A DNA stretch of 64,000 nt from Acidaminobacter sp. (GTDB taxonomy: Bacteria > Bacillota_A > Clostridia > Peptostreptococcales > Acidaminobacteraceae), in assembly GCA_009881125.1 (NCBI GenBank), contig WXFH01000037.1, positions 62,001 through 126,000 of the forward strand, read 5' to 3'. The position numbers and the translations under genes were made by a program. Below, one piece after another: positions 1 through 64,000 of this stretch; the first letter of the stretch is position 1, and each line of letters begins with the position of its first letter. The notes under the pieces are model-generated. The model had not been told where the DNA came from, did not search any database, and was given only the letters and a program-made list of their open reading frames with translations.

Positions 1-983
1 CTTTCGATATATTTAGCTTCGCGCTGAAGCTTGTGATAGTGGTCCAGTTCTCTTTGCTCCAGCGTCTGAAGCTCAATCGCTTCGAGAACGGCGCAGCCTG
101 GCTCGTCGATATGACGACAGTCCTTGAAACGGCAGTTTGCCGCCAGTGACTCAATTTCTTCAAAGGTATTCTCGACTCCACCGTCAGTCCGCCAAAGTCC
201 AAATTCTCTCATTCCAGGCGTATCCAGCAGATAGGCCCCGCCCGGCAGCTGAATGAGCTCCCGGTGGGTTGTGGTATGGCGGCCTTTACCGTCACCATCA
301 CGAACTTCTTTAACTTTCATGGTGGTTTGATGGGTTAGTGCATTTACCAGAGATGACTTACCTACACCTGAAGCCCCTACAAGCGCAAGCGTCGCACCAG
401 GGTGGAGCCATGGGGAAAGCCCGTCAAGACCCTCGTTCTTCAGGGCGCTGATGGCTATGACGCTGACGCCGTGAAGTCTGGTTTGAAGATCTTTAACGAC
501 AGTTTCCCACTGCGGACATAAATCCCGCTTGGTCAGCAAAATCACCGGCACACCGCCGCTGTCCCATGCGGCGCTTAAATACCTTTCAATAGTATTAAGC
601 CTCATTTCAGGGGTAACAGGCAAGGCGATCAGGACATAATCAAAATTGGCTGCGACAACCTGCTCCACAAACGCTGTCCCCGCGGCTTTTCGCACCAGTG
701 CGCTGCGGCGTTCAATTAAACCGTCGATTAAGGCGAGGGTCTGATCTTCAGAAAATTTTAGGCCGACGTAATCCCCGGTCACAGGGTAATCAGAAGGGGA
801 AAGTGCGTTGTGACGAAATCTTCCGGTCAAATCTGCCTGCAGTTCTCCTTTGGCACTGACAACACGCCAGGCATGACCATAGGATGCTGTGACTCTTGCA
901 GGTTCCAAGGCATCTCCAAAGGTTCGGATCCATTGACTTTTAAGACGTTCATCCATGAAGAACGTCATTGATGATTGATTCAA
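1..983 (-). CDS. rsgA: RsgA-type ribosome small subunit-dependent GTPase (3' end cut by window)
   Basis: Circularly permuted GTPase that acts late in 30S ribosomal subunit maturation. Translating the minus strand gives an N-terminal OB-fold region, a G4-like motif LLTKRDL, a P-loop GASGVGKSS, a switch motif LLDTPGMREF and the start of the C-terminal zinc domain with FKDCRHIDEPGCAV. That permuted order (G4 before G1) is diagnostic. The TTG start at 983 sits 7 nt after a GGAGG ribosome binding site at 991-995; in-frame ATGs lie a few codons downstream. The C-terminus runs off the left edge. The family is certain, but some genomes carry two paralogues, so the symbol is slightly less so. Confidence 0.9.
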   Translation of the reverse strand, partial: MNQSSMTFFMDERLKSQWIRTFGDALEPARVTASYGHAWRVVSAKGELQADLTGRFRHNALSPSDYPVTGDYVGLKFSEDQTLALIDGLIERRSALVRKAAGTAFVEQVVAANFDYVLIALPVTPEMRLNTIERYLSAAWDSGGVPVILLTKRDLCPQWETVVKDLQTRLHGVSVIAISALKNEGLDGLSPWLHPGATLALVGASGVGKSSLVNALTHQTTMKVKEVRDGDGKGRHTTTHRELIQLPGGAYLLDTPGMREFGLWRTDGGVENTFEEIESLAANCRFKDCRHIDEPGCAVLEAIELQTLEQRELDHYHKLQREAKYIE

Positions 984-1047
984 TATAAAACCTCCAATAT
1001 CCAAAAAATAAAAATGAACGGGCTAACCCCGTTCAGCATAGGACAAG

Positions 1048-1208
1048 TCATTCTTCTGACAGACACGACAAAAAGAGGGTAGCCTCATCTTGTTTTGCGC
1101 TGCCTGAAGAAAAAAACTTAGACGAAAGGTTGGTGGACCAGAGCAGCTGTCCCGCTCTGCGCATTATTGTCAGATCACAATATCCTCAAAAGTCACACTC
1201 TGCGTCAT
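1048..1208 (-). other. Noncoding leader with two tiny ORFs upstream of rsgA
   Basis: The 340-base gap between rsgA and the next gene holds no normal gene. On the minus strand there is a 12-codon ORF (1170-1208, MTQSVTFEDIVI) behind a good AGGAG site, followed by a 38-codon ORF (1048-1164, begins MRRAGQLLW) with only a weak site. A small hairpin (GAACGGG/CCCGTTC, about 1017-1034) follows just before the rsgA RBS. This could be an upstream-ORF leader controlling rsgA, or chance ORFs. I recognise neither peptide. Confidence 0.25.
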
Positions 1209-1269
1209 AAAACAACACTCCTTCCGCCCGGAGGCGCAGTTTATTTAGAACTTCGACTTCAGAATAAAA

Positions 1270-1320
1270 CAAAACCGGACCAGTGTCAAGCATTTTCACT
1301 TGACGCTTGTCCGGTTTTGT
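1270..1320 (-). terminator. Rho-independent terminator of the 1324-3210 gene
   Basis: Arms AAAACCGGAC (1271-1280) and GTCCGGTTTT (1309-1318) form a stem that extends inward through GTGTCAAG/CTTGACGC. On the minus strand it is followed by a TTTTGTTTTAT tail, immediately after the stop codon at 1324. Confidence 0.85.
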
Positions 1321-1323
1321 TAG

Positions 1324-3210
1324 CTACTTAAATGCTGCGAGTTCAAAATTATCCAGCCATAAAATGGTTCCCGGTGCGCTGAATTGAAGCTTCATTGCGG
1401 TGATCCCGTCGTAGTTGGATTGAATTGTAACCATTTCCCAGTTTGAAGTCGACTGTGGCATTAAAGTCAGTTTTTTGGTGAATTTTAACCCGTTGTCATT
1501 ATAGCCAAAGACTGTGAGGATGACGCGGTCTGTCTCGCTGGATTTCATCCAGAAGGAAAGCGCCGTTGAACGATTGACATTCAATCCGTCCAGGGACAGC
1601 TGCGCTTGATCCGTGTTGGTCATGTCCAGTTTGAGCGAGGCGGTTCCGGTTCTGGAGATTTTTTCGTCATAGCTGACATTAGCGCTGACATTTGAGGTTT
1701 GTATGCCGCTCAGAGGGTCGTCTGCTTCGCTGACCGTCACCGGCTCACCTTCTCCTGATGGGATTGATGCACCCTCAGCAAGTTCGTGCTCCATAACTTG
1801 ACTATAGGCACTGCTCCAACGGTAGCGGTCTTTAACCATAAGCGTCACTTTGTACTTGCCTGCATTCTTGAAGGATACCGTTAAATCAAATTCATCAGAG
1901 GAGAGCAGCTCGGTGCCGTCCTTTTCGATACGCCATGAAATCTGGGTGAGCTTATTGTCAGAGCCTGAAACGCTGCTTTTATTGATAAAATGATAGGTCC
2001 CGTTGTCAATCTGGGTTTCAAACCGTGCGACCGGAGCCTTTCTGACAAACAGACCCGTCAGGATGTTGAAGATGCCAAAGAGAACCAAACAGGCGACGGC
2101 TATGAGCAGCAGCCAGGCAATCCACTTGAACTGCCTTTTCTTGACTGTTTTTTTTCTGGGAGGGCTTGTGCGTTTGGCAGGCTCTTCTGAGATAAAGAGA
2201 TTGTCTAGTTCTATACCAACAGCACCGGTACGAGAGTCCCCGCTTGAAGTGCCCGGGCCTTGTCCCGCTGATCTCAAGGTGGTTGTCCCGGTGCCTTCTG
2301 CAGTTGCCCCTCCTGCAGATGCGCCAAAAGCAGCCGCACCAGCAGCTGCAGCGCCTAAAACCGCCGAGCCCGCGGCAATACTGCTGGTGGCGTTGCCATC
2401 CGTCTCAGACCGGCTATTTTCTGGATGCGTGTTGACGCTGTTCTCTGATGCCCTGGTAACTCGTGCCCCGGCGACGGATGCCCCAGCGACTGCTGCTCCA
2501 GGGACTGATACTCCGGCGTTTGATCCGGCCTTCTCGGACGTGGTCGTGTGAATAGTCCCGGAAACCCGTTCGCTGGATGCCATGAGCCCTGCAAAAGTGC
2601 CTCTTGCAGCTGAAATGGAAGAAATGGCACCCACCGCCAGTCCGGCGATCAGGTTTCGTATCCCGTCTGTTTCAAACTCCTCGTAGGCCGCTTCATTTGG
2701 TTTCAAAATATGGTTGAGAACACCAGATAGTTTTTTGGTGACTGCCGATGGTTCCAGTTCCGGCTTGAAACCACGGTCAAGGACAATCAATTCTTTAGGC
2801 TCAAGTCCGGTATCCTGAACGACAAACTGATTGAGGTCAATGAGCAATGACTGGATCGCGGGCGGCAGCCCTTCATAGGCAGCGGCCTGGTCCAGATAAA
2901 ATTCGGCCAGTTTCATCCGGTCGCTTGGAAGAAGCCGCGGTGACTCAATCAAAGCAGTGAGCGGCGCACCCTCAGGATAAGCGGTTACCACGACCAGCTC
3001 AGTCGCGGTATTTTCAATATGTACCAGATTTTTAAGCGAGCGCTTCAAGAGTAAATAGAGGCTTTCATTAAAGGTTTCATCCCGGTAAAAGCGATTGATG
3101 ACCACGATCTCATCAGGAGATCTCTTAGGCGTTCCCATCAGAATGCGCTGCCTTGAATTTTGTTCAAAGACTTCTTTTATGTCAAATAGTTCCATGAACG
3201 CTTCGCTCAT
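1324..3210 (-). CDS. Large membrane protein: kinase-like N-terminus, Ala/Gly-rich linker, one TM helix, PKD-like and CBM-like extracellular domains
   Basis: 628 aa, function unknown. Residues 1-190 are soluble and resemble the N-lobe side of a protein kinase or an adaptor, but I see no catalytic HRD or DFG motif. Residues about 190-330 are a low-complexity Ala/Gly/Ser/Thr linker with repeated GA-VAG units. A basic stretch (PPRKKTVKKR) precedes a single TM helix at about 362-390, giving an N-in, C-out orientation. Outside follow a PKD/Ig-like beta domain (about 395-475) and a C-terminal jelly-roll-like domain ending near LWLDNFEL, reminiscent of carbohydrate-binding modules. GGGGTGA precedes the ATG. 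It is a single-gene unit with its own terminator. A role in envelope sensing is inference only. Confidence 0.75.
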   Translation of the reverse strand: MSEAFMELFDIKEVFEQNSRQRILMGTPKRSPDEIVVINRFYRDETFNESLYLLLKRSLKNLVHIENTATELVVVTAYPEGAPLTALIESPRLLPSDRMKLAEFYLDQAAAYEGLPPAIQSLLIDLNQFVVQDTGLEPKELIVLDRGFKPELEPSAVTKKLSGVLNHILKPNEAAYEEFETDGIRNLIAGLAVGAISSISAARGTFAGLMASSERVSGTIHTTTSEKAGSNAGVSVPGAAVAGASVAGARVTRASENSVNTHPENSRSETDGNATSSIAAGSAVLGAAAAGAAAFGASAGGATAEGTGTTTLRSAGQGPGTSSGDSRTGAVGIELDNLFISEEPAKRTSPPRKKTVKKRQFKWIAWLLLIAVACLVLFGIFNILTGLFVRKAPVARFETQIDNGTYHFINKSSVSGSDNKLTQISWRIEKDGTELLSSDEFDLTVSFKNAGKYKVTLMVKDRYRWSSAYSQVMEHELAEGASIPSGEGEPVTVSEADDPLSGIQTSNVSANVSYDEKISRTGTASLKLDMTNTDQAQLSLDGLNVNRSTALSFWMKSSETDRVILTVFGYNDNGLKFTKKLTLMPQSTSNWEMVTIQSNYDGITAMKLQFSAPGTILWLDNFELAAFK

Positions 3211-3322
3211 GTACTTTCACCCCTCAACGATCCATTTTCAGTGACAGGCCTTTTGAATATTATATAACAAATTATTGATGCTGATAAGGTTGTATTGTAA
3301 ATTCAATGGTTCCCATGGATTC

Positions 3323-3423
3323 ATTACTCCAGTGTTTGAGCAGTCAAACTTGAAATTGGTTGAAGTACTTCATAATCATCATTTTGACGAGAAAGAATTC
3401 AACCATTTAAACACCGGAGTAAT
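3323..3423. repeat. Inverted-repeat element with three-way-junction potential
   Basis: Between divergent genes there is an outer inverted repeat, ATTACTCCAGTGTTT (3323-3337) and AAACACCGGAGTAAT (3409-3423), matching at 14 of 15 positions. Inside it lies a small hairpin TTTGAGCAGTCAAA and a second long pairing, AAATTGGTTGAA with TTCAACCATTT, adjacent to the outer right arm. The whole can fold as a three-way junction on either strand. No target-site duplication was seen. It may be a small mobile-type repeat or a structured leader upstream of the yhaO-like gene. Confidence 0.55.
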
Positions 3424-3524
3424 AACAGAAATTTGCCATACGTGTGCTGCTGCAAAAACGGAAAAATTTTGCTAAACTGAAAGTTAAGAAAATAAATACT
3501 TTGCCGACGAAATGGGGAGCAGAA

Positions 3525-4943
3525 ATGGTTCAAATATTGCACTTAGGAGATTGTCACTTTGATGATGCCTATTATTTAAACAGACCTGAACGCAAGCGCC
3601 TCCTGGATGAGTGCCGGGAAGAGGCACTCAGAGCGGCAGTGGAGACAGCGGTTGATCGACAGGTGGACCTCTTTGTATGGGCGGGGGATTTACTGGACGG
3701 CGAGCGGCGCATCAGCTTGAAAACCAGAAGTATGCTGGAGCAGGCTCTTTCTGATCTGGAAGGCGCTAAAGTAGAAATGGCCTGGATGACCGGAAATCAT
3801 GACCCTAAATCCTATTTGGAGGCCCAGTCGCTGGATCAGCTCCTGGAGGCCCACGGTGTTCATCTGTTTGACGGCAAAGTGCGGGAAGTCATGCTTAAGG
3901 CTAGAAATGGCATGCCTTACAAATTGGTAGGGTCAGGGCATGAAGAAAGAGGGCTGGTGGAGAACCGGGTGAGGACGTATCCGGTTAAGGCGGACGGCGT
4001 GCTGACCATCGGCCTGCTTCATGGCTCTGTTCAGGGGTCTGCGTTAACTGGGGGCGGGGCCGGTAAGGGAGAGGATGCTGAACTGCCGCCTGGGCTCGAG
4101 CCGGGGGATCTCTATTTTCCGTGTACAAAAGCGGACCTGACGCGGCTTGGGTATGATCTGATCTGCCTGGGACACGTTCATGTGCCTTATAAAATTGAGA
4201 TGTCAGGCGCTGCGGCATTTTATGCCGGAAGCTTGACGGGACTGAGCCATAAAGAGGCAGGGGTTCATGGCGCCTGGCTTCACACGCTCGGGTACGGCGC
4301 GGTTAAAAGCCGGTTTCTCGAACTGTCGACACTGGAGTGGAAAACTGTTCAAATCGCTGTGACGCCAGAGTTGTCGTTGACGCAGTTTGTCGAACTTGTT
4401 CAGACGAAAACGGAGACACAAATCGCGAACCCCGGACTGACACCTTATTTGGAGCGGTTTGACAATGGAAGTCTTGTACGCAGTCGCAGCGGCGCAGATG
4501 AACTGTCAATTTCCAATCAGAGAAGCCGTTTGATGCTGAGACTTTCGATCAGCGGCGTGAACGATACAATACTGACGGCTATTCGCCATGACCCGGAGAC
4601 CCTGCGGGACCGGATTGGAAATGCGGTGAACGCTGCGGAAGTCGAAATACGGTCGGATATGGTACCTGAGCGGGTCCTGGAGCTTCAGCGAACGGGGGAT
4701 ACCTTTGCGGCACATCTCAACACGTGTCTGGAGGATCCGGAGTTTATGGCGAACCTGTGGGCCGCTTACGCACAGCGTGCCTTGACTTTTGAGGCGGAGC
4801 GCCCGGGACTCGAAGATGACAACGGCTTCAGAACGGGTTTGAGTGATGAGGACAGTGAGGCGCAGCTCCTTAAGGAGGCCCTTCATGACCTCTGGCCGCG
4901 CTGGATGCAGCCGTCAAGACGGATGGGCGGTGATCAGGCATGA
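3525..4943 (+). CDS. yhaO: Metallophosphoesterase, SbcD/YhaO-like DNA repair exonuclease subunit
   Basis: 472 aa calcineurin-like phosphoesterase. Successive metal-binding motifs are visible in the usual order: HLGDCHFD (about residue 7), WAGDLLD (about 50), MTGNHD (about 86), LLHGS (about 167) and CLGHVHVPYK (about 218). The ATG at 3525 is chosen because GGGGAG lies just upstream; an in-frame extension to 3444 has no such site. The stop overlaps the next gene's start (ATGA), a tight coupling typical of nuclease/ATPase pairs. In the family this subunit is a two-metal DNA nuclease working with an SMC-like ATPase. The pair resembles Bacillus YhaO/YhaN rather than canonical SbcD/SbcC. Confidence 0.88.
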   Translation: MVQILHLGDCHFDDAYYLNRPERKRLLDECREEALRAAVETAVDRQVDLFVWAGDLLDGERRISLKTRSMLEQALSDLEGAKVEMAWMTGNHDPKSYLEAQSLDQLLEAHGVHLFDGKVREVMLKARNGMPYKLVGSGHEERGLVENRVRTYPVKADGVLTIGLLHGSVQGSALTGGGAGKGEDAELPPGLEPGDLYFPCTKADLTRLGYDLICLGHVHVPYKIEMSGAAAFYAGSLTGLSHKEAGVHGAWLHTLGYGAVKSRFLELSTLEWKTVQIAVTPELSLTQFVELVQTKTETQIANPGLTPYLERFDNGSLVRSRSGADELSISNQRSRLMLRLSISGVNDTILTAIRHDPETLRDRIGNAVNAAEVEIRSDMVPERVLELQRTGDTFAAHLNTCLEDPEFMANLWAAYAQRALTFEAERPGLEDDNGFRTGLSDEDSEAQLLKEALHDLWPRWMQPSRRMGGDQA

Positions 4944-6781
4944 ATCTTACAGAACTGAAACTGGAAGGCATAGGCGGCTATGATCAGTCAAAGACCTTCG
5001 AATTCAAGCCCGGTCTGAATCTCCTCGTAGGGCCAAATGAGGCCGGAAAATCCAGTCTGAAGCGCGCGGCGGAGATTGCGCTGGTAGGATTCAGATCTGC
5101 CCAGGATCGGCATATGGATTCGGAGCAGGCCCGGGTGGAGGCGCGTTTCTCAACAGAGAGCGGCAGTGTCCGGATTTTGCGGGCTTATGGCAAACGCATG
5201 AATGGCCAGCGCATTTCCGAAGCGGATTCGGAAGCGGTGAGTATTGGCAACGGCGCAGCCTTTGATGGCATGGAGCCTGAGGTGTTCGCGTCCTTGTTTT
5301 CCATAGGCGTGGATGAGCTGAGTGAACTGAGGACTCAGGATTGGGAGACGATCGAAAGCAGATTGGTGGGGCATTTGGCATCGACGGGCATGGCACTGCC
5401 TTCTGAAGTGCTGGATCAGCTGTCTGGGGAAATGTCTGCCATTTATCGCGAAAACGGCCGGGGCAACTTTGAACTGAAAGCGATCCTGTCGGCACTGAGA
5501 ACCAAACGGGAGCAGCGGTTGGCTGCGGTCACGGCCATGGAGGCGGAAGCGGGACTGGATCAGCAGATCGCGGAGATTGAGCTCCGACTTGAGGCCGCGG
5601 AATCGGAAGCGCGCCTGTGGCAAAGCCGCGCGGATCAGATTCATCAGCGTCCGGACTTATTGGCGCTGGTTCGGGAGGTTCAGTGGTACGATCAAAAGCT
5701 CGAGGCGCAAGATGACTTGATTTTGCCGGATCGTGAAGCCTTTGAGGTCTATGAAAAAAACAGGCAGCGTCTGGAGGCAGTTGTAGAACCTGAAAACAGG
5801 GCTAAAAAATCCGCTGTGGGTTTCTTGGGTGCCGCGGCAATCCTTTTGACCGCTACGCTTGGATTGAGTGCTGTACTGCGTATCTCTTACCTCGCTTTTG
5901 CGGGAATAGCAGCAGCGTTTATCCTGATCTGGAGAGGGTTGAAGGACAACCGGCAAGCGTCCCTTCTGGAGCGTCAGCGCCGTGAGATGGAGCGGGACGA
6001 GGCGCGCTTTATCCAGGAATTGCCGTTTCAGGGTTCGCTCGCGGTGGAAGAAAGCCTTGCGCTGCTTGAACTCAGAGAGAAGGAGGCGATCCTGAGAACC
6101 CGCTTGAACGCAGATTTGGACTACGCACGGTTTAGCGCATGGCTGCCAAATCAGCCTCTCGAGGAGGCTCAGAGCTTCGCAATGAATGCCCGGCTTGAGC
6201 TGGCGGCCCTTGAGAATCGCCGTCTGGCTCTTGAACTAAAATCGAGACGCCAGGAGATCGCCGCGGAAATTGAGGATGTGGAGCGGGAGATTCTCGGCCT
6301 CGAACGCCGTCAGTCCCAGTGTGTCTCTGAGTGGAACCGCCTGCTTTTAGAAAGCCTGATTGTGGCGTCGGCAGACCAAGCCTTCAGATCCCGCCGCCGC
6401 TATGATTTTCTCGCCGAGTCCACGGTGTATTTGAAAAAACTTACGAATGAACGCTATACCGCGCTTCTGGCACGGGCGGAATCCCCCGGCAGGTTTATGG
6501 TGGAAGGGCCGGAGGGCCTTAAGCCTGTGGATGGACGACTCAGCCGCGGCACTCAGGAGCAGGTCTATCTGGCGCTTAAGCTGGGTTTGGCGGACGCTCT
6601 CGATCCCGAGGGGAACTGGCCTGTATTTTTGGATGATGTGGCGGTCAATTTTGACCGCGTCCGCCGCAGCGGATTCGACGCGCTGCTGGAAACCATTTCA
6701 AAACGGCGCCAGGTATTTTACTTTACCTGCCGGGATGATCTGCCGGCGCGTCTGGAGGCAAATCTGATCCGGATGGGATGA
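4940..6781 (+). CDS. yhaN: YhaN-like AAA ATPase (SbcC/Rad50-like) with internal membrane hairpin
   Basis: 613 aa. Walker A GPNEAGKSS is at residues 31-39; the ABC-like signature appears as LSRGTQEQVYLALKLG near 534 and Walker B as VFLDDVAVNFD near 560. Between them are long charged helical stretches (coiled coil, about 180-290 and 335-500) interrupted at about 290-335 by two hydrophobic segments that could form a membrane hairpin. No zinc-hook CxxC is seen, so this is not a classical SbcC. It overlaps the yhaO stop by 4 nt. Presumably it forms an ATP-driven, possibly membrane-tethered DNA end-processing complex with YhaO; this is inference from the family. Confidence 0.88.
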   Translation: MNLTELKLEGIGGYDQSKTFEFKPGLNLLVGPNEAGKSSLKRAAEIALVGFRSAQDRHMDSEQARVEARFSTESGSVRILRAYGKRMNGQRISEADSEAVSIGNGAAFDGMEPEVFASLFSIGVDELSELRTQDWETIESRLVGHLASTGMALPSEVLDQLSGEMSAIYRENGRGNFELKAILSALRTKREQRLAAVTAMEAEAGLDQQIAEIELRLEAAESEARLWQSRADQIHQRPDLLALVREVQWYDQKLEAQDDLILPDREAFEVYEKNRQRLEAVVEPENRAKKSAVGFLGAAAILLTATLGLSAVLRISYLAFAGIAAAFILIWRGLKDNRQASLLERQRREMERDEARFIQELPFQGSLAVEESLALLELREKEAILRTRLNADLDYARFSAWLPNQPLEEAQSFAMNARLELAALENRRLALELKSRRQEIAAEIEDVEREILGLERRQSQCVSEWNRLLLESLIVASADQAFRSRRRYDFLAESTVYLKKLTNERYTALLARAESPGRFMVEGPEGLKPVDGRLSRGTQEQVYLALKLGLADALDPEGNWPVFLDDVAVNFDRVRRSGFDALLETISKRRQVFYFTCRDDLPARLEANLIRMG

Positions 6782-6813
6782 AGGCGGGCGTCGGATCACG
6801 AGAAAAACAGGGT

Positions 6814-6842
6814 TTGACAATAGAACAAATGTTCGATATACT
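6814..6842 (+). promoter_or_regulatory. Sigma-A promoter with embedded LexA (DinR) box
   Basis: TTGACA (6814-6819) and TATACT (6837-6842) are separated by exactly 17 nt. The spacer contains AGAACAAATGTTCG (6822-6835), matching the Bacillota LexA consensus CGAACN4GTTCG in its palindromic core GAAC-N4-GTTC. LexA bound here would block RNA polymerase, so the downstream gene is predicted to be induced by DNA damage. Confidence 0.88.
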
Positions 6843-6879
6843 GAAAGCATCAAAGGCCCTGTGAAAGAAGGTGAATCTC

Positions 6880-7146
6880 GTGAAAATCGTAGCGAAGCCC
6901 GTTGAAATGATTGCCTATTTTGAAGAGGATGGCGGGGCCATCCGACCGGTCAGGTTCCGTATGGAAGAGGAGAATGAACGGCGCGTGACCGTCAAGGTGG
7001 ATCAGGTGCTCTGCGTGGAGCGCGAGAAACTGGCGGGACACCCTATGTTCGTGTATCGCTGTCAGAGTGAAATTGAAGGGGTCGAGCGCGTCTTTGAACT
7101 CAAGTACGACATTGAGGCCTGCAAGTGGATGCTGTTCAAGATTTAA
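6880..7146 (+). CDS. Small uncharacterised protein, predicted SOS-induced
   Basis: 88 aa from the GTG at 6880 (an upstream in-frame GTG at 6871 is less well placed relative to the GAAGGTGA site). The sequence MKIVAKPVEMIAYFEEDGG continues as an alternating beta-rich, charged domain ending in CKWMLFKI; no TM segment or signal peptide is present. I do not recognise a named family. Its promoter carries a LexA box in the -35/-10 spacer, and dinB, also LexA-boxed, lies convergently 0.8 kb away, so a role in the DNA-damage response is the simplest inference. The compact basic/acidic composition would suit a small protein- or nucleic-acid-binding module. Confidence 0.75.
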   Translation: MKIVAKPVEMIAYFEEDGGAIRPVRFRMEEENERRVTVKVDQVLCVEREKLAGHPMFVYRCQSEIEGVERVFELKYDIEACKWMLFKI

Positions 7147-7178
7147 CCTAAACGGTACTGTTTGGAGTCTTTTTCGGA
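7147..7178 (+). terminator. Weak hairpin after the LexA-boxed gene
   Basis: CTAAAC/GTTTGG with loop GGTACT, followed by GTCTTTTTC, lies directly after the stop at 7146. The stem is short, so termination may be partial and the 7303 gene might be co-transcribed. Confidence 0.35.
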
Positions 7179-7302
7179 CTTCCGCAGAGGGTGTGGTGGG
7201 TCATAATGGGTGATGTTAAAAAAAATATCTCTCTTTTGGCGAGTCTTTCGGTATATCGGGGTATATAAGGAACAACAAATCCGTAAGAGGGGGGTCTGAC
7301 CC

Positions 7303-7812
7303 ATGAGCGTCCATCATTTTCACTACAATTTTCGAGAGGCGTTGACCAAAAAGTTGAAAGAGCAATTTGCGGAGGATATTGAAAAATATCGTCATGAAAT
7401 GACTCGGATTCATCAGATTGATGAAGCGGAGCAGCTCATCTTCGACTATTTTGGGAGACTGGCTGAGGACCTCGAAGATGTTTTGGCGGTCTCAGACGGA
7501 AGTGTCGGCTTTGAAGGCCCTGAAGGCGACACCATTATCCGCTTTTCCGTTCGCGAAAATTTCATCCGCTTCACGCGCCGGGACAAATTTATTGAGGTTA
7601 AGGTAGGTAAATATGATGCTGTGGATGATATGGTCGAATCGACCATTCTGGGCTATGTCGTCGCCGGTGAAAAAAAGGCGCAGACCAGACGTGTGGGCAA
7701 GGTGCACGGTGGCTCGACCTTTGATGAGAATACGTTGAACTCCTATATGCGCGAAGCGTTTGGGAATTTGTTCCATGAATTTAAAGTCGAAGAGGAGCAC
7801 AAGCCTGAATAG
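7303..7812 (+). CDS. Uncharacterised soluble protein between SOS-type genes
   Basis: 169 aa starting MSVHHFHYNFREALTKK, preceded by an AGAGGGGGG site a few bases upstream. An alpha-helical N-terminal third (residues 1-65, with heptad-like acidic and basic residues) is followed by a beta-rich middle containing FSVRENFIRFTRRDKFIEV, and a helical C-terminus with FGNLFHEF. No TM segment, signal peptide or catalytic motif is recognised. It lies 156 nt after the LexA-boxed small gene and is convergent with dinB. No second LexA box was found directly upstream, so SOS control would need read-through. Confidence 0.75.
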   Translation: MSVHHFHYNFREALTKKLKEQFAEDIEKYRHEMTRIHQIDEAEQLIFDYFGRLAEDLEDVLAVSDGSVGFEGPEGDTIIRFSVRENFIRFTRRDKFIEVKVGKYDAVDDMVESTILGYVVAGEKKAQTRRVGKVHGGSTFDENTLNSYMREAFGNLFHEFKVEEEHKPE

Positions 7813-7830
7813 ACTTAAGGGTGAAATGCA

Positions 7831-7886
7831 AAAGGACTGTCTGAAAAATGCCTTATAAAGCGCATTGCCAGACAGTCCTTTTTTTC
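7831..7886. terminator. Strong terminator between convergent genes
   Basis: Arms AAAGGACTGTCTG (7831-7843) and CAGACAGTCCTTT (7869-7881) form a perfect 13-bp stem followed by a T run on the plus strand. An A-rich start gives a shorter T tract on the minus strand, so it may also serve dinB. Confidence 0.9.
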
Positions 7887-7913
7887 GGTGGTGTGAAGCT
7901 ATGCAGGGTGACT

Positions 7914-9170
7914 CTAGAGCGCGGAGCGCATCATAGGATAATCCTCATCTCCAACGCCGCCCATGACCGGCTGTATCCCGGTGTGGAGGAAGGAGCCCCG
8001 CTGAATGACGCTGTTTCCGTATTTAAGGCGAAGGTCATCAATGGTTTTGTCCAGCGCGCTGCGGGCGAGGGCTTTCGGATGATCAAAAAACGACAGCTGC
8101 TGCGCCGTCTTTGGTGAGAGATCGCTGACGCGAACGCCGACGTGGCGAAGGGCTGCGCCGGTCCAGAGGGCGTCAAACAGGCCGCAGACTTCCCGGTACA
8201 GGTCATCCGTAGAATCGCTGCGGTAGAGCAGTTTTTTTTGATGGGAAAAATGCTCGAAATCCGAATGGCGGATCGACACGGAAACGAGGCCGTAGGTCAG
8301 CCCTTTGTCCCTGAGGCGCATGCCGACCATTTCCGAAAGGGACAGAAGGTACAGTCGGGCAATTTTGGAATCCTCCACATCAAAAGGAATGGTGGTGGAG
8401 TTTCCAATGCCCTTGACCCCATCACTTTCCGTTTCCAGCATTCCGGCGCTGTCAATGCCGTTGGCATAATTCCAGATCACGTCGCCGTGCTTTTTGAACC
8501 GGATCCGCAGCAGTGTACGGTCGAAGCGCGCGATCTCGCCAATGGTGCGGATGCCCATGCGCTCGAGCTTCTCCTTGGTGGCCCGGCCCACCATAAACAG
8601 GTCGCCGGCCGGGAGGGGCCACATTTTCTCCTCAATTTCCTCCGGATATAAGGTGTGGACCTGATCTGGCTTTCGAAAGTCAGAGGCGACTTTGGCCAGG
8701 AGCTTGTTGACGGAGATGCCTATGTTGACGGTAAAGCCCAGCTCCGTCCGGATTCTGTTTCGGATCTCGTGGGCGACTTCCACCGGGCTTCTGCCGCCCA
8801 GGCGCACGTCGGTCATTTCCAGGAAGCACTCATCAATGGAAAACACCTGAACACGGGGCGAATACTCTTTCAGAACTTCCAGCATGGCGCGGTGGCAGCG
8901 GATGTAAAGCCCGTAGGTCGGGCGAACCAGGACGAGATTTGGGCATTTGAGGAGCGCGGCGCCCACACTTTCGCCGGTTTGTATGTTGTAAGCCTTGGCG
9001 GGGATAGATTTCGCGAGAATGATTCCGCGGCGCTTGGTGACGTCACCGCCCACCGCGGACGGGATGGTCCTCAGATCCAGGGATTCCCCCATCTGCAGGC
9101 GGTAGGCGGCCTCCCAGGACAAATAGGCGGAGTTCACGTCGACGTGAAAGACAATGCGCGAAGCAGACAT
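7914..9170 (-). CDS. dinB: DNA polymerase IV (Y-family translesion polymerase)
   Basis: 418 aa Y-family polymerase. Catalytic motifs are FHVDVNSAYLSWEA (residues about 8-21, carboxylate Asp in DVN) and VFSIDECFLEM (about 107-117, Asp-Glu pair). A helix-hairpin-helix-like GRATKEKLERMGIRTIGEI follows, then the little-finger region. Near the C-terminus QLSFFD looks like a beta-clamp-binding motif. AAAGGAGGGAG precedes the ATG at 9170. It bypasses DNA lesions at stalled forks. Its promoter contains a LexA box, so SOS induction is predicted. Confidence 0.95.
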   Translation of the reverse strand: MSASRIVFHVDVNSAYLSWEAAYRLQMGESLDLRTIPSAVGGDVTKRRGIILAKSIPAKAYNIQTGESVGAALLKCPNLVLVRPTYGLYIRCHRAMLEVLKEYSPRVQVFSIDECFLEMTDVRLGGRSPVEVAHEIRNRIRTELGFTVNIGISVNKLLAKVASDFRKPDQVHTLYPEEIEEKMWPLPAGDLFMVGRATKEKLERMGIRTIGEIARFDRTLLRIRFKKHGDVIWNYANGIDSAGMLETESDGVKGIGNSTTIPFDVEDSKIARLYLLSLSEMVGMRLRDKGLTYGLVSVSIRHSDFEHFSHQKKLLYRSDSTDDLYREVCGLFDALWTGAALRHVGVRVSDLSPKTAQQLSFFDHPKALARSALDKTIDDLRLKYGNSVIQRGSFLHTGIQPVMGGVGDEDYPMMRSAL

Positions 9171-9255
9171 GAGATGATCTCCCTCCTTTGTAATTTTGGT
9201 AAGGTGAAACTCGGGGTTGATAGGCGCTAGCCGCAGACACCCGGTTTCTATCTTT

Positions 9256-9284
9256 AGTTTAACAGAACAAGAGTTCTATTTCAA
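9256..9284 (-). promoter_or_regulatory. dinB promoter with LexA box
   Basis: On the minus strand TTGAAA (9279-9284) and TAAACT (9256-9261) are 17 nt apart. The spacer contains AGAACTCTTGTTCT (9264-9277), a perfect GAAC-N4-GTTC LexA core (9265-9276). The geometry is almost the same as at 6814-6842. Confidence 0.85.
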
Positions 9285-9427
9285 GGCGAGAAAAAATATT
9301 GCGGCTGCCTTTCAAATGAGGAACCAATGGTTCGCGGCGGGCGTCTAATGCTTTGCTTACAAGTCTTTTGCCCAAATGGGAGGCTTGCCGGAGGGTGCTG
9401 GATGAAGTGACCATCGGCTAAAAAAAC

Positions 9428-9455
9428 TTGAATTATTGAGAAAAATTAATATTGT
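9428..9455 (+). promoter_or_regulatory. Possible promoter of the ABC operon
   Basis: TTGAAT (9428-9433) and TATTGT (9450-9455) with a 16-nt spacer. A start site near 9462 lies downstream of 9436, so the N-terminal extension to 9436 would not be translated. The recurring motif ACCATCGGCTAAAA (9410-9423) lies just upstream. Confidence 0.45.
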
Positions 9456-9528
9456 TATGGAATTAACAGGGGTAACAATAAAAGGCTTTGAAACTCAAGG
9501 AGTCGAAACGCAGAGGGGTGGGATCGCC

Positions 9529-10242
9529 TTGGCCGCAATTGAAGTCAAAGAGCTCAGAAAAGTTTATCGCTTGGGCCACGAAAAAGTGGTGGCCCTAGAC
9601 AAGGTCGACCTTGAAATTGAAAAGGGAGAAGTCTGCTGTATCCTTGGCACCTCGGGCTCGGGGAAGTCGACGCTGCTCAACATGATGGCGGGGCTGGAAA
9701 AGCCTACCAAGGGGACCATAGAGATAGAAGGACACCGGATCAGCGTCATGAACGAGGCAGAGCTTGCCCGCTTCAGGCAGCAGAATGTGGGTTTCGTCTT
9801 TCAGTCTTATAATCTGATCGCCTCGCTCAATGCCCTGGAAAACGTTATGATGCCGCTGATGTTCCGCAGGGTGCCAAAGGGCGAGCGGGAGGAAATGGCC
9901 ATGGATATTCTGATGAAGGTCGGGCTCGAAAAATACATTGCCCACAAACCCAATCAGATGAGCGGCGGGCAGCAGCAGCGTGTGGGCATAGCCCGGGCAT
10001 TTGTGGGCTCTCCGAACATTATCTTCGCGGATGAGCCAACGGGCAACCTGGACAGCAAAACTTCGGAGTCAGTCATGGAGATTATGCTGGGAATGGCGCG
10101 ACAGAACCATCAGACGCTGGTGATTGTCACCCACGACCCGGAAGTCGCCGCCTTTGCGGACAAAGTCGTCCATATCAGGGACGGCAATATTGAATCGGTC
10201 GAAATCATGAGGGGAGAAGTGAAGGAATATGTTCATGCTTAA
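9529..10242 (+). CDS. MacB/LolD-type ABC transporter ATP-binding protein
   Basis: 237 aa from the TTG at 9529, preceded by GAGGGGTGG; a longer frame opens at 9436 but lacks a good RBS. All ABC ATPase motifs are present: Walker [11 protein letters not shown]-loop FVFQSY, signature [14 protein letters not shown], Walker [13 protein letters not shown] and H-loop IVTHD. The sequence is closest in style to the LolD/MacB/FtsE group, which powers mechanotransmission rather than solute import. It is followed, with overlap, by a secreted COG1361-type protein and an FtsX-fold permease, which together make one export or envelope complex. Confidence 0.92.
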
Positions 10243-12730
10243 ACGAGTGATGGCCCTTGGCCTGATGCTGGTCATGCTGCTGACAGGGGTGCCGGTGCCT
10301 AGTGCCGCTGAAGTGGTCACCAGCCAGTATATTCAAAAAGTGGGCACTATGACTACTTCGCTTTCCACCAAAGTGACTTCGATCCGGACGGATTCGACTT
10401 TTGCGCTGGTTCTGGCTTTAAGCCGTTCGGAAGAGACGTCCTATCAGAGCGTGGCAATCAGCAACGCCGCCCTTAGCACCTTTAGTCCGCTGAGTGGACT
10501 TGCGGGGATGTCGGAGGTGACGTCGCCATCGGCAGCCGTTCTCTCGGCGCTTGGGATTTCGGAGGCTGCCAGCGGCAGCTTCAACTATTACCGGATCGAC
10601 CTCCAGTACAAAGGCAACGGAGAGGCAACGCTGCCGATAGTCATCCGAACCGGCGCAGGAACCACGGAGGAAACCATTGTCGTTCCCGGCATCCGAACCG
10701 TGGATCAGGACCCGGTGACGGAAGTACCGGTCTACCAGCCGGTCATCCGCGTCAAGGAATCCACGACGACGCCGCTGATGCTGTCCGGCACAAAAGCGAC
10801 GCTGGAAATTCCGCTGACCAACATCTCGGACGACGACGCAAAAAATGTCATTGTGACTTTCGCGGATCCCGGGACAACGCCGTTTAAACTCGACCAGAGC
10901 GTGACCCATGACACAATCGACAGGCTGCGTTCGGAGGACACAGAGATCGCGAGATTCGATGTGGTGGTGTCGCCAACGGCGCAGACGCGTATTTATGCCA
11001 TCAAGCTCAATCTGCAGTACAAGGATTCTGACGACAAGCCTCATACGGATGCCAGCCTGGTCTATTATGTGCGGGTGAAGGCGGCGAATGTGGAGCCGAC
11101 CATCGGCATAACGAGCTATAGGTTTATGGGGGACAAGGTGGTTGCCGGGGTCAAGGATCAGATCGCGCTGGTGCTGGAGAACGCCGGCACAATTGACGCC
11201 GGCGATGTGCGGATCAAGCTGACGGGCTTTGACGCAGGCAACCTGCGGCTGGACGGGGACATGGAGACGAAGTTTGTGGGGATTATTGGCGGGAAACGGA
11301 CGTCGGTGGTGACGTTCAATATTCTGGCGCCGTCCGGTGCCGCAAGCGGGACTCACGAGCTGACGGCGGAGATGACTTATATTGATTTGGACGGGAAGTC
11401 CTATACGACGACATCTAAGATTTATGTGCCTATTGAGGGCGACGAGCTCAGCGCGCTGGACATGAAAATTCTGAACCTGGCCAGACCAAGGGCGGTCAGT
11501 GCCGGCGGGATTTTTTCCGTGTCGTTTGTAGTGAAAAACGAAGGGCGTTCGGACGCAGAGCTCGTGGAGGTGTCCATGGAGTATCCGAGCGAGGCAGTGG
11601 TGCCGAAGACGTCGCCGAAACGAACCTTTAGGACTATTGCCGCGGGGGCGTCCGAGACGCTGACGTTCACCTTCCAGGCGAGGAAGGAAGTCGCAACGAA
11701 TTTTTATGATTTGTATGCAGCTGTGAAGTACAGCAGCGTGGGGAAAGACGAGCAGCTGCAGGTTCGCGAATACGCCGGAGTGTCCATTTTGGGATCCGAC
11801 GGCGCGGATGGCGGGGCTTCCGGCAGACCTAAAATTATCATTCGGGATTATGGAATTGGCGGGGACGCCGTACTGGCAGGCACGGAATTTGACCTGCAGC
11901 TGGATCTCTACAATACCAGCAGCAGTGAGGGCATCCGCAATATCAAGGTAACGCTGAAGCCGGAGGAGGGCGTGTTTTCGCCTATCGACATGGCGAGTTC
12001 GTTCTTTATTGAGGCTATGGGGCGGCAGGAGATGCTGTCGAAGATCGTGCGGATGCGGGTCAAGAACGACGCGGCGGTGAAGGCGTACGCCCTGACGGTG
12101 ACCTTTGAGTACGAAGACAGCAAGGGCAACGCTTATGATGATCAGAAGAATCCTTATAAGGAAGAAGAGGTCGTCAGTATTCCGGTGATTCAGCCGGTGC
12201 GGCTGGAAACCTCTGAGATTGGGCTGCCGTTTGAGGCCTATGTGAATAATCCGGTGCCGCTGTCCTTTGAGTTTTATAACCTTGGGAAGTCCACTTTGTA
12301 TAATATGATGGTCAAAGTGGAAGGGGACTTCCAGATACAGGGATCCAATTATTATGTGGGCAACTTTGAGGCGGGGAGAAGCGACTATTTTGACACGACG
12401 CTGATTCCAATGGCAGAGGGCGAGGCAACCGGCATGGTCGTCTTTGAGTACGAGGATGCCAACGGCGAGGCCGGCCGTATTGAAAAGCCGTTTTCTGTCA
12501 ATGTCATGGGCGATCCTATGGGCGTTCCTGGAGAAGGAATCCCTGGTGAGGAAGTGCCTGGCGAGGGGATTCCGGGTGAAGGCGGGCCTATGCCTGGTCC
12601 AGGCTCCAAACTGATGATTCTGGCGATTCTGGCCGCCATGGCGGCGCTGCTGGGCGGCGTGATGCTTTGGAAACGCAGGGCGGACAAGAAACGTGCGGCT
12701 GAAATTGAGGCGGTGGAGGACAATGAATAG
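10235..12730 (+). CDS. Secreted, C-terminally anchored COG1361/CARDB-type multidomain protein
   Basis: 831 aa from the ATG at 10235 (GAAGGA 8 nt upstream; the ATG at 10229 is too close to it). A signal peptide ([18 protein letters not shown], cleavage near PSAAE) is followed by at least four repeated beta-sandwich modules with NISDDDAKNV-, NAGTIDAGDV-, NEGRSDAELV- and NLGKSTLYNM-type signatures typical of CARDB/NEW3 domains. A Pro/Gly-rich hinge (GVPGEGIPGEEVPGEG) leads to a C-terminal TM helix with basic cytoplasmic tail. It overlaps the ATPase gene by 8 nt and the permease start lies inside its end. Probably the extracytoplasmic partner of the ABC unit; substrate unknown. Confidence 0.85.
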   Translation: MLKRVMALGLMLVMLLTGVPVPSAAEVVTSQYIQKVGTMTTSLSTKVTSIRTDSTFALVLALSRSEETSYQSVAISNAALSTFSPLSGLAGMSEVTSPSAAVLSALGISEAASGSFNYYRIDLQYKGNGEATLPIVIRTGAGTTEETIVVPGIRTVDQDPVTEVPVYQPVIRVKESTTTPLMLSGTKATLEIPLTNISDDDAKNVIVTFADPGTTPFKLDQSVTHDTIDRLRSEDTEIARFDVVVSPTAQTRIYAIKLNLQYKDSDDKPHTDASLVYYVRVKAANVEPTIGITSYRFMGDKVVAGVKDQIALVLENAGTIDAGDVRIKLTGFDAGNLRLDGDMETKFVGIIGGKRTSVVTFNILAPSGAASGTHELTAEMTYIDLDGKSYTTTSKIYVPIEGDELSALDMKILNLARPRAVSAGGIFSVSFVVKNEGRSDAELVEVSMEYPSEAVVPKTSPKRTFRTIAAGASETLTFTFQARKEVATNFYDLYAAVKYSSVGKDEQLQVREYAGVSILGSDGADGGASGRPKIIIRDYGIGGDAVLAGTEFDLQLDLYNTSSSEGIRNIKVTLKPEEGVFSPIDMASSFFIEAMGRQEMLSKIVRMRVKNDAAVKAYALTVTFEYEDSKGNAYDDQKNPYKEEEVVSIPVIQPVRLETSEIGLPFEAYVNNPVPLSFEFYNLGKSTLYNMMVKVEGDFQIQGSNYYVGNFEAGRSDYFDTTLIPMAEGEATGMVVFEYEDANGEAGRIEKPFSVNVMGDPMGVPGEGIPGEEVPGEGIPGEGGPMPGPGSKLMILAILAAMAALLGGVMLWKRRADKKRAAEIEAVEDNE

Positions 12731-14051
12731 TGCGGATTTGATTTCAATGGGCGTCAAGAATCTGCTGCGCCGTAAGACGCGGACGATTCTGACTGTTCTG
12801 GGGGTTGTCATTGGAACAGCTTCCATTGTGGTCATGATGTCCCTGGGGATTGGGATGAACCGCAATTTTGAGGAGCAGCTCAAGAATATGGGGAGTCTCA
12901 ACATCATTGATGTCAGCCCGAACTGGGGCTATGTGGAGCCGGGCATGCCGGCGCCTGGGCCTGGCGCGGGTGAAGCACCGAAACTCAATGATGAGACGGT
13001 TGCATTGATCGAGCAGATTCCGGGTGTGGACGCGGTGATGCCAATCATGATGCAGGGGATGCAGCTGAATGCCGGTCGCTACTTTACGTACCTCAACTTA
13101 AATGGTATCGATATGACCAAGTCGGATTTTTTCGACTTTCAGGTAGAGCAAGGCGCTTTACCGGATGGTACCGGTAAATACGAGCTGTTATTTGGCAGCG
13201 GCATCAAGGATTCGTTCTATGACCCGAAATCCAGGGTCTATACAGGACCGCCGCAGGTGGAACTGATGACGGCGCGGCTTTTGGCACTGCCGGACAATGT
13301 GGATATCACTCAGCGACCAAGAGGCGTGAAGGTTCAGGCGGCGGGCATTCTGGTCCAAAGCAACAATGAGCGGGACTGGACGGTTTATATGGACATTACT
13401 CAGTTGACCAAGCTGAAGGAAGAGCTCGCCAAGCTGTCAGGCAATAATGGTGGCGGCGGAGGCGGCGGCCGCGTCAGACCAGATCCGAATGCGGACAAAT
13501 ACGGACAGCTCAAGGTCAAGGTCAATGACCTGAATAAGGTCCAGGAAGTGCAGCAGCAGATCAAGGACATGGGGCTTCAGGCCTGGAGTCTCTCGGATAT
13601 CCTGGAGTCCATGAAGCAGACGACGGCCGGGATCCGGGCGGTGCTTGGCGGTATAGGCGCGGTGTCGCTGTTTGTTGCGGCACTGGGGATCACAAACACT
13701 ATGGTCATGTCGATTTATGAACGGACTAGGGAGATTGGCGTCATGAAAGTTCTGGGCGCAGAGCTGCCGGTCATCAAGAAACTGTTTTTGTTTGAAGCCG
13801 GTATGATTGGCTTCTTCGGAGGCTTATTGGGACTGGTGCTGAGTTATTTAATTTCCTGGCTGGTCAATTCCGTGGGAGTGAGCCTCTTTAATATTGGCTG
13901 GGGTGAAACTACAGGCGGGATTTCATTTATTCCTCTTTGGCTGAGCGGCTCAGCGCTGGTGTTTGCAACAGTTGTTGGCATAGCCGCTGGTTTTTATCCG
14001 GCCCTGAGGGCAATGAAGTTAAGTGCGTTAGAGGCTATTAGAAACGAGTGA
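12723..14051 (+). CDS. MacB/FtsX-fold ABC transporter permease
   Basis: 442 aa from the ATG at 12723, which has GGAGG 5 nt upstream and overlaps the previous stop. One TM helix lies at about 20-40 (TRTILTVLGVVIGTASIVVM), then a periplasmic-type MacB_PCD domain (about 45-300) that carries a poly-Gly run near residue 245. Three more TM helices follow (about 315-340, 365-390, 405-432), with the usual GIMKVLGAE-like coupling motif present as EIGVMKVLGAE. This four-TM layout is that of MacB/LolCE mechanotransmitters. It completes the three-gene operon starting at 9529. Confidence 0.92.
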   Translation: MNSADLISMGVKNLLRRKTRTILTVLGVVIGTASIVVMMSLGIGMNRNFEEQLKNMGSLNIIDVSPNWGYVEPGMPAPGPGAGEAPKLNDETVALIEQIPGVDAVMPIMMQGMQLNAGRYFTYLNLNGIDMTKSDFFDFQVEQGALPDGTGKYELLFGSGIKDSFYDPKSRVYTGPPQVELMTARLLALPDNVDITQRPRGVKVQAAGILVQSNNERDWTVYMDITQLTKLKEELAKLSGNNGGGGGGGRVRPDPNADKYGQLKVKVNDLNKVQEVQQQIKDMGLQAWSLSDILESMKQTTAGIRAVLGGIGAVSLFVAALGITNTMVMSIYERTREIGVMKVLGAELPVIKKLFLFEAGMIGFFGGLLGLVLSYLISWLVNSVGVSLFNIGWGETTGGISFIPLWLSGSALVFATVVGIAAGFYPALRAMKLSALEAIRNE

Positions 14052-14073
14052 CAAATAGCTAACAGCCGTGCAT

Positions 14074-14135
14074 AAACGAGAGCAAAAAAACGCAGAGGAG
14101 TGCTTGCACTCAACTGCGTTTTTTTGCTCTCGTTT
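14074..14135. terminator. Very long perfect bidirectional terminator
   Basis: A perfect 22-bp stem (14074-14095 with 14114-14135) includes seven A and seven T bases and is capped by a second stem GAGTGC/GCACTC (14098-14111). It follows the permease stop by 22 nt and can terminate transcription from either side. Confidence 0.9.
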
Positions 14136-14311
14136 ATATAGGGCGCAGCCCGAGACCGAAGTGCAGCCTTAAAACGCGCGGAGCGAGGTTTAAGGCGGAA
14201 CGAGGCGCACGGCTGTTGGCGTGAGGTGTACCTTGCGCAGCCCGTGCAGAGGAGTGCTTGCACTCAACTGCGTTTTTTTGCTCTCGTTTATATAGGGCGC
14301 AGCCCGAGACC
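14092..14311. repeat. 66-bp perfect direct repeat, 154-bp period, derived from the terminator
   Basis: Bases 14092-14157 recur without change at 14246-14311. The copied part covers the loop, right arm and following TATATAGGGCGCAGCCCGAGACC; the second copy lacks the full left arm, so it cannot form the long stem. Flanking sequences (CGCACGGC-GTTAGCGTGAGGTGTA type) also recur in diverged form near 14207-14230 and 14318-14342, implying an older tandem duplication. The rest of the 14052-14510 gap contains no gene. Confidence 0.9.
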
Positions 14312-14450
14312 AAGGGGCGCACGGCAGTTAGCGTGAGGTGTATGCTGCGCGATAGAACGCAGCCCGTTACCAATCTTTAGCCTTCGGTGACTGAAAAGTT
14401 TGCTTGTAAATAAATGACCTATCTATCAACACGAAAAAACAGGACATTAT

Positions 14451-14495
14451 AAAAACCACTTCATCGCATGAACTTCAACGATTGAAGTGGTTTTT
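14451..14495 (-). terminator. Terminator of the MFS gene
   Basis: AAAAACCACTTCA and TGAAGTGGTTTTT form a 13-bp stem directly downstream of the minus-strand stop at 14511. Being A/T-flanked on both sides, it could work in both directions. Confidence 0.85.
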
Positions 14496-14510
14496 GACTT
14501 TAAGGTCTTA

Positions 14511-15800
14511 TTAGGCTGCCTTGTCGCTGTCCATTTTTTTTATGCTCTTCAAAAGGTAACTTGAAAGTAGGAAACCGAGAATCGCAAAACCTGTCATCAT
14601 AGAAAAGACGATTTTATAACCTGCCATACCTGGATGGGTGTCAAGTATATTTCCATAGACCGTATAAAGAAAAGCACCAGGTAGATAACCGATTAAGGAG
14701 CCAAGTGACATAGCGGAACCTGTAATTTCGCGTGGTACTTTAATTTCTTCCATAGGTGCAAAGAAAACTGCACGCATACTGAAAATAAAGGCACCTACAA
14801 CTAATGTCAAGAACATGCCAAAGTAAAGATTTAAGGATTCATGAGGAAGATTCATATAGATCAACATAACAATTGCAGTGAGAAGAAAAGTGATTTTTAG
14901 AAATTTGGTTGCCGATTTAACGACTTTATCCGTTAAATATCCGCCAACAGGTCCCCCAAGCATTTTGAGACCATATTGCTTAATTATGCCATATGCGCCA
15001 AGAAGTACTAGAGGGAGACCATAGATGTCCTCAAGAAACGGAGTGAAGTAGGTAATACCACAGTAAGCGCTGTATACAAAGAAGACATTGAAAGCTACAA
15101 TCCATATGTATTTATTTTTGATTGCTCTTGTCATACCTTCAAAAGCGACTTTATTCTTACCAACTCGTTCACCTTTAGAATTGACTTCACTGACCTTGTC
15201 GTGATCTAGCAGAAAATATGAAATTATACCTATGATTATTGGTACTACAGAGAAAAAGAGAATTGCACCTTTTAAACCATTGGCGTTGCTTCCTAGATAT
15301 GCAAAAATGCCGAGAGCGCCAAAAGCGACAATGGTGTCAATCAGACCCCGACCTGCTTCCAGAAGACCAAACATTCTGCCTTGTTCGCTTTTGTCGCCTA
15401 GCAAACGGACTGTTTTCAGCATAATTGGCCAGAATAACATGTCTGCAAAAATTGCAAGCAGACAATAAGCGATCAGAAAATAGTTGAATGAAGGTAAAGT
15501 AGAGAGTAATAATCCAACGGCACCGGTACCTATTAAAGAAATTGGAATCATGATTTTCTTTGAGAAACGATCGGACAAATAAATGGATGCCAAGAAGCCA
15601 AAAGTGGAAATAAAGCCAGCGACACTCATTGCTAATCCAATTTGGGTGTGGGATAGATTCATGAACTGTTGCATTGGCACATAAAATGCATCCTTTAGGA
15701 ATCCTAGCTTGTAGATTGTACCCGCTCCAAAAATAAGTGATACTAGAGATGCCCATTTCCTCGTTGTGTTCAAATCTTTGTTTTTCATCGCACTTTCCAA
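14511..15800 (-). CDS. MFS transporter, YihN-like
   Basis: 429 aa with about twelve hydrophobic helices. The TTG start at 15800 follows AGGAGG with good spacing; an ATG five codons in (MKNKD) is the alternative. Features typical of the major facilitator fold include YLSDRFSKKIMIP between helices 2 and 3 and a central loop near VSEVNSKGERVGKNK. The stretch EQGRMFGLLEAGRGLID recalls the YihN subgroup, whose substrates are mostly organic or sugar acids; no substrate can be named. It is divergent from a DeoR regulator and begins an A+T-rich block. Confidence 0.88.
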   Translation of the reverse strand: MESAMKNKDLNTTRKWASLVSLIFGAGTIYKLGFLKDAFYVPMQQFMNLSHTQIGLAMSVAGFISTFGFLASIYLSDRFSKKIMIPISLIGTGAVGLLLSTLPSFNYFLIAYCLLAIFADMLFWPIMLKTVRLLGDKSEQGRMFGLLEAGRGLIDTIVAFGALGIFAYLGSNANGLKGAILFFSVVPIIIGIISYFLLDHDKVSEVNSKGERVGKNKVAFEGMTRAIKNKYIWIVAFNVFFVYSAYCGITYFTPFLEDIYGLPLVLLGAYGIIKQYGLKMLGGPVGGYLTDKVVKSATKFLKITFLLTAIVMLIYMNLPHESLNLYFGMFLTLVVGAFIFSMRAVFFAPMEEIKVPREITGSAMSLGSLIGYLPGAFLYTVYGNILDTHPGMAGYKIVFSMMTGFAILGFLLSSYLLKSIKKMDSDKAA

Positions 15801-15822
15801 AATGACTCCTCCTTAAATCGGT

Positions 15823-16010
15823 GTGTGATATTATGTGGAATGAGGTCATTATATTACTGATTCTGTGTGAAATCAAGTGAAAATGTGATAAAAAAAGTGT
15901 TTAGTTGTGAAATATTTTAATTATCGATGGTTTGAATCCTGAAATCAAGAAATAATTTGATAAATTTGTGCATATTATTGTGTTTTGTTGTTGTAGTGTG
16001 GTATTATGTG
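15823..16010. promoter_or_regulatory. Paired 15-bp repeats between divergent MFS and DeoR genes (candidate operators)
   Basis: GTGTGATATTATGTG (15823-15837) and GTGTGGTATTATGTG (15996-16010) match at 14 of 15 positions. One lies just upstream of each divergent gene. The intervening sequence has further TGTGA/GTGAAA words. They are the natural candidates for binding by the DeoR protein encoded next door. Confidence 0.5.
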
Positions 16011-16054
16011 TGCGAAGAGATTCTAACTTACAATATGGAATTGAGGGTGTTGAA

Positions 16055-16873
16055 ATGATGTGGTTGCCTGAAAAAAGATATGAGCAGATACTTTCGATCC
16101 TCGAAAAGGAAGGTGCAGTTAAAGCATCTTCTCTTAAGGTGACGATAGGAGTGTCGTCTGAAACCGTACGAAGAGACCTTGAATATCTGGAATCAGAGGG
16201 CTATCTAAAAAGAACACATGGCGGTGCAGTCGCTGTCAATCAAAGTGACTCTAATGAATCTAACAACGGATATCTTGAATTTCAAAAAAGAGAACGGCAG
16301 AAGGTTTCTGAAAAAGCAGAGATTGCTGAGATTGCAGCACAATATATAACAGAGGGACAGTCGTTGGCGTTGGATTCAGGTACGACCTCAAGAAAACTCG
16401 CGGAAATCATTAAAACGAAATTCAGTCGACTGACGGTTGTTACCAACTCACTTCATATTGCCAATGTTCTGGCAGACGCAAAGGGCTTTACGGTAATACT
16501 GACAGGTGGGGTGTTAAGCCCGGAAGAGTATTCAATGACGACTGATATGGCGACATTAATCTTCTCGAAATTAAACATCAACACTTTTTTTCTTACAACC
16601 TGCGGGGTTTCGGTTGAATCCGGGATTACTTATCAGCGGCCGGATGAAATTATTGTTCAAATCAAAATGATGGAGGCTTCGGATAAAACCATCATCATTA
16701 CAGACAGTTCAAAATTAGGGGTAAATTCTCTGTATAAAATGTGTGGTTTGGAAAAAATAAATATGATCATCACAGACTCTTCAGTAACGGATCAACAAGT
16801 CAAGATGTTTGAAAAAGCTAATGTTCCTGTTGTAAGTAAACTCAAACAGGATGATGAAGATCGTGGGCATTAA
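16055..16873 (+). CDS. DeoR-family transcriptional regulator
   Basis: 272 aa from the ATG at 16055 (GAGGGTG upstream; the frame is open to 15968 but begins in promoter-like DNA). An N-terminal winged helix carries the DeoR signature (SSETVRRDLEYLESEGYL, then RTHGGAV). The C-terminal sugar-phosphate-sensing domain has LALDSGTTSRKL, VVTNSLHIA and a TGG motif. Such proteins usually repress a catabolic operon until a phosphorylated metabolite binds. It is divergent from the MFS gene and upstream of the phosphodiesterase and symporter, so it probably controls both arms. Confidence 0.9.
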   Translation: MMWLPEKRYEQILSILEKEGAVKASSLKVTIGVSSETVRRDLEYLESEGYLKRTHGGAVAVNQSDSNESNNGYLEFQKRERQKVSEKAEIAEIAAQYITEGQSLALDSGTTSRKLAEIIKTKFSRLTVVTNSLHIANVLADAKGFTVILTGGVLSPEEYSMTTDMATLIFSKLNINTFFLTTCGVSVESGITYQRPDEIIVQIKMMEASDKTIIITDSSKLGVNSLYKMCGLEKINMIITDSSVTDQQVKMFEKANVPVVSKLKQDDEDRGH

Positions 16874-16989
16874 TATGTCGAAGTTAAAAAGCGAATTAAT
16901 AATGAACGAATCTGGTTCTAATGTAACAATAAAAAAGTGAATTTTGAGCTGAGTCGAACAAGTTTATGAAATGAGGTGTGAAATAGTTG

Positions 16990-18336
16990 AATCATCTGAA
17001 AACAAACTTTCTTTTAATATCAGTGGATGCTCTTAAGCCTGAGTTTATTACTGATCCCCAAAAATTTGGTGTGATCTTACCTAATATTTCTGAATTCTTT
17101 ATCAATAATGGAGTATTTGCTTCCAAAGGTGTCAAGAGTGTATTTCCAAGCTTTACTTATACTTGCCATCAAACTATTATTACTGGAACTTATCCGGATA
17201 CCCATGGTATATACAACAATATCATGTTCGATCCTGATGGGAGCCATAAAGGCGCATGGCATTGGTTTGTAAGTGATAATGTTCCAACACTGTGGAAACT
17301 TGCAAAGGAACATGGTTATTGTTCAGCAAGTGTTGCATTTCCAACTTCAGTTGGCGCACAAGGCGATTATATAGTTCCTGAGTTTTGGTGGGATGGATCA
17401 CCTTTAGACACCAAATTTATCGATGCTGTCTCCGTGCCGCAGGGGCTTGCTTCAGAAATGGAAAAAGAGATAGGCCGATTTCCTGGTGGCCTAGATTTAA
17501 CAGTTGATGGAGATCGCAGAAGAAAAGAGGCAGCCGTATGGCTGCTTAGGAACAAAATAAAAACTCATGATAATGTGAGACCTTTCTTTATGTCGACCTA
17601 TTTTGCTTCGTTTGATGAGACGGCGCACATTAATGGGGTATATAGCCCTGAAGCGCTAAGAGCTTTAGAACAGATTGATCAGATGGTGGGCGACCTAATA
17701 AATACAGCCTATGAAATATCTGAAAGAGATTTGGTAATCTGTATGGTCTCTGATCATGGAAGTCTGGACAATCATCATTGTATAAGACCAAATGTCAAGC
17801 TTAAAGAAGCTGGGCTCATCAGTGTGGACGAGCAAAATCATATGATTTCGTGGCGTGCATGGTCTCAAAGAGCTGGCGGCACCTGTGAAATAAGATTGAA
17901 GGATTCTAAGGACTTTGAATCCAGAGATAAACTTAGCCTTCTAATGGATCAGTTGAGAACAGAAGGTGATAACGGAATCTTGGAAGTATTGACTGGAGAC
18001 CAAGCGAGATTAAACCGGAAAGGATTTTCTGAAGCAGACTATGTGCTTGTGGCTCAGAAAGGATACGAAATCAGGGATGATATTTGTGGTGATTATATGA
18101 CAAACGAGTTGATTCAAAAGGCACAGCACGGCTATAGTGAAGAATTTGATGAAATGAGAGCTTCATTTTGTATGATGGGGCCTCGAATACCAAAAGGTAT
18201 GGATTTGGGCAGCTGTAATCTGGTGGATGTGGCTCCGACATTGGCGGCTCTAATGGGAATTCCAATACCGACTGCTCAAGGTGAAAATCTATGTGAAAGA
18301 TTCCCAACAGAAGATTTACAGATGAACAAAAAGTAA
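16990..18336 (+). CDS. Alkaline-phosphatase-superfamily phosphodiesterase / nucleotide pyrophosphatase-like
   Basis: About 449 aa, TTG start (frame opens at 16987) behind ATGAGGTG. It follows the NPP pattern: first metal Asp in ISVDAL, nucleophile region FPSFTYTCHQTIITG with TYPDTHGIYNN, metal motif FDETAH near residue 214, SDHG near 256 and the late His in AQHGYSEEFDEM. There is no signal peptide, so it acts in the cytosol. Relatives hydrolyse phosphodiesters or phosphonates; phosphonoacetate hydrolase is a related alternative. The context of alanine transport and racemisation suggests an alanine-bearing phosphodiester, but this is inference. Confidence 0.85.
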   Translation, partial: NHLKTNFLLISVDALKPEFITDPQKFGVILPNISEFFINNGVFASKGVKSVFPSFTYTCHQTIITGTYPDTHGIYNNIMFDPDGSHKGAWHWFVSDNVPTLWKLAKEHGYCSASVAFPTSVGAQGDYIVPEFWWDGSPLDTKFIDAVSVPQGLASEMEKEIGRFPGGLDLTVDGDRRRKEAAVWLLRNKIKTHDNVRPFFMSTYFASFDETAHINGVYSPEALRALEQIDQMVGDLINTAYEISERDLVICMVSDHGSLDNHHCIRPNVKLKEAGLISVDEQNHMISWRAWSQRAGGTCEIRLKDSKDFESRDKLSLLMDQLRTEGDNGILEVLTGDQARLNRKGFSEADYVLVAQKGYEIRDDICGDYMTNELIQKAQHGYSEEFDEMRASFCMMGPRIPKGMDLGSCNLVDVAPTLAALMGIPIPTAQGENLCERFPTEDLQMNKK

Positions 18337-18434
18337 GTTCATACTTTCTAGCAGCAATCTAATGTATACAACTTCAAAGTAGATAGTGATTACACAAAAG
18401 CTCGCAGCCTGACTTGGTAAAATTGAGGTGAATT

Positions 18435-19784
18435 ATGGAACGGATTGAGAACCTATTCGAAAAATTCGCTGAGTTTCTATGGGGGGACTGGCTCCTGGCA
18501 GCATTAATTGGTGTCGGGCTCTTATACACTGTAATGACCGGCTTTGTCCAATTCAAACAGATCCCATTTATTGTGCGTGAAGTATTCCTTCAACCTATTT
18601 TAGAGCTGAAAGAGAAAAAAAAGTCAACTTCATTGACTATTACCTCATTTCAGGCGCTCTGTACGTCGGTTGGAAGCATTGTTGGGAGCGGAAATATTGT
18701 CGGTGTCTCTACTGCAATTTTATCAGGAGGACCTGGGGCTTTATTTTGGATGTGGGTCGCTGCGGTGGTAGGCATGGCAACGAAATATGGAGAAATTGTT
18801 CTTGGACTTCATTATCATACAAAGGACAGACTCGGTAGAGTCATGGGCGGCCCGATGTATTACATAGAGAAAGGGTTGTCTTGCCGCTGGTTAGGTGTTG
18901 TGGCTGCTATTTTGCTATTTGCTCAAAATTTAGGAGGCACTTTAATTCAGTCAAATACGATAGCCAATGTGATGCGAAATAGATTTTGGGTTTCTGAGTG
19001 GATCACCGGAATTATTCTGGCATTGATTATGAGCGCCATTGCAGCAGGTGGATTGAAGCGACTCGCCAAAGTAGCGGTAAGGATTGTGCCATTTATGGCG
19101 CTGTTATATGTTTCTGGCGGATTGATCGTAATTGTTGTGAATGCCGCCAAAATTACTGATGTTTTTATGTCTATAATTGAGGGAGCCTTCTCGCTAAAAG
19201 CTGGAATTGGTGGTGTTGCGGGATTTTCCTTAAAAGAAGCCATGCGATATGGCGTATCAAGAGGGTTGTATTCCAACGAAGCTGGCGAAGGGTCTGCTGC
19301 TGTGATCCATTCTACGGTTGCTGTGGATCATCCTGTTCGACAAGCGGTTTATGGGATAGTTGATGTATTTATTGACACCATTATAATTTGTTCGATCACT
19401 GGGTTTGTCATACTTCTCACAGGGGTTCATAACATAGTAGTTAACCCATCTTTGTTGACTTCAACTGCATTTGGTACGGTTGCTCCTTGGATGAGTGTCA
19501 TTGTTTCTGTGAGTTTGATGTTGTTCGCTGGGACTTCATTAATGAGTCAGTGGTATTTTGGACATGTTAGTTTGCTTTATTTGGCGAATGAAGATGTAGC
19601 TTGGGTTTACAGAATTCTATTCCCTGCCGCTATTGCGGTGGGAAGTGTCAGTAGTATCAAATTGGTTTGGCTGATTCAGGATTGTGCACTTGGCCTTCTG
19701 ATCATTCCAAATTTGATAGCATTGACAATCTTATCACCTGAAGTGCGACGCCTTTCAAATGATTTTTTTAAGAAGGCAGCTTAG
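18435..19784 (+). CDS. Sodium:alanine/glycine symporter (AGCS family)
   Basis: 449 aa, about ten to eleven TM helices, preceded by TTGAGGTGAATT. Family signatures are clear: VGSIVGSGNIVGVSTAI near residue 78, GPGALFWMWVAA, MGGPMYYIEKGL and RGLYSNEAGEGSAAVIHS. The family imports alanine or glycine (some D-Ala too) with Na+. It is co-directional with the phosphodiesterase and followed by a terminator; an alanine racemase lies 0.9 kb further on, which favours alanine as substrate. Confidence 0.93.
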   Translation: MERIENLFEKFAEFLWGDWLLAALIGVGLLYTVMTGFVQFKQIPFIVREVFLQPILELKEKKKSTSLTITSFQALCTSVGSIVGSGNIVGVSTAILSGGPGALFWMWVAAVVGMATKYGEIVLGLHYHTKDRLGRVMGGPMYYIEKGLSCRWLGVVAAILLFAQNLGGTLIQSNTIANVMRNRFWVSEWITGIILALIMSAIAAGGLKRLAKVAVRIVPFMALLYVSGGLIVIVVNAAKITDVFMSIIEGAFSLKAGIGGVAGFSLKEAMRYGVSRGLYSNEAGEGSAAVIHSTVAVDHPVRQAVYGIVDVFIDTIIICSITGFVILLTGVHNIVVNPSLLTSTAFGTVAPWMSVIVSVSLMLFAGTSLMSQWYFGHVSLLYLANEDVAWVYRILFPAAIAVGSVSSIKLVWLIQDCALGLLIIPNLIALTILSPEVRRLSNDFFKKAA

Positions 19785-19867
19785 TTGAAAACTATCTTAT
19801 TCAGAATGGCTAGCTGCATTGAGGCATTAATCAAATGAAAATAAACTGAATTGCATTCAAATGAGTT

Positions 19868-19906
19868 AAATCAAAAAGAGCGGCCTATTGGCTGCTCTTT
19901 TGATTT
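19868..19906. terminator. Bidirectional terminator between convergent genes
   Basis: AAATCAAAAAGAGCGGC pairs with GGCTGCTCTTTTGATTT around a CTATT loop; one arm has an extra A. It serves the symporter on the plus strand and the XRE-cupin gene on the minus strand. Confidence 0.85.
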
Positions 19907-19920
19907 TGAGTGTATTAACT

Positions 19921-20475
19921 TTAAAATGAAGGCGGTGTAACTGCGAAGATGACTTCAGCAGGTTCTGAGGATTCGTTTTCCCATTTGTGTTTATAAAACG
20001 GAGGAATCCTTATACTATCTCCTTGAAACAAAGTGATGACTTCATTTTCAAAATAGAGTTGTACTTTGCCCTTTGTTACATATGCGACTTCTTCACCTTC
20101 GTGTCCAATCAGAAGATCGGAGGATTTTGTGTGAGGCGCAAGTGACATTAACAGAAACTCAATTGCGCCACTTGTATCTGGTGTGAGCAGTTCATAAGTG
20201 AAATCCTCATTAGATGGAAAAATTAATTTTTTTCTGTTTCCTAATCTGACAATGAATGAGTCTGTTTCTCCGGCATCCATGAAAAAACTGAACAATGGCG
20301 CATCGAGCACATTCGCTATAGTTTTGAGTGTGTTTATTGATGGGTTGGCTAAATTTCGTTCAAGTTGGCTGAGCAAAGAAGATGTTACGCCAGATTTTTC
20401 CGCCAACTCTTTAATACTTAGGTTTTTAAATTTTCTATATTCTTGAATTTTTTTGCCAATATTGACTTCAGACAT
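19921..20475 (-). CDS. XRE-family regulator with C-terminal cupin domain
   Basis: 184 aa. The helix-turn-helix spans about residues 8-62 (IQEYRKFKNLSIKELAEKSG, then SSLLSQLERNLANPSINTL). The cupin barrel (about 105-180) contains HEGEEVAYVTKGKVQLYF and PPFYKHKWEN. Such regulators often sense a small metabolite through the cupin and act on neighbouring amino-acid or amine catabolism genes. It is divergent from alr and convergent with the alanine symporter. The A+T-rich gap with repeated TTTAAT/AATTGTA words probably holds its operator. Confidence 0.9.
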   Translation of the reverse strand: MSEVNIGKKIQEYRKFKNLSIKELAEKSGVTSSLLSQLERNLANPSINTLKTIANVLDAPLFSFFMDAGETDSFIVRLGNRKKLIFPSNEDFTYELLTPDTSGAIEFLLMSLAPHTKSSDLLIGHEGEEVAYVTKGKVQLYFENEVITLFQGDSIRIPPFYKHKWENESSEPAEVIFAVTPPSF

Positions 20476-20519
20476 ATACGGCCTCCGATTAAATTGTATT
20501 TAATTAAATTAAATAAAAA

Positions 20520-20548
20520 TTGACACTTGAGTTAAACCTAGTTAAACT
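20520..20548 (+). promoter_or_regulatory. alr promoter
   Basis: TTGACA (20520-20525) and TAAACT (20543-20548), spacer 17 nt. A+T-rich words AAATTGTA flank it on both sides (about 20491 and 20570), possibly bound by the XRE-cupin regulator. The 5' UTR would be about 150 nt. Confidence 0.65.
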
Positions 20549-20702
20549 GTAATTAATAATATTTAATCAAATTGTACCTTGGAAAATGAATAATAACAAG
20601 TATGTATTAGGATTGATATTCAAAAAATGAAATTCTAAAGATTTTTTCTATCTGGAAGTCAATGGATTGGCAAATAAAGTAAACGCATTGGGGGGTAAAG
20701 AA

Positions 20703-21872
20703 ATGGATAGAATTATGAGGCCTGCTTGGGCAGAAATCAATCTTGATCATTTGGAACACAATATTAAGGAGGTCAAGCGCTGTCTCAAACCAGAATGCAA
20801 AATATTAGCAGTCATTAAATCTGATGGCTATGGCCATGGTGCTGTCATTTCGGCTAAAACACTGCTGGATCACGGTGCGGATCGGCTTGCAGTTGCCATT
20901 TTGACTGAAGCGGTTCAACTTAGAAAGGAGTATCCTGATCCTGACATTATGGTGTTGGGTTATACACCGGCAGATCAAGCTGATGTTCTAGTAAAATACA
21001 ATCTAACTCAAACTCTGTATGATCTTGAAACTGCTAAAGGATACAATCATGTTGCCGTTTGTTCAGGTAAGAGAATTAAAGTACATATAAAAATTGAAAC
21101 TGGTATGGGAAGAATTGGTATGATGCCCGAAAATCAAACCATTTTAGACATTCTTGAGATGAGCAAAATGCCAGGCTTAGAGATTGAAGGGATCTTCACA
21201 CATTTTGCCTCTGCGGATGACATCGACAAATCCTCCACATTAAGGCAGATTGAAATTTTTATCAACATAACCAATAAATTAGAGAAATGCGGCGTTATAA
21301 TCCCTATCCGCCATGTATCCAACAGTGCGGGTATTATTGATCTTCCGGAATATTGCATGGATATGGTGAGGCCTGGCATAATGCTTTATGGTCTCTATCC
21401 GTCTGGAAATGTTTCTCATGAATCGATTGTATTAAAAGAAGTCATGTCTTTGAAAACGACCATCGCGCATTTAAAAGACTTACCTCCCGGATATGGGATA
21501 GGTTATGGCCATCAATATTTTACAAGAGGACATGAGCAGATCGCGACTTTACCTATTGGATACGCTGATGGTTTTTCGAGAATGCTTAGTGGAAAAGCAA
21601 ATGTGTTGGTGAAAGGTCGCCGAGTTCCGGTTGTGGGAAGGATCTGCATGGATCAATGCATGATAAATGTAACAGGTCTTGATGTTAAGGTGGGTGATAC
21701 AGTAACTCTTTTCGGTGGCGATGATGTTAATAAGATTTGGATTGAAGATATGGCAGATTGGTTGGGGACTAATACGCATGAAATTATTTGCAGAATTGAT
21801 AAGCGGATCCCACGAGTATATAAATCTAACGGCGTGATTGTAGATGTGGTGGATTATTTGCAGGCCCTTTAA
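20703..21872 (+). CDS. alr: Alanine racemase (PLP-dependent)
   Basis: 389 aa from the ATG at 20703, with GGGGGG upstream; the frame extends to a TTG at 20667. The PLP lysine lies in AVIKSDGYGHGA (about residue 40). The catalytic-tyrosine region reads GYGIGYGHQYF (about 265), and GRICMDQCMINV and the C-terminal GTNTHEIICRI are standard. It interconverts L- and D-alanine, for cell-wall D-Ala or for D-Ala catabolism. Its position beside an alanine symporter and XRE-cupin regulator suggests a catabolic, inducible copy. Confidence 0.95.
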   Translation: MDRIMRPAWAEINLDHLEHNIKEVKRCLKPECKILAVIKSDGYGHGAVISAKTLLDHGADRLAVAILTEAVQLRKEYPDPDIMVLGYTPADQADVLVKYNLTQTLYDLETAKGYNHVAVCSGKRIKVHIKIETGMGRIGMMPENQTILDILEMSKMPGLEIEGIFTHFASADDIDKSSTLRQIEIFINITNKLEKCGVIIPIRHVSNSAGIIDLPEYCMDMVRPGIMLYGLYPSGNVSHESIVLKEVMSLKTTIAHLKDLPPGYGIGYGHQYFTRGHEQIATLPIGYADGFSRMLSGKANVLVKGRRVPVVGRICMDQCMINVTGLDVKVGDTVTLFGGDDVNKIWIEDMADWLGTNTHEIICRIDKRIPRVYKSNGVIVDVVDYLQAL

Positions 21873-22003
21873 ATCTTGTTGATGATAAAAAGCGCAATAG
21901 AAGCAGTGCGCAATGATATGCGAATTGAGACAAATTCCCATGAATTTATGTTAAACTATTAAGCGAATAGACATAAATTACATTCAGACATGGGGTGAAC
22001 CAT

Positions 22004-22837
22004 TTGAAAATAACATCCAATTTGCCGTTTGTGGCCGCGGACGGTCAGGTGTATTATGCGTACGATTTAGAAGAATGGCCGTTTCAAGGCAAGACCATTT
22101 ATGAGGTTATCCGGATCATGGCGGGCAAGCCGCTGTTCATGGAAGAGCACCTAGAAAGACTAAAGCAATCCGGTCTGACTTTAGGCATGCCTATGGAAGG
22201 CATTGAAGCGGCTGTCGCAGAAGACATGAAGCAAGTCGTGGCGCACTGTGAGATCAAGGACAACAATCTGAAAATAGTCGCAGGCTATCTCGAAAGCGGC
22301 GCGTTCAGCTATGTGGTCTTTCCGGTCAAGAGCTTTTATCCGCCAAAAGACTATTACGAAAACGGCGTCAAAACAGTTCTGATGCACGTGGAAAGAGAAA
22401 ATCCAAACGCCAAGGTCATCAATACAGAACTCAGCACCAAAGTGGATAACCTGAGAGAGACCACGGACATCTTTGAGGGCTTGCTCGTGGACAGCGAGGG
22501 CCGCATTACAGAGGGCAGCCGCTCCAACGTTTTCTTCGTCCAGGGCGACCGTCTGCTGACGCCAAGATCAAATCACGTGCTGCTGGGGATCACCCGTCAG
22601 AAGCTGCTCGCGGCAATAGAAGAACTTGGCATAGCCTTTGAAGAGGCCGAAATCAGGGCTTCGGAGGCATACCTTTATGATGCCTGCTTTATCACGGGCA
22701 CGTCCATAGGACTGTTGCCGGTGGCGCAGATCGACGATCAGAAAATCAACTCACCTGGAAATCCGATCCTCAAAAAGCTTCAGGAAGGCTATGACCGCAT
22801 TGTCCAAACCTCGCTTGAAAAAATCGATTGGGAGTGA
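22004..22837 (+). CDS. Class IV aminotransferase (PLP-dependent)
   Basis: 277 aa from the TTG at 22004, preceded by GGGGTGA (a GTG at 21995 is inside that site). The fold-type IV pattern is visible: KTIYEVIRIMAGKPLFMEEHLERL near the N-terminus, then NTELSTKVDNLRE with the candidate PLP Lys, EGSRSNVFFV and TGTSIGLLPV. Relatives include branched-chain and D-amino-acid aminotransferases and aminodeoxychorismate lyase; the sequence alone does not decide. Codon use returns here to that of the main genome. pepT follows after a few bases. Confidence 0.85.
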   Translation: MKITSNLPFVAADGQVYYAYDLEEWPFQGKTIYEVIRIMAGKPLFMEEHLERLKQSGLTLGMPMEGIEAAVAEDMKQVVAHCEIKDNNLKIVAGYLESGAFSYVVFPVKSFYPPKDYYENGVKTVLMHVERENPNAKVINTELSTKVDNLRETTDIFEGLLVDSEGRITEGSRSNVFFVQGDRLLTPRSNHVLLGITRQKLLAAIEELGIAFEEAEIRASEAYLYDACFITGTSIGLLPVAQIDDQKINSPGNPILKKLQEGYDRIVQTSLEKIDWE

Positions 22838-22844
22838 ATTCACC

Positions 22845-24074
22845 TTGAATCCTGTACATGAGAGATTTCTGAGATACGTCAAAATAGACACTGCTTCTGA
22901 TCACCACTCCAATACCACACCTTCCACGAAAAAACAATTCGAGCTCGCGAAGCTTCTCGAGCAAGAGATGAGAGCCATGGGCCTTCAAAACGTCAGCCTG
23001 GACGAAAACGGCTATCTCATGGCAACGCTGCCGGGCAACACGCCAAAGGCGCCGGTCATTGGCTTAATCGCCCACATGGACACCAGCCCGGACTTCACAG
23101 CGACTGGGGTCAATCCGCGGATCATCAACAATTATGATGGTGGGGACATTCTTCTAAATCAGGAACAAACGATCATCATGTCGCCAAAGGACTTCCCGGA
23201 GCTCCTAAAATATACTGGTCAAGACCTCATCACCACGGACGGGACAACGCTTCTCGGCGCGGATGACAAAGCAGGTATTGCAGAGATCCTGAGCGCGGTG
23301 GAATTCTTCATGGCAAATCCCGAAATCCCGAGAGGGGACCTCAAAATAGGTTTCACACCAGACGAAGAAGTTGGCCGGGGCGCAGACCACTTTGAGGTTG
23401 AAAAGTTCGCGGCTGACTTCGCCTACACCCTGGATGGCGGAGAACTTGGTGAACTGGAATACGAAAATTTCAACGCCGCCTCTGCGACAGTGAAGTTTCA
23501 CGGTCGCAACATCCATCCTGGAAACGCCAAAGACAAAATGGTCAATTCCCAGCACCTGGCCATGACTTTCAACGCCATGCTTCCGGCAGCGGAGCGGCCG
23601 GAGCACACCACAGGGTATGAAGGCTTCTTCCACCTGAACGAAATGAAGGGTGACGTCGAGCTCGCAGAGCTCCACTACATCATCCGGGACCACGATCTGG
23701 AAAAATTTGAGGCAAGAAAGCGCCTCATGACCGAAGCTGCAGGCTACATGAACCAGAGGCACGGCGCCGGCACGGTTGAGCTGATCCTCAAAGACTCCTA
23801 CTTCAACATGAAAGAAAAAATCCTGCCGGTGATAGAGATCGTGGAAGAAGTCAAAGGCGCCATGGAAGCAGTGGGGGTCAAGCCCCTCATCAAGGCCATC
23901 CGCGGCGGCACTGACGGCTCGCGGCTTTCATACATGGGCCTTCCGACGCCAAACATTTTCACAGGCGGACACAATTATCACGGCCGTTTTGAGTACATCC
24001 CAATGGCCTCCATGGATAAAGCTGTTGAAGTCATAGTCGAAACTGTACGCCGTTTTGCTGAAAAGGCGGTTTGA
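22845..24074 (+). CDS. pepT: Peptidase T (tripeptide aminopeptidase)
   Basis: 409 aa from the TTG at 22845 with GGGAGTG upstream, matching the usual length of about 408. M20 di-zinc motifs are IAHMDTSPDFTATGVNP (residue about 75), LLGADDKAGIAE (about 140) and FTPDEEVGRGADHF (about 174), with the C-terminal GGHNYHGRFE. It releases the N-terminal residue of tripeptides in the cytosol. It is linked with the aminotransferase before it and tcdA after it (4-nt gap). Confidence 0.95.
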   Translation: MNPVHERFLRYVKIDTASDHHSNTTPSTKKQFELAKLLEQEMRAMGLQNVSLDENGYLMATLPGNTPKAPVIGLIAHMDTSPDFTATGVNPRIINNYDGGDILLNQEQTIIMSPKDFPELLKYTGQDLITTDGTTLLGADDKAGIAEILSAVEFFMANPEIPRGDLKIGFTPDEEVGRGADHFEVEKFAADFAYTLDGGELGELEYENFNAASATVKFHGRNIHPGNAKDKMVNSQHLAMTFNAMLPAAERPEHTTGYEGFFHLNEMKGDVELAELHYIIRDHDLEKFEARKRLMTEAAGYMNQRHGAGTVELILKDSYFNMKEKILPVIEIVEEVKGAMEAVGVKPLIKAIRGGTDGSRLSYMGLPTPNIFTGGHNYHGRFEYIPMASMDKAVEVIVETVRRFAEKAV

Positions 24075-24077
24075 AAG

Positions 24078-24794
24078 ATGGATTTAAACAGATTGACACG
24101 TACCGAAATGGTCTTAGGCTCCGAAGGCTTGGACATCCTTAAAAATAGCCACGTGGCTATCTTTGGCATAGGCGGCGTGGGTTCCTTTGCGGCTGAGGCC
24201 CTGGCCAGATCCGGTGTCGGCCGCCTGACTCTCATCGACTTCGACCGGATTGCGCTGACGAATATAAACCGCCAGCTCCATGCCCTTGACACGACCATCG
24301 GCCAATACAAGGTCGACGTCATGAAGGAGCGCATCGCCCTCATCAATCCGGAAATTCAGGTGAATGCTGTCAAGCAGCGCTATGACGCTGACACTTCTGA
24401 AGAGATTTTTGCCGATGGTTTCGACTTCGTCATAGACGCCATAGACATGGTCACGTCAAAGCTGCACCTGATTGTGACCTGCCAGGAACGCGGCATCCCG
24501 GTAGTGAGCTCCATGGGTACCGGAAACAAGCTGGATCCGACCCGGCTGGTTATGGCGGACATCTCCAAGACCTCAGTCTGCCCGCTGGCGAAAGTCATGC
24601 GCAAGGAGCTGAAAGCACGCGGTGTAAAAAAACTCATGGTAGTGTATTCCACAGAACTGCCGGTGGAACCCCAAAATTTAGATCCAAATACATCGAATCC
24701 CAGAAAGGTTACACCGGGCAGCGTGTCCTTCGTGCCCCCTGTATCGGGCTTTTTCATGGCGTCCTACGTGGTTCGGACCTTGATTAAAAAGTAA
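24078..24794 (+). CDS. tcdA: tRNA threonylcarbamoyladenosine dehydratase (TcdA/CsdL), ThiF/E1-like
   Basis: 238 aa. The nucleotide-binding motif GIGGVGSFAAEALARSGVG (about residue 30) and FDRIALTNINRQ mark the ThiF/E1 superfamily. SVCPLAKVMRKELKARGV and SFVPPVSGFFMASYVV near the C-terminus are typical of TcdA. It uses ATP to cyclise t6A37 to ct6A in ANN-decoding tRNAs. It directly follows pepT and ends before a promoter region. Confidence 0.9.
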   Translation: MDLNRLTRTEMVLGSEGLDILKNSHVAIFGIGGVGSFAAEALARSGVGRLTLIDFDRIALTNINRQLHALDTTIGQYKVDVMKERIALINPEIQVNAVKQRYDADTSEEIFADGFDFVIDAIDMVTSKLHLIVTCQERGIPVVSSMGTGNKLDPTRLVMADISKTSVCPLAKVMRKELKARGVKKLMVVYSTELPVEPQNLDPNTSNPRKVTPGSVSFVPPVSGFFMASYVVRTLIKK

Positions 24795-24811
24795 CAAAAA
24801 ACCTAAAAGCC

Positions 24812-24840
24812 TTGATTTATCTGCCATCGGCATGTATAGT
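24812..24840 (+). promoter_or_regulatory. Promoter overlapping an inverted repeat that reaches the Shine-Dalgarno site
   Basis: TTGATT (24812-24817) and TATAGT (24835-24840) with a 17-nt spacer. The spacer contains CCATCGGCA (24824-24832), an exact inverted copy of TGCCGATGG (24856-24864), which overlaps the GGAGG RBS of the next gene. The arms straddle the start site, so this looks like an operator rather than an mRNA hairpin. Confidence 0.65.
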
Positions 24841-24872
24841 TAACATAATAAATTTTGCCGATGGAGGATTTT

Positions 24873-25949
24873 ATGATTAAAAAGGTGATGACATTGCTGC
24901 TGATAGGCGGCACATTGGCGCTAGGAAGCGGCTTTGCAGACGTGGCGGAGCACTTTAAACAGCCCGTCTATAAATTGGGTTCCGTGAGCAAGGATGTTTA
25001 CTGGCTGCAGCGGGCACTGAACGATGCAGGCTTCTACAAGAACCATGCGTATACTTTGAACTACGGTCCAACGACTGAACAGGCTGTAAAAGCTTATCAG
25101 AAAAGTGTCGGTTTGACAGCAGACGGCGTTGCAGGCACAAGCACTCTGGCCCAGCTGCAGACTCAAAACAGGATTCCTGAAGTCAAAAGGGCGACCTACA
25201 AATTTGGAGATACCTCCAAAAGCGTTTACTGGATTCAATCGACTTTGATGCAGTTTGGCTATCTGGACATCGACAAGCCTACAGATTTTTATGGTGCCAT
25301 GACTGAAGAAGCCATCAAGACTTTCCAGATGAAATTTAACATGACAGTGGATGGCAACGCGGGTGAAGCCGTTCTTGCCAAGATGGCGGAGCTGGGGTAC
25401 ATATTGCTGACGACTACAGATGGCACGGCTTCAGCTGCATCTGAACAGACGGTCATTTCGAGAGGTGTCGGCGAGCGCCGAGTGGGCGAATATATCACCT
25501 GGAATGACATTCAGGGGTCGCTGAAGCGCGGCTCCACGGTTCTGACGCTGGAGGACTTTAAGACGGGTACAATATTTAAAGTGAAAGTCACCTACGGCGG
25601 CGTCCATGCGGACATTGAGCCTGTCACAAAAGAGGACGCAGAGATTATTAAGAAGCTTTGGGGCGGCTCCTACAACTGGTCCCGCAGAGCCATTCTCGTC
25701 CATTTCAACAACCGCATTATCGCAGCCTCCATGAATGGCATGCCCCATGCGGGACTTGAAAATCAGCCTGAAGGCAAATACATCAACGACCGTTCAGCCG
25801 GGTATGGTTATGGCTACAATTTCGACATGGTCAAGAACAACGGCGTCTCCGGACACTTCTGTCTGCACTTCAGGGACAGCAAGCTCCACAGCACCAGAAC
25901 CAAAGATCCAAAGCATCAAGAGATGGTGAGGGTGGCTGCGGGTTTATAG
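24873..25949 (+). CDS. Exported peptidoglycan-binding protein with two PG_binding_1 repeats
   Basis: 358 aa from the ATG at 24873 (GGAGG upstream). A signal peptide (MIKKVMTLLLIGGTLALG, end near FADVAEH) is followed by two PG_binding_1 repeats (about 32-92 and 108-168), each with VYWLQ- or VYWIQ- and a YGP/YGA-TEEAIK core. The C-terminal domain (about 190-358) includes RRAILVHFNNRIIAASMNG and GHFCLHFRDSK. It recurs after PG-binding repeats in Clostridia but I know no enzymatic assignment. It likely binds or remodels cell wall. The gene is a single unit. Confidence 0.85.
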   Translation: MIKKVMTLLLIGGTLALGSGFADVAEHFKQPVYKLGSVSKDVYWLQRALNDAGFYKNHAYTLNYGPTTEQAVKAYQKSVGLTADGVAGTSTLAQLQTQNRIPEVKRATYKFGDTSKSVYWIQSTLMQFGYLDIDKPTDFYGAMTEEAIKTFQMKFNMTVDGNAGEAVLAKMAELGYILLTTTDGTASAASEQTVISRGVGERRVGEYITWNDIQGSLKRGSTVLTLEDFKTGTIFKVKVTYGGVHADIEPVTKEDAEIIKKLWGGSYNWSRRAILVHFNNRIIAASMNGMPHAGLENQPEGKYINDRSAGYGYGYNFDMVKNNGVSGHFCLHFRDSKLHSTRTKDPKHQEMVRVAAGL

Positions 25950-25989
25950 TCTAGGCGCTCAAAATATGGGATGAAAAGTGTTGTGTTTT

Positions 25990-26018
25990 TTGATTTCATT
26001 CATGTGAAATATTATACT
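25990..26018 (+). promoter_or_regulatory. Candidate sdaAB-sdaAA promoter
   Basis: TTGATT (25990-25995) and TATACT (26013-26018), spacer 17 nt. A hairpin terminator (26076-26107) lies between it and sdaAB, so the leader may be attenuated, or the terminator may simply end the upstream gene and another promoter serve sdaAB. Confidence 0.55.
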
Positions 26019-26075
26019 GGCACGCTGAAAAGATTATTAAATATTTTAGATATAAGTAAACAAAAAATAAATTTC

Positions 26076-26107
26076 AAGATGGGTAAGCGCCCATCTTTTC
26101 TTTTTCG
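26076..26107 (+). terminator. Hairpin terminator upstream of sdaAB
   Basis: AAGATGGG (26076-26083) pairs with CCCATCTT (26090-26097), followed by TTCTTTTTC. It ends about 40 nt before the sdaAB start. Confidence 0.75.
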
Positions 26108-26146
26108 TAAAATTTGTGTATATTCATTAAAAAAGGAGGTGGCAAC

Positions 26147-26812
26147 TTGGTAGATTATAGTATGTTTGATATCCTTGGCCCAGTGATGATTGGACCTTCG
26201 AGCTCCCATACCGCAGGTGCGGCCAGAATAGGAAAGATGGCTCACAAGTTCGCAGGTGATGACATTAAAAGTGTGGATTTTTACCTGCATGGCTCCTTCG
26301 CTAAAACCTATCGAGGCCACGGAACAGATAAAGCGCTTCTGGCCGGGGTTCTGGGCTTTGGCGAGAGTGACGACCGGCTAAGAGAAGCCTTTGAGATCGC
26401 CGCTCAAAGGGGTGTTGCCTACAGCTTTCAGGAGAAAGATCTCGGCGATTTGATGCACCCGAATTCCGTCAAGATTGTCATCAGACGCACAGATGATTCG
26501 GAAGTGGTGCTGATTGGGTCGTCTATCGGCGGAGGAAATATAAACATTGTGCATCTGAACGGGATTGACCTCACGATCAGCGGTGAGCACCCGACCATTA
26601 TTGTCAGACATAACACGAGCAAAGGCATCATTTCAGGCATGACCAACATCCTGATGGCTTGTAACCTCGATGTTCTGTATATGAGTTTTCACAAGAAAAA
26701 GAATCGTGATGACGAGGGTGTCATGGTGATTGAAGTTTCGGATGTTGTCAGTGACGAGGCATTGCGCGCAATTCGCACATTTCCGGGCATTGTCGATGTC
26801 TATCTGATATGA
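26147..26812 (+). CDS. sdaAB: L-serine dehydratase, iron-sulfur-dependent, beta subunit
   Basis: 221 aa from the TTG at 26147, which follows AAAGGAGGTG. The N-terminal stretch DILGPVMIGPSSSHTAGAAR is the family signature; the C-terminal part (from about 145) has the ACT-like region. With SdaAA it forms an oxygen-sensitive [4Fe-4S] enzyme converting L-serine to pyruvate and ammonia, common in amino-acid-fermenting anaerobes. sdaAA follows after 10 nt. Confidence 0.94.
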   Translation: MVDYSMFDILGPVMIGPSSSHTAGAARIGKMAHKFAGDDIKSVDFYLHGSFAKTYRGHGTDKALLAGVLGFGESDDRLREAFEIAAQRGVAYSFQEKDLGDLMHPNSVKIVIRRTDDSEVVLIGSSIGGGNINIVHLNGIDLTISGEHPTIIVRHNTSKGIISGMTNILMACNLDVLYMSFHKKKNRDDEGVMVIEVSDVVSDEALRAIRTFPGIVDVYLI

Positions 26813-26822
26813 GAGGTGACGT

Positions 26823-27719
26823 ATGACTTATAGATTTACAACCGGTGAAGAACTTCTGGAAATTTGCGGCGAGAAAAAGATGACTATTGCTCAGGTTATG
26901 CTGGCAAGGGAAGTAGAAATGTCGAAAAGATCCGCGGAGGAGATCCGCGGTCAGATGCTTGACAGCCTTAATGTTATGAAGACAGCCATACAGGCGGGGC
27001 TTCATGAAGGTGTCAAGTCAGTCAGCGGACTGATTGGCGGAGAAGCCTACAAGCTGTCGCAGTATGCGGCGACACATGAGCCGCTGTCCGGGCGGGATAT
27101 GTTTCAAGCTATGACCAATGCTATGTCGGTCATGGAGGTCAATGCCTCCATGGGGCGGATTGTGGCATCCCCTACGGCGGGATCCTGTGGGATTGTGCCC
27201 GGGGCTTTGGTCTCAACCGGTCTCAGGCAGGGTAAGACAGATGAGGAATTGGTTGAGGCGCTTTTAACAGCATCCGCTATAGGTTTTCTATTTTCCAGAA
27301 ACGCTACGGTAGCTGGTTCTGAAGGGGGATGTCAGGCGGAGACGGGTACGGCATCCGCTATGGCCTCTGCCGCCATTGTGGAAATGATGGGCGGCAGTCC
27401 TGCAGCTGCGCTGAGCGCGGCGTCTTTTACCATCAAGAACATCTTGGGGCTCGTATGTGACCCAATCGCAGGTCTGGTGGAATGTCCCTGCGCGAAACGG
27501 AATGCGCTGGGTACGGCCAATGCCATCCTTTCGGCGGACATGGCTCTGGCAGGGTTGGAAACGGCGATCCCATTTGATGAAGTCGTGGACGCTATGTACC
27601 GCGTAGGTAAAGTTATGTCCCCAACGCTCAGAGAAACGGCCATGGGCGGCCTTGCGGCAACACCGACCGGTATTCGGATCGCGGAGAGAATCTTTGGTCC
27701 GGGCCATGGACGGGGTTAA
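26823..27719 (+). CDS. sdaAA: L-serine dehydratase, iron-sulfur-dependent, alpha subunit
   Basis: 298 aa, usual length. The catalytic domain contains SPTAGSCGIVPG and EGGCQAETGTASAMA, and the late cysteines in CDPIAGLVECPCAKRN; these supply ligands to the [4Fe-4S] cluster that binds the serine hydroxyl. The start at 26823 is preceded by GAGAGGTGACGT. It is co-transcribed with sdaAB and closed by a terminator. Confidence 0.95.
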   Translation: MTYRFTTGEELLEICGEKKMTIAQVMLAREVEMSKRSAEEIRGQMLDSLNVMKTAIQAGLHEGVKSVSGLIGGEAYKLSQYAATHEPLSGRDMFQAMTNAMSVMEVNASMGRIVASPTAGSCGIVPGALVSTGLRQGKTDEELVEALLTASAIGFLFSRNATVAGSEGGCQAETGTASAMASAAIVEMMGGSPAAALSAASFTIKNILGLVCDPIAGLVECPCAKRNALGTANAILSADMALAGLETAIPFDEVVDAMYRVGKVMSPTLRETAMGGLAATPTGIRIAERIFGPGHGRG

Positions 27720-27749
27720 GATTTAATTGTAGCCACATGAATTAATAAG

Positions 27750-27780
27750 AAGCCTCGGAGAACACGTCCGGGGCTTTTTG
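27750..27780 (+). terminator. Terminator of the sda operon
   Basis: AAGCCTCGGA pairs with TCCGGGGCTT, followed by TTTTG. Confidence 0.85.
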
Positions 27781-27781
27781 A

Positions 27782-27862
27782 TTGGGGTGGACGGTGCCAG
27801 CGGTTGTCGCCTGCTAACCCCGGCTTCCATGCGGACGTAACCTGTTGATCCTTCCGCCCCAA
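27782..27862. other. Intergenic segment with long-range pairing (candidate structured RNA)
   Basis: TTGGGGTGGACGG (27782-27794) pairs with CCTTCCGCCCCAA (27850-27862), 12 of 13 positions with one G-U. Inside, GGTT/AACC and CCG/CGG pairs could form two further hairpins, making a multibranched fold. It lies after the sda terminator and before the pspC promoter. No family is recognised. Confidence 0.4.
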
Positions 27863-27926
27863 CAGTTTGTTAAAAAATCATTAAGTTCTTAAGAATCATT
27901 TAATCTATAGTGTTTAACTGAGTACC

Positions 27927-27955
27927 TTGTAAAACAAGATAGCATATGGTATGAT
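27927..27955 (+). promoter_or_regulatory. Promoter of the pspC-pspC-liaF-like operon
   Basis: TTGTAA (27927-27932) and TATGAT (27950-27955), spacer 17 nt; the RBS AAAGGAGGTC follows at about 27970. Confidence 0.6.
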
Positions 27956-27985
27956 CATGCTGTAAAGAAAAGGAGGTCAAAACCT

Positions 27986-28480
27986 ATGGAAAAAAAATTG
28001 TATCGCTCCAGGGAAAATCGAATGTTGTTTGGTGTCTGCGGCGGCATTGGTGAATATACGGGCATCGATCCCACCGTCATTCGACTTGGCATGATTTTTA
28101 TTGGTTTTACATGCATCGGTGTTTTGTTTTACATTGCGGCTGGACTGATTATTCCTGAAGCGCCATTAAGCGGGCGGGGGACACAGGGGCCAGGCAGCGG
28201 ACCGGGAAGCGGTGGCGGCAGAAGCAGACGGGAGGAAGAAACTTTTGATCCTGTGGCGGGCGCCAAACCGGATATGCCGTCAGAAATGAAGACAGAGATG
28301 AAGACAGATGCCGGAGCAGAGGTATCTTCGGCGTCACAACCGTCGTCTGGCATTGGGCCGGAAGCAGGCTCAAGCGCTGAAAACTTTGACTATGAAACCG
28401 TTGAAGATGAGATTGCCGAGACGGCTGTCAATGCCTCAGAACCCAATAAACCAGCTGAATCAGCAACCAAGGAGGTCTAA
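27986..28480 (+). CDS. PspC-domain membrane protein with acidic C-terminal tail
   Basis: 164 aa. The PspC domain (about 1-60) starts KLYRSRENRMLFGVCGGIGE and contains a hydrophobic helical hairpin ending AAGLIIPEAP. The rest is a Gly/Ser/Glu-rich, presumably disordered tail. PspC proteins sense or stabilise stressed membranes. First gene of a three-gene operon; strong RBS AAAGGAGGTC. Confidence 0.9.
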   Translation: MEKKLYRSRENRMLFGVCGGIGEYTGIDPTVIRLGMIFIGFTCIGVLFYIAAGLIIPEAPLSGRGTQGPGSGPGSGGGRSRREEETFDPVAGAKPDMPSEMKTEMKTDAGAEVSSASQPSSGIGPEAGSSAENFDYETVEDEIAETAVNASEPNKPAESATKEV

Positions 28481-28483
28481 GTC

Positions 28484-28918
28484 ATGAAAAGACTGTATCG
28501 ATCCAATAATGACGTCGTCATAGCCGGTGTGTGCAGCGGCGTGGCGGAGTATTTCAACATAGATCCTGTGATTGTGAGAATTCTGTGGGCAGTCATGGTC
28601 ATCTTCGGAGGGACAGGCCTTTTGGCTTATATCATTTGTGCCATTGTCATCCCAAAGCGCCCGGTTGGTGAAGGCGGTTATGAATTCGTTCAGGAAGATC
28701 AGGGCTATGAAGGCGTGGACCCGGCTTCCGCAGGCGGCAGGAAATCACACGAATTCAACAATGACAACGCGCGGCTCATCATTGGTCTCGGTTTTATTGG
28801 ACTTGGCGCACTGTTATTTTTCCGACAAGTCCTGCCTTGGTTTGATTTCTCTCTGATTCTGCCGGTAGTTCTGATTCTTATTGGCGGATTGATTGTCATG
28901 AAGGGCAGAGGTGACTGA
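28484..28918 (+). CDS. PspC-domain membrane protein with extra TM segments
   Basis: 144 aa. N-terminal PspC (KRLYRSNNDVVIAGVCSGVAE, TM to about 62), a short polar linker, then two hydrophobic segments (about 100-116 and 122-140) like the LiaI/DUF5668 hairpin. A paralogue of the preceding gene with a 3-nt gap, so probably translationally coupled. The next gene begins 2 nt after its stop. Confidence 0.9.
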   Translation: MKRLYRSNNDVVIAGVCSGVAEYFNIDPVIVRILWAVMVIFGGTGLLAYIICAIVIPKRPVGEGGYEFVQEDQGYEGVDPASAGGRKSHEFNNDNARLIIGLGFIGLGALLFFRQVLPWFDFSLILPVVLILIGGLIVMKGRGD

Positions 28919-28920
28919 AG

Positions 28921-30033
28921 ATGGACGATCAGCAGCAAACAAGTCAACCGGAACAACCTAAAGCACAACCCACATCACAACCCAAGCTTGAACCTCAGCG
29001 GGATTCCAGCGCAAAAGGCAGCGCAGTCCTAACCAGCGCAGAGATTGAAGAGCGTGACAAAGCACTTCGCAGAAGACGTCACAAACAGATTGCAGACGGC
29101 ATAGGCGTTGGTCTGACCTTCATTGCCATAGGCGTTGTCTGGCTGCTCGTCAAGTTTGGCTATATCAATATCTCCATAATCAGTGCGCTCTTCGATCTTT
29201 GGCCGCTCATCTTCGTTGTCGTTGGCGTCAATATCATATTCAGGAGATTTCCTTACATTGGCCTTATAACTTGGGTGCTGTTCATTGCAGCAATTCTGCT
29301 TTATGGCACCATGGTTGGCAGCCGTGACCGGGATCTTGATTTCTTCGGGATGACCCTGCCTTGGTCCATTGTCGAGCGTGGGGACAGAAACGCTGATGCC
29401 TGGGTCTCCGGCATAACCAGTGGCAGCTTTGCCCTCTCTGATTTGGACGGCATCGATAAAGCCAGCGTGGATATCGCCCTTCCGGCGGGAACTTTCAAAG
29501 TTGGTCTGACGGATCAAAGTGCCATGTCCTATGTGGTGCCCGGAAAGCTATACCAGGTTGGAAGCCGCAGGAGCGAAAGTGCCATTGCTTATAACTTTAA
29601 TCCCGAAGAAGGTCTTCGTTTTGATGATATTCACGAAAAACTGGATTATGATCTCTATTTAAATCCTAAGGTCAAATGGGACCTCAAAGTCGATGCCGGT
29701 GCTATGGAAAGCGATATGAGTCTTGAAAAGATCCCGGTGGAACGACTGCAAATCAACATGGGCGCCGGAGACCTTGATCTCAGAATGGGGAACCTCGTCG
29801 AGCGTTCAACCGTTGAAATCAACTGCGGCGCGACCTCCATCCGCCTTGTGGTGCCGGAGGGCGTCGGCGTCAGTGTCGATTACAAAGGGATTGTAGGAGA
29901 CCAATCCCTATCAAGTAACGGCTTCATCAAAGAGGATGGTATCTATTATTCCGAGGGCTATGACCAGTCCGAGGAACAGATTGAACTGGTGATCAAATCC
30001 GCTGTGGCAGAGATTGACGTGATCTTTCAATAA
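28921..30033 (+). CDS. LiaF-like membrane protein with toast-rack C-terminal domain
   Basis: 370 aa. A charged N-terminus (about 1-60) precedes a compact bundle of four hydrophobic segments (about 62-140; FIAIGVVWLLVKFG, LWPLIFVVVGV). The C-terminal half (about 170-370) is a beta-helical DUF4097/LiaF-type domain with repeated NMGAGDLDL- and NCGATSIRL-like strands. LiaF and related proteins restrain envelope-stress signalling. No LiaR/LiaS pair is in this window. Third gene of the operon. Confidence 0.85.
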   Translation: MDDQQQTSQPEQPKAQPTSQPKLEPQRDSSAKGSAVLTSAEIEERDKALRRRRHKQIADGIGVGLTFIAIGVVWLLVKFGYINISIISALFDLWPLIFVVVGVNIIFRRFPYIGLITWVLFIAAILLYGTMVGSRDRDLDFFGMTLPWSIVERGDRNADAWVSGITSGSFALSDLDGIDKASVDIALPAGTFKVGLTDQSAMSYVVPGKLYQVGSRRSESAIAYNFNPEEGLRFDDIHEKLDYDLYLNPKVKWDLKVDAGAMESDMSLEKIPVERLQINMGAGDLDLRMGNLVERSTVEINCGATSIRLVVPEGVGVSVDYKGIVGDQSLSSNGFIKEDGIYYSEGYDQSEEQIELVIKSAVAEIDVIFQ

Positions 30034-30060
30034 AAGTTATTGTGTAGACCATTCAAATTT

Positions 30061-30104
30061 GGGAATACTAGAAGTATATTATTCTGGTATTCCCTCTGTT
30101 TTTT
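30061..30104 (+). terminator. Terminator of the pspC operon
   Basis: GGGAATAC (30061-30068) pairs with GTATTCCC (30087-30094), an inner AGAA/TTCT extends the stem, and CTGTTTTTT follows. Confidence 0.85.
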
Positions 30105-30143
30105 GTGGGGGCTTCGTCGTCGGACAGATGGGTGGGATGTCAT

Positions 30144-30497
30144 ATGGGTTCTTATGAGCATAATATCAAGGTCATCAATGATCACAGGCATAGAGGCTAT
30201 CTGGAAGGCGAGATTGACGGCATGCTTTGGTTTGCGATTGTACATGAAGAGCCAGTGGAGACCGGTATTGACCCAGAGACTATGAAGCGGGGCATGGGCC
30301 GCGTGACCCGGCTGTGTATTTATCAGGATTCTTCGACCGTAGACGGCAATCCGTATTTGCCTTCCATGAGTATAAAGCGGATTGTTTATGTCAATTATCA
30401 GCGTGACTGGAGCATTTTTCATTACGACTTCAGAAGCATGGCCCGCGAGTTGGTGTGGTATCTGGAACGCCGGTGCTGTATGCACCTTCTTAAATAG
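30144..30497 (+). CDS. Small uncharacterised protein
   Basis: 117 aa from the ATG at 30144, preceded by GGTGGGATGTC; the frame is open further upstream but without an RBS. The sequence (MGSYEHNIKVINDHRHRGYL) has no TM helix or signal; a run WSIFHYDFRSMARELVWYLE near the end suggests an amphipathic helix. I do not assign a family. It is a single gene between the pspC operon terminator and the valS leader. Confidence 0.7.
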   Translation: MGSYEHNIKVINDHRHRGYLEGEIDGMLWFAIVHEEPVETGIDPETMKRGMGRVTRLCIYQDSSTVDGNPYLPSMSIKRIVYVNYQRDWSIFHYDFRSMARELVWYLERRCCMHLLK

Positions 30498-30559
30498 CAT
30501 GTTAAAGATTAAAGGCGGGTGGCCGATGGCCGCGGGTTGCACCCCCCCTCGCTTCCATA

Positions 30560-30602
30560 TGCCTATTGCGGCTTACGCCTATTGCGGCTTACGCCTATTG
30601 CC
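30560..30602. repeat. 16-nt tandem repeat, 2.6 copies
   Basis: Units TGCCTATTGCGGCTTA and CGCCTATTGCGGCTTA plus a partial third unit, ending four bases before the valS promoter -35 box. The unit is the reverse complement of the repeat at 61241-61304. Confidence 0.9.
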
Positions 30603-30605
30603 TCC

Positions 30606-30634
30606 TTGACTAGTGCGCCTGCTTCTTGTATAAT
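30606..30634 (+). promoter_or_regulatory. valS promoter
   Basis: TTGACT (30606-30611) and TATAAT (30629-30634) with a 17-nt spacer, directly before the T-box leader. Confidence 0.85.
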
Positions 30635-30649
30635 GTGCTCAGCAAACTA

Positions 30650-31000
30650 AATGAAGAATGTGATTATGTCTGCGGTTGGGTGACCATCGGCAGGCAGAGC
30701 ACTTAAAACGCTGAGAAACAGAGGAGTAGGCCTTAACAATGTGTTCAGAGAGAGTGTCCATGGCTGGGAGACACTTCGCGGGTTGTGAGGCTGAAGGTCG
30801 CTGTGGAGCGGCCGGCGCGAACGCTTTTGAGAAGCCAAGCGCTGGACGGGTGACGCCGTTTGACGTCAATGGAGGTGCCGCGAAGCGGAGTCTCGGAAGC
30901 GCTTGCAAAGCAGGCTGCACCGGGATGAGCAGACGGAACTGGGGTGGTAACGCGAATAGACTTCGTCCCTTGATTGGGATGGAGTTTTTTTTATTTCCCA
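30650..31000 (+). ncRNA. T-box leader, valine specifier
   Basis: The leader contains the AGTA bulge motif (GAGGAGTAGG, about 30721), an AGAGAG distal element, and the conserved T-box core with GGGGTGGTAACGCG (about 30941-30954). A specifier GTC (Val) is readable at 30797-30799 in the context TGAAGGTCGC. The terminator stem CTTCGTCCC/GGGATGGAG with a T run ends near 31000. Uncharged tRNA-Val would stabilise the antiterminator and allow valS expression. Confidence 0.93.
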
Positions 31001-31049
31001 AAAGATCGGAAAAGGTCAGAAAAAAGAATCATAGTCGGGAGTGAACATT

Positions 31050-33743
31050 GTGGAAGAGAAAAACATTGAAAAAATGACGCAAGAAATGCCAGCCGCGGGT
31101 GAAATGGGCAAAACTTATGATCCTAAAGCCTTTGAGGACAAAATTTACGCAGGCTGGATGGATAAGAAGCAATTTAAGGCAGAGGTCAATCCGGACAAGA
31201 AGCCTTACACAATTGTACTTCCTCCTCCAAACATCACAGGACAGCTTCACATGGGCCATGCGCTGGATCAAACCTTACAGGATATCCTGATCCGCTGGAG
31301 GCGCATGCAGGGCTTTGAGGCCCTCTGGCTGCCGGGAACGGACCATGCCAGCATCGCTACCGAGGTCAAAGTGGTTGAGAAGATCAAGAAGGAAGAAGGC
31401 CTTAACAAGGAAGAGGTCGGCCGCGACGGCTTCCTGGAGCGCGCCTGGGCATGGCGTGAGGATTACGGCCGCCAGATCGTCAACCAGATGATGAAGCTGG
31501 GCAGCTCCTGCGACTGGGACCGCGAGCGCTTCACCATGGACGAAGGCTGTAACCAGGCGGTAACAGAAGTCTTTATCCGCCTTTACGAAAAAGGTCTGAT
31601 TTACCGCGGGAACCGTCTGATCAACTGGTGCCCGGACTGCATGACCACGCTTTCGGACGCTGAGGTCGAACACGAAGAAAAGCAAGGTGCGTTCTATCAT
31701 ATCAAATACTATCTCCAGGATTCGGAGGACGATTACCTCGAAATCGCTACGACCCGCCCGGAAACCATGCTGGGCGACACGGGGATAGCGGTGCATCCGG
31801 AGGATCCGCGCTATGCCAAATACGTTGGCAAAGTGGCAATTCTTCCGCTTGTTGGAAGAGCTCTGCCGATAGTCGCGGATGCCTACGTCGACCGCGAAGT
31901 CGGTACCGGCGCTCTGAAAGTGACGCCTGCCCATGACCCTAATGACTATGAAATTGGCAAGCGCCACAACTTGGAGACCGTCGAAGCCATGAACTTCGAT
32001 GGGACCATGAACGCCGCCGCGGGTGAATTCGAAGGCATGGACCGCTTCACCTGCAGAAAAGCCGTCGTCGAAAAGCTGAAAGCTTCAGGTCATCTTATTG
32101 AAATCAAAGAGCACCAGCACAATGTAGGCACTTGCTACCGCTGCCATACCATCATTGAGCCAATGCTGTCCGACCAGTGGTTTGTCAGCATGGAGCCTCT
32201 CGCGGGACCGGCCATTGAAGTCGTCAAAAATAACACTCTGGAGTTTGTACCGGAGCGCTTTACGAAAATTTATATGCACTGGCTGGAGAATATCCGCGAC
32301 TGGTGTATCTCCAGACAACTCTGGTGGGGTCACCGAATCCCTGCTTACTACTGTGAGCATTGCAGCAAAGTCGTTGTGGCCAGGGAGATGCCGGATACTT
32401 GCGCGGACTGCGGCGGCACGAACTTCCGACAGGACGAGGATGTCCTCGACACTTGGTTCAGCTCAGCCCTTTGGCCGTTTTCAACTTTGGGCTGGCCTGA
32501 AAAAACACCTGATCTCGATTATTTTTATCCGACCAGCGTTTTGGTCACAGGCTATGACATCATTTTCTTCTGGGTAGTCCGTATGGTCTTCTCGGGTCTT
32601 GATGCCATGGGTGACATTCCCTTTGATAAAGTATTCATCCACGGATTGGTCAGGGCGGCGGACGGCAAAAAAATGTCCAAGTCTCTGGGTAACGGCGTTG
32701 ATCCGCTGGATATCATTGACCAGTTTGGCGCTGACGCGCTGCGCTTTATGCTGGCGACGGGCAACAGCCCGGGCAATGACCTTAAGTTCCAGATTGACCG
32801 CGTCGAGTCCAGCCGGAACTTCGCGAACAAATTGTGGAATGCTTCCCGCTTCGTTTTGATGGGCATTGAAAAGGATCCGGGGGCACTGGACGGCTCTGAA
32901 ACGCTGACCCTGGCGGACCGCTGGATTCTCTCGAGACTGTCCCAGTTGACCACAGAGTCTACGGAAAACCTCGAAAAGTTTGAGCTTGGCGTCGCTGCCA
33001 ATAAGATTTATGAATTTGTATGGAACGAATACTGTGACTGGTACATCGAAACTGCGAAGAAACGTCTTTACGGCGAAAATCCGGAGGAAAAAGCGACTGT
33101 TCAGAAAGTCCTTCTCTCCGTGCTTAGAGATATTCTGAAGCTGCTCCATCCGTTTATACCGTTTATTACGGAAGAGATCTGGCAGCACCTCCCATCCAAG
33201 GACGCTGACCTGATTGTGACGCCTTGGCCGGTGGCGAATCTGGGCCATGTGGATGCCGACGCTGAGCGTGCCATGGAGATTCTGATGGACGCCATCCGCA
33301 GCATCCGTAACTCCCGGGCTGAAATGGAGGTCGCACCGTCCAGAAAAGCCAGACTTATTGTCAAGGTATCGCCGGAACTCATGCCGGTCTTCCTGGATCA
33401 AAAAACGTATCTCGAAAGCCTTGCTTCAGCCTCTGAAGTACGGGCGTTTGTCGAAGGCGAAGTCGTAGAGGATGCTGTTTCGGTAGTCGTTCCGGGCGGA
33501 GAACTGCTCATGCCGCTGGACGACTTGATCGACTACAAAAAGGAATCTGAGCGCCTTGAAAGAGAAGTGAAGAAGCTGACTGCGGAAATTGACCGCATTG
33601 ACTCTAAACTGGGCAATGCAGGCTTTGTCGCCAAAGCACCGGCTCAGCTGGTTGAGGAGGAGCGCGCGAAGCGCGTGACACTGGCAGAGATGCTGACCCT
33701 CTCTCAAGACAGACTCGACAAAGTCAAATCCAAACTCAAATAG
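31050..33743 (+). CDS. valS: Valyl-tRNA synthetase
   Basis: 897 aa from the GTG at 31050, which has GGGAGTGA seven bases upstream (an in-frame GTG at 31041 is too close to it). Class I signatures are NITGQLHMGHAL (HIGH-type, about residue 48) and DGKKMSKSLGNG (KMSKS, about 537). The editing domain contains TTRPETMLGDT and DPNDYEIG. The C-terminal coiled coil has heptad-rich LEREVKKLTAEIDR. It charges tRNA-Val in the cytosol and is controlled by the T-box upstream. folC follows after 12 nt. Confidence 0.97.
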   Translation: MEEKNIEKMTQEMPAAGEMGKTYDPKAFEDKIYAGWMDKKQFKAEVNPDKKPYTIVLPPPNITGQLHMGHALDQTLQDILIRWRRMQGFEALWLPGTDHASIATEVKVVEKIKKEEGLNKEEVGRDGFLERAWAWREDYGRQIVNQMMKLGSSCDWDRERFTMDEGCNQAVTEVFIRLYEKGLIYRGNRLINWCPDCMTTLSDAEVEHEEKQGAFYHIKYYLQDSEDDYLEIATTRPETMLGDTGIAVHPEDPRYAKYVGKVAILPLVGRALPIVADAYVDREVGTGALKVTPAHDPNDYEIGKRHNLETVEAMNFDGTMNAAAGEFEGMDRFTCRKAVVEKLKASGHLIEIKEHQHNVGTCYRCHTIIEPMLSDQWFVSMEPLAGPAIEVVKNNTLEFVPERFTKIYMHWLENIRDWCISRQLWWGHRIPAYYCEHCSKVVVAREMPDTCADCGGTNFRQDEDVLDTWFSSALWPFSTLGWPEKTPDLDYFYPTSVLVTGYDIIFFWVVRMVFSGLDAMGDIPFDKVFIHGLVRAADGKKMSKSLGNGVDPLDIIDQFGADALRFMLATGNSPGNDLKFQIDRVESSRNFANKLWNASRFVLMGIEKDPGALDGSETLTLADRWILSRLSQLTTESTENLEKFELGVAANKIYEFVWNEYCDWYIETAKKRLYGENPEEKATVQKVLLSVLRDILKLLHPFIPFITEEIWQHLPSKDADLIVTPWPVANLGHVDADAERAMEILMDAIRSIRNSRAEMEVAPSRKARLIVKVSPELMPVFLDQKTYLESLASASEVRAFVEGEVVEDAVSVVVPGGELLMPLDDLIDYKKESERLEREVKKLTAEIDRIDSKLGNAGFVAKAPAQLVEEERAKRVTLAEMLTLSQDRLDKVKSKLK

Positions 33744-33755
33744 GAGAGAAGCGGC

Positions 33756-35054
33756 ATGAATGTTCGTGAAGCGATCGATTATATCCACAGTACCTATCAA
33801 TTTGGCAGCAAGCTCGGCCTCGATAATATAACACAGCTCCTCGATTATATGGGCAATCCTCAGGACCGGCTGGCGTATATCCACGTCGCCGGGACAAATG
33901 GCAAAGGCTCCACGTCAACTATGATCTATTCGATTTTGAGAGCCCAGGGCTACAGAGTCGGGCTCTACACGTCGCCCTATCTGGAGGTGTTCAATGAGCG
34001 CATCCGGATCAACGGGGAGAACATTGATGATCAGTCTCTGGCAGAGGTCGTTTCCTTTGTCAAGAATCACGTGGACCGCATGCTGAGTGAAGGCTGTACT
34101 CATCCAACCGAATTTGAAATCGTCACTGCGGTGGCCTTTGAGTACTATGCAAGACACAAAGTGGATTATGTGGTGCTGGAGGTTGGCCTGGGTGGCCGTC
34201 TTGACTCCACCAATGTCATCAAGAAGCCTTTAGTGTCCGTGATTACGCCAGTGGATCTTGATCACGTAGAATATTTGGGTGACACTTTGGACAAAGTCGC
34301 CTTTGAAAAGGCGGGCATCATCAAGGCGGATTCGGTCTGCGTTGTTCATCCTCAGGCGCAGGAAGCCATGGACGTTATAGCTTCCCGCTGCCAGGAACTT
34401 GGCACGCGCCTGGTGGTCGCACCCTGTGAAGAGGCATCGATCCAGTCTGCAACCCTTGAAGGTACTGTTTTTAAACTCTTTGACAATGCCTACTGCTTAA
34501 AGCTGATTGGCGACTATCAGGTCAACAATGCCGTTGTGGCGTTGACCACTGCGGAAGCCCTCAAGGAAGCCTATGACATTGAAATTTCGGACAATGCGAT
34601 CCGCGACGGGCTAGCGGCTGCAGTCTGGCCTGGACGTCTCGAAGTCATGTCCCACGAGCCGCTGGTAATGATCGATGGCGCCCACAATTTCCATGGGGCG
34701 TCCGGTCTGGCGGCAGCCGTCAAACGACTTATGCCGGAGCAGCGAATTGTCGCTGTTGTCGGTATTCTTGGAGATAAGGATATCTCGGGCATGCTGAGTG
34801 TTATGATGCCGCTGCTCGATACAGTTATTGCAACTGAACCAAACAATCCAAGAAAAATGAGTGCAGAGGGTTTGGCTGAGCGCATGGCGCCTTATGGTAA
34901 GACAGTCATTGTCCGTCCGGCTATAGCCGATGCTTTGGATTTGGCGTTTGAACATTTGTCGCCGGGAACACATGACGCAATCTTGTGTTTTGGGTCACTG
35001 TATATGATTGGCGAGGTCAGAACCTTGTTGAGACAGCGGCTTTGGAATGAGTAA
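33756..35054 (+). CDS. folC: Folylpolyglutamate synthase / dihydrofolate synthase
   Basis: 432 aa Mur-ligase-family enzyme. The P-loop is HVAGTNGKGSTSTMI (about residue 45), followed by YTSPYLEVFNERI, LEVGLGGRLDSTN and ITPVDLDHVEYLG; the second domain has MIDGAHNFHGA. It adds glutamates to folates with ATP. The valS-folC order is common in Bacillota. Good RBS AGGAGAG 8 nt before the ATG. Confidence 0.95.
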   Translation: MNVREAIDYIHSTYQFGSKLGLDNITQLLDYMGNPQDRLAYIHVAGTNGKGSTSTMIYSILRAQGYRVGLYTSPYLEVFNERIRINGENIDDQSLAEVVSFVKNHVDRMLSEGCTHPTEFEIVTAVAFEYYARHKVDYVVLEVGLGGRLDSTNVIKKPLVSVITPVDLDHVEYLGDTLDKVAFEKAGIIKADSVCVVHPQAQEAMDVIASRCQELGTRLVVAPCEEASIQSATLEGTVFKLFDNAYCLKLIGDYQVNNAVVALTTAEALKEAYDIEISDNAIRDGLAAAVWPGRLEVMSHEPLVMIDGAHNFHGASGLAAAVKRLMPEQRIVAVVGILGDKDISGMLSVMMPLLDTVIATEPNNPRKMSAEGLAERMAPYGKTVIVRPAIADALDLAFEHLSPGTHDAILCFGSLYMIGEVRTLLRQRLWNE

Positions 35055-35080
35055 TTAGAGTTACCGGGGGAGGTGAGCTT

Positions 35081-37081
35081 CTGTCTACGAGAAAATTGCT
35101 GCAAAATCGTTCTAAACTGGAAAAAGCATGGCTGAGATTCTACGAGACAGGACTCATCGACTCCAAAGTGCTCAGGCCGGAAATAGTGGAATCCTGGGAG
35201 CGCTGCAGATATGCAGGTGTCCATCAAGATGGACCGTGGGCTGATGATGACCTCAATGAAAAAGAGCTGGAGCTGAGGAGAGAGCAATTGGGTGATGTCC
35301 TTAAAATTGCCAAACCTTTTATGGAAACTCTATATAAAGCGGTGGGCGAGTCCAGGATGATTCTGAGGCTGACAGATCGTGAAGGTTGGGTGCTCGGAAG
35401 CTATGGTGACCAGTCGATGCTGGAGGAGTACAGACATCTCAGGCTGCACAGCGGCTGCAACGTCAGTGAGTCGGCCATTGGAACCAATGGCATTGGGATC
35501 GCGTTAAAAGCAGACCATTCCATTCAGGTCATGGGCGCTGAGCATTATCACAGGGCATTTCACGACTGGACGACATCTGCTTCACCAATCCATGGAAAGC
35601 ATGGCGAAGTGGTAGCTGTAATCAGTATGTCGGGGGACTATGATCTGGTTCACCCGCACACGCTGGGAATGGTCATGGCGTCTGCGGAAGCAATTGAACA
35701 CGAATTGGAGCTCGAGGCGGCACACCTTGAAGCAAAGCGGGCGAGCGAACACTATCTGGCTATCATGGAGTCTATCCGTGAAGGCATTTTATGTGTCGAT
35801 TCAACGGGTGAAATAACTGAAATTAACCATTTTGCAAGAAAATATCTCGGCTACAACGAAAAGGAAATTTTGGGCCAGAAGCTCGAAACACTAATTGAAG
35901 CGGAAAAGATGAAAGGCTATATCAATATGGTCAGGAACAGCGCCCGATTAGACGAAGTGGAGGTTTTTCTTCGAAAGAAAAACGGCAAGCGCGTTTCAGT
36001 TCTCGTAAATATGACGCCGATCAGCCAGACGCAGAGTGGAAAAAAGGAAGCGGTTTTGACTTTTAGAGAGTCTAAGCGTGTTCACAGCCTGGTCAACAAA
36101 ATAGTCGGGGCGACAGCGATCTACACCTTTAACGATATTCTTGGTGACAGTCGAGAAATCAAACAAGCGGTGGATATGGCGCGAAGAGTGGCCGATTCTG
36201 ATGCCAATATTCTTCTCTATGGCGAAAGCGGCACAGGCAAGGAGATGTTCGCTCAGGGCATACACAATGCGAGTCGAAGGAAGAATCAGCCCTTTGTCTT
36301 CATCAACTGCGGCGCAATTCCTCGAGATCTGGTTGCGAGTGAACTCTTTGGCTATGTGGAAGGCGCTTTTACAGGCGCACGCAAAGGCGGTCAGCCCGGA
36401 AAATTTGAACTTTCGGACGGCGGGACACTGTTCCTGGATGAGATTGGCGACATGCCCCTGGATACACAGGCTATGCTCCTTCGAGTACTGGAAACCAGGC
36501 AGGTCGTGAGGGTTGGCGGTTACGACGTTCTTCCGGTAGATGTGCGGGTAATTGCAGCGACGCACAAAAATTTGAAAGCGGAAGTCGAAAAAGGCAACTT
36601 CAGAAGTGACCTCTACTATAGGCTCAATGTTATGCCAATATACACGCCGGCGCTCAGGGAACGCAGGAGTGACATACCGAAGCTGATCGACAATTTTTAC
36701 AGTCAGCTTAATAAACACACAACAGACCGTCCGCTGATTGCGGAAGGATTCTATAGGGCAATGACCAATTATGACTGGCCAGGCAATGTTAGGGAGCTGC
36801 AAAACGTCATGCAGATGATGGTCAGTCTGGCTGGGGAAGCCCCTTTGGAAGAAAATTTGATTCCAAGTTATATTCGTCTTGATGCCCGTCGAGAGTTTGT
36901 CACCTCTGAGGAGCGCGTTGTGCCTCTTTCAGAAATTGAACGACAGGCTGTTCTTCATGCGATTAGGATCTGCCGCGGAAACGTCGCGCAGGCGGCACGT
37001 GCGTTAGGCATTGGCAGGGCAACGCTTTACAGGAAAATGGAGTCCCATGGTATAGCTATGAATCGAGATGTCTCAAAATGA
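35081..37081 (+). CDS. Sigma-54-dependent enhancer-binding transcriptional activator (GAF-PAS-AAA-Fis)
   Basis: About 666 aa. A CTG at 35081 sits 7 nt after GGGGAGGTGA and is the best-placed start; a TTG at 35096 is 22 nt from it. Domains: N-terminal GAF-like sensor (about 70-210, with GCNVSESAIGTNGIGIA), PAS (about 225-320), AAA+ (about 345-585; Walker A GESGTGKEMF, sigma-54 loop GAFTGARKGG, Walker B LFLDEIGDM), and C-terminal Fis-type HTH ending GIGRATLYRKMES. The N-terminus resembles AcoR-type activators. A -24/-12 promoter 180 nt downstream, before the Mrp operon, is the obvious target. Confidence 0.93.
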   Translation: MSTRKLLQNRSKLEKAWLRFYETGLIDSKVLRPEIVESWERCRYAGVHQDGPWADDDLNEKELELRREQLGDVLKIAKPFMETLYKAVGESRMILRLTDREGWVLGSYGDQSMLEEYRHLRLHSGCNVSESAIGTNGIGIALKADHSIQVMGAEHYHRAFHDWTTSASPIHGKHGEVVAVISMSGDYDLVHPHTLGMVMASAEAIEHELELEAAHLEAKRASEHYLAIMESIREGILCVDSTGEITEINHFARKYLGYNEKEILGQKLETLIEAEKMKGYINMVRNSARLDEVEVFLRKKNGKRVSVLVNMTPISQTQSGKKEAVLTFRESKRVHSLVNKIVGATAIYTFNDILGDSREIKQAVDMARRVADSDANILLYGESGTGKEMFAQGIHNASRRKNQPFVFINCGAIPRDLVASELFGYVEGAFTGARKGGQPGKFELSDGGTLFLDEIGDMPLDTQAMLLRVLETRQVVRVGGYDVLPVDVRVIAATHKNLKAEVEKGNFRSDLYYRLNVMPIYTPALRERRSDIPKLIDNFYSQLNKHTTDRPLIAEGFYRAMTNYDWPGNVRELQNVMQMMVSLAGEAPLEENLIPSYIRLDARREFVTSEERVVPLSEIERQAVLHAIRICRGNVAQAARALGIGRATLYRKMESHGIAMNRDVSK

Positions 37082-37112
37082 TGCAAATGTATTGTTTTGA
37101 GACATCTATTGT
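37066..37112 (+). terminator. Terminator (or UAS-like palindrome) at the end of the activator gene
   Basis: AGATGTCTCAAAA (37066-37078) and TTTTGAGACATCT (37095-37107) form a perfect 13-bp inverted repeat spanning the stop codon, followed by ATTGTTTTTG. It is most likely a terminator. A second role as an activator binding site upstream of the sigma-54 promoter is possible, since it lies about 165 nt before the -24 box. Confidence 0.7.
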
Positions 37113-37260
37113 TTTTGTTGAGAAACCTGATGACTCATTATGATACAATGGGTATAGTAGTATAAAATCAAGAGTAAAATGGAGAAATTAAACACGTTTG
37201 TAAGGACTGAAAAAACTGTGTTTATGAATATTTATTAAAAGTAACTTGCAGTTTGTATTT

Positions 37261-37276
37261 TGGCATGAAATTTGCA
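37261..37276 (+). promoter_or_regulatory. Sigma-54 (-24/-12) promoter of the Mrp operon
   Basis: TGGCATGAAATTTGCA matches the consensus TGGCAC-N5-TTGCA. The invariant GG (37262-37263) and GC (37274-37275) are separated by exactly 10 nt. The first Mrp start codon is about 25 nt downstream, and the adjacent upstream gene encodes a sigma-54 activator. Confidence 0.85.
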
Positions 37277-37300
37277 TAATAATTATAATGGGTGATGAAT

Positions 37301-37786
37301 ATGAAAAAAATTATGCCGTTAACAGGTCTTATGTTGTTTTTCCTGATGCTGGCTGAAAGAATTACAATTGAAGCCGTCATCATTGGACTGGGACTTTCGT
37401 GGTTAGTCCTGAAACTCATACACGTCAAGGTTGCAGAAAATGCAGGGCTTCCGCTCTATGCCCCGAGTCTGTGGTTGTCTTGGCTTTATTTGATTGCAGT
37501 ACTCATAAAAGAGATTATTGCTGCCAATTTTCAGGTGGCAAAAATCGTGCTGAGTAAAACTATGCAAATTGAACCAAAGATTTATCACTATACGACCAGT
37601 CTTAAAGACGAGCGGTTGATCGTACTTTTGTCAAATGCCATAACACTGACACCCGGGACCATGACGGTGGAGCTTGAACAAAACCAACTGACCATACACG
37701 CGCTGAATCAAGATTATTTCAAGGCGCTAACCGGGAATCCCATTGAAGAAATTCTGCTTAGAGTGGAGGCGCGGCTTAATGGATAA
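37301..37786 (+). CDS. mrpE: Mrp-type Na+/H+ antiporter subunit E
   Basis: 161 aa from the ATG at 37301 (GGGTGA upstream; ATG 37295 and GTG 37292 also in frame). Two or three hydrophobic N-terminal segments, then the typical MrpE core VAKIVLSKTMQIEPKIYHY and LLSNAITLTPGTMTVEL. First gene of a ten-gene operon whose members overlap or nearly touch. MrpE is a membrane subunit needed for assembly of the antiporter complex. Confidence 0.92.
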   Translation: MKKIMPLTGLMLFFLMLAERITIEAVIIGLGLSWLVLKLIHVKVAENAGLPLYAPSLWLSWLYLIAVLIKEIIAANFQVAKIVLSKTMQIEPKIYHYTTSLKDERLIVLLSNAITLTPGTMTVELEQNQLTIHALNQDYFKALTGNPIEEILLRVEARLNG

Positions 37787-38060
37787 GTTTTTACTCGCTA
37801 TAGCAGTTGCGCTGGCATTAACCTCGTTAATCTGCCTTGTTCGGGTCATTGTTGGTCCGACAAAGGGAGACCGGATTATTGGCATTAACGTCGTTGGGAC
37901 GAAGACCATTGTCATCATTGCACTAATCGCTTTTATACTTAGAGAAACCTATTTTCTGGATGTTGTACTCGTCTATGCGTTGATCAGCTTTATAGCATCC
38001 ATATTTATCTCAAGGGAATTCGCAGAAGAGCCTGAAGAGGAGGACGAGCAGCATGCGTGA
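37779..38060 (+). CDS. mrpF: Mrp-type antiporter subunit F
   Basis: 93 aa from the ATG at 37779, which overlaps the mrpE stop and follows GGAGG. Three TM helices; signature LVRVIVGPTKGDRIIGINVV then TYFLDVVLVYALISF, as in MrpF/MnhF. Overlaps mrpG by 8 nt. Confidence 0.92.
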   Translation: MDKFLLAIAVALALTSLICLVRVIVGPTKGDRIIGINVVGTKTIVIIALIAFILRETYFLDVVLVYALISFIASIFISREFAEEPEEEDEQHA

Positions 38061-38358
38061 TAGTCTTGTAGTCATTTTAATGTTGCTCGGGCTGTTCTTC
38101 TTTATTGTAGGGACACTTGGCATCCTTAGATTTCCGGATGCACTGACGCGTGCCCACGGCGCCGCGAAGTGCGACACTTTAGGCGCAGCCCTATGTTTGG
38201 TCGGTCTCATGATTTATTCCGGTTTTAATTCGGCATCGCTCAAACTGCTGATGGTGATTGTCTTTATCTGGATTACCAATCCCACAGCGACACATGCCAT
38301 TGCCCGGGGGATCCTGAAATCCAAGCTTAATTCTCAAGGGGGGTCTGAATCCCATTGA
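38053..38358 (+). CDS. mrpG: Mrp-type antiporter subunit G
   Basis: 101 aa with three TM helices. Signature GTLGILRFPDALTRAHGAAK followed by CDTLGAALCLVG is diagnostic for MrpG/MnhG (PhaG). The ATG follows GAGGAGG and lies within the end of mrpF; the next gene starts inside its stop. Confidence 0.93.
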   Translation: MRDSLVVILMLLGLFFFIVGTLGILRFPDALTRAHGAAKCDTLGAALCLVGLMIYSGFNSASLKLLMVIVFIWITNPTATHAIARGILKSKLNSQGGSESH

Positions 38359-38594
38359 ATACTTTTTCAATGCTTATACTGGGCCTTATGATTATAGGCA
38401 GCGTCGCAGTTTCTTACGTTAAAAATTTAATGAGCGCTGTTATTGTATTTATGATTTACAGCCTGATGATGGCTGTTCTCTGGGAACAGCTAAACGCGCC
38501 GGATCTGGCCATCACGGAAGCTGCGGTGGGCGCAGGGATCACGACAGTCCTGTTTGTACTGGCTATTCGAAGAGTCAGGAGGAAGGTCTCATGA
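38355..38594 (+). CDS. MbhD/DUF4040-type subunit (part of the MrpA C-terminal region as a separate protein)
   Basis: 79 aa, TTG start after GGGGGG. Almost wholly hydrophobic, three TM helices; the motif LMMAVLWEQLNAPDLAITEA with AAVGAGITTVLFVLAIRR is the conserved DUF4040 core. In Bacillus this segment is fused inside MrpA; here, as in Mbh-type hydrogenase and related Mrp modules, it is separate. Overlaps its neighbours by 4 nt on each side. Confidence 0.88.
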   Translation: MNTFSMLILGLMIIGSVAVSYVKNLMSAVIVFMIYSLMMAVLWEQLNAPDLAITEAAVGAGITTVLFVLAIRRVRRKVS

Positions 38595-38905
38595 AAAGAA
38601 AAATCGCAGCCGTACTGATTACAGTAAGCTTCATTGCTTTTTTGCTGATAGGCTTGTCGGATTTTCCGCCCTATGGCACTGCTGACAGTGCCGTTTATAA
38701 CGAGGTGACAGCCCGCTACCTGGAGAAGTCCATTGAAGAGACCGGCGCAGTCAATGCCGTGGCTGGTATGATCCTCGATTATAGAGCCTTTGATACATTT
38801 ATTGAAGCCTCGGTCATTTTTACAGCACTGGTTCTGGTTCTTATGATGCTCCAAAAAAACGATAAAGCTAATGGAGGTGATGGTAATGACCACGCCCATC
38901 ATTAG
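38591..38905 (+). CDS. MbhE-like subunit (MrpA tail)
   Basis: 104 aa with one TM helix at each end (VLITVSFIAFLLIGLSDF and ASVIFTALVLVLMML). The middle motif GAVNAVAGMILDYRAFDTF is typical of the MrpA C-terminal/MbhE domain. Ends with a His/Asp-rich tail (GGDGNDHAHH). The start of mrpB lies inside this gene. Confidence 0.85.
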   Translation: MKRKIAAVLITVSFIAFLLIGLSDFPPYGTADSAVYNEVTARYLEKSIEETGAVNAVAGMILDYRAFDTFIEASVIFTALVLVLMMLQKNDKANGGDGNDHAHH

Positions 38906-39305
38906 GCGTATCGTAGGCTGGCTTTTACCATTTCTATGGATCTTCAGCTTTTATATCATGTTATTTGGACATTTATCGCCTGGAGGTGGATTTTCAGGAG
39001 GCAGCGTACTGGGTGCCTGCCTGATTCTCGACCGACATGTTAATGGCGCAAATGCATTTGGCGCCAGGTTTACCGGCGAACGGCTGTTAAAGTTGTCGCT
39101 GGCCGCGCTTTTACTTTATGGGATTCTCAAAGGCCAGTCGTTCCTTGCGGGGGTCCTGCACATGAACGGACTCCCAATTCCGCTGGGGACCCCTGGAAAC
39201 ATCCTCAGCAGCGGCTTGATCCTGCCGCTGAATGTGCTGGTAGGCATTGTGGTGGCAGTTGCCTTCTATCTGATTGCCACGTTGTTTGAGGAGGGACACC
39301 TGTGA
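38886..39305 (+). CDS. mrpB: Mrp-type antiporter subunit B
   Basis: 139 aa from the ATG at 38886, preceded by GGAGGTGA (the frame is open from 38871). Four TM helices; FGHLSPGGGFSGGSVLGACL is the MrpB/MnhB signature. It overlaps the preceding gene by 20 nt and the next by 4 nt. Confidence 0.92.
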   Translation: MTTPIIRRIVGWLLPFLWIFSFYIMLFGHLSPGGGFSGGSVLGACLILDRHVNGANAFGARFTGERLLKLSLAALLLYGILKGQSFLAGVLHMNGLPIPLGTPGNILSSGLILPLNVLVGIVVAVAFYLIATLFEEGHL

Positions 39306-39667
39306 TATCTTTTATAACCTCACACTATTTCCAGATTGGCACCGTTATTTTGTTTGGGGTAGGGTTTATGACGCTGCTGCTCAACAATAATCTGATAAGA
39401 AAAATTATTGGACTTAACATCATGGATACAAGCATATTCTTGTTCTTTATTACCATAGGTTATACAGGAGGCCGTGAAGCACCTATTATAAATGGTGCAT
39501 TTAAAGGGATTGACGCCTATGTGACCCCAATTCCAACCGGCCTGATGCTGACGGGAATTGTTGTCGCAGTCAGTACGACCGCTTTTGCACTGGCGCTGAC
39601 CATACTGTTTTACGAACGCTTCGGAACCATTGATCTTTCCGAAGTGATGGACTCTAGGGGGGATTAG
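39302..39667 (+). CDS. mrpC: Mrp-type antiporter subunit C (NuoK-like)
   Basis: 121 aa, GTG start after GAGGAGGG. Three TM helices; NNLIRKIIGLNIMDTSIFLF and a second conserved region GLMLTGIVVAVSTTAFALAL match MrpC/NuoK, where a membrane Glu/Lys network takes part in proton transfer. Its stop abuts the mrpD start. Confidence 0.93.
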   Translation: MISFITSHYFQIGTVILFGVGFMTLLLNNNLIRKIIGLNIMDTSIFLFFITIGYTGGREAPIINGAFKGIDAYVTPIPTGLMLTGIVVAVSTTAFALALTILFYERFGTIDLSEVMDSRGD

Positions 39668-41146
39668 ATGCAAGGTTTACATCTGACGAGTTTATTATCC
39701 ATACTGATCCTGATGATCACCGCGTTTATAATGCCTGTCATAAAACAACGTCAATTAGTAACTAAAATCAGCCTGGCAACCATGGGCGTTGTCCTGGTCA
39801 TGCTGGCATTGGTTGCTGTGGATGTAGCCAGAGTAGAGCATTATACCGCGACTATCGGCCATTATGACGCGCCATTTGGGATTACCTTCGACATTGGACC
39901 TATTGAAGCCGTTGTGGGCGTTCTGTTCGCCTTTGTTTCCACCATGGTGGTCTGGTACGCGAGCTTTGGCATTCATAAAGAAATCAAGGAAAACCGCGTT
40001 AAACTATTTTACACCTTAATTCATCTGCTGTTAGCTTCGCTGCTCGGCATCGTATTTACCTCGGACTTGTTTAACAGCTTTGTCTTCATTGAGGTCAGTA
40101 CGCTGGCAGCGTGTGGTTTGATTGCCATCAAGGACAAACCTGAAAATATCAAGGCGACCATGAAATACCTGATCTTGAGCAGCCTTGGCTCTGGCCTCGT
40201 TCTCATGGGGATTGCCTATTTGTATTCCATGACCGGTCATTTGAACATGCGCGCTATTCATGAAACCCTCCAGGTAAGTGTAGCCGGAAATGAAAGGGCA
40301 ATTTTAGTGAGTTTGACCATGTTTACTATTGGACTGGGCATTAAAGCAGCTATGTTTCCGCTTCATATATGGCTGCCGGACGCCCATGCTTCAGCGCCGG
40401 GACCATCCAGCGCCATTCTGTCCGGCATAGTCATCAAGGCGCCGGTCGTTTTGCTCTTCAAAGTGCTGTTTATGGTTTATGGTCATGAGATTTTGAAGGA
40501 TACCGTGATCCTGAACCTTATTTTGATCTTTGGCGCGACGGGTATGATTATGGGGTCCTTGTTTGCCCGCGTACAAACTGATTTAAAGCGAATGGTAGCT
40601 TATTCCAGTGTCGCGCAAATGGGTTACATCTTCTTTGGCTTTGGACTCGGCAATGCCATGGGTATGACAATTGCCATCTATCATATTCTGGCTCACGGCC
40701 TGACGAAATCCTGCCTGTTTCTCTCTGTCAGCTCATTTATCGAGCAGACTGGGCAGAGGGATATTGATAATATGAGAGGGATCGGTCGTGAAATGCCTAT
40801 CACTTTGGCGATTTTCTCACTTGGCGGCTTGTCCATGGTGGGTATTCCGATGCTTCCAGGATTTGTCAGCAAATGGAATCTGGCTTTGGCGGCCATAGAC
40901 TATGGACAAATCTTTTTGCTGCTGATCATCTTGGCGAGCAGCTTGCTCAACGTCAGTTACTATTTCCCAATTATTATCAACGGATATTTCGGCAACGCGA
41001 ATTTGGAAGGCAAGATTTACAAGTCGAAGATGAAGCCGGTTCGTGAGCTCGTTCCTCTGATTTTGCTTTCAATCATGATGGTGATCGTCGGCTTTGGGTC
41101 TGGTCCTATACTGGACTGGATCGCCAGCGCGATGCCTTCTTTGTAA
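39668..41146 (+). CDS. mrpD: Antiporter-like subunit D (first of three NuoL/M/N-type proteins)
   Basis: 492 aa, about 14 TM helices, preceded by AGGGGGG. Key features of the proton-channel family: Glu in SFVFIEVSTLAACGLI (TM5-like, about residue 143), Lys in IGLGIKAAMFPLHIWLPDAH (about 222), and SSVAQMGYIFFG. With MrpC it is thought to form an ion-translocation path. Confidence 0.93.
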   Translation: MQGLHLTSLLSILILMITAFIMPVIKQRQLVTKISLATMGVVLVMLALVAVDVARVEHYTATIGHYDAPFGITFDIGPIEAVVGVLFAFVSTMVVWYASFGIHKEIKENRVKLFYTLIHLLLASLLGIVFTSDLFNSFVFIEVSTLAACGLIAIKDKPENIKATMKYLILSSLGSGLVLMGIAYLYSMTGHLNMRAIHETLQVSVAGNERAILVSLTMFTIGLGIKAAMFPLHIWLPDAHASAPGPSSAILSGIVIKAPVVLLFKVLFMVYGHEILKDTVILNLILIFGATGMIMGSLFARVQTDLKRMVAYSSVAQMGYIFFGFGLGNAMGMTIAIYHILAHGLTKSCLFLSVSSFIEQTGQRDIDNMRGIGREMPITLAIFSLGGLSMVGIPMLPGFVSKWNLALAAIDYGQIFLLLIILASSLLNVSYYFPIIINGYFGNANLEGKIYKSKMKPVRELVPLILLSIMMVIVGFGSGPILDWIASAMPSL

Positions 41147-41159
41147 AGGCGGCTTGTCC

Positions 41160-42644
41160 ATGACATTCTTAATTGTATTGCCCATTTTTCTGCCCTGGCT
41201 GGCATCAATCTTTGCCACACAGAGCAGGATCATCACTGAAAAAAGATTAAAGCCCTATGTGGCAGTGGTCGTCATAACAAATTTCATAGTGCTCTTTACC
41301 GTGGTTTCATTGTTTCCCAAGGTCCGTTTTCACTTGCTGATGGTCAATCGATTTATCGACATCTATCTCAGGCCGGACAGTCTGGGGATTCTCTTTGCGG
41401 TGCTGGCATCCCTGCTGTGGATCTTTACAACTTTTTATGCTTTTGAGTACATGAAGCATGAGAATCGGGTCCGTCAGTTTTTTGTGTTCTTCTTGTTTAC
41501 ATTGGGCGTCACCATCGGCATAGCGTTCTCGGGGAATATGTTTACCCTCTATATTTTCTATGAGCTGCTGACGCTGGCAACCTTTCCGCTTGTCATACAC
41601 GCGGGCAGCGAGGAGGCTCTGGCCAGCGGCAAGAAGTACATTATTTACTCGTTTTCCGGAGCGACGCTCGTCCTTCTTGGTATGCTGCTTGTCTTCAGCA
41701 TCACCAATGACCTGAGTTTTTTGCCGGGGGGAATTGTGAATTTCAGTCATTTTGGAGGCACGGACCACAACGAGTTTATTATGCTCCTTGTGGGCTACCT
41801 GAGCCTATTTCTGGGGTTTGGCGTCAAGGCGGCACTGGCACCGTTCCATTCCTGGCTTCCAAATGCCATGGTCGCGCCTACGCCTGTAAGCGCACTGCTG
41901 CACGCTGTAGCCGTTGTCAAATCCGGGATCTTTTCGCTTATGCGCACGACTTATTTCCTGTTTGGACCGGTTAGTGTTGCCATGCTGGGGGCCTCAAATT
42001 ACTTGCTGCCTATTATTGTTTTGACCATAGTCATGGGATCACTTATGGCACTTCATCAAGACAATCTAAAAAAACGACTGGCGTATTCCACAATCAGTCA
42101 GCTGGGTTACATTATCCTGGGCATAGCGCTGCTTAATCAGGATGCTTTTATAGGCGCGCTGCTGCATTTGATCAATCATGCGGTCATTAAAATTACGCTG
42201 TTCTTTGTGGCGGGAGCCATTTATTATCAGACGGGCTTTAAGTATGTCCATCAGCTGGATGGTATAGGGAAACGCATGAAGGTGACCATGATCTGTTTTG
42301 GACTTTCGGTTATTTCCCTGATTGGCATACCGCCGACCAACGGGTTTGTCAGCAAGTGGTATCTGGCGCTGGGCGCTTTAAAAGCGCACAACGTACTTTA
42401 TGCAGTCGCATTGCTTCTCAGCGCCTTTCTAACGGCGGCCTATCTTCTTCCTATTGCCGTACAAGCCTTTTTCAGCAAGAAAGAGACGCCGGAGCTTGAT
42501 GCTATTGGTGAAGGTAAATCGCTGGATCCTTCAGATACCATGTTAATCCCTATATTTTTATTGACCGCAATCGTCATTCTGCTCGGGATCCTTCCGAACC
42601 CAATCGTCAGCATAGTAACGCGCATTGCCGGGGAGGTGTTCTAA
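41160..42644 (+). CDS. Antiporter-like subunit (second NuoL/M/N-type protein)
   Basis: 494 aa from the ATG at 41160 (AAAGGCGGC upstream; the earlier in-frame ATG at 41094 lies inside mrpD). About 14 TM helices. Conserved FYELLTLATFPLV, GFGVKAALAPFHSWLPNA and TISQLGYIILG. A paralogue of mrpD placed directly after it; Bacillus Mrp operons have only one MrpD plus MrpA, so this is an extra channel-type subunit or replaces the MrpA N-terminal domain. Confidence 0.9.
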   Translation: MTFLIVLPIFLPWLASIFATQSRIITEKRLKPYVAVVVITNFIVLFTVVSLFPKVRFHLLMVNRFIDIYLRPDSLGILFAVLASLLWIFTTFYAFEYMKHENRVRQFFVFFLFTLGVTIGIAFSGNMFTLYIFYELLTLATFPLVIHAGSEEALASGKKYIIYSFSGATLVLLGMLLVFSITNDLSFLPGGIVNFSHFGGTDHNEFIMLLVGYLSLFLGFGVKAALAPFHSWLPNAMVAPTPVSALLHAVAVVKSGIFSLMRTTYFLFGPVSVAMLGASNYLLPIIVLTIVMGSLMALHQDNLKKRLAYSTISQLGYIILGIALLNQDAFIGALLHLINHAVIKITLFFVAGAIYYQTGFKYVHQLDGIGKRMKVTMICFGLSVISLIGIPPTNGFVSKWYLALGALKAHNVLYAVALLLSAFLTAAYLLPIAVQAFFSKKETPELDAIGEGKSLDPSDTMLIPIFLLTAIVILLGILPNPIVSIVTRIAGEVF

Positions 42645-44804
42645 GTGGCAAACAGTTTTTGGATTTTAATGATGCTTGTCATTCCCGGCGCTGCGTCTCT
42701 GATTGGCGCTATTCAGGGAAATAAGAACGAAGGCCTGAGGAATGCGCTGCATCTGTCGGTTTATGCTTTTGTGTTTGGCATAGTCGTTTTGCTGTATGAG
42801 CCAGTCAGCCAGGGTGACATTGTGGTGTTTGTGCCTAACCTGATGGGAACCGGTTTGATGTTGAAGCTGGATATGCTGAGATACATCTTCGTTTGGCTGA
42901 CAGCATTCATTTGGCCATTGGCTATGATTTTCTCCACTCAATATTTAATTCGACATAAGAACAGAAACAGATATTATGCCCTTTTTATGCTGACCTATTT
43001 CAGTACCATGGGCATGTTCCTCTCTGAAAACATTCTGAATTTGTTTACCTTTTTTGAATTAATGTCCATTTCATCCTACTTCCTGGTCATTCACGACGAG
43101 GATGAATATGCCCACCGTGCAGGCGCCTCTTATTTGGCCATGGCTATAGCAGGTGGTTTGATGGTTTTGCTGGGCATCCTTTTGGCGTATAACTTTGCGG
43201 GCACCTTGATCATATCTGAAATGGATTTGAAAGAAGCTTCACAAGTGACCAGAATAGCCATAGGCTCACTCATCCTGATAGGCTTTGGTATCAAGGCGAG
43301 CTTATTCCCGCTGCACGTTTGGCTGCCTAAAGCATACACGGCGGCGCCAATGCCGGCGACCATAATATTGTCGGCGGTACTCGCTAAGACGGGCGTTTTT
43401 GGCATCATTGTAACACTTCACTATCTATTGGATGGTGAGCCGGTGATTTCTTATGCGATTCTGATTTTGGGCATGCTGACTATTTTGGTCGGTGGCGGAT
43501 TAGCCATGTATCAGAGAAACGTCAAGCGGATTCTGGCCTACTCAAGCATGAGTCAAATGGGGTATATTCTGCTCGGGATCGCTTTGATCGAGATCCTCGG
43601 CAGTCATGGGGGTCTGGCTGTTTACGGCACGCTGTTTCACATTGTCAATCACGGCATCATCAAAACACTGTTGTTTATTGGTGCCGGTGTCATCTACATT
43701 GCGCTTCACGAGCTGAGTATCAACGTCATCTACGGCTTTGGGCGTTTAAAGCACTTCCTGAAGGCGCTGTTTCTATTTGGTGCCCTAGCGGTGGCGGGGA
43801 TGCCTGGATTAAACGGCTACGCCAGCAAAACCATGATTCATGAAGCACTGCTTGAAGCCGCTCATGAATTTCCGGGTCCGTTGTTCAGTATTCTGGACAT
43901 TTTATTCTATTTTGGCAGTGCAATGACTGTGGCTTATATGCTGAAGTTTTTCGTAGCAGTTTTTATTGAGAAGAATGAAGAATATTATGGTCAGCACAGA
44001 CATTTGATCAAATGGCCTGTACTCCTTCCAATGTCAATTTTGTCCGGTGCGATTGCCATTTTGGGCATGCGGCCGGAATGGGTATATGCGCCGCTGTCTC
44101 AAGCTGCCGAGATCCTGGGGGCGAGTGGTGAGGTTCATCCGCATCTCTTTGCAACCGAAGCACTGCGGGCATCAGGCGTCATTTTTGTGCTTGGCTTTGT
44201 CATGTATGCGACGTTTATAAGGATTTACCTGCGAAGACAGGTGGATGGCCACGCGGTTTATGTGAATCCTTCCAATACCTTTATCCGAATAGAAGAGGAT
44301 TTGATGATTCCTGTATTTACTGCGATCTTCAAAGGCATGACTGTTTTCTTCAGATTCTTTGATCAGTGGCTGATTCGCCTGGGTGAATTCATTGGGGACT
44401 CACTTCACAGACTTGCTGACGTGAAACCAAAGAAATGGATTGAGGCGAATGGGAACAACCTCTCTGACGCAGGAACGCACCTGATTGAATCGCTGGAAAG
44501 CGCTTCCTCAGGAAAGTTCGCTCAGCCGCTGATTGAAAAAGGAGATGCTGCTTTGGGAAAATTGACGGGCGAAAAACTGTCAGAGCCCCTTCACCGCTCC
44601 GGAGAAGCTATTGCGCATCTGGCTGACGAGAGCCTCAGAAAAGGTCATAAGCTTAAAGATGAAGGCGAGACCACGGTCAGAAAAGCGGTCTACAGAGCTA
44701 ACTTTAATATCAGTACGGTGACGTATTCGATCTTCTTGTTTGGCGCTATATTGGTGCTCAGTTTTATCTTTATCTTCCTGAACAGCACTTTAGTTAAATA
44801 TTAA
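42645..44804 (+). CDS. Antiporter-like subunit with long C-terminal extension (third NuoL/M/N-type, MrpA/NuoL-like)
   Basis: 719 aa, GTG start after GGGGAGGTG. Residues 1-500 are a 14-TM antiporter domain with FFELMSISSYFLVIHDE, GFGIKASLFPLHVWLPKA and SSMSQMGYILLG. A further TM segment near 515-530 is followed by a hydrophilic, helical part (about 545-685) rich in Ala/Glu/Lys/Leu, recalling the lateral helix of NuoL, and a last TM helix (FNISTVTYSIFLFGAILVLS). The extension probably braces the complex. Last gene of the operon. Confidence 0.9.
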   Translation: MANSFWILMMLVIPGAASLIGAIQGNKNEGLRNALHLSVYAFVFGIVVLLYEPVSQGDIVVFVPNLMGTGLMLKLDMLRYIFVWLTAFIWPLAMIFSTQYLIRHKNRNRYYALFMLTYFSTMGMFLSENILNLFTFFELMSISSYFLVIHDEDEYAHRAGASYLAMAIAGGLMVLLGILLAYNFAGTLIISEMDLKEASQVTRIAIGSLILIGFGIKASLFPLHVWLPKAYTAAPMPATIILSAVLAKTGVFGIIVTLHYLLDGEPVISYAILILGMLTILVGGGLAMYQRNVKRILAYSSMSQMGYILLGIALIEILGSHGGLAVYGTLFHIVNHGIIKTLLFIGAGVIYIALHELSINVIYGFGRLKHFLKALFLFGALAVAGMPGLNGYASKTMIHEALLEAAHEFPGPLFSILDILFYFGSAMTVAYMLKFFVAVFIEKNEEYYGQHRHLIKWPVLLPMSILSGAIAILGMRPEWVYAPLSQAAEILGASGEVHPHLFATEALRASGVIFVLGFVMYATFIRIYLRRQVDGHAVYVNPSNTFIRIEEDLMIPVFTAIFKGMTVFFRFFDQWLIRLGEFIGDSLHRLADVKPKKWIEANGNNLSDAGTHLIESLESASSGKFAQPLIEKGDAALGKLTGEKLSEPLHRSGEAIAHLADESLRKGHKLKDEGETTVRKAVYRANFNISTVTYSIFLFGAILVLSFIFIFLNSTLVKY

Positions 44805-44827
44805 TCCCGGACGAATGGTTTTGGGAG

Positions 44828-44903
44828 AAAAAAAGGAAGAAGGTACAAGTCGGAGGGCTCGATTATAATTCGAGATCCTGACAGGCACTTTCTTCCTTTT
44901 TCC
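44828..44903 (+). terminator. Terminator of the Mrp operon
   Basis: AAAAAGGAAGAA and TTCTTCCTTTTT form the outer stem; CTCGAT-ATCGAG-like pairing (CTCGATTATAATTCGAG) forms a second hairpin within. Confidence 0.85.
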
Positions 44904-44971
44904 ATTTGGTTTAAACTTAGTTTATAGTGCCCTTGCTCACTTAGCGATCGCAAACTATAGTAAGGAAACAC

Positions 44972-45490
44972 TCAATCTCTCGGAGGCGCGAACAGTGCGT
45001 CTGTCAATAGGTTCATGAGCGCGGTCAAGGCTTGGCGATTTTGCTGTGTCCAAGCTTTAGCCATAGCCTCGCCGAGCTTGCGGTCCTCCATGCTAAGCAT
45101 AAGGCACAGACCGCGGTCTGTGTGCATAAGCTTAAGTACTTGAGCACCCTCGTACACCGCCCACTCTGAAGTATAGGTTGGGGTATGGGTGTTCAAGGTT
45201 TCAACGGTCGTTTTCAAAGCGTTCAGCGTCTCTTCTTCAACACGGTCTGAGAAGTATAAAATTGCATTTTCACCGCGCTCTGTGAGACGATACCGATTCG
45301 TTCCCGCATCCCGCACCAGGCCTGAGTCTTTGAGTTCGCCCAGACAGTGTGTAAATTCGAAGTAGTTCATTCGGCCGTCCCTAAGCATCAAATCCATCAA
45401 TATGTCGTGGGCTGGATCTTTGAGCAGGGCGATCCCTTCCAGCAGTAACATCTTCTTTTCAATTTGTTGTTTAGAATCATCAAAAAACAC
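44972..45490 (-). CDS. DUF4364-family winged-helix protein
   Basis: 172 aa. The N-terminal part (about 10-80) is a winged helix: KKMLLLEGIALLK, then YFEFTHCLGELKDSGLVRD and YRLTERGENAILYF. The C-terminal half contains WAVYEGAQVLKLMH and a Met/Gln-rich helix. The family occurs widely in Clostridia as a putative transcription regulator with no known target. It is a single gene, divergent from the deacetylase lipoprotein. Confidence 0.85.
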   Translation of the reverse strand: MFFDDSKQQIEKKMLLLEGIALLKDPAHDILMDLMLRDGRMNYFEFTHCLGELKDSGLVRDAGTNRYRLTERGENAILYFSDRVEEETLNALKTTVETLNTHTPTYTSEWAVYEGAQVLKLMHTDRGLCLMLSMEDRKLGEAMAKAWTQQNRQALTALMNLLTDALFAPPRD

Positions 45491-45701
45491 AGGACCACCA
45501 CCTTACTCGTATCTGATAAATGTATCCCTATTATACCATAAACCTCATAAAAATGAGGACGCGCATTAATGTGACGCAACATTATAAATGGTAAATGTTT
45601 AGTTACATTTTACTTTTTTTAGTGTGTTATGACGCGCGTTCCAATATACTTAATATACATAAGTGCAAAAAGAAAATATAATTTAGAAAGGCGGACATAA
45701 A

Positions 45702-46829
45702 ATGCTGTTGTCATCTGGGTATTTCAAACGTCATAAAACAAAAAAACGTCACAGATCCTTATCTGCTTTAATTTTGTCTCTGCTCTTTGCAGTATCCTTA
45801 TTTGGTGGATGCAGTGCTGACATAAATTCTGCAGAATCTTCTTCTCCAAATGGTGAAGTGACGCCGCCGGAAGTCATTGTTGAATCGCCGGGGCCCGTTG
45901 AGATGCCGGCGGAGCAAGAAGTGCCTGAGGTGCCTGAAATTGACTTCAATGTGGTCAAACCAAATGAATTGGGAGAAGTCATGGTGATTATGTATCACAA
46001 TTTAGGGGACAAAAATACGGATTACGCCCGTACAGCAGAATCTTTCCGCGCTGATCTGGAGCGACTTTATGAAATGGGCTTCAGAACATTGCCTCTCAGG
46101 GATCTCGTAAAAGGCAACATTACAACACCTGCTGGTTATACACCAGTGGTCTTAACCTTTGACGACGGACACATCACAAACTTCAAGCTTCTGGAGGATC
46201 AGACCATTGATCCGGACTGTGTCGTAGGCATCATGTCCGCGTTTGCTGAAGAACACCCGGATTTTGGCATGCATGCTACTTTTTTCTTTAATGGGGGGAC
46301 CCCATTTGCTCAGAAAGATTCTGTCGCGTTCAAATTCAACTACATGCTGGAAAACGGCATGGACATAGGAAATCACAGCTTTGGCCATGAGCACTTTAAA
46401 CCGCTCAGCGCTCATGAGGTGGAAGCAGCGCTTGGTAAAAATGCAGTGCAGCTCAAAAAACTGCTCCCTGAAAATTATGAGATCGATCTGTTGGCACTTC
46501 CCTACGGTGAACGGCCTGCGGAAGGACAGAGAGGAACGCTGATTGAAGGTCAGTATGAAGGCGTACCGTATAAAAACATTGCCATACTTAACGTCGGTTG
46601 GAAACCCAGCGTTTCGCCATTTGACGTGAGTTTTGACTTTGCCTCAATTCAAAGGGTCCAGAGTGGCGACGGTCACCTCCAGCTGACAGATTGGCTGGAT
46701 GGCTATGCAGCCAATCCGGACAAGCGCTTTATCAGTGACGGCAGGGCAGATCGTGTCGCCATACCCGCTATACTGTCTGAAAAAGTTGATTTGACGGGGT
46801 TTGAAGGCTTGGAGCTTTTAGAGTATTAA
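45702..46829 (+). CDS. Polysaccharide deacetylase-family lipoprotein
   Basis: 375 aa. A basic N-terminus (KRHKTKKRHR) and hydrophobic stretch end in the lipobox LFGGC (about residue 33-37), so it is a lipid-anchored surface protein. A Pro/Glu-rich linker (about 45-85) precedes the NodB-type catalytic region: MVIMYHN, VVLTFDDGH (metal Asp pair, about 150), DIGNHSFGHEHF (metal His motif, about 223) and LALPYGERPA. It probably removes acetyl groups from a cell-wall or surface polysaccharide. RBS AAAGGCGG. Confidence 0.9.
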   Translation: MLLSSGYFKRHKTKKRHRSLSALILSLLFAVSLFGGCSADINSAESSSPNGEVTPPEVIVESPGPVEMPAEQEVPEVPEIDFNVVKPNELGEVMVIMYHNLGDKNTDYARTAESFRADLERLYEMGFRTLPLRDLVKGNITTPAGYTPVVLTFDDGHITNFKLLEDQTIDPDCVVGIMSAFAEEHPDFGMHATFFFNGGTPFAQKDSVAFKFNYMLENGMDIGNHSFGHEHFKPLSAHEVEAALGKNAVQLKKLLPENYEIDLLALPYGERPAEGQRGTLIEGQYEGVPYKNIAILNVGWKPSVSPFDVSFDFASIQRVQSGDGHLQLTDWLDGYAANPDKRFISDGRADRVAIPAILSEKVDLTGFEGLELLEY

Positions 46830-46839
46830 ATTGTCATTT

Positions 46840-47484
46840 TCACCTTGCCACAAATCCCTGCCAAACCGCCATAATGCCAAAAACTAAAATAATTAAGCCA
46901 GACAAGCGGTTGATCCAGATGAGATTATCCGGCTTGGACAATAGTTTCAGTCTGGACAGCGCGAAAGTCAGCATCAGCCACCACAGCGCCGAGCCTGTGA
47001 AAACGCCTGCTACGGTGAGTAATGGCGCAGCCAGGCCATGAGAGGTGACACCGCCTGCCAATCCAAGTCCTGAAAAAATCGCTATAAAGGACAATATAGT
47101 CATAGGATTGGTCAGCGTCAGAAGAAAGGTGGAAAACAGCATTCCGAGGTCACTGTGGCTGGTGCTGGAGTCAATTCTGTCCGCCCCGGCAGCGCGATCT
47201 GCGGGCTTGGAGCGCAGGATTCCCTGACCCAGATAAATCAGAAAGAGACCTCCGCCCAGCCTGAGAAAATTTTGCTGATTGATCAAAAAGGCGGAGACTG
47301 CGCTGAGTCCAAAAGCCGCTACGGCACCATAAACGCCGTCTGCAAACGCGGCGCCGAGGCCTGTCATGAGGCCTGCACGGCGACCGTTTGCAAGGGTTCT
47401 GCGGATGCACAGCAGCCCAATTGGACCCACCGGCGCAGCGATAGACAAACCAATAATCAAACTTCTTAGCCATAATTGGAGCAT
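46840..47484 (-). CDS. LysE-family amino acid exporter
   Basis: 214 aa from the ATG at 47484 (AGAGGTG upstream; the frame opens at 47559). Six hydrophobic helices; the N-terminal signature IAAPVGPIGLLCIRRTLANGR with GLGAAFADGVYG is typical of LysE/RhtB translocators. Substrate unknown, but lysine-pathway genes lie just beyond hpt. Its 3' end converges with the deacetylase gene, with only 10 nt between the stops. Confidence 0.9.
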   Translation of the reverse strand: MLQLWLRSLIIGLSIAAPVGPIGLLCIRRTLANGRRAGLMTGLGAAFADGVYGAVAAFGLSAVSAFLINQQNFLRLGGGLFLIYLGQGILRSKPADRAAGADRIDSSTSHSDLGMLFSTFLLTLTNPMTILSFIAIFSGLGLAGGVTSHGLAAPLLTVAGVFTGSALWWLMLTFALSRLKLLSKPDNLIWINRLSGLIILVFGIMAVWQGFVAR

Positions 47485-47575
47485 GACAACACCTCTTTCG
47501 TCGCTAACCGACGGATTGGATCTGAATTCAGTTTGTAGTTGTTCGGCACCCGCGGTCATTTTCCCTTCAAATGAG

Positions 47576-47604
47576 TTGAATTTAAAGTCAAAAAAGCATA
47601 AAAT
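47576..47604 (+). promoter_or_regulatory. hpt promoter
   Basis: TTGAAT (47576-47581) and TAAAAT (47599-47604) with a 17-nt spacer, about 34 nt before the hpt ATG. Confidence 0.65.
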
Positions 47605-47637
47605 AAAAGAAATCAGACCTTAAGGGGTGACCTATTC

Positions 47638-48171
47638 ATGAGTATAGAAAACAAACGCAGAGAAATTCTGGTTTCCAGAGAAGAAATAGAACGCCGGGTT
47701 GTTGAGCTTGGAAAAGAGTTAACCAAGGACTATCATGGAAAAAATCTGCTGGTGGTGTCGCTGCTCAAAGGCAGCTTTATTTTTACCGCAGATCTGGTCC
47801 GCAAGATCGATCTTCAGCTTCGGGTCGAATTTATGACCACCTCCAGCTATGGCCACGGCGAGGAATCCACCGGGAGCGTTGAGGTGACCCAGGACATTGG
47901 CGTTGACTCTCTGGAGGGCTATGATGTTCTTGTCGTGGACGACATTACGGACTCCGCCCACACTATGACAGGCGTATTCGAGCATTTGAAGCGCAAAGGT
48001 GCGGACAGCGTCAAGTGCTGCGTCCTCCTCGACAAGCCATCCAGGCGCCAGGTGGAATTTGTACCGGACTATGTAGGCTTTACTATTCCGGATATGTTCA
48101 TTGTCGGCTATGGCCTCAATTACGGCGACTACTTCCGCAATGTCGACCACGTCTTCGCATTTGTAGATTAA
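47638..48171 (+). CDS. hpt: Hypoxanthine phosphoribosyltransferase
   Basis: 177 aa, usual length, RBS AAGGGGTGA. The type I PRTase fold is clear: LLVVSLLKGSFIF near residue 38, the flexible-loop MTTSSYG, the PRPP-binding motif as VLVVDDITDSAHTM (about 98-111) and KPSRRQVEFVPDYVGF near the C-terminus. It salvages hypoxanthine and guanine with PRPP. The PRPP loop reads DSAHT where DSG-T is usual; both acidic residues are kept, so activity is still likely. Confidence 0.9.
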   Translation: MSIENKRREILVSREEIERRVVELGKELTKDYHGKNLLVVSLLKGSFIFTADLVRKIDLQLRVEFMTTSSYGHGEESTGSVEVTQDIGVDSLEGYDVLVVDDITDSAHTMTGVFEHLKRKGADSVKCCVLLDKPSRRQVEFVPDYVGFTIPDMFIVGYGLNYGDYFRNVDHVFAFVD

Positions 48172-48209
48172 AGCACCGGTTATCCGGCGAAACATCTGAT
48201 CTTCAAACT

Positions 48210-48270
48210 AAAACAGCCTCAAGGCCGCGGGTGGCGCATATAAGCACCCTGGCGCCATGAGGCTGTTTTG
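48210..48270. terminator. Bidirectional terminator between hpt and dapD
   Basis: AAAACAGCCTCA (48210-48221) and TGAGGCTGTTTT (48258-48269) form a perfect 12-bp stem; an inner GGGTG/CACCC hairpin lies in the loop. Confidence 0.9.
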
Positions 48271-48308
48271 TATTATAAGATCAAGGTTTTGGCCGATGGT
48301 CGCGTTTC

Positions 48309-49019
48309 CTACTTCCTGAGATCATCCAGGAGCTGCGTCTTGCCTTCGGTTTTTTCATCTTTCGCCTTGATGATTTTCGCTGGCGCTCCGGCGACGACCA
48401 CGCCTTCAGGCACATCTTCCGTGACAATGGCGCCGGCGGCAACGACGGAATTCTTACCGACTTTGACACCTTCCAGAACCACAGCGTTGGCACCGATCAA
48501 AACGCCATCTTCAATGATGACAGGTGTAGCGCTAGGTGGCTCGAGTACGCCTGCCAGGACCGCGCCAGCGCCAACATGAGCATTCTTGCCTACAGTGGCG
48601 CGGGCGCCGAGGACTGCATTCATGTCGATCATGGTATTATCGCCAATTTCAGCGCCAATATTGATGACAGCGCCCATCATGACCACGACGTTTTCGCCAA
48701 TTTTAACGCGGTCTCTAATGACGGCGCCCGGCTCGATTCTGGCTTTGAGCTTTTTGAGGTCAAGCATAGGAATCGCAGAATTACGGCGGTCATTCTCAAT
48801 GACGTAATCGTCAATACCCTGGCTCTGAGTTTCGATCAGGTCAAGAACGTCATCCGCCTCGCCAAAGAGCACATGGAAGGGCGCTTCTCCGAAACAGCGG
48901 ATCTGTGAGCCTTCAGGCAGGGTGATGTGACCGCGGATATAAGCTTTGACAGGTGTGGATTTTTTGGCGTCTTTAATAAAACGCGCGATTTCATAGGGGT
49001 TTGTCATATCATACGTCAT
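48309..49019 (-). CDS. dapH: Tetrahydrodipicolinate N-acetyltransferase
   Basis: 236 aa. The N-terminal domain (about 1-85) is followed by a left-handed beta-helix of hexapeptide repeats ([20 protein letters not shown] onward) ending [12 protein letters not shown]. This length and N-terminus match the acetyl-CoA-dependent Bacillus-type DapH rather than the succinylase DapD of proteobacteria. It is the last gene of asd-dapA-dapB-dapH and makes N-acetyl-2-amino-6-oxopimelate in the lysine/cell-wall pathway. Confidence 0.93.
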
Positions 49020-49049
49020 AAATTGGCAAGCCTCTTTTCTTATAATTTT

Positions 49050-49799
49050 TTACAGGATATCTTTCATGCTGTAGAGACCAGGTCCGGCGTCTTTGAGGAA
49101 TCGGGCTGCTTTGATGGCGCCTTCCGCGAAGACCTTCTTAGATGCCGCGCTGTGTCTGATTTCAAGGACTTCGTCAGTACCTGCGAACAGAATTTGGTGT
49201 TCGCCTACAATGGTTCCGCCGCGAACCGCGTGGATTCCGATTTCATTTGGCATGCGCTTTGCGTCTTTGCCATGACGGCCGTGCTGATAGTCATAGGCCT
49301 TGTTGGCCGCTTCATTGACCCCATCCGCGATCATCAGGGCAGTGCCGCTTGGCGCATCCAATTTCTTGTTGTGGTGCTTTTCAATGATTTCAATGTCATA
49401 GCGTTGTCCCAGGATTTCTGATGCACGGCGGGCGAGATCGATCAGCAGGTTGATGCCAAGGGACATGTTGCCGGAACGAAACAGAGCGACTTTTGATGCT
49501 TTCGCTTCGATGTCTGAAATGATGTCTTCAGAAAGTCCTGTGGTGCAAATGACTGCCGGGATGCCACTGGAAGCGGCGAAGTTCACCAGGCCCGGCACTG
49601 CGGTGTAATGGGAGAAATCTATGATGACGTCACCCTCAATGCCCTCAGCCTCAAAAGAATCGAACTGGGGAAACTTGGCGTCTGGATCAGGGTGTCGGTC
49701 AATACCGCAGGAAATGACCAGGTCCGGCTGCTCAGCGACCAGCTCCCGGACGTTTTTGCCCATAGCGCCGTTCGCGCCTGAAAGAATGATTCGGATCAT
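49050..49799 (-). CDS. dapB: 4-hydroxy-tetrahydrodipicolinate reductase
   Basis: 249 aa. The NAD(P)H-binding motif is GANGAMGKNV (about residue 8-17); the catalytic and substrate motif is EIIEKHHNKKLDAPSGTA (about 137-154), with the typical His-His-Lys. RBS GAGGTGATCCC precedes the ATG. Third gene of the asd-dapA-dapB-dapH operon. Confidence 0.95.
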   Translation of the reverse strand: MIRIILSGANGAMGKNVRELVAEQPDLVISCGIDRHPDPDAKFPQFDSFEAEGIEGDVIIDFSHYTAVPGLVNFAASSGIPAVICTTGLSEDIISDIEAKASKVALFRSGNMSLGINLLIDLARRASEILGQRYDIEIIEKHHNKKLDAPSGTALMIADGVNEAANKAYDYQHGRHGKDAKRMPNEIGIHAVRGGTIVGEHQILFAGTDEVLEIRHSAASKKVFAEGAIKAARFLKDAGPGLYSMKDIL

Positions 49800-49816
49800 G
49801 GGATCACCTCACTGGT

Positions 49817-50698
49817 TTATAGAAGTCCTGCTGCCTTGAGCTCGCGCTCCAGGCGCTCCACATTTTTAGGTTCCATTTCATAAAGTGGGCCTCTGAGCGG
49901 GCCGACTTCCTTGCCCATCAGATTCAAAGCGGTTTTGACAGGGATAGGATTGACTTCGCAGAACAGGGCGTCAATCAGCGGCTTGAGACCGAGCTGCAGC
50001 TCCAGTGACTTTGCAAAGTCGCCGTCAAGATAGTGCATGACCATGTCGTGAGTCTCACGCGGCATGATGTTGGAAAGTACGGAGATCACACCGTCTCCGC
50101 CGACAGACATCAGAGGTACGATCATATCGTCGTTGCCGGAGTAGAGATAGAAATCCTCCGGAATCAGGCGGGCGATTTCGACCACTTGTGCGATATTGCC
50201 GGAAGCTTCTTTGATCCCTTGGATATTCGGGTGTTTAGACAGTGCCAGGACGGTTTGCGGATCAATATTGACGCTGGTGCGCCCCGGTACGCTGTAGAGG
50301 ATGATGGGAATATTGACGCTGTCCGCAATGGCGTTGAAATGACGGATCAGGCCAGACTGCGTCGCCTTGTTGTAGTATGGGGTGACGAGGAGAAGACCAT
50401 CCACACCAACAGACTCTGCGTACTGGCTCATTTCAATAGCGTGCTGCGTATCGTTGCTGCCTGTGCCTGCGATGACCGGCACGCGGCCTGCGACGGCCTC
50501 AACCGCGAATTTGATAGCTTCCATATGTTCGTCATCCCGGAGCGTCGGTGCTTCGCCGGTGGTGCCGCAAATGATGATGGCATCTGTTTTTTCGGAAATC
50601 TGCCAATCGATCAACTCTCTAAGCTTTGTGAAGTTGATTTTGTTGTCAGCATCGAACGGCGTGACAATTGCGACACCGGCGCCTTTGAATAAACTCAT
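49817..50698 (-). CDS. dapA: 4-hydroxy-tetrahydrodipicolinate synthase
   Basis: 293 aa from the ATG at 50698 (an adjoining TTG at 50701 is in frame), with AAGGATG upstream. Class I aldolase fold: [11 protein letters not shown] near the N-terminus, GTTGEAPTL (about 44), [10 protein letters not shown] with the catalytic Tyr, [13 protein letters not shown] and the Schiff-base Lys in [10 protein letters not shown] (about 162). It condenses pyruvate with aspartate semialdehyde, made by the asd product encoded upstream. Confidence 0.95.
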
Positions 50699-50804
50699 CA
50701 AAAATCATCCTTTCAAAATAGGCTGTTTATGTAGAAAAAGTTTCCGGGCTTTGTGCTTCAAGTGCCTGACGCTCCCAGGCGGCACGGCCCAAATTCAGCT
50801 TGAT

Positions 50805-50838
50805 GTGAAGAAAGGACCCGGGAAGCCTCCTGGGTCCT
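50805..50838 (-). terminator. Hairpin between asd and dapA (possible attenuator)
   Basis: AGGACCC and GGGTCCT (50813-50819 with 50832-50838) form a 7-bp stem with a short TTTCTTC tail on the minus strand. It may cause partial termination between asd and dapAB-dapH. Confidence 0.5.
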
Positions 50839-50870
50839 GCTGATTCTTATTATAGCATAAAAAAGCGGGA

Positions 50871-51866
50871 CTAAAACTTTTCTGCGAGCAGCTCCGCAAT
50901 TTGAACTGCGTTTGTAGCAGCGCCTTTTCTGGTGTTGTCGGCGACGACCCAAAGGTTCAGGCCGTTCTCAACGCTGAAGTCTCTGCGGACTCGGCCAACG
51001 TAGACGAGATCTTTTCCTGCGGCTTCTGCTGCAAGGGGGTAAACGCTGTTCGCAGGATCATCCTGAAGGACAATGCCCGGGCTTGAAGCGAACAGAGCTT
51101 TGACGTCCTCAACCTCAAACGGCTTTTTCAGTTCGACGTTGATGGATTCGCTGTGGCTGTAGAAAATTGGAACGCGTACTGTTGTAGCGGTAATTCTGAG
51201 AGATTGGTCACCCATGATTTTTTTGGATTCATCAATCATCTTCATTTCTTCTTTGGTGTAGCCGTTGTCGAGGAACACATCGATTTGCGGCAGGCAGTTT
51301 CCTGCGATGGGGTGTGGATAGGCTTTCTTGAGGTGATTGCCTTTGAGGCCTTCTTCGAGGTCTGTCATGCCTTTGACACCACTGCCGGAAACAGCTTGAT
51401 AAGTCGAGTAGATGACGCGCTCAATGCCGTACGTATCGTAGAGCGGCTTGAGGGCGACAACGGCTTGAATGGTCGAGCAGTTTGGATTGGCGATGATGTT
51501 CTTGTGATTGTCCAGCGCCTGAGGATTGACTTCCGGCACGACAAGCGGCACTTCCGGATCCATACGGAACGCGCTGCTGTTGTCCACGACGATGACGCCT
51601 TTAGAAGCCGCAATTGGAGAATATTTCAAACTGGTGTCGCCGCCGGCGGAAAAGAGGGCGATTTGGATGTCGCGATCAAAAGATTGCTCGTTCAGCGGCT
51701 CTACGATATATTCCTTGCCTTTGCAGGTCAGGACCTGGCCGGCAGAACGCTCGCTGGCGAAGCAATAAAGGTTGTCAAACGGGAAATCACGATCTTCAAG
51801 GACCTGTAGAAAGTTGCGGCCGACCATACCGGTTGCGCCGACGACCGCGATGTTAATTTTTTTCAT
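50871..51866 (-). CDS. asd: Aspartate-semialdehyde dehydrogenase
   Basis: 331 aa from the ATG at 51866, preceded by AAGGAGGCAG; the frame extends to 51944 without an RBS. NADP-binding GATGMVGRN (about residue 11), active-site Cys in ANPNCSTIQ (about 129) and GNCLPQIDVF are all present. It reduces aspartyl phosphate to the semialdehyde that feeds lysine, threonine and methionine synthesis. First gene of the dap operon, which ends in dapH. Confidence 0.95.
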   Translation of the reverse strand: MKKINIAVVGATGMVGRNFLQVLEDRDFPFDNLYCFASERSAGQVLTCKGKEYIVEPLNEQSFDRDIQIALFSAGGDTSLKYSPIAASKGVIVVDNSSAFRMDPEVPLVVPEVNPQALDNHKNIIANPNCSTIQAVVALKPLYDTYGIERVIYSTYQAVSGSGVKGMTDLEEGLKGNHLKKAYPHPIAGNCLPQIDVFLDNGYTKEEMKMIDESKKIMGDQSLRITATTVRVPIFYSHSESINVELKKPFEVEDVKALFASSPGIVLQDDPANSVYPLAAEAAGKDLVYVGRVRRDFSVENGLNLWVVADNTRKGAATNAVQIAELLAEKF

Positions 51867-52059
51867 GTAAAACTGCCTCCTTCTAAATGAATGCTTTATA
51901 CAGAAAAATGCATATTTCACGCGGCGATGGATCAGCTTGCGCATGAGGGGAACAGCATTTTAGAGTCACTTAAATATGTTGCCGTTATAACATAATTAAT
52001 GAATAAAACTGTTAAATTTTTTTAATAATAGCACTCAAGACCCCGGATGTCAATAAAGT

Positions 52060-52089
52060 TTGTCGTGTTCCTTCACTTTAAGGTATAAT
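52060..52089 (+). promoter_or_regulatory. Candidate promoter of the M20 amidohydrolase gene
   Basis: TTGTCG (52060-52065) and TATAAT (52084-52089), spacer 18 nt. The 246-nt gap to asd is A+T-rich; no lysine riboswitch core was recognised. Confidence 0.6.
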
Positions 52090-52127
52090 GATTATTGTGA
52101 AGAACCTGTTGCTTGGGAGGGAAATGT

Positions 52128-53291
52128 ATGTTTATACCGGATCAAACCACAAAAGATAAATTAGAGCTTGCGATTCGCCACAGGCGTGCGCTGCATCAAA
52201 TACCAGAAGTTGGATTTCAGGAAGTTGAAACTCAGCGCTATATCCTCTCTGCCCTGAAGGTTCTCGACGGTGTCGTAGTCGAGCGCGTAGCGGAGACAGG
52301 TGTGTTAGCCTGGATCCAGGGAGAAAGTGAGAAGAGCATAGCCTTCAGAGCTGATATGGACGCCCTGGAGGTCACAGAGAAAACCGGCTTGGCCTTCGCG
52401 TCGTCCCATAAAGGCAGGATGCATGCCTGCGGACATGACGGCCATATGACTATGGCGCTGCTCTTAGCCCAGTCACTTTCTGAACAGCGCCACAGATTGA
52501 AAAAGAGCGTGCTGATTTTGTTTCAGCCTGCTGAAGAAGGTCCGGGCGGCGCTAAAGTCCTTGTAGAATCCGGGATTTTTGAAAAATACCATGTAGAGTC
52601 CATCTTTGGCTATCATCTGTTTCCGGAAGTGGCCTCTGGTCTTTTCGCGACCAGGAGCGGCCCTTTGATGGCCATGACCGGCGAGTTTGACATAGAAATT
52701 AAAGGAAAAAGCGCCCATGGTGCCATGCCTCATCTTGGAAAAGATGCTTTACTGGCTGCGTCAAGCCTCGTCTCAGTCCTGCAAAGCGTGGTCAGTCGAA
52801 ATGTCAAGCCTACCGAATCCGCAGTCCTGACAGTGGGCAAAATGTATTCCGGTGAAAAGCGCAACGTGATCGCCGGGCACGCACGACTTGAAGGGACGTT
52901 CAGAGCTTTTTCCAAAGACGTCTTTGAAACCTCCCTCGCTCGCATGCAAACTATTGTCAACGGCGTTGCCAAGGGCTATGACTGCGAGGCTGAGATCGAG
53001 GTTCGGCCCATGTACCCGCCTGTGCTCAACGATCCGGGTCTGACTGAACTGTTCATTGAAGCTGTAGGGCGAGAGAATGTTCTGGAAATAGAGCCGCAGA
53101 TGCTGGCAGAGGACTTTTCCTATTATCAGGAAGCCGTTCCGGGACTTTTTGTTTTCGTGGGATGCAGAGACGCGGCTCAAGGCCATCTGTTTGGCCTCCA
53201 CCACGAGTGCTTTAATTTTGACGAAAATGTATTGCTGAACGGTGTATCTGCCATGATTAAAGTGTTTGAAAAAGCCGGGGTTCTGATATGA
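52128..53291 (+). CDS. M20 family amidohydrolase, candidate N-acetyldiaminopimelate deacetylase
   Basis: 387 aa from the ATG at 52128 (GGGAGGG upstream). Motifs of the M20D subgroup: HRRALHQIPEVGFQE (about residue 17), FRADMDALEV (about 72) and MHACGHDGHM (about 95), with the C-terminal GLHHECFNFDE. Relatives deacylate N-acyl amino acids, and one, Bacillus DapL (YkuR), lies next to dapH and removes acetyl from N-acetyl-LL-DAP. Divergence from the dap operon here supports that role, but hippurate/IAA-type hydrolases look similar. Confidence 0.85.
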   Translation: MFIPDQTTKDKLELAIRHRRALHQIPEVGFQEVETQRYILSALKVLDGVVVERVAETGVLAWIQGESEKSIAFRADMDALEVTEKTGLAFASSHKGRMHACGHDGHMTMALLLAQSLSEQRHRLKKSVLILFQPAEEGPGGAKVLVESGIFEKYHVESIFGYHLFPEVASGLFATRSGPLMAMTGEFDIEIKGKSAHGAMPHLGKDALLAASSLVSVLQSVVSRNVKPTESAVLTVGKMYSGEKRNVIAGHARLEGTFRAFSKDVFETSLARMQTIVNGVAKGYDCEAEIEVRPMYPPVLNDPGLTELFIEAVGRENVLEIEPQMLAEDFSYYQEAVPGLFVFVGCRDAAQGHLFGLHHECFNFDENVLLNGVSAMIKVFEKAGVLI

Positions 53292-54445
53292 AGGATCAGC
53301 TTAGTTCCCATTATCCTCTGACCCCCGTCAGCTGGGCATTCCTGATCCTGGCGGCGGCATTTTTGACACTTGGGTCTATGGCCCAGTCGGCGAATTTTGA
53401 GCTGGGGGTTCTTTTTACGGAATACGGGCTGCTGGTGATCCCGCTGGTCCTGCTTGGACTCGTTTTTAAGGTGGACTTAAAGAAAGCCTTGCGGTTCAAT
53501 CCAATCCCGGTTAGAATTGGATTGAAAATTTTTGGCGCCTCTCTGTTGATGATTCCAGGGGTCGCATTTTTGAATGTCACTGTCATTGCCATTCTCATGA
53601 TGACAGTTCATTTTATTCCTCAGACTTTACCGGAAGCATCGGCCGGGACCGGTTTTCTGGTCAGTTTTTTTGTCATGGCCATCACCCCTGGGATCTGTGA
53701 GGAGCTCTTTTTCAGGGGCATGGTGATGAACGCGCTGGAGGGCCGGTTCGGATACCGGTTTGCGGCAGTTTTGAGCGCCGTCCTCTTTGGGCTGTTTCAC
53801 TTCAATCTCGCCAATCTCGTCGGCCCAATATTCCTGGGGCTGCTGTTCGGCTGGCTGGTGCAGGTGACGGGTTCCATCTACGCCGGTATGATTGGTCACG
53901 CGGTCAACAATGGCTTCGCCGTGACAATTTCCTATCTCATGACCCGGGGCCAGGAGATCAGCATGGAGACGGGGATGGATTTGACGGAATTGTTTTTGGA
54001 GAATAAGGACATGCTCATTGCAAGTCTGGCCGGTGCGGCAGGACTCCTATTTGTGATTGCTGTGCCTATGGTAGCTTTTGGGCTGATGATCTATCGCTCC
54101 ATTCGCCTGGAATATTTGAAACCCGGTGACATCCTCAAGATTTCCGGCCAACAGTTTGTCGTGACGGGCCGGCCTCTTGCTGCGACTGCGGTCGGAGACG
54201 CGCAGGCTTGGCTGTATCCTTATGATCAGGTTCCAACGCTTGAGCATTACGAGGATGCCATCAGCCTCGTGAACCTTAATGCGGTCAGAAGCGAACGACA
54301 AGTCAGACTCTCAAACCGGCACTGGGTCAAAAGCGAACGCCCGAAAATGAAATTGAAGGAAAGCCTGCCTCTTTGGAGCGGCGCAGTGCTCTATCTGGCA
54401 ATTGGGGTGTACTTGATTCTGATGTTCAGGGGGATTCTGTCATGA
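53288..54445 (+). CDS. CPBP family intramembrane metalloprotease
   Basis: 385 aa with about eight TM helices. The three Abi/CPBP catalytic motifs are present: EELFFRG (about residue 138), FGLFHFN (about 168) and IGHAVNNGFAV (about 202). A cytosolic C-terminal part (about 270-360) precedes a final TM helix. Its ATG overlaps the stop of the M20 gene, and the following methyltransferase start overlaps its stop, so the three are an operon. Substrate unknown. Confidence 0.9.
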   Translation: MKDQLSSHYPLTPVSWAFLILAAAFLTLGSMAQSANFELGVLFTEYGLLVIPLVLLGLVFKVDLKKALRFNPIPVRIGLKIFGASLLMIPGVAFLNVTVIAILMMTVHFIPQTLPEASAGTGFLVSFFVMAITPGICEELFFRGMVMNALEGRFGYRFAAVLSAVLFGLFHFNLANLVGPIFLGLLFGWLVQVTGSIYAGMIGHAVNNGFAVTISYLMTRGQEISMETGMDLTELFLENKDMLIASLAGAAGLLFVIAVPMVAFGLMIYRSIRLEYLKPGDILKISGQQFVVTGRPLAATAVGDAQAWLYPYDQVPTLEHYEDAISLVNLNAVRSERQVRLSNRHWVKSERPKMKLKESLPLWSGAVLYLAIGVYLILMFRGILS

Positions 54446-55194
54446 CGGATGCTTATTCCGGATTTGCCCTATGCTATGACGCGCTCATGTCTGAAGTGGA
54501 TTACGACGACTGGACGGAGCGGCTTCTGGAGGTTGCTTTAAAACATGGCGCAAAGCCGGCAAAAATTGCGGACCTGGCCTGCGGAACCGGAAACATCACC
54601 AACGCGCTGGCACAGCGGGGTTATGATGTCATTGGGGTAGATCTGTCGCAGCCCATGCTTTCCATTGCCCAGGACAAGGCATACGAGGCGCATCTCAAGG
54701 TCCGCTATCTGCTTCAGGATCTGGTGACGCTGAAACTGCACAGACCTGTGGATCTGCTGACCATGATCAATGACGGCATCAATTATATAGAGGGTGAGTT
54801 CCGGCTGAAGAGCGCCTTTGAGCATATGGCAGGCGCACTTGTGGCCGGAGGGCTGCTGCTGATGGAGTTCAGCACGCCTTATAAACTGGAGCACGTTTTG
54901 GGCAACACGACCATAGCTGAGAGTGATGAAGAGATTTCGATGATCTGGGAAAATGCCTATGATCCTGGTTCCAGAACGCAAACTATGCATTTGACCTTTT
55001 TTCTGAAGTGTGAGGATCAACCCAGCCTTTATGAGCGTTTTGAGGAGACCCATGTCCAGCATGCCCATGAGGCGGCAGTCCTGGCGGCTCTGGCTCACGA
55101 CTGGTTTGAAACGGTTGAAATTCTCGACAGCGAGACCATGCTGCGGCTGGGGCCGACTTCAGAACGGGCATTAATAATTTTTCGGAGGAGATAA
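54442..55194 (+). CDS. Class I SAM-dependent methyltransferase
   Basis: 250 aa from the ATG at 54442 (AGGGGG upstream), overlapping the CPBP stop by 4 nt. SAM motif I is KIADLACGTGNITNAL (about residue 39), then VIGVDLSQPMLSIA and LLTMINDGINYI. The target is unknown; relatives adjoin hslO or ribosome genes in Clostridia. hslO follows after 2 nt. Confidence 0.88.
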   Translation: MTDAYSGFALCYDALMSEVDYDDWTERLLEVALKHGAKPAKIADLACGTGNITNALAQRGYDVIGVDLSQPMLSIAQDKAYEAHLKVRYLLQDLVTLKLHRPVDLLTMINDGINYIEGEFRLKSAFEHMAGALVAGGLLLMEFSTPYKLEHVLGNTTIAESDEEISMIWENAYDPGSRTQTMHLTFFLKCEDQPSLYERFEETHVQHAHEAAVLAALAHDWFETVEILDSETMLRLGPTSERALIIFRRR

Positions 55195-55196
55195 CA

Positions 55197-56078
55197 GTGG
55201 GAAAACTATATAGAGGCATGGCAGCTGATCATGCCGTGAGATTTTTTGTGACGGACACGACGGATCTGGTGGAAGAGGCAAGAAGACTGCACCAGTTGTC
55301 ACCGGTTGCGGCCGCTTCCCTGGGAAGAGTGCTGACCGCAGCATCGCTGATGGGCATTATGCTGAAAAATGATACGGACAAACTGACCTTCCAGGTAAAG
55401 GGGAATGGGCCCCTTGGGGTACTGCTGGCAGTCTCCGACGCGACGGGTAATGTCAAGGGCTATGCAGGGCATCCTAGCGTCGAGCTCCCACCTAAGGAAA
55501 ATGGCAAGCTGGATGTAGGCACGGCCGTGGGGTCCGATGGTGAGATGATCGTGATCAAGGATTACGGCCTGAAGGAGCCTTTTGTTGGTCGGGTTAATCT
55601 GGTTTCCGGTGAAATTGCGGAAGATCTCGCAGCTTATTTCATGTATTCCGAGCAGCAGCCTTCCATAGTCTCACTTGGAGTCTTTGTTGGGGCGGACGGT
55701 AATGTTGAGCGCGCGGGCGGATTGGTGATACAGCCTATGCCCTTCGCGGATGATGCGGTCATTGACCAGCTTGAGGATTTAGCGGCCCACTTGCCGACCA
55801 TGACGGAGCTGCTGGCGGGGTCGGAGGATATGGAATCTCTGATTGCGATTGCATTAGCGGGCTTTGATACTGAGATCACGGCAGTGACTGAGAATGTGTA
55901 CCGCTGTGACTGCAGCCGAGAGAAATTTGAGCGGGGAATCATGACCCTGGGCATCAATGAAATTTCCCAGATGATTGAAGAGGATGGCAAAGCGGATGTT
56001 CACTGTCATTTTTGCAATAAAAATTATCATTTTGGTCATGATGATCTGGTGAAAATTTTAGAAATGGTAGAGATCTAA
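55197..56078 (+). CDS. hslO: Redox-regulated chaperone Hsp33
   Basis: 293 aa, GTG start after GGAGGAG. The N-terminal domain carries HQLSPVAAASLGRVLTA and GNVKGYAGHP. The C-terminal zinc centre is formed by CDCS and HCHFCNKNYHFG (Cys-X-Cys and Cys-X2-Cys). Oxidation releases zinc and turns it into a holdase for unfolded proteins in the cytosol. Last gene of the run beginning at 52128. Confidence 0.96.
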   Translation: MGKLYRGMAADHAVRFFVTDTTDLVEEARRLHQLSPVAAASLGRVLTAASLMGIMLKNDTDKLTFQVKGNGPLGVLLAVSDATGNVKGYAGHPSVELPPKENGKLDVGTAVGSDGEMIVIKDYGLKEPFVGRVNLVSGEIAEDLAAYFMYSEQQPSIVSLGVFVGADGNVERAGGLVIQPMPFADDAVIDQLEDLAAHLPTMTELLAGSEDMESLIAIALAGFDTEITAVTENVYRCDCSREKFERGIMTLGINEISQMIEEDGKADVHCHFCNKNYHFGHDDLVKILEMVEI

Positions 56079-56165
56079 CCGAGGTTTCAAGGAAGGCAGC
56101 CATGGATCAATTTAAGCCATTTCACAGTGCTAAGTAAAAAAACGAAAGAAAAACAATTTAACGTC

Positions 56166-56195
56166 TTGACAATATAAAGGTGCATGCGCTAATAT
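56166..56195 (+). promoter_or_regulatory. tRNA-Gly promoter
   Basis: TTGACA (56166-56171) and TAATAT (56190-56195), spacer 18 nt, 22 nt before the tRNA. Confidence 0.7.
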
Positions 56196-56217
56196 GGTTC
56201 TTGGCAATACGTTGTAA

Positions 56218-56292
56218 GCGGAAGTGGCTCAGAGGTAGAGCATCGCCTTGCCAAGGCGAGGGTCGCGAGTTCGAATCTCGTCTTCCGCTCCA
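56218..56292 (+). tRNA. tRNA-Gly (GCC)
   Basis: 75 nt including encoded CCA. Acceptor stem GCGGAAG/CTTCCGC, D-arm GGCTCAGAGGTAGAGC, anticodon loop CTTGCCAA with anticodon GCC, T-arm GAGTTCGAATCTC. All stems pair. Confidence 0.97.
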
Positions 56293-56306
56293 AATTAGTT
56301 CGTGAA

Positions 56307-56338
56307 TGCACCAGCTCGTGAGGGCTGGTGCTTTTGTT
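56307..56338 (+). terminator. Terminator after tRNA-Gly
   Basis: GCACCAGC pairs with GCTGGTGC, followed by TTTTGTTTA. Confidence 0.85.
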
Positions 56339-56375
56339 TATATTTTTGAAGATAACAAGACCTGGAGGTGACACA

Positions 56376-56795
56376 TTGAAAATCTTTGGAGAAGTTGAAC
56401 CTCACGTCAATTATGTTTACCGTCCAGGCGCCTACGGATTATTGACCAGAGAAGGGCAAGTGGGTGTGGTAAAGGCACCCCTCGGATATTTTCTGATTGG
56501 CGGCGGCATTGAGCCAGAGGAGACGGATGAAGCCTGTCTGATCCGGGAAGGCCTTGAAGAAGCGGGCTGCATGCTCTCGGTAGGGGAGTTTCTTGAAACT
56601 GTGGACGAATATGTGATCGTCAAAGGCACAGAGATGGCCTATCATAAGCGCATCACAGCCTATAGAACGGAAATTGTGTCCTGCGGCCACGCGCAGCTGG
56701 AAACGGATCATCAGCTGATCTGGATGGATAAAGCCGCAGCAATAGAGGTCATGTATTTGAAAGGTCAGGCCTATTTAATAGAAACTTATGTATAG
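56376..56795 (+). CDS. Nudix hydrolase
   Basis: 139 aa from the TTG at 56376, with GGAGGTGA 6 nt upstream. The Nudix box runs from GGGIEPEETDEACL into IREGLEEAG (about residues 48-71), with all required Gly, Glu and Arg residues. The fold hydrolyses a nucleoside diphosphate linked to another moiety; the substrate cannot be told. The DUF445 gene follows after 21 nt. Confidence 0.9.
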   Translation: MKIFGEVEPHVNYVYRPGAYGLLTREGQVGVVKAPLGYFLIGGGIEPEETDEACLIREGLEEAGCMLSVGEFLETVDEYVIVKGTEMAYHKRITAYRTEIVSCGHAQLETDHQLIWMDKAAAIEVMYLKGQAYLIETYV

Positions 56796-56816
56796 AGCAT
56801 CAGGAGGCAGTTTGTC

Positions 56817-57419
56817 ATGATATTGAAATTGGCCATAATGGCGCTGATTGGCGCGTTAATTGGGTGGGCTACGAACTGGCTTGCCATCAAACTCTTGTTC
56901 AGACCTTATGAACCCTATAAAGTCCCGCTTCTTCCTTTGACCTTCCAGGGGCTGATGCCGAAGCGACGCCACGAAATTGCCCGCAATGTAGGTCAGACAG
57001 TGGAACGCGAACTGGTCACCGTTGAGGAAATAGTAGATAAAATGATTGAAGATCTGGATAAAGAAGAAATCGTCCGGATGGTGAAAACTAGAGTGACACA
57101 GATTGCGGAACAAAAAATGCCGTCCATTATTCCAGGCGCTTTCAGAGGCATGATTTTTAAGTATATTGAGGAAGCCATTGATGAGAACGCTGACGCGGCC
57201 ATTACCGAAATCAGCGAACAGGTGGTACACCGTGCCGCAGAAAAAGTCAGTATCGGGACGCTGGTTGAAGAAAAAATAAACGACTTTGATTTTAGAAAGA
57301 TAGAAGCGATCGTCTTTGATGTCGCCAGCAAAGAACTCCGTCATATCGAATGGCTTGGCGGTGTGATAGGCTTTGTCATAGGTCTGCTCCAGGGAAGTCT
57401 GGTTCTGTTTGTCTTGTAG
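56817..57419 (+). CDS. DUF445 family membrane protein
   Basis: 200 aa. A TM helix at the start (LAIMALIGALIGWATNWLAI, continuing KLLFRPYEPYK) and one at the very end (VIGFVIGLLQGSLVLFVL) flank a charged helical middle (about 50-175). The N-terminal motif and GLMPKRRHEIARNVG match the YheB/DUF445 family. Half the length of some relatives. Function unknown. Confidence 0.85.
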   Translation: MILKLAIMALIGALIGWATNWLAIKLLFRPYEPYKVPLLPLTFQGLMPKRRHEIARNVGQTVERELVTVEEIVDKMIEDLDKEEIVRMVKTRVTQIAEQKMPSIIPGAFRGMIFKYIEEAIDENADAAITEISEQVVHRAAEKVSIGTLVEEKINDFDFRKIEAIVFDVASKELRHIEWLGGVIGFVIGLLQGSLVLFVL

Positions 57420-57430
57420 ACAACTTTGTC

Positions 57431-57459
57431 TTGACAACACTTCTCAACAGGCGTAACAT
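57431..57459 (+). promoter_or_regulatory. thrS promoter
   Basis: TTGACA (57431-57436) and TAACAT (57454-57459), spacer 17 nt, directly before the T-box. Confidence 0.8.
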
Positions 57460-57464
57460 TAGAT

Positions 57465-57752
57465 AAGAAAATCAGGTTGCGATGAGGAAGACGAGTACTT
57501 TTCAGGACCCCTTCAGAGAGCGGATGCCTTGGCTGTGAGCATTCGCGGGCAGGACTGTCAGGGAACACTAACTTCCGAGCACCGTCCAATTAGGTCGTTT
57601 CCAGAACCGAAAAGATGGCGTATGCCGCGTTAAGGCAGATCGAGCTGGCCCGTCTTGCTGTATGCGGGCAACTTGGGTGGAACCGCGAGTAACTCTCGTC
57701 CCATGACTGATGTTTGTTTTCAATCATCTTTCCATGCGACCGGAGTTTTTTT
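57465..57752 (+). ncRNA. T-box leader, threonine specifier
   Basis: AGTA motif (GACGAGTACT, about 57503), AGAGAG distal element, specifier ACT (Thr) at 57567-57569 in GGGAACACTAAC, and the conserved core TTGGGTGGAACCGCG (about 57673-57687). The terminator pairs CTCTCGTCCCATG with CATGCGACCGGAG and is followed by seven Ts. Uncharged tRNA-Thr should induce thrS. The gap to the start codon contains the recurring motif ACCATCGGCTAAAA (57814-57827). Confidence 0.93.
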
Positions 57753-57870
57753 ATTTACAAAATTTTGAAACTTCGCGACTAAAAGTAAATCGCTTGGGGT
57801 TTGGGGATTGAATACCATCGGCTAAAATTTTCTTATGAATTTATTTGAAATCTTGAAGGAGGTAACAAAA

Positions 57871-59787
57871 ATGGCAAAAGTTAAATTGACGCTTAAGGAC
57901 GGCTCAGTCCGTGAAGTTGAACAAGGGACGACGCTGTTTGAAGTCGCTAAGGAAATCAGCGGCCGCCTGGCAAAGGAAGGCTTGGTGGGCACTGTTAACG
58001 GCAACGTGGTCGACATGTTTTACAAGCTTGAGGAAGACGCAGAAATTGAGATCTTGAAATTTGAGGAAGAGGATGGCGAAGACGCATTCCGTCATACGTC
58101 CTCCCACATTTTAGCCCAGGCGGTTCAGAGATTGTTCCCTGGAACTCAGCTCGCTATAGGACCTGCCATTGACAACGGATTCTACTATGATTTCGATTCC
58201 GAGCACGTTTTTACGGAAGAGGATTTTGCGCTGATCGAAGAGGAAATGAAGAAAATTGTCAAGGAAGCCTATGAGATTGAACGATTTGAGCTTCCCAGGG
58301 ATGAAGCGGTCAAGTATATGGAGGAAAAGGGCGAGCCGTACAAGGTGGAGCTGATCCGGGACCTTCCTGAAGACGAAATCATCTCCTTCTACAAACAGGG
58401 TGAGTTTGTTGACCTGTGCGCCGGTCCTCACGTTCCTGCTACGGACAGAGTCAAGGCCATTAAAGTCCTGAGTGTCGCAGGCGCTTACTGGCGCGGGGAT
58501 TCCAGCCGCAAGATGCTGCAGCGCGTGTATGGGACGTCTTTCCCTAAAGCCAGCCAGCTCGAAGAGTACATCACTCGCCTCGAAGAAGCGAAGAAACGCG
58601 ACCACCGCAAGCTCGGAAAAGAACTCAAACTGTTCGCCCTGCTTGAGGAAGGACCAGGCTTCCCGTTCATCCTGCCAAAGGGCATGGTTGTCAAGAACGA
58701 ACTGATGAAATACTGGAGAGATGTCCACGACCGCGCCGGCTATGTGGAGATTGAGACGCCAATCATGCTGAACCACCACCTCTGGGAGACTTCGGGACAC
58801 TGGTACCATTATCGCGACAACATGTATACGCTGACTATTGATGAAGAGGATTTCGCGGTTAAGCCTATGAACTGCCCGGGCAGCATGCTCGTTTACAAAA
58901 CGGAAATGCGCTCCTACAAGGATTTTCCACTCCGCGTGGGTGAGGTAGGCCGTGTTCACAGACACGAGCTTTCCGGAGCCCTTCACGGGCTGATGCGCGT
59001 TAGAGCGTTCACCCAGGACGACGCGCACATCTACATGCTGCCTGAGCAAATCAAGGATGAAATTAAAAATGTCGCGCATCTCGTCGATGAGGTGTATACG
59101 CAGTTTGGCTTCAAATACCACGTAGAACTTTCCACGCGGCCGGAGGATTCAATGGGTTCGGAAGAGGAATGGGACTATGCGGAGACGGCGCTCAAGGCAG
59201 CGCTTGAAGAAGCGGGCATGAAATACAAGCTCAATCCGGGAGATGGCGCTTTCTACGGCCCAAAAATTGACTTCCATCTTGAGGACTGCATTGGCAGAAC
59301 GTGGCAGTGCGGCACGATCCAGCTGGACATGCAGATGCCGCAGCGCTTTGATCTGACGTATATTGGCAGAGACGGCGAGCGTCACAGACCAGTCATGATC
59401 CACCGTGTCGTTTACGGGTCTATTGAACGCTTCATGGGCATTTTGATCGAGCACTTCGCGGGCAAGTTCCCTACATGGCTCTCTCCGGTTCATGTCAAAA
59501 TCCTTCCGGTTGCGTCACGTCACGCGGAATACGGGGAATCCATCATGAAGACTCTGAAGGCGAAAGGCCTCAGAGTAGAGCTGGATGACCGAAGCGAGAA
59601 GGTTGGCTACAAGATTCGCGAAGCTCAGCTTGAAAAAGTTCCTTATATGCTGGTCGTCGGTGATAAAGAGGTTGAAGATGGAAATCTTTCTGTCCGCTCC
59701 AGAGACCGCGGCGAGCTTGGCGTCTTCAGTGTCACTGATTTCGCTGATTTGGTGGCGGCTGAGGTCTCGGAAAGAAAATTCTATTAA
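57871..59787 (+). CDS. thrS: Threonyl-tRNA synthetase
   Basis: 638 aa from the ATG at 57871, preceded by AAGGAGGTAAC. N-terminal TGS domain (about 1-62), editing domain with HTSSHILAQAV (about 74) and FVDLCAGPHV, then the class II core: motif 1 near MLNHHLWETSGHW, KPMNCPGSML, motif 2 GEVGRVHRHELSGALHGL, motif 3 region HRVVYGSIERF, and the C-terminal anticodon-binding domain. It charges tRNA-Thr and is controlled by the T-box. Confidence 0.97.
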   Translation: MAKVKLTLKDGSVREVEQGTTLFEVAKEISGRLAKEGLVGTVNGNVVDMFYKLEEDAEIEILKFEEEDGEDAFRHTSSHILAQAVQRLFPGTQLAIGPAIDNGFYYDFDSEHVFTEEDFALIEEEMKKIVKEAYEIERFELPRDEAVKYMEEKGEPYKVELIRDLPEDEIISFYKQGEFVDLCAGPHVPATDRVKAIKVLSVAGAYWRGDSSRKMLQRVYGTSFPKASQLEEYITRLEEAKKRDHRKLGKELKLFALLEEGPGFPFILPKGMVVKNELMKYWRDVHDRAGYVEIETPIMLNHHLWETSGHWYHYRDNMYTLTIDEEDFAVKPMNCPGSMLVYKTEMRSYKDFPLRVGEVGRVHRHELSGALHGLMRVRAFTQDDAHIYMLPEQIKDEIKNVAHLVDEVYTQFGFKYHVELSTRPEDSMGSEEEWDYAETALKAALEEAGMKYKLNPGDGAFYGPKIDFHLEDCIGRTWQCGTIQLDMQMPQRFDLTYIGRDGERHRPVMIHRVVYGSIERFMGILIEHFAGKFPTWLSPVHVKILPVASRHAEYGESIMKTLKAKGLRVELDDRSEKVGYKIREAQLEKVPYMLVVGDKEVEDGNLSVRSRDRGELGVFSVTDFADLVAAEVSERKFY

Positions 59788-59793
59788 TCGTGC

Positions 59794-59823
59794 TTGACAC
59801 GTCCCCATAGGACGTGATATGAT
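59794..59823 (+). promoter_or_regulatory. infC operon promoter
   Basis: TTGACA (59794-59799) and TATGAT (59818-59823), spacer 18 nt. Confidence 0.75.
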
Positions 59824-59999
59824 ACGACTGTTGTTAATCAAGAAGAAGCTCGCTTCTCACCCGGCTGCATTGGCACGCCTGGGTTCATAAAAGACACACA
59901 GTTGACGTTTGGGCTCAAGTTGGGCCTGGATGATTCTTGTCTTTTAAGCGGGTTTCTTACTTGGAAACCCGCTTTATTTTTTCAGGAGGTGCGAGGAAC
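59824..59999 (+). ncRNA. infC-rpmI-rplT leader with attenuator (L20-leader-like)
   Basis: A 176-nt untranslated leader ends in a terminator: AAGCGGGTTTC (59946-59956) with GAAACCCGCTT (59964-59974), then TATTTTTTC. In Bacillota this position carries the L20 autoregulatory leader, in which L20 binding promotes termination; the position and hairpin fit, but the rRNA-mimic site was not verified. Confidence 0.7.
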
Positions 60000-60509
60000 A
60001 TTAACAAAAAGACTGAGATCAATGAAGCCATACGTGACCGCGAGCTCCGAGTTATCGGTGAGGATGGGGAACAGTTCGGCATAATGTCCGCCAAGGAAGC
60101 CTTGGAACTGGCAGCCGAGAAAAAGCTCGATCTGGTCAAGATTGCGCCGCAAGCTGTACCGCCAGTCTGCAGAATCATGGACTATGGCAAACACAAGTAC
60201 GAAATGTCAAAGCGCGACAAAGAAGCACGCAAAAAGCAAAAGACGGTAGAAATTAAAGAGGTTAGACTTGGCCTTAACATCGAGGAGCACGACCTCGAAA
60301 CAAAAGCCAAGAACGCTGAAAAGTTCCTTCAAAAGGGCGACAAGGTCAAGGTTTCACTCAGATTCCGCGGCCGTGAAATGGGGCATGCACACCTTGGAGA
60401 AGCCGTCATCAAACACTTTGCTGAAATGATTGCTGACAGCGGAGATATCGAGAAGAAGCCGTCCCTCGAGGGACGTACTCTCGTAGCGATATTTACACCT
60501 AAAAAATAA
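60000..60509 (+). CDS. infC: Translation initiation factor IF-3, ATT start
   Basis: 169 aa. The ATT at 60000 follows AGGAGGTGCG at normal spacing and begins the conserved region NKKTEINEAIRDRELRVIG; the earlier in-frame start at 59937 lies inside the terminator and is implausible. ATT/AUU starts are a known autoregulatory feature of infC. PVCRIMDYGKHKYE and the C-terminal RFRGREMGHAHLG are the family signatures. IF-3 binds the 30S subunit and checks start codons. First gene of infC-rpmI-rplT. Confidence 0.94.
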   Translation: MNKKTEINEAIRDRELRVIGEDGEQFGIMSAKEALELAAEKKLDLVKIAPQAVPPVCRIMDYGKHKYEMSKRDKEARKKQKTVEIKEVRLGLNIEEHDLETKAKNAEKFLQKGDKVKVSLRFRGREMGHAHLGEAVIKHFAEMIADSGDIEKKPSLEGRTLVAIFTPKK

Positions 60510-60537
60510 TTTGTTGATTTGAAGGGAGGAAACGAGC

Positions 60538-60735
60538 ATGCCAAAGATGAAGACACACAGAGGCTTGGCAAAGCGCGTTAAAGTAACTGGTAGCGGTGGA
60601 CTGAAGCGGTCCCATTCACACACGAGCCATATCCTGACTAAGAAGACGCCTAAGAGAAAGCGTAATCTCAGAAAAGCAACCATGGTTTCCAAAAGCGACA
60701 TGAAGCGTATTAAAACGCTGTTGCCTTATTCTTAA
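60538..60735 (+). CDS. rpmI: Ribosomal protein bL35
   Basis: 65 aa, very basic, starting [20 protein letters not shown] with [19 protein letters not shown]; normal length. RBS AAGGGAGG. Structural protein of the 50S subunit, 28 nt after infC and 19 nt before rplT. Confidence 0.97.
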
Positions 60736-60754
60736 GATCAGGAGGATTTAAATA

Positions 60755-61114
60755 ATGGCTAGAGTTAAAAAGGCGTTAAACGCCAAGAAAAAACATAAAA
60801 AAGTTCTCAAACTGACCAAGGGTTTCTACGGCCAAAAGAGCAAAGTCTTCAGAGCGGCTAATCCTGCAATGATGCGTTCCCTTCGTTCTTCTTATGTTGG
60901 AAGAAAGAACCGCAAGAGAGATTTCAGAAAACTTTGGATCGCTCGTATCAATGCAGCTACTCGCCTCAGCGGCATGAGCTACAGCAGATTCATGAACGGT
61001 CTTAAAGTTGCCAACATTCAGATCAACCGCAAGATGCTTTCTGAAATGGCAATCCATGATCCGGCTGGCTTCGCTAAGCTGGTTGAGACTGCGAAAGCAA
61101 GCCTCGCGAAGTAA
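60755..61114 (+). CDS. rplT: Ribosomal protein bL20
   Basis: 119 aa. [19 protein letters not shown] and [20 protein letters not shown] are the bL20 signatures; usual length 117-119. RBS CAGGAGG. Binds 23S rRNA early in 50S assembly and, in Bacillota, represses its own operon through the leader. Confidence 0.97.
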
Positions 61115-61146
61115 TTTTCGCGGCTGAAGTTAGAATTAAAAAGACA

Positions 61147-61208
61147 AACTGTCTGCATCAGCAGACAGTTGGACCAAAAGCCACTGCGTTTGCGCGGTGG
61201 CTTTTGTT
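61147..61208 (+). terminator. Double hairpin terminator after rplT
   Basis: A first hairpin AACTGTCTGC/GCAGACAGTT (61147-61170) is followed by AAAAGCCACTGCG/CGCGGTGGCTTTT (61177-61205) with a T-rich tail. The second is the likely terminator. Confidence 0.85.
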
Positions 61209-61240
61209 ATGGTGGATGAAAATGGAAGGAAGCGGGGGTC

Positions 61241-61304
61241 AATAGGCATAAGCCGCAATAGGCGTAAGCCGCAATAGGTATAAGTCGCAATAGGCATACG
61301 CCGC
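61241..61304. repeat. 16-nt tandem repeat, 4 copies
   Basis: Four consecutive units of the form AATAGGCATAAGCCGC, AATAGGCGTAAGCCGC, AATAGGTATAAGTCGC and AATAGGCATACGCCGC. The consensus is identical, reverse-complemented, to the repeat at 30560-30602. Both arrays sit just upstream of a promoter. Confidence 0.93.
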
Positions 61305-61331
61305 TGATACCTTCTTCCCATAATAAAAGTA

Positions 61332-61340
61332 TGCTATAAT
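61332..61340 (+). promoter_or_regulatory. Extended -10 promoter of ktrB
   Basis: TGCTATAAT is an extended -10 element (TGN-TATAAT); no good -35 box is seen. It lies 33 nt before the ktrB start and 28 nt after the tandem repeat. Confidence 0.6.
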
Positions 61341-61373
61341 GCTTTTAGTTTGAGTGTCGAATGAGGTGAGTCC

Positions 61374-62750
61374 ATGAAAACATGGCTTGGATACGCAAAG
61401 CGCGTGCAAAATGATAAAATGATTAACCTGAATCCAGCCCAGGTGCTGGCTTTGGGGTTCAGTGGCGTCATCCTGCTGGGGGCACTCCTTCTCGATCTCC
61501 CACTTGCGTCAAAGTCTTTTGAAAGCGTTGGATTTATTAACGCGCTCTTTACTGCGACTTCGGCGGTGTGTGTCACAGGACTCGTCGTGGTGGATACCGC
61601 GACGCACTGGACGCTTTTTGGCCAATTGGTCATCCTGGTGCTGATTCAGATTGGCGGCCTTGGATTTATGACTATGGCGACCATGTTCGCGCTGGTCGTT
61701 GGCAAAAAGATTTCTTTGAAAAGCAGGCTGGTCATGCAGGAGGCGCTCAGCCATCAGAATATTTCAGGTGTCGTCCGCGTCACCAGAAATGTTTTAATCA
61801 TGACTTTCTCAATTGAAGCCCTCGGGGCCTTAATTTTGTCAACGAAATTTGTCCCTGAATTCGGGATGGGACAGGGGGCTTTCCTTTCTATATTTCATTC
61901 GGTTTCGGCCTTTTGCAACGCAGGCTTTGATTTAATGGGGAATTTCAATAGCCTGACGGCTTACGTGACAGATCCGGTGGTCAACTTTACCATCATGGGC
62001 TTGATTGTGACCGGGGGACTCGGCTTTACTGTATTGTCAGACCTTGTGCTGAAAAGAAATTTCAAGACTTTGAATCTGAATACGAAATTGGCGGTGACGG
62101 TGACGGCGGCATTGATCGCCATCGGCACACTATTTTTCTTTTTTGTTGAGTACAGCAATCCGGATACTCTCGGAAATCTCAGTATGCTCGAAAAGTGGAT
62201 GGCAGCCATGTTTCAGTCCGTGACGCCAAGAACAGCCGGCTTCAATACGCTGGCTATCGATAAGCTGACCATGAGTTCGCTTCTAATGACCATTGTACTG
62301 ATGTTCATAGGCGGTTGCCCGGCTTCGACAGCGGGCGGAATCAAGACGACGACCTTTGGTCTGATCCTGTTCAACATTGGATCTGTCATAAGCGGTTATG
62401 AAGAGACCGTCATGTTCAAGCGGCGGGTTTCCCAGGTTTACATCAGCCGAGCCCTTGCTTTGATGTCGCTGGCGCTGGCGCTTGTGATCATTGTCACCAT
62501 GATTTTGTCTTTCAATGAGAGAGAATTTGAATTTATGGCGCTCTTGTTTGAAACGGTTTCTGCCTTTGGCACAGTGGGTCTGAGTACGGGTATAACGCCT
62601 TTGCTGAATGACAGCAGCAAGCTCGTGCTTGCTGTGACCATGTTCTTTGGACGACTGGGTCCAATGACCTTGGTTATGGCTCTGGCTAGACGCCAATCCA
62701 TGAACCGGGCGCTTGTGCGTTATCCTGAGAGCAAAGTCAACGTTGGTTGA
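61374..62750 (+). CDS. ktrB: Ktr potassium uptake system, membrane subunit
   Basis: 458 aa, eight TM helices with four pore-loop repeats. Selectivity-filter regions read SAVCVTGL (about residue 62), SAFCNAGFD (about 182), TPRTAGFNT (about 286) and FGTVGLSTG (about 401). RBS GAGGTGAG. It forms a K+ (Na+-coupled) channel-like transporter gated by the KtrA ring. ktrA follows after 19 nt. Confidence 0.94.
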   Translation: MKTWLGYAKRVQNDKMINLNPAQVLALGFSGVILLGALLLDLPLASKSFESVGFINALFTATSAVCVTGLVVVDTATHWTLFGQLVILVLIQIGGLGFMTMATMFALVVGKKISLKSRLVMQEALSHQNISGVVRVTRNVLIMTFSIEALGALILSTKFVPEFGMGQGAFLSIFHSVSAFCNAGFDLMGNFNSLTAYVTDPVVNFTIMGLIVTGGLGFTVLSDLVLKRNFKTLNLNTKLAVTVTAALIAIGTLFFFFVEYSNPDTLGNLSMLEKWMAAMFQSVTPRTAGFNTLAIDKLTMSSLLMTIVLMFIGGCPASTAGGIKTTTFGLILFNIGSVISGYEETVMFKRRVSQVYISRALALMSLALALVIIVTMILSFNEREFEFMALLFETVSAFGTVGLSTGITPLLNDSSKLVLAVTMFFGRLGPMTLVMALARRQSMNRALVRYPESKVNVG

Positions 62751-62769
62751 TTAATGAGGAGGCCTTCAT

Positions 62770-63420
62770 TTGAAAAAACAATTTGTTGTCATCGGCTGCG
62801 GCCGGTTTGGAAGCAGTGTTGCCATGAAGCTCACCGAGCTCGGTGAAGAAGTCATGGTGGTTGATAAGAACGAGGAAATTATTCAGACAATTTCGGAGTC
62901 TGTCACTTATGCGGTCCAAGCGGACGCCACGGATGAGCAGACCATCCGTTCCCTCGGCATCAGGAATTTTGACGTCGCGGTGGTTACGATTGGATCCGAC
63001 ATTCAGTCCTCCATTCTGATCACGCTCATGTGTAAAGAGCTGGGGGTCAAATACGTGATCTCCAAAGCCCAGAACGAGCTGCACGGAAAGGTTTTATACA
63101 AGACGGGCGCGGATCGCGTGGTCTTCCCTGAGCGGGAAATGGGCATCAAAATAGCGAAAAATCTGGTGTCTGACAATATTTTGGATTATATCGAGCTGGC
63201 GCCGGATTACAGTATTGTCGAAATTGTGGCGCTGGATCACTGGATTGGGAAGAACCTCAGGCAGCTGAACCTGCGGGCCAGATACGGGATCAACGTCATG
63301 GCGGTCAAGCAGGGGTTTGACATCAAAGTCGCTGTGGGCCCGGACGAAGTGATTCGCGAAGGGGATGTATTGGTCGTTATTGGTCACAATGATGATTTGA
63401 ACCGGATCGACAAGTCATAA
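62770..63420 (+). CDS. ktrA: Ktr/Trk potassium uptake regulatory subunit (RCK protein)
   Basis: 216 aa, TTG start after GAGGAGG. N-terminal RCK domain with nucleotide-binding GCGRFGSSVA (about residue 9), VVDKNEE and AVQADATDEQT; C-terminal RCK_C domain from about 135 ending EGDVLVVIGHNDDL. It binds ATP/ADP and gates KtrB on the cytoplasmic side of the membrane. Confidence 0.95.
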   Translation: MKKQFVVIGCGRFGSSVAMKLTELGEEVMVVDKNEEIIQTISESVTYAVQADATDEQTIRSLGIRNFDVAVVTIGSDIQSSILITLMCKELGVKYVISKAQNELHGKVLYKTGADRVVFPEREMGIKIAKNLVSDNILDYIELAPDYSIVEIVALDHWIGKNLRQLNLRARYGINVMAVKQGFDIKVAVGPDEVIREGDVLVVIGHNDDLNRIDKS

Positions 63421-63500
63421 GCAGTCCTGCTGCCCCGCGTTTGCATGTTTATGCCGATGGTCTGCTGGCGCCAACCCTGACCTGAAGGGAGTACTGATTA

Positions 63501-64000
63501 ATGAAGCACATATCATCTTCACAAAATGAAATCTACAAAGGGTATAAGAATTTACTTACTAAAAAGCACCGTACTCAGCAAGGGCTGTTTCTGATTGAAG
63601 GTGTCCGTTTAGTGCGCCATGTGATGGCCCGGGGATGGCCGCTCCGCGATTTGATCCTGGACCAGAGGGAAGCAGATCGCATTGAGTTTATTCATCTATC
63701 GCAGGAAGCTGAAAGCCAGGGCATAAATGTGACCATTCTCGAAGGCGAATTGTTTGAAGTCTTGTCTGAAACTGTCCATTCACAGGGCTGTCTCGGTGTC
63801 GCAGAAATGCCGGAGCTTGCGCCCCGGCCGCTGGAAGGCAGTTTGTTTCTGGCTCTGGATCAAGTCCGCGACCCTGGCAATCTCGGGACAATCCTCAGGA
63901 CCTCTGATGCGGCGGGCGTGGAGGGGGTTCTTCTTTCTAAAGGCTGTGTGGAGCCGTTCAACGAAAAGGTCGTGCGCTCGACAATGGGTTCTATCTTTGA
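63501..64000 (+). CDS. TrmH/SpoU-family RNA 2'-O-methyltransferase (3' end cut by window)
   Basis: The first about 166 residues are visible, starting MKHISSSQNEIYKGYKNLLT with AAGGGAG ten bases upstream. The N-terminal SpoU substrate-binding domain includes HRTQQGLFLIEGVRLVRH; the catalytic SPOUT motif 1 reads LALDQVRDPGNLGTILRTSD, with the conserved Arg, followed by VEPFNEKVVRSTMGSIF. It methylates a ribose in rRNA or tRNA; the exact target is unknown. Often found just upstream of pheS, which may lie beyond the edge. Confidence 0.92.
   Translation, partial: MKHISSSQNEIYKGYKNLLTKKHRTQQGLFLIEGVRLVRHVMARGWPLRDLILDQREADRIEFIHLSQEAESQGINVTILEGELFEVLSETVHSQGCLGVAEMPELAPRPLEGSLFLALDQVRDPGNLGTILRTSDAAGVEGVLLSKGCVEPFNEKVVRSTMGSIF

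Follow-up and report, generated by a model that had tools for sequence, protein, structure and literature searches.

ImuB-C was defined by Aravind and colleagues as a β domain of about 80 residues with a conserved C-terminal tryptophan and basic residues, and it is often encoded alone beside dinB (PMC3765255, 2013). Timinskas and Venclovas (2019; PMC6511836) coupled the domain to two subgroups of YqjH polymerases, mostly from Clostridia, for which a PolY-RecA-ImuB-C module is predicted. In both papers the domain also figures as a standalone subunit of Y-family mutasomes. ImuB-C has been modelled in later work (PMC12926913), and an SOS-controlled standalone ImuB-C is described in Deinococcus, along with a role for ImuB-C in stabilising, rather than being required for, the contact between ImuB and ImuA′ (PMC8072749; PMC11791113). 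A standalone ImuB-C beside clostridial YqjH polymerases is already in print; in the literature on ImuB-C, Clostridia and LexA together, PMC6511836 was the only paper found.

Here we describe a gene for an 88-residue protein in a stretch of 64,000 nucleotides from Acidaminobacter sp., which we call the window. We propose, with a probability of roughly 0.72, that this gene is a member of the LexA regulon whose product is a small all-β subunit, probably of an ImuB-C branch, that works with the neighboring YqjH-type DinB. Because its relatives often lie beside an error-prone repair polymerase, the product is probably the damage-induced helper of that polymerase and not a cell-division inhibitor.

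Several described systems resemble this locus. Standalone ImuB-C proteins of the DUF6504 family (PF20114), such as Deinococcus deserti ImuB-C, which carries the name DUF6504, and Geobacter GSU0042, share with the 88-residue protein a length of about 80–90 residues, a β-rich character, a C-terminal tryptophan, an adjoining Y-family gene and an SOS context, and the Firmicute members show profile-profile similarity to it. They differ in that the DUF6504 model misses the 88-residue family, and DUF6504 itself occurs in 0 of 148 genomes of the order. The predicted PolY-RecA-ImuB-C module likewise combines a Y-family polymerase carrying a RecA-NT motif with a small β subunit in one clostridial operon. 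The accessible part of PMC6511836 gives its clostridial cases without protein accessions, so that they may or may not include the present branch, and it does not describe the LexA box or the split arrangement seen here. YqjX/YolD of Bacillus, the UmuD-like partner of YqjW/UvrX, is also a small SOS-induced β protein and shares its operon with the gene of a Y-family polymerase, but the 88-residue protein has no YolD match, and its polymerase is taken to be of YqjH rather than YqjW type on the basis of its RecA-NT motif and the literature on Clostridia, not of a tree. What the present analysis adds is a branch outside the Pfam model, LexA boxes conserved whether gene and polymerase are joined or separated, and an association with a specific polymerase tail, in a branch that may already sit among the published cases.

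Locus layout and LexA boxes

The locus contains the following features.

6814–6842, plus strand: sigma-70-type promoter TTGACA-N17-TATACT, read from the sequence, with 11 of 12 hexamer consensus bases (hexamers at 6814–6819 and 6837–6842, spacer of 17)
6823–6834, plus strand: LexA-box-type palindrome GAACAAATGTTC in the promoter spacer, read from the sequence and kept in genome G002 and before most relatives
6864–6871, plus strand: ribosome-binding stretch AAAGAAGG, read from the sequence, 8 nt 5′ of the GTG start
6880–7146, plus strand: 88-residue ImuB-C-like protein, all-β in its model, with an invariant C-terminal tryptophan (alignment, AlphaFold2, profile comparison)
7303–7812, plus strand: gene for a 169-residue protein
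7914–9170, minus strand: dinB, a Y-family polymerase gene convergent to the 88-residue gene (family searches; motifs read from the translation)
7917–8081, minus strand: last 55 codons of dinB, with a RecA-NT-like motif and a conserved GGV..EDYPMM.S.L tail (alignment, RecA-NT match)
9256–9284, minus strand: dinB promoter TTGAAA-N17-TAAACT (promoter scan)
9265–9276, minus strand: another palindrome of LexA-box type, within the spacer of the dinB promoter (plus-strand reading GAACAAGAGTTC; motif scan)

The GTG at 6880 opens the 88-residue frame, which stops at 7146. The list of open reading frames gives a longer version of 91 residues from an upstream GTG, and a methionine stands at the 88-residue start position in 33 of 34 rows of the family alignment. 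On the 5′ side lie genes for a metallophosphoesterase (3444–4943) and an SMC-like ATPase (4940–6781), named yhaO/yhaN in the original prediction, which had placed the small gene between this pair and dinB. The flanking pair and dinB are indeed present, but the 169-residue gene also intervenes before dinB. In the window, the 88-residue gene and dinB lie on opposite strands and are not co-transcribed, and no ImuA- or DnaE2-like gene was seen by eye among the window neighbors.

Reading of the sequence bore out the predicted promoter TTGACA-N17-TATACT around GAACAAATGTTC. By itself the promoter match is no evidence, since the scan found two promoter-like sites against a shuffle mean of 1.7, and the bare motif count is likewise at chance level, with two copies of GAACNNNNGTTC in the window against 0.98 expected and at least two in 29 of 100 shuffles. 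Both window boxes fall in the spacers of the sole two promoter-like sites between 6700 and 9500, those of the 88-residue gene and of dinB.

Relatives of the gene were found in 55 of the 148 genomes that represent the order. The census yielded 61 matches, and flanks were scanned for the 55 full-length ones, leaving aside six fragments (one each in G107, G019, G008 and G079 and two pieces in G148). We scored a strict box as GAACN4GTTC and a relaxed box, which admits outer-base variants, as RAACN4GTTY. A Y-family (dinB-type) polymerase lies upstream on the same strand in 34 of the 55 relatives, at gaps of −3 to 653 nt (10–20 nt in 18 of the 34), and for these a strict box occurs in 29 and a relaxed box in 31 between −250 and +150 nt of the point where the polymerase frame opens. 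Among the 21 relatives that have no upstream polymerase, a strict box lies at most 300 nt before the gene in 14 and a relaxed box in 19; the binomial figure for 14 of 21 is 9e-39, ignoring kinship. In flanking windows from the named loci, which served as background, strict boxes occur in 2 of 2393 windows of 300 nt (0.08%) and 4 of 2393 of 400 nt (0.17%), and relaxed boxes in 42 (1.8%) and 57 (2.4%), respectively. The original prediction held that a lack of boxes upstream of orthologues would count against an SOS gene; with strict boxes at 43 of 55 relatives and relaxed boxes at 50 of 55, the frequency is far above this background. The five relatives with no relaxed box are L194, L205 and L223 (the last cut by a contig end) and the second copies L236 and L240.

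A second set comprised 63 named loci, after four partial ones (L147, L150, L154 and L155) had been dropped from 67. It has a same-strand polymerase upstream in 46 loci, up to 572 nt away. A strict box marks either the operon or the gene in 45, with two more where the polymerase lies 454–572 nt upstream. By the operon-or-gene definition the strict box is absent in 18 of 63. Three loci of the census, L130, L131 and L223, are cut by contig ends and are scored as misses. The two sets overlap, as several contigs (for example, G153:C33 and NZ_JARYZI010000001.1) are equal in length, and therefore their counts are not to be added.

The box also persists when its surroundings change. In G002, of the same genus and 78% identical in DNA, TTGACA-N17-TATGCT surrounds an identical 12-mer, the box being unchanged while the flanks differ. 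When the small gene and the polymerase gene are separated, the latter still has a box of its own in all six genomes whose polymerase locus was examined (five strict); the polymerase box of G026 has both outer bases changed. In G011 the small gene is first in the operon, preceded by two strict boxes, and across these other gene orders together a box is present at the polymerase unit in 7 of 7 cases, 6 of them strict. The widest separation is in G049, a one-contig genome in which gene and polymerase are 1.55 Mb apart with a strict box at each. In the Desulfosporosinus loci L099, L115, L133 and L152, the strict boxes lie 212–215 nt before the gene, farther than in many loci.

The SOS assignment can be examined further in G001, the nearest genome (100% match to the window, rounded, over the 1600 bases tested). 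Here the identical 12-bp site stands in the opposite orientation about 25 nt before recA, lexA is preceded by GAACTAATGTTT, a one-base variant of the box, and the dinB box lies at −106; recA was recognized from its sequence and lexA by its Pfam domain. Binding of Clostridioides difficile LexA to GAACN4GTTT/C sites has been measured by SPR (PMC4234289). Conservation of the box, the recA site and the variant at lexA together make a strong case, at the level of sequence, that the 88-residue gene belongs to the LexA (SOS) regulon, in support of its earlier designation as a candidate SOS gene. Elsewhere in G001 (L013, G001:C53:50660), GAACATATGTTC lies about 150 nt before the gene for a 432-residue protein, radical-SAM-like by eye, which is possibly a further SOS gene of that genome.

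Probable relation of the 88-residue protein to ImuB-C

The 88-residue protein matched no family over cut-off in Pfam or NCBIfam and none in PHROGs or PADLOC, and a sequence search of the PDB gave no relative of the protein. Across 34 aligned members, P23, G53, C61, W83, L85 and K87 are invariant and K2 and K50 are kept at 90% or more. Thus W83, K87, K2 and K50 supply the highly conserved C-terminal tryptophan and at least two conserved basic residues reported for ImuB-C. The size of about 80 residues and mainly β structure of that domain are matched by the 88 residues and by the AlphaFold2 model (pLDDT 90), which has strands only and no helix, and the mutagenic polymerase expected beside an ImuB-C gene is found in 34 of 55 relatives. 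The AlphaFold2 prediction for DUF6504, confident like that of the 88-residue protein (pLDDT 92), lists six strands against eight for the latter, in an order that we read by eye as the same with two pairs merged. Fold searches gave weak PDB matches only, partly shared between the two models, and a W-x-L-[FY]-[KR] C-terminal ending is alike in the 88-residue family and Firmicute DUF6504 members.

Against Firmicute-based DUF6504/ImuB-C sets, hhalign returned end-to-end alignments with probabilities of 93.4–95.6 and scores of 39.9–46.4, whereas the highest score is 19.1 among 100 column shuffles and 13.8 among 90 windows taken from other protein families at these loci (91 were run, and one, being the family itself, was set aside). 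A mixed Firmicute-Deinococcus ImuB-C alignment gave a probability of 87; the Deinococcus set alone gave 3.6 with a score of 18.2, inside the shuffle range. The Pfam DUF6504 model matched 0 of 34 members at E 0.1 and had no match in G001. The YolD family, for which PMC6511836 gives the accession PF08863, did not match the 88-residue protein at E 1 in Pfam and is not among the families listed for the 34 members at E 0.1.

Based on the profile similarity with its controls and on the predicted fold, and with the Deinococcus set unsupportive, we call the family a likely remote branch of ImuB-C and not a member of DUF6504. Together with the conserved tryptophan and the gene context, these comparisons make it likely that the 88-residue protein belongs to such a branch, outside the DUF6504 model. 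The original description of the protein as unrecognized holds for the family databases searched, but profile comparison makes it a probable remote relative of ImuB-C.

The distribution and surroundings of the two families also differ. In 299 genomes of the phylum, the 88-residue family occurs in 34 and DUF6504 in 76, with both in one (8.6 expected; Fisher 0.0003). This near-exclusion suits one family standing in for the other, and kinship also shapes the pattern. Among 20 DUF6504 loci from the phylum, a Y-family match lies just upstream in five, three of which have a strict box near its start, and the remaining 15 have no Y-family match within 1.5 kb. The five matches are very weak (14–32 bits), whereas the 88-residue family pairs with an apparently active, closely dinB-like polymerase; none of the 20 DUF6504 loci was seen beside a polymerase of that kind. 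Broken or partial copies of the ImuB-C-like gene occur in G008, G019, G080, G107 and G148, which suggests repeated loss in the order.

The proposed partner polymerase and the 169-residue gene

The translation of the window dinB retains intact DVN and SIDE motifs, which we take to be the marks of an active Y-family polymerase, and the enzyme is apparently active. A QLSFFD clamp-type motif stands just before its last 55 codons. Partner polymerases mostly share this architecture: toward the C terminus they carry a QLS-[LF]-F clamp-type motif, followed by a segment resembling the N terminus of RecA and by a tail near GGV-x-EDYPMMSS-L (from 70 of 73 unique aligned frames, two of the 70 being pieces that lack the C terminus). 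The RecA-like stretch fits residues 12–35 of the G001 RecA with a score of 26.6, whereas 500 RecA shuffles reach 19.2.

A profile of the polymerase end region reaches the tail in 57 of 148 genomes, where the tail is scored as a match to model position 47 or beyond at E ≤1e-3, a threshold that omits a weak match in G120 (E 0.027). The tail is present in 48 of 52 genomes with a full-length gene versus 9 of 96 without one, in a hand-compiled table that ignores kinship and scores broken gene remnants as absent. Four gene-bearing genomes (G016, G105, G128 and G155) gave no tailed polymerase match. Six of the nine tail-only genomes belong to one family, f6, in which no ImuB-C-like gene was found within 700 nt after the polymerase or by genome search; its six polymerases (L251, L256, L259, L263, L264 and L265) share one identical tail sequence, GGVGEEDYPMMSSLL, and have LexA-type boxes in pairs close to where they begin. 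Because f6 keeps the tail in genomes where the ImuB-C-like gene is missing, the tail is not used by the 88-residue-type protein alone and may serve another contact too. These genomes weaken the idea that the tail is an exclusive docking site for the 88-residue protein.

The 169-residue product has no family over cut-off in Pfam or NCBIfam and is 85% identical to an Acidaminobacter hydrogenoformans protein, with a G002 match also at 85%. Its gene was found in 10 of the 148 genomes, which all belong to a single family, and directly follows the ImuB-C-like gene in G001, G004, G018, G026 and G030; in G004, G018 and G030 it is preceded by a GTTTAA overlapping the end of the ImuB-C-like gene. A GGGTAT element, which we take to resemble a sigma-B −10 box, lies at 7259–7264 before the window gene, and inspection by eye showed such an element before the gene at all ten loci. 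Where the 169-residue gene is unlinked (G011–G014), no relaxed box was found within 700 nt before it in 4 of 4 genomes. Since the gene is boxless in all four unlinked genomes and preceded by GGGTAT in all ten loci, we reject it as an intrinsic second SOS gene; it may be a stress gene that lies nested behind one of the SOS response. In G008, an open gene of the 169-residue type still follows a remnant of the ImuB-C-like gene.

Alternative explanations and proposed mechanism

The similarity to ImuB-C could be convergent, with an SOS-controlled but unrelated β-barrel family occupying the same operon slot. We consider this unlikely, as the profile alignment runs end to end and scores well above both the shuffled and the real-family controls, the strand order reads as that predicted for DUF6504, and Firmicute members have a similar C-terminal W-x-L-[FY]-[KR] ending. 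Somewhat less probable again is a role as a binder of damaged DNA that directs several repair enzymes and has no particular link to DinB. Such a role was proposed for ImuB-C by Aravind and colleagues (PMC3765255), and it would accommodate both the 21 of 55 relatives that have no polymerase upstream and the genomes in which gene and tailed polymerase are on different contigs (G006, G018, G021, G030, G032 and G034); nevertheless, a single type of polymerase precedes the gene in 34 of 55 relatives, and the tailed polymerase is present in 48 of the 52 genomes that have the gene.

An SOS-induced division inhibitor or checkpoint protein would be in keeping with small size and LexA control, but the linkage to a translesion polymerase, the all-β fold with no predicted helix and the resemblance to ImuB-C make this very improbable. 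On the same evidence, a polymerase accessory subunit replaces the division inhibitor or repair regulator of the original prediction. A chance origin of the palindrome, or its use by a different regulator, agrees with the window motif count, yet this is scarcely credible given that, across the order, the box accompanies the gene both with and without a polymerase upstream and that the same site occurs at recA.

Our preferred reading is a LexA-controlled ImuB-C-like subunit that works with DinB. From the box and its overlap with the promoter, the conservation of box with gene, the operon linkage, the motifs and the remote similarity, we infer LexA binding, induction, contact with DinB and RecA, and an effect on synthesis, as follows. 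In the undamaged cell, LexA would sit between the −35 and −10 hexamers and block the promoter. Upon damage, RecA filaments would trigger LexA self-cleavage, and the 88-residue protein and DinB would then be made together, each from its own LexA promoter in the window; a single operon would supply both subunit and polymerase in 34 of 55 relatives. We propose that the subunit joins DinB, probably together with a RecA protomer held by the RecA-NT motif of DinB, and so builds or steers a translesion complex, as ImuB-C is thought to do within ImuB. The regulatory part of this scheme is well supported by sequence and the relation to ImuB-C moderately so, while the putative physical partnership with DinB draws on linkage and co-occurrence.

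A broader and more tentative idea, one that we hold with less than even confidence, is that, across much of this clostridial order, DinB functions as a LexA-controlled polymerase encoded by two genes, equivalent to an ImuB that is split but has a live active site. One half would be DinB, with its RecA-NT motif and conserved GGV-x-[ED][ED]YPMMSS tail, and the unmodelled ImuB-C branch, docking on the RecA-NT/tail region and recruiting RecA or the replicative polymerase, would be the other, under selection strong enough to keep both LexA boxes at the 1.55 Mb separation in G049.

To our knowledge, SOS mutagenesis has been little studied in anaerobic Clostridia. The reading proposed here predicts damage-induced, possibly mutagenic, two-subunit translesion synthesis in these organisms and assigns a testable function to a gene annotated as hypothetical. 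A branch that lies outside the Pfam model and that, judging by the present data, acts with one active polymerase would be a simple system for asking what ImuB-C contributes.
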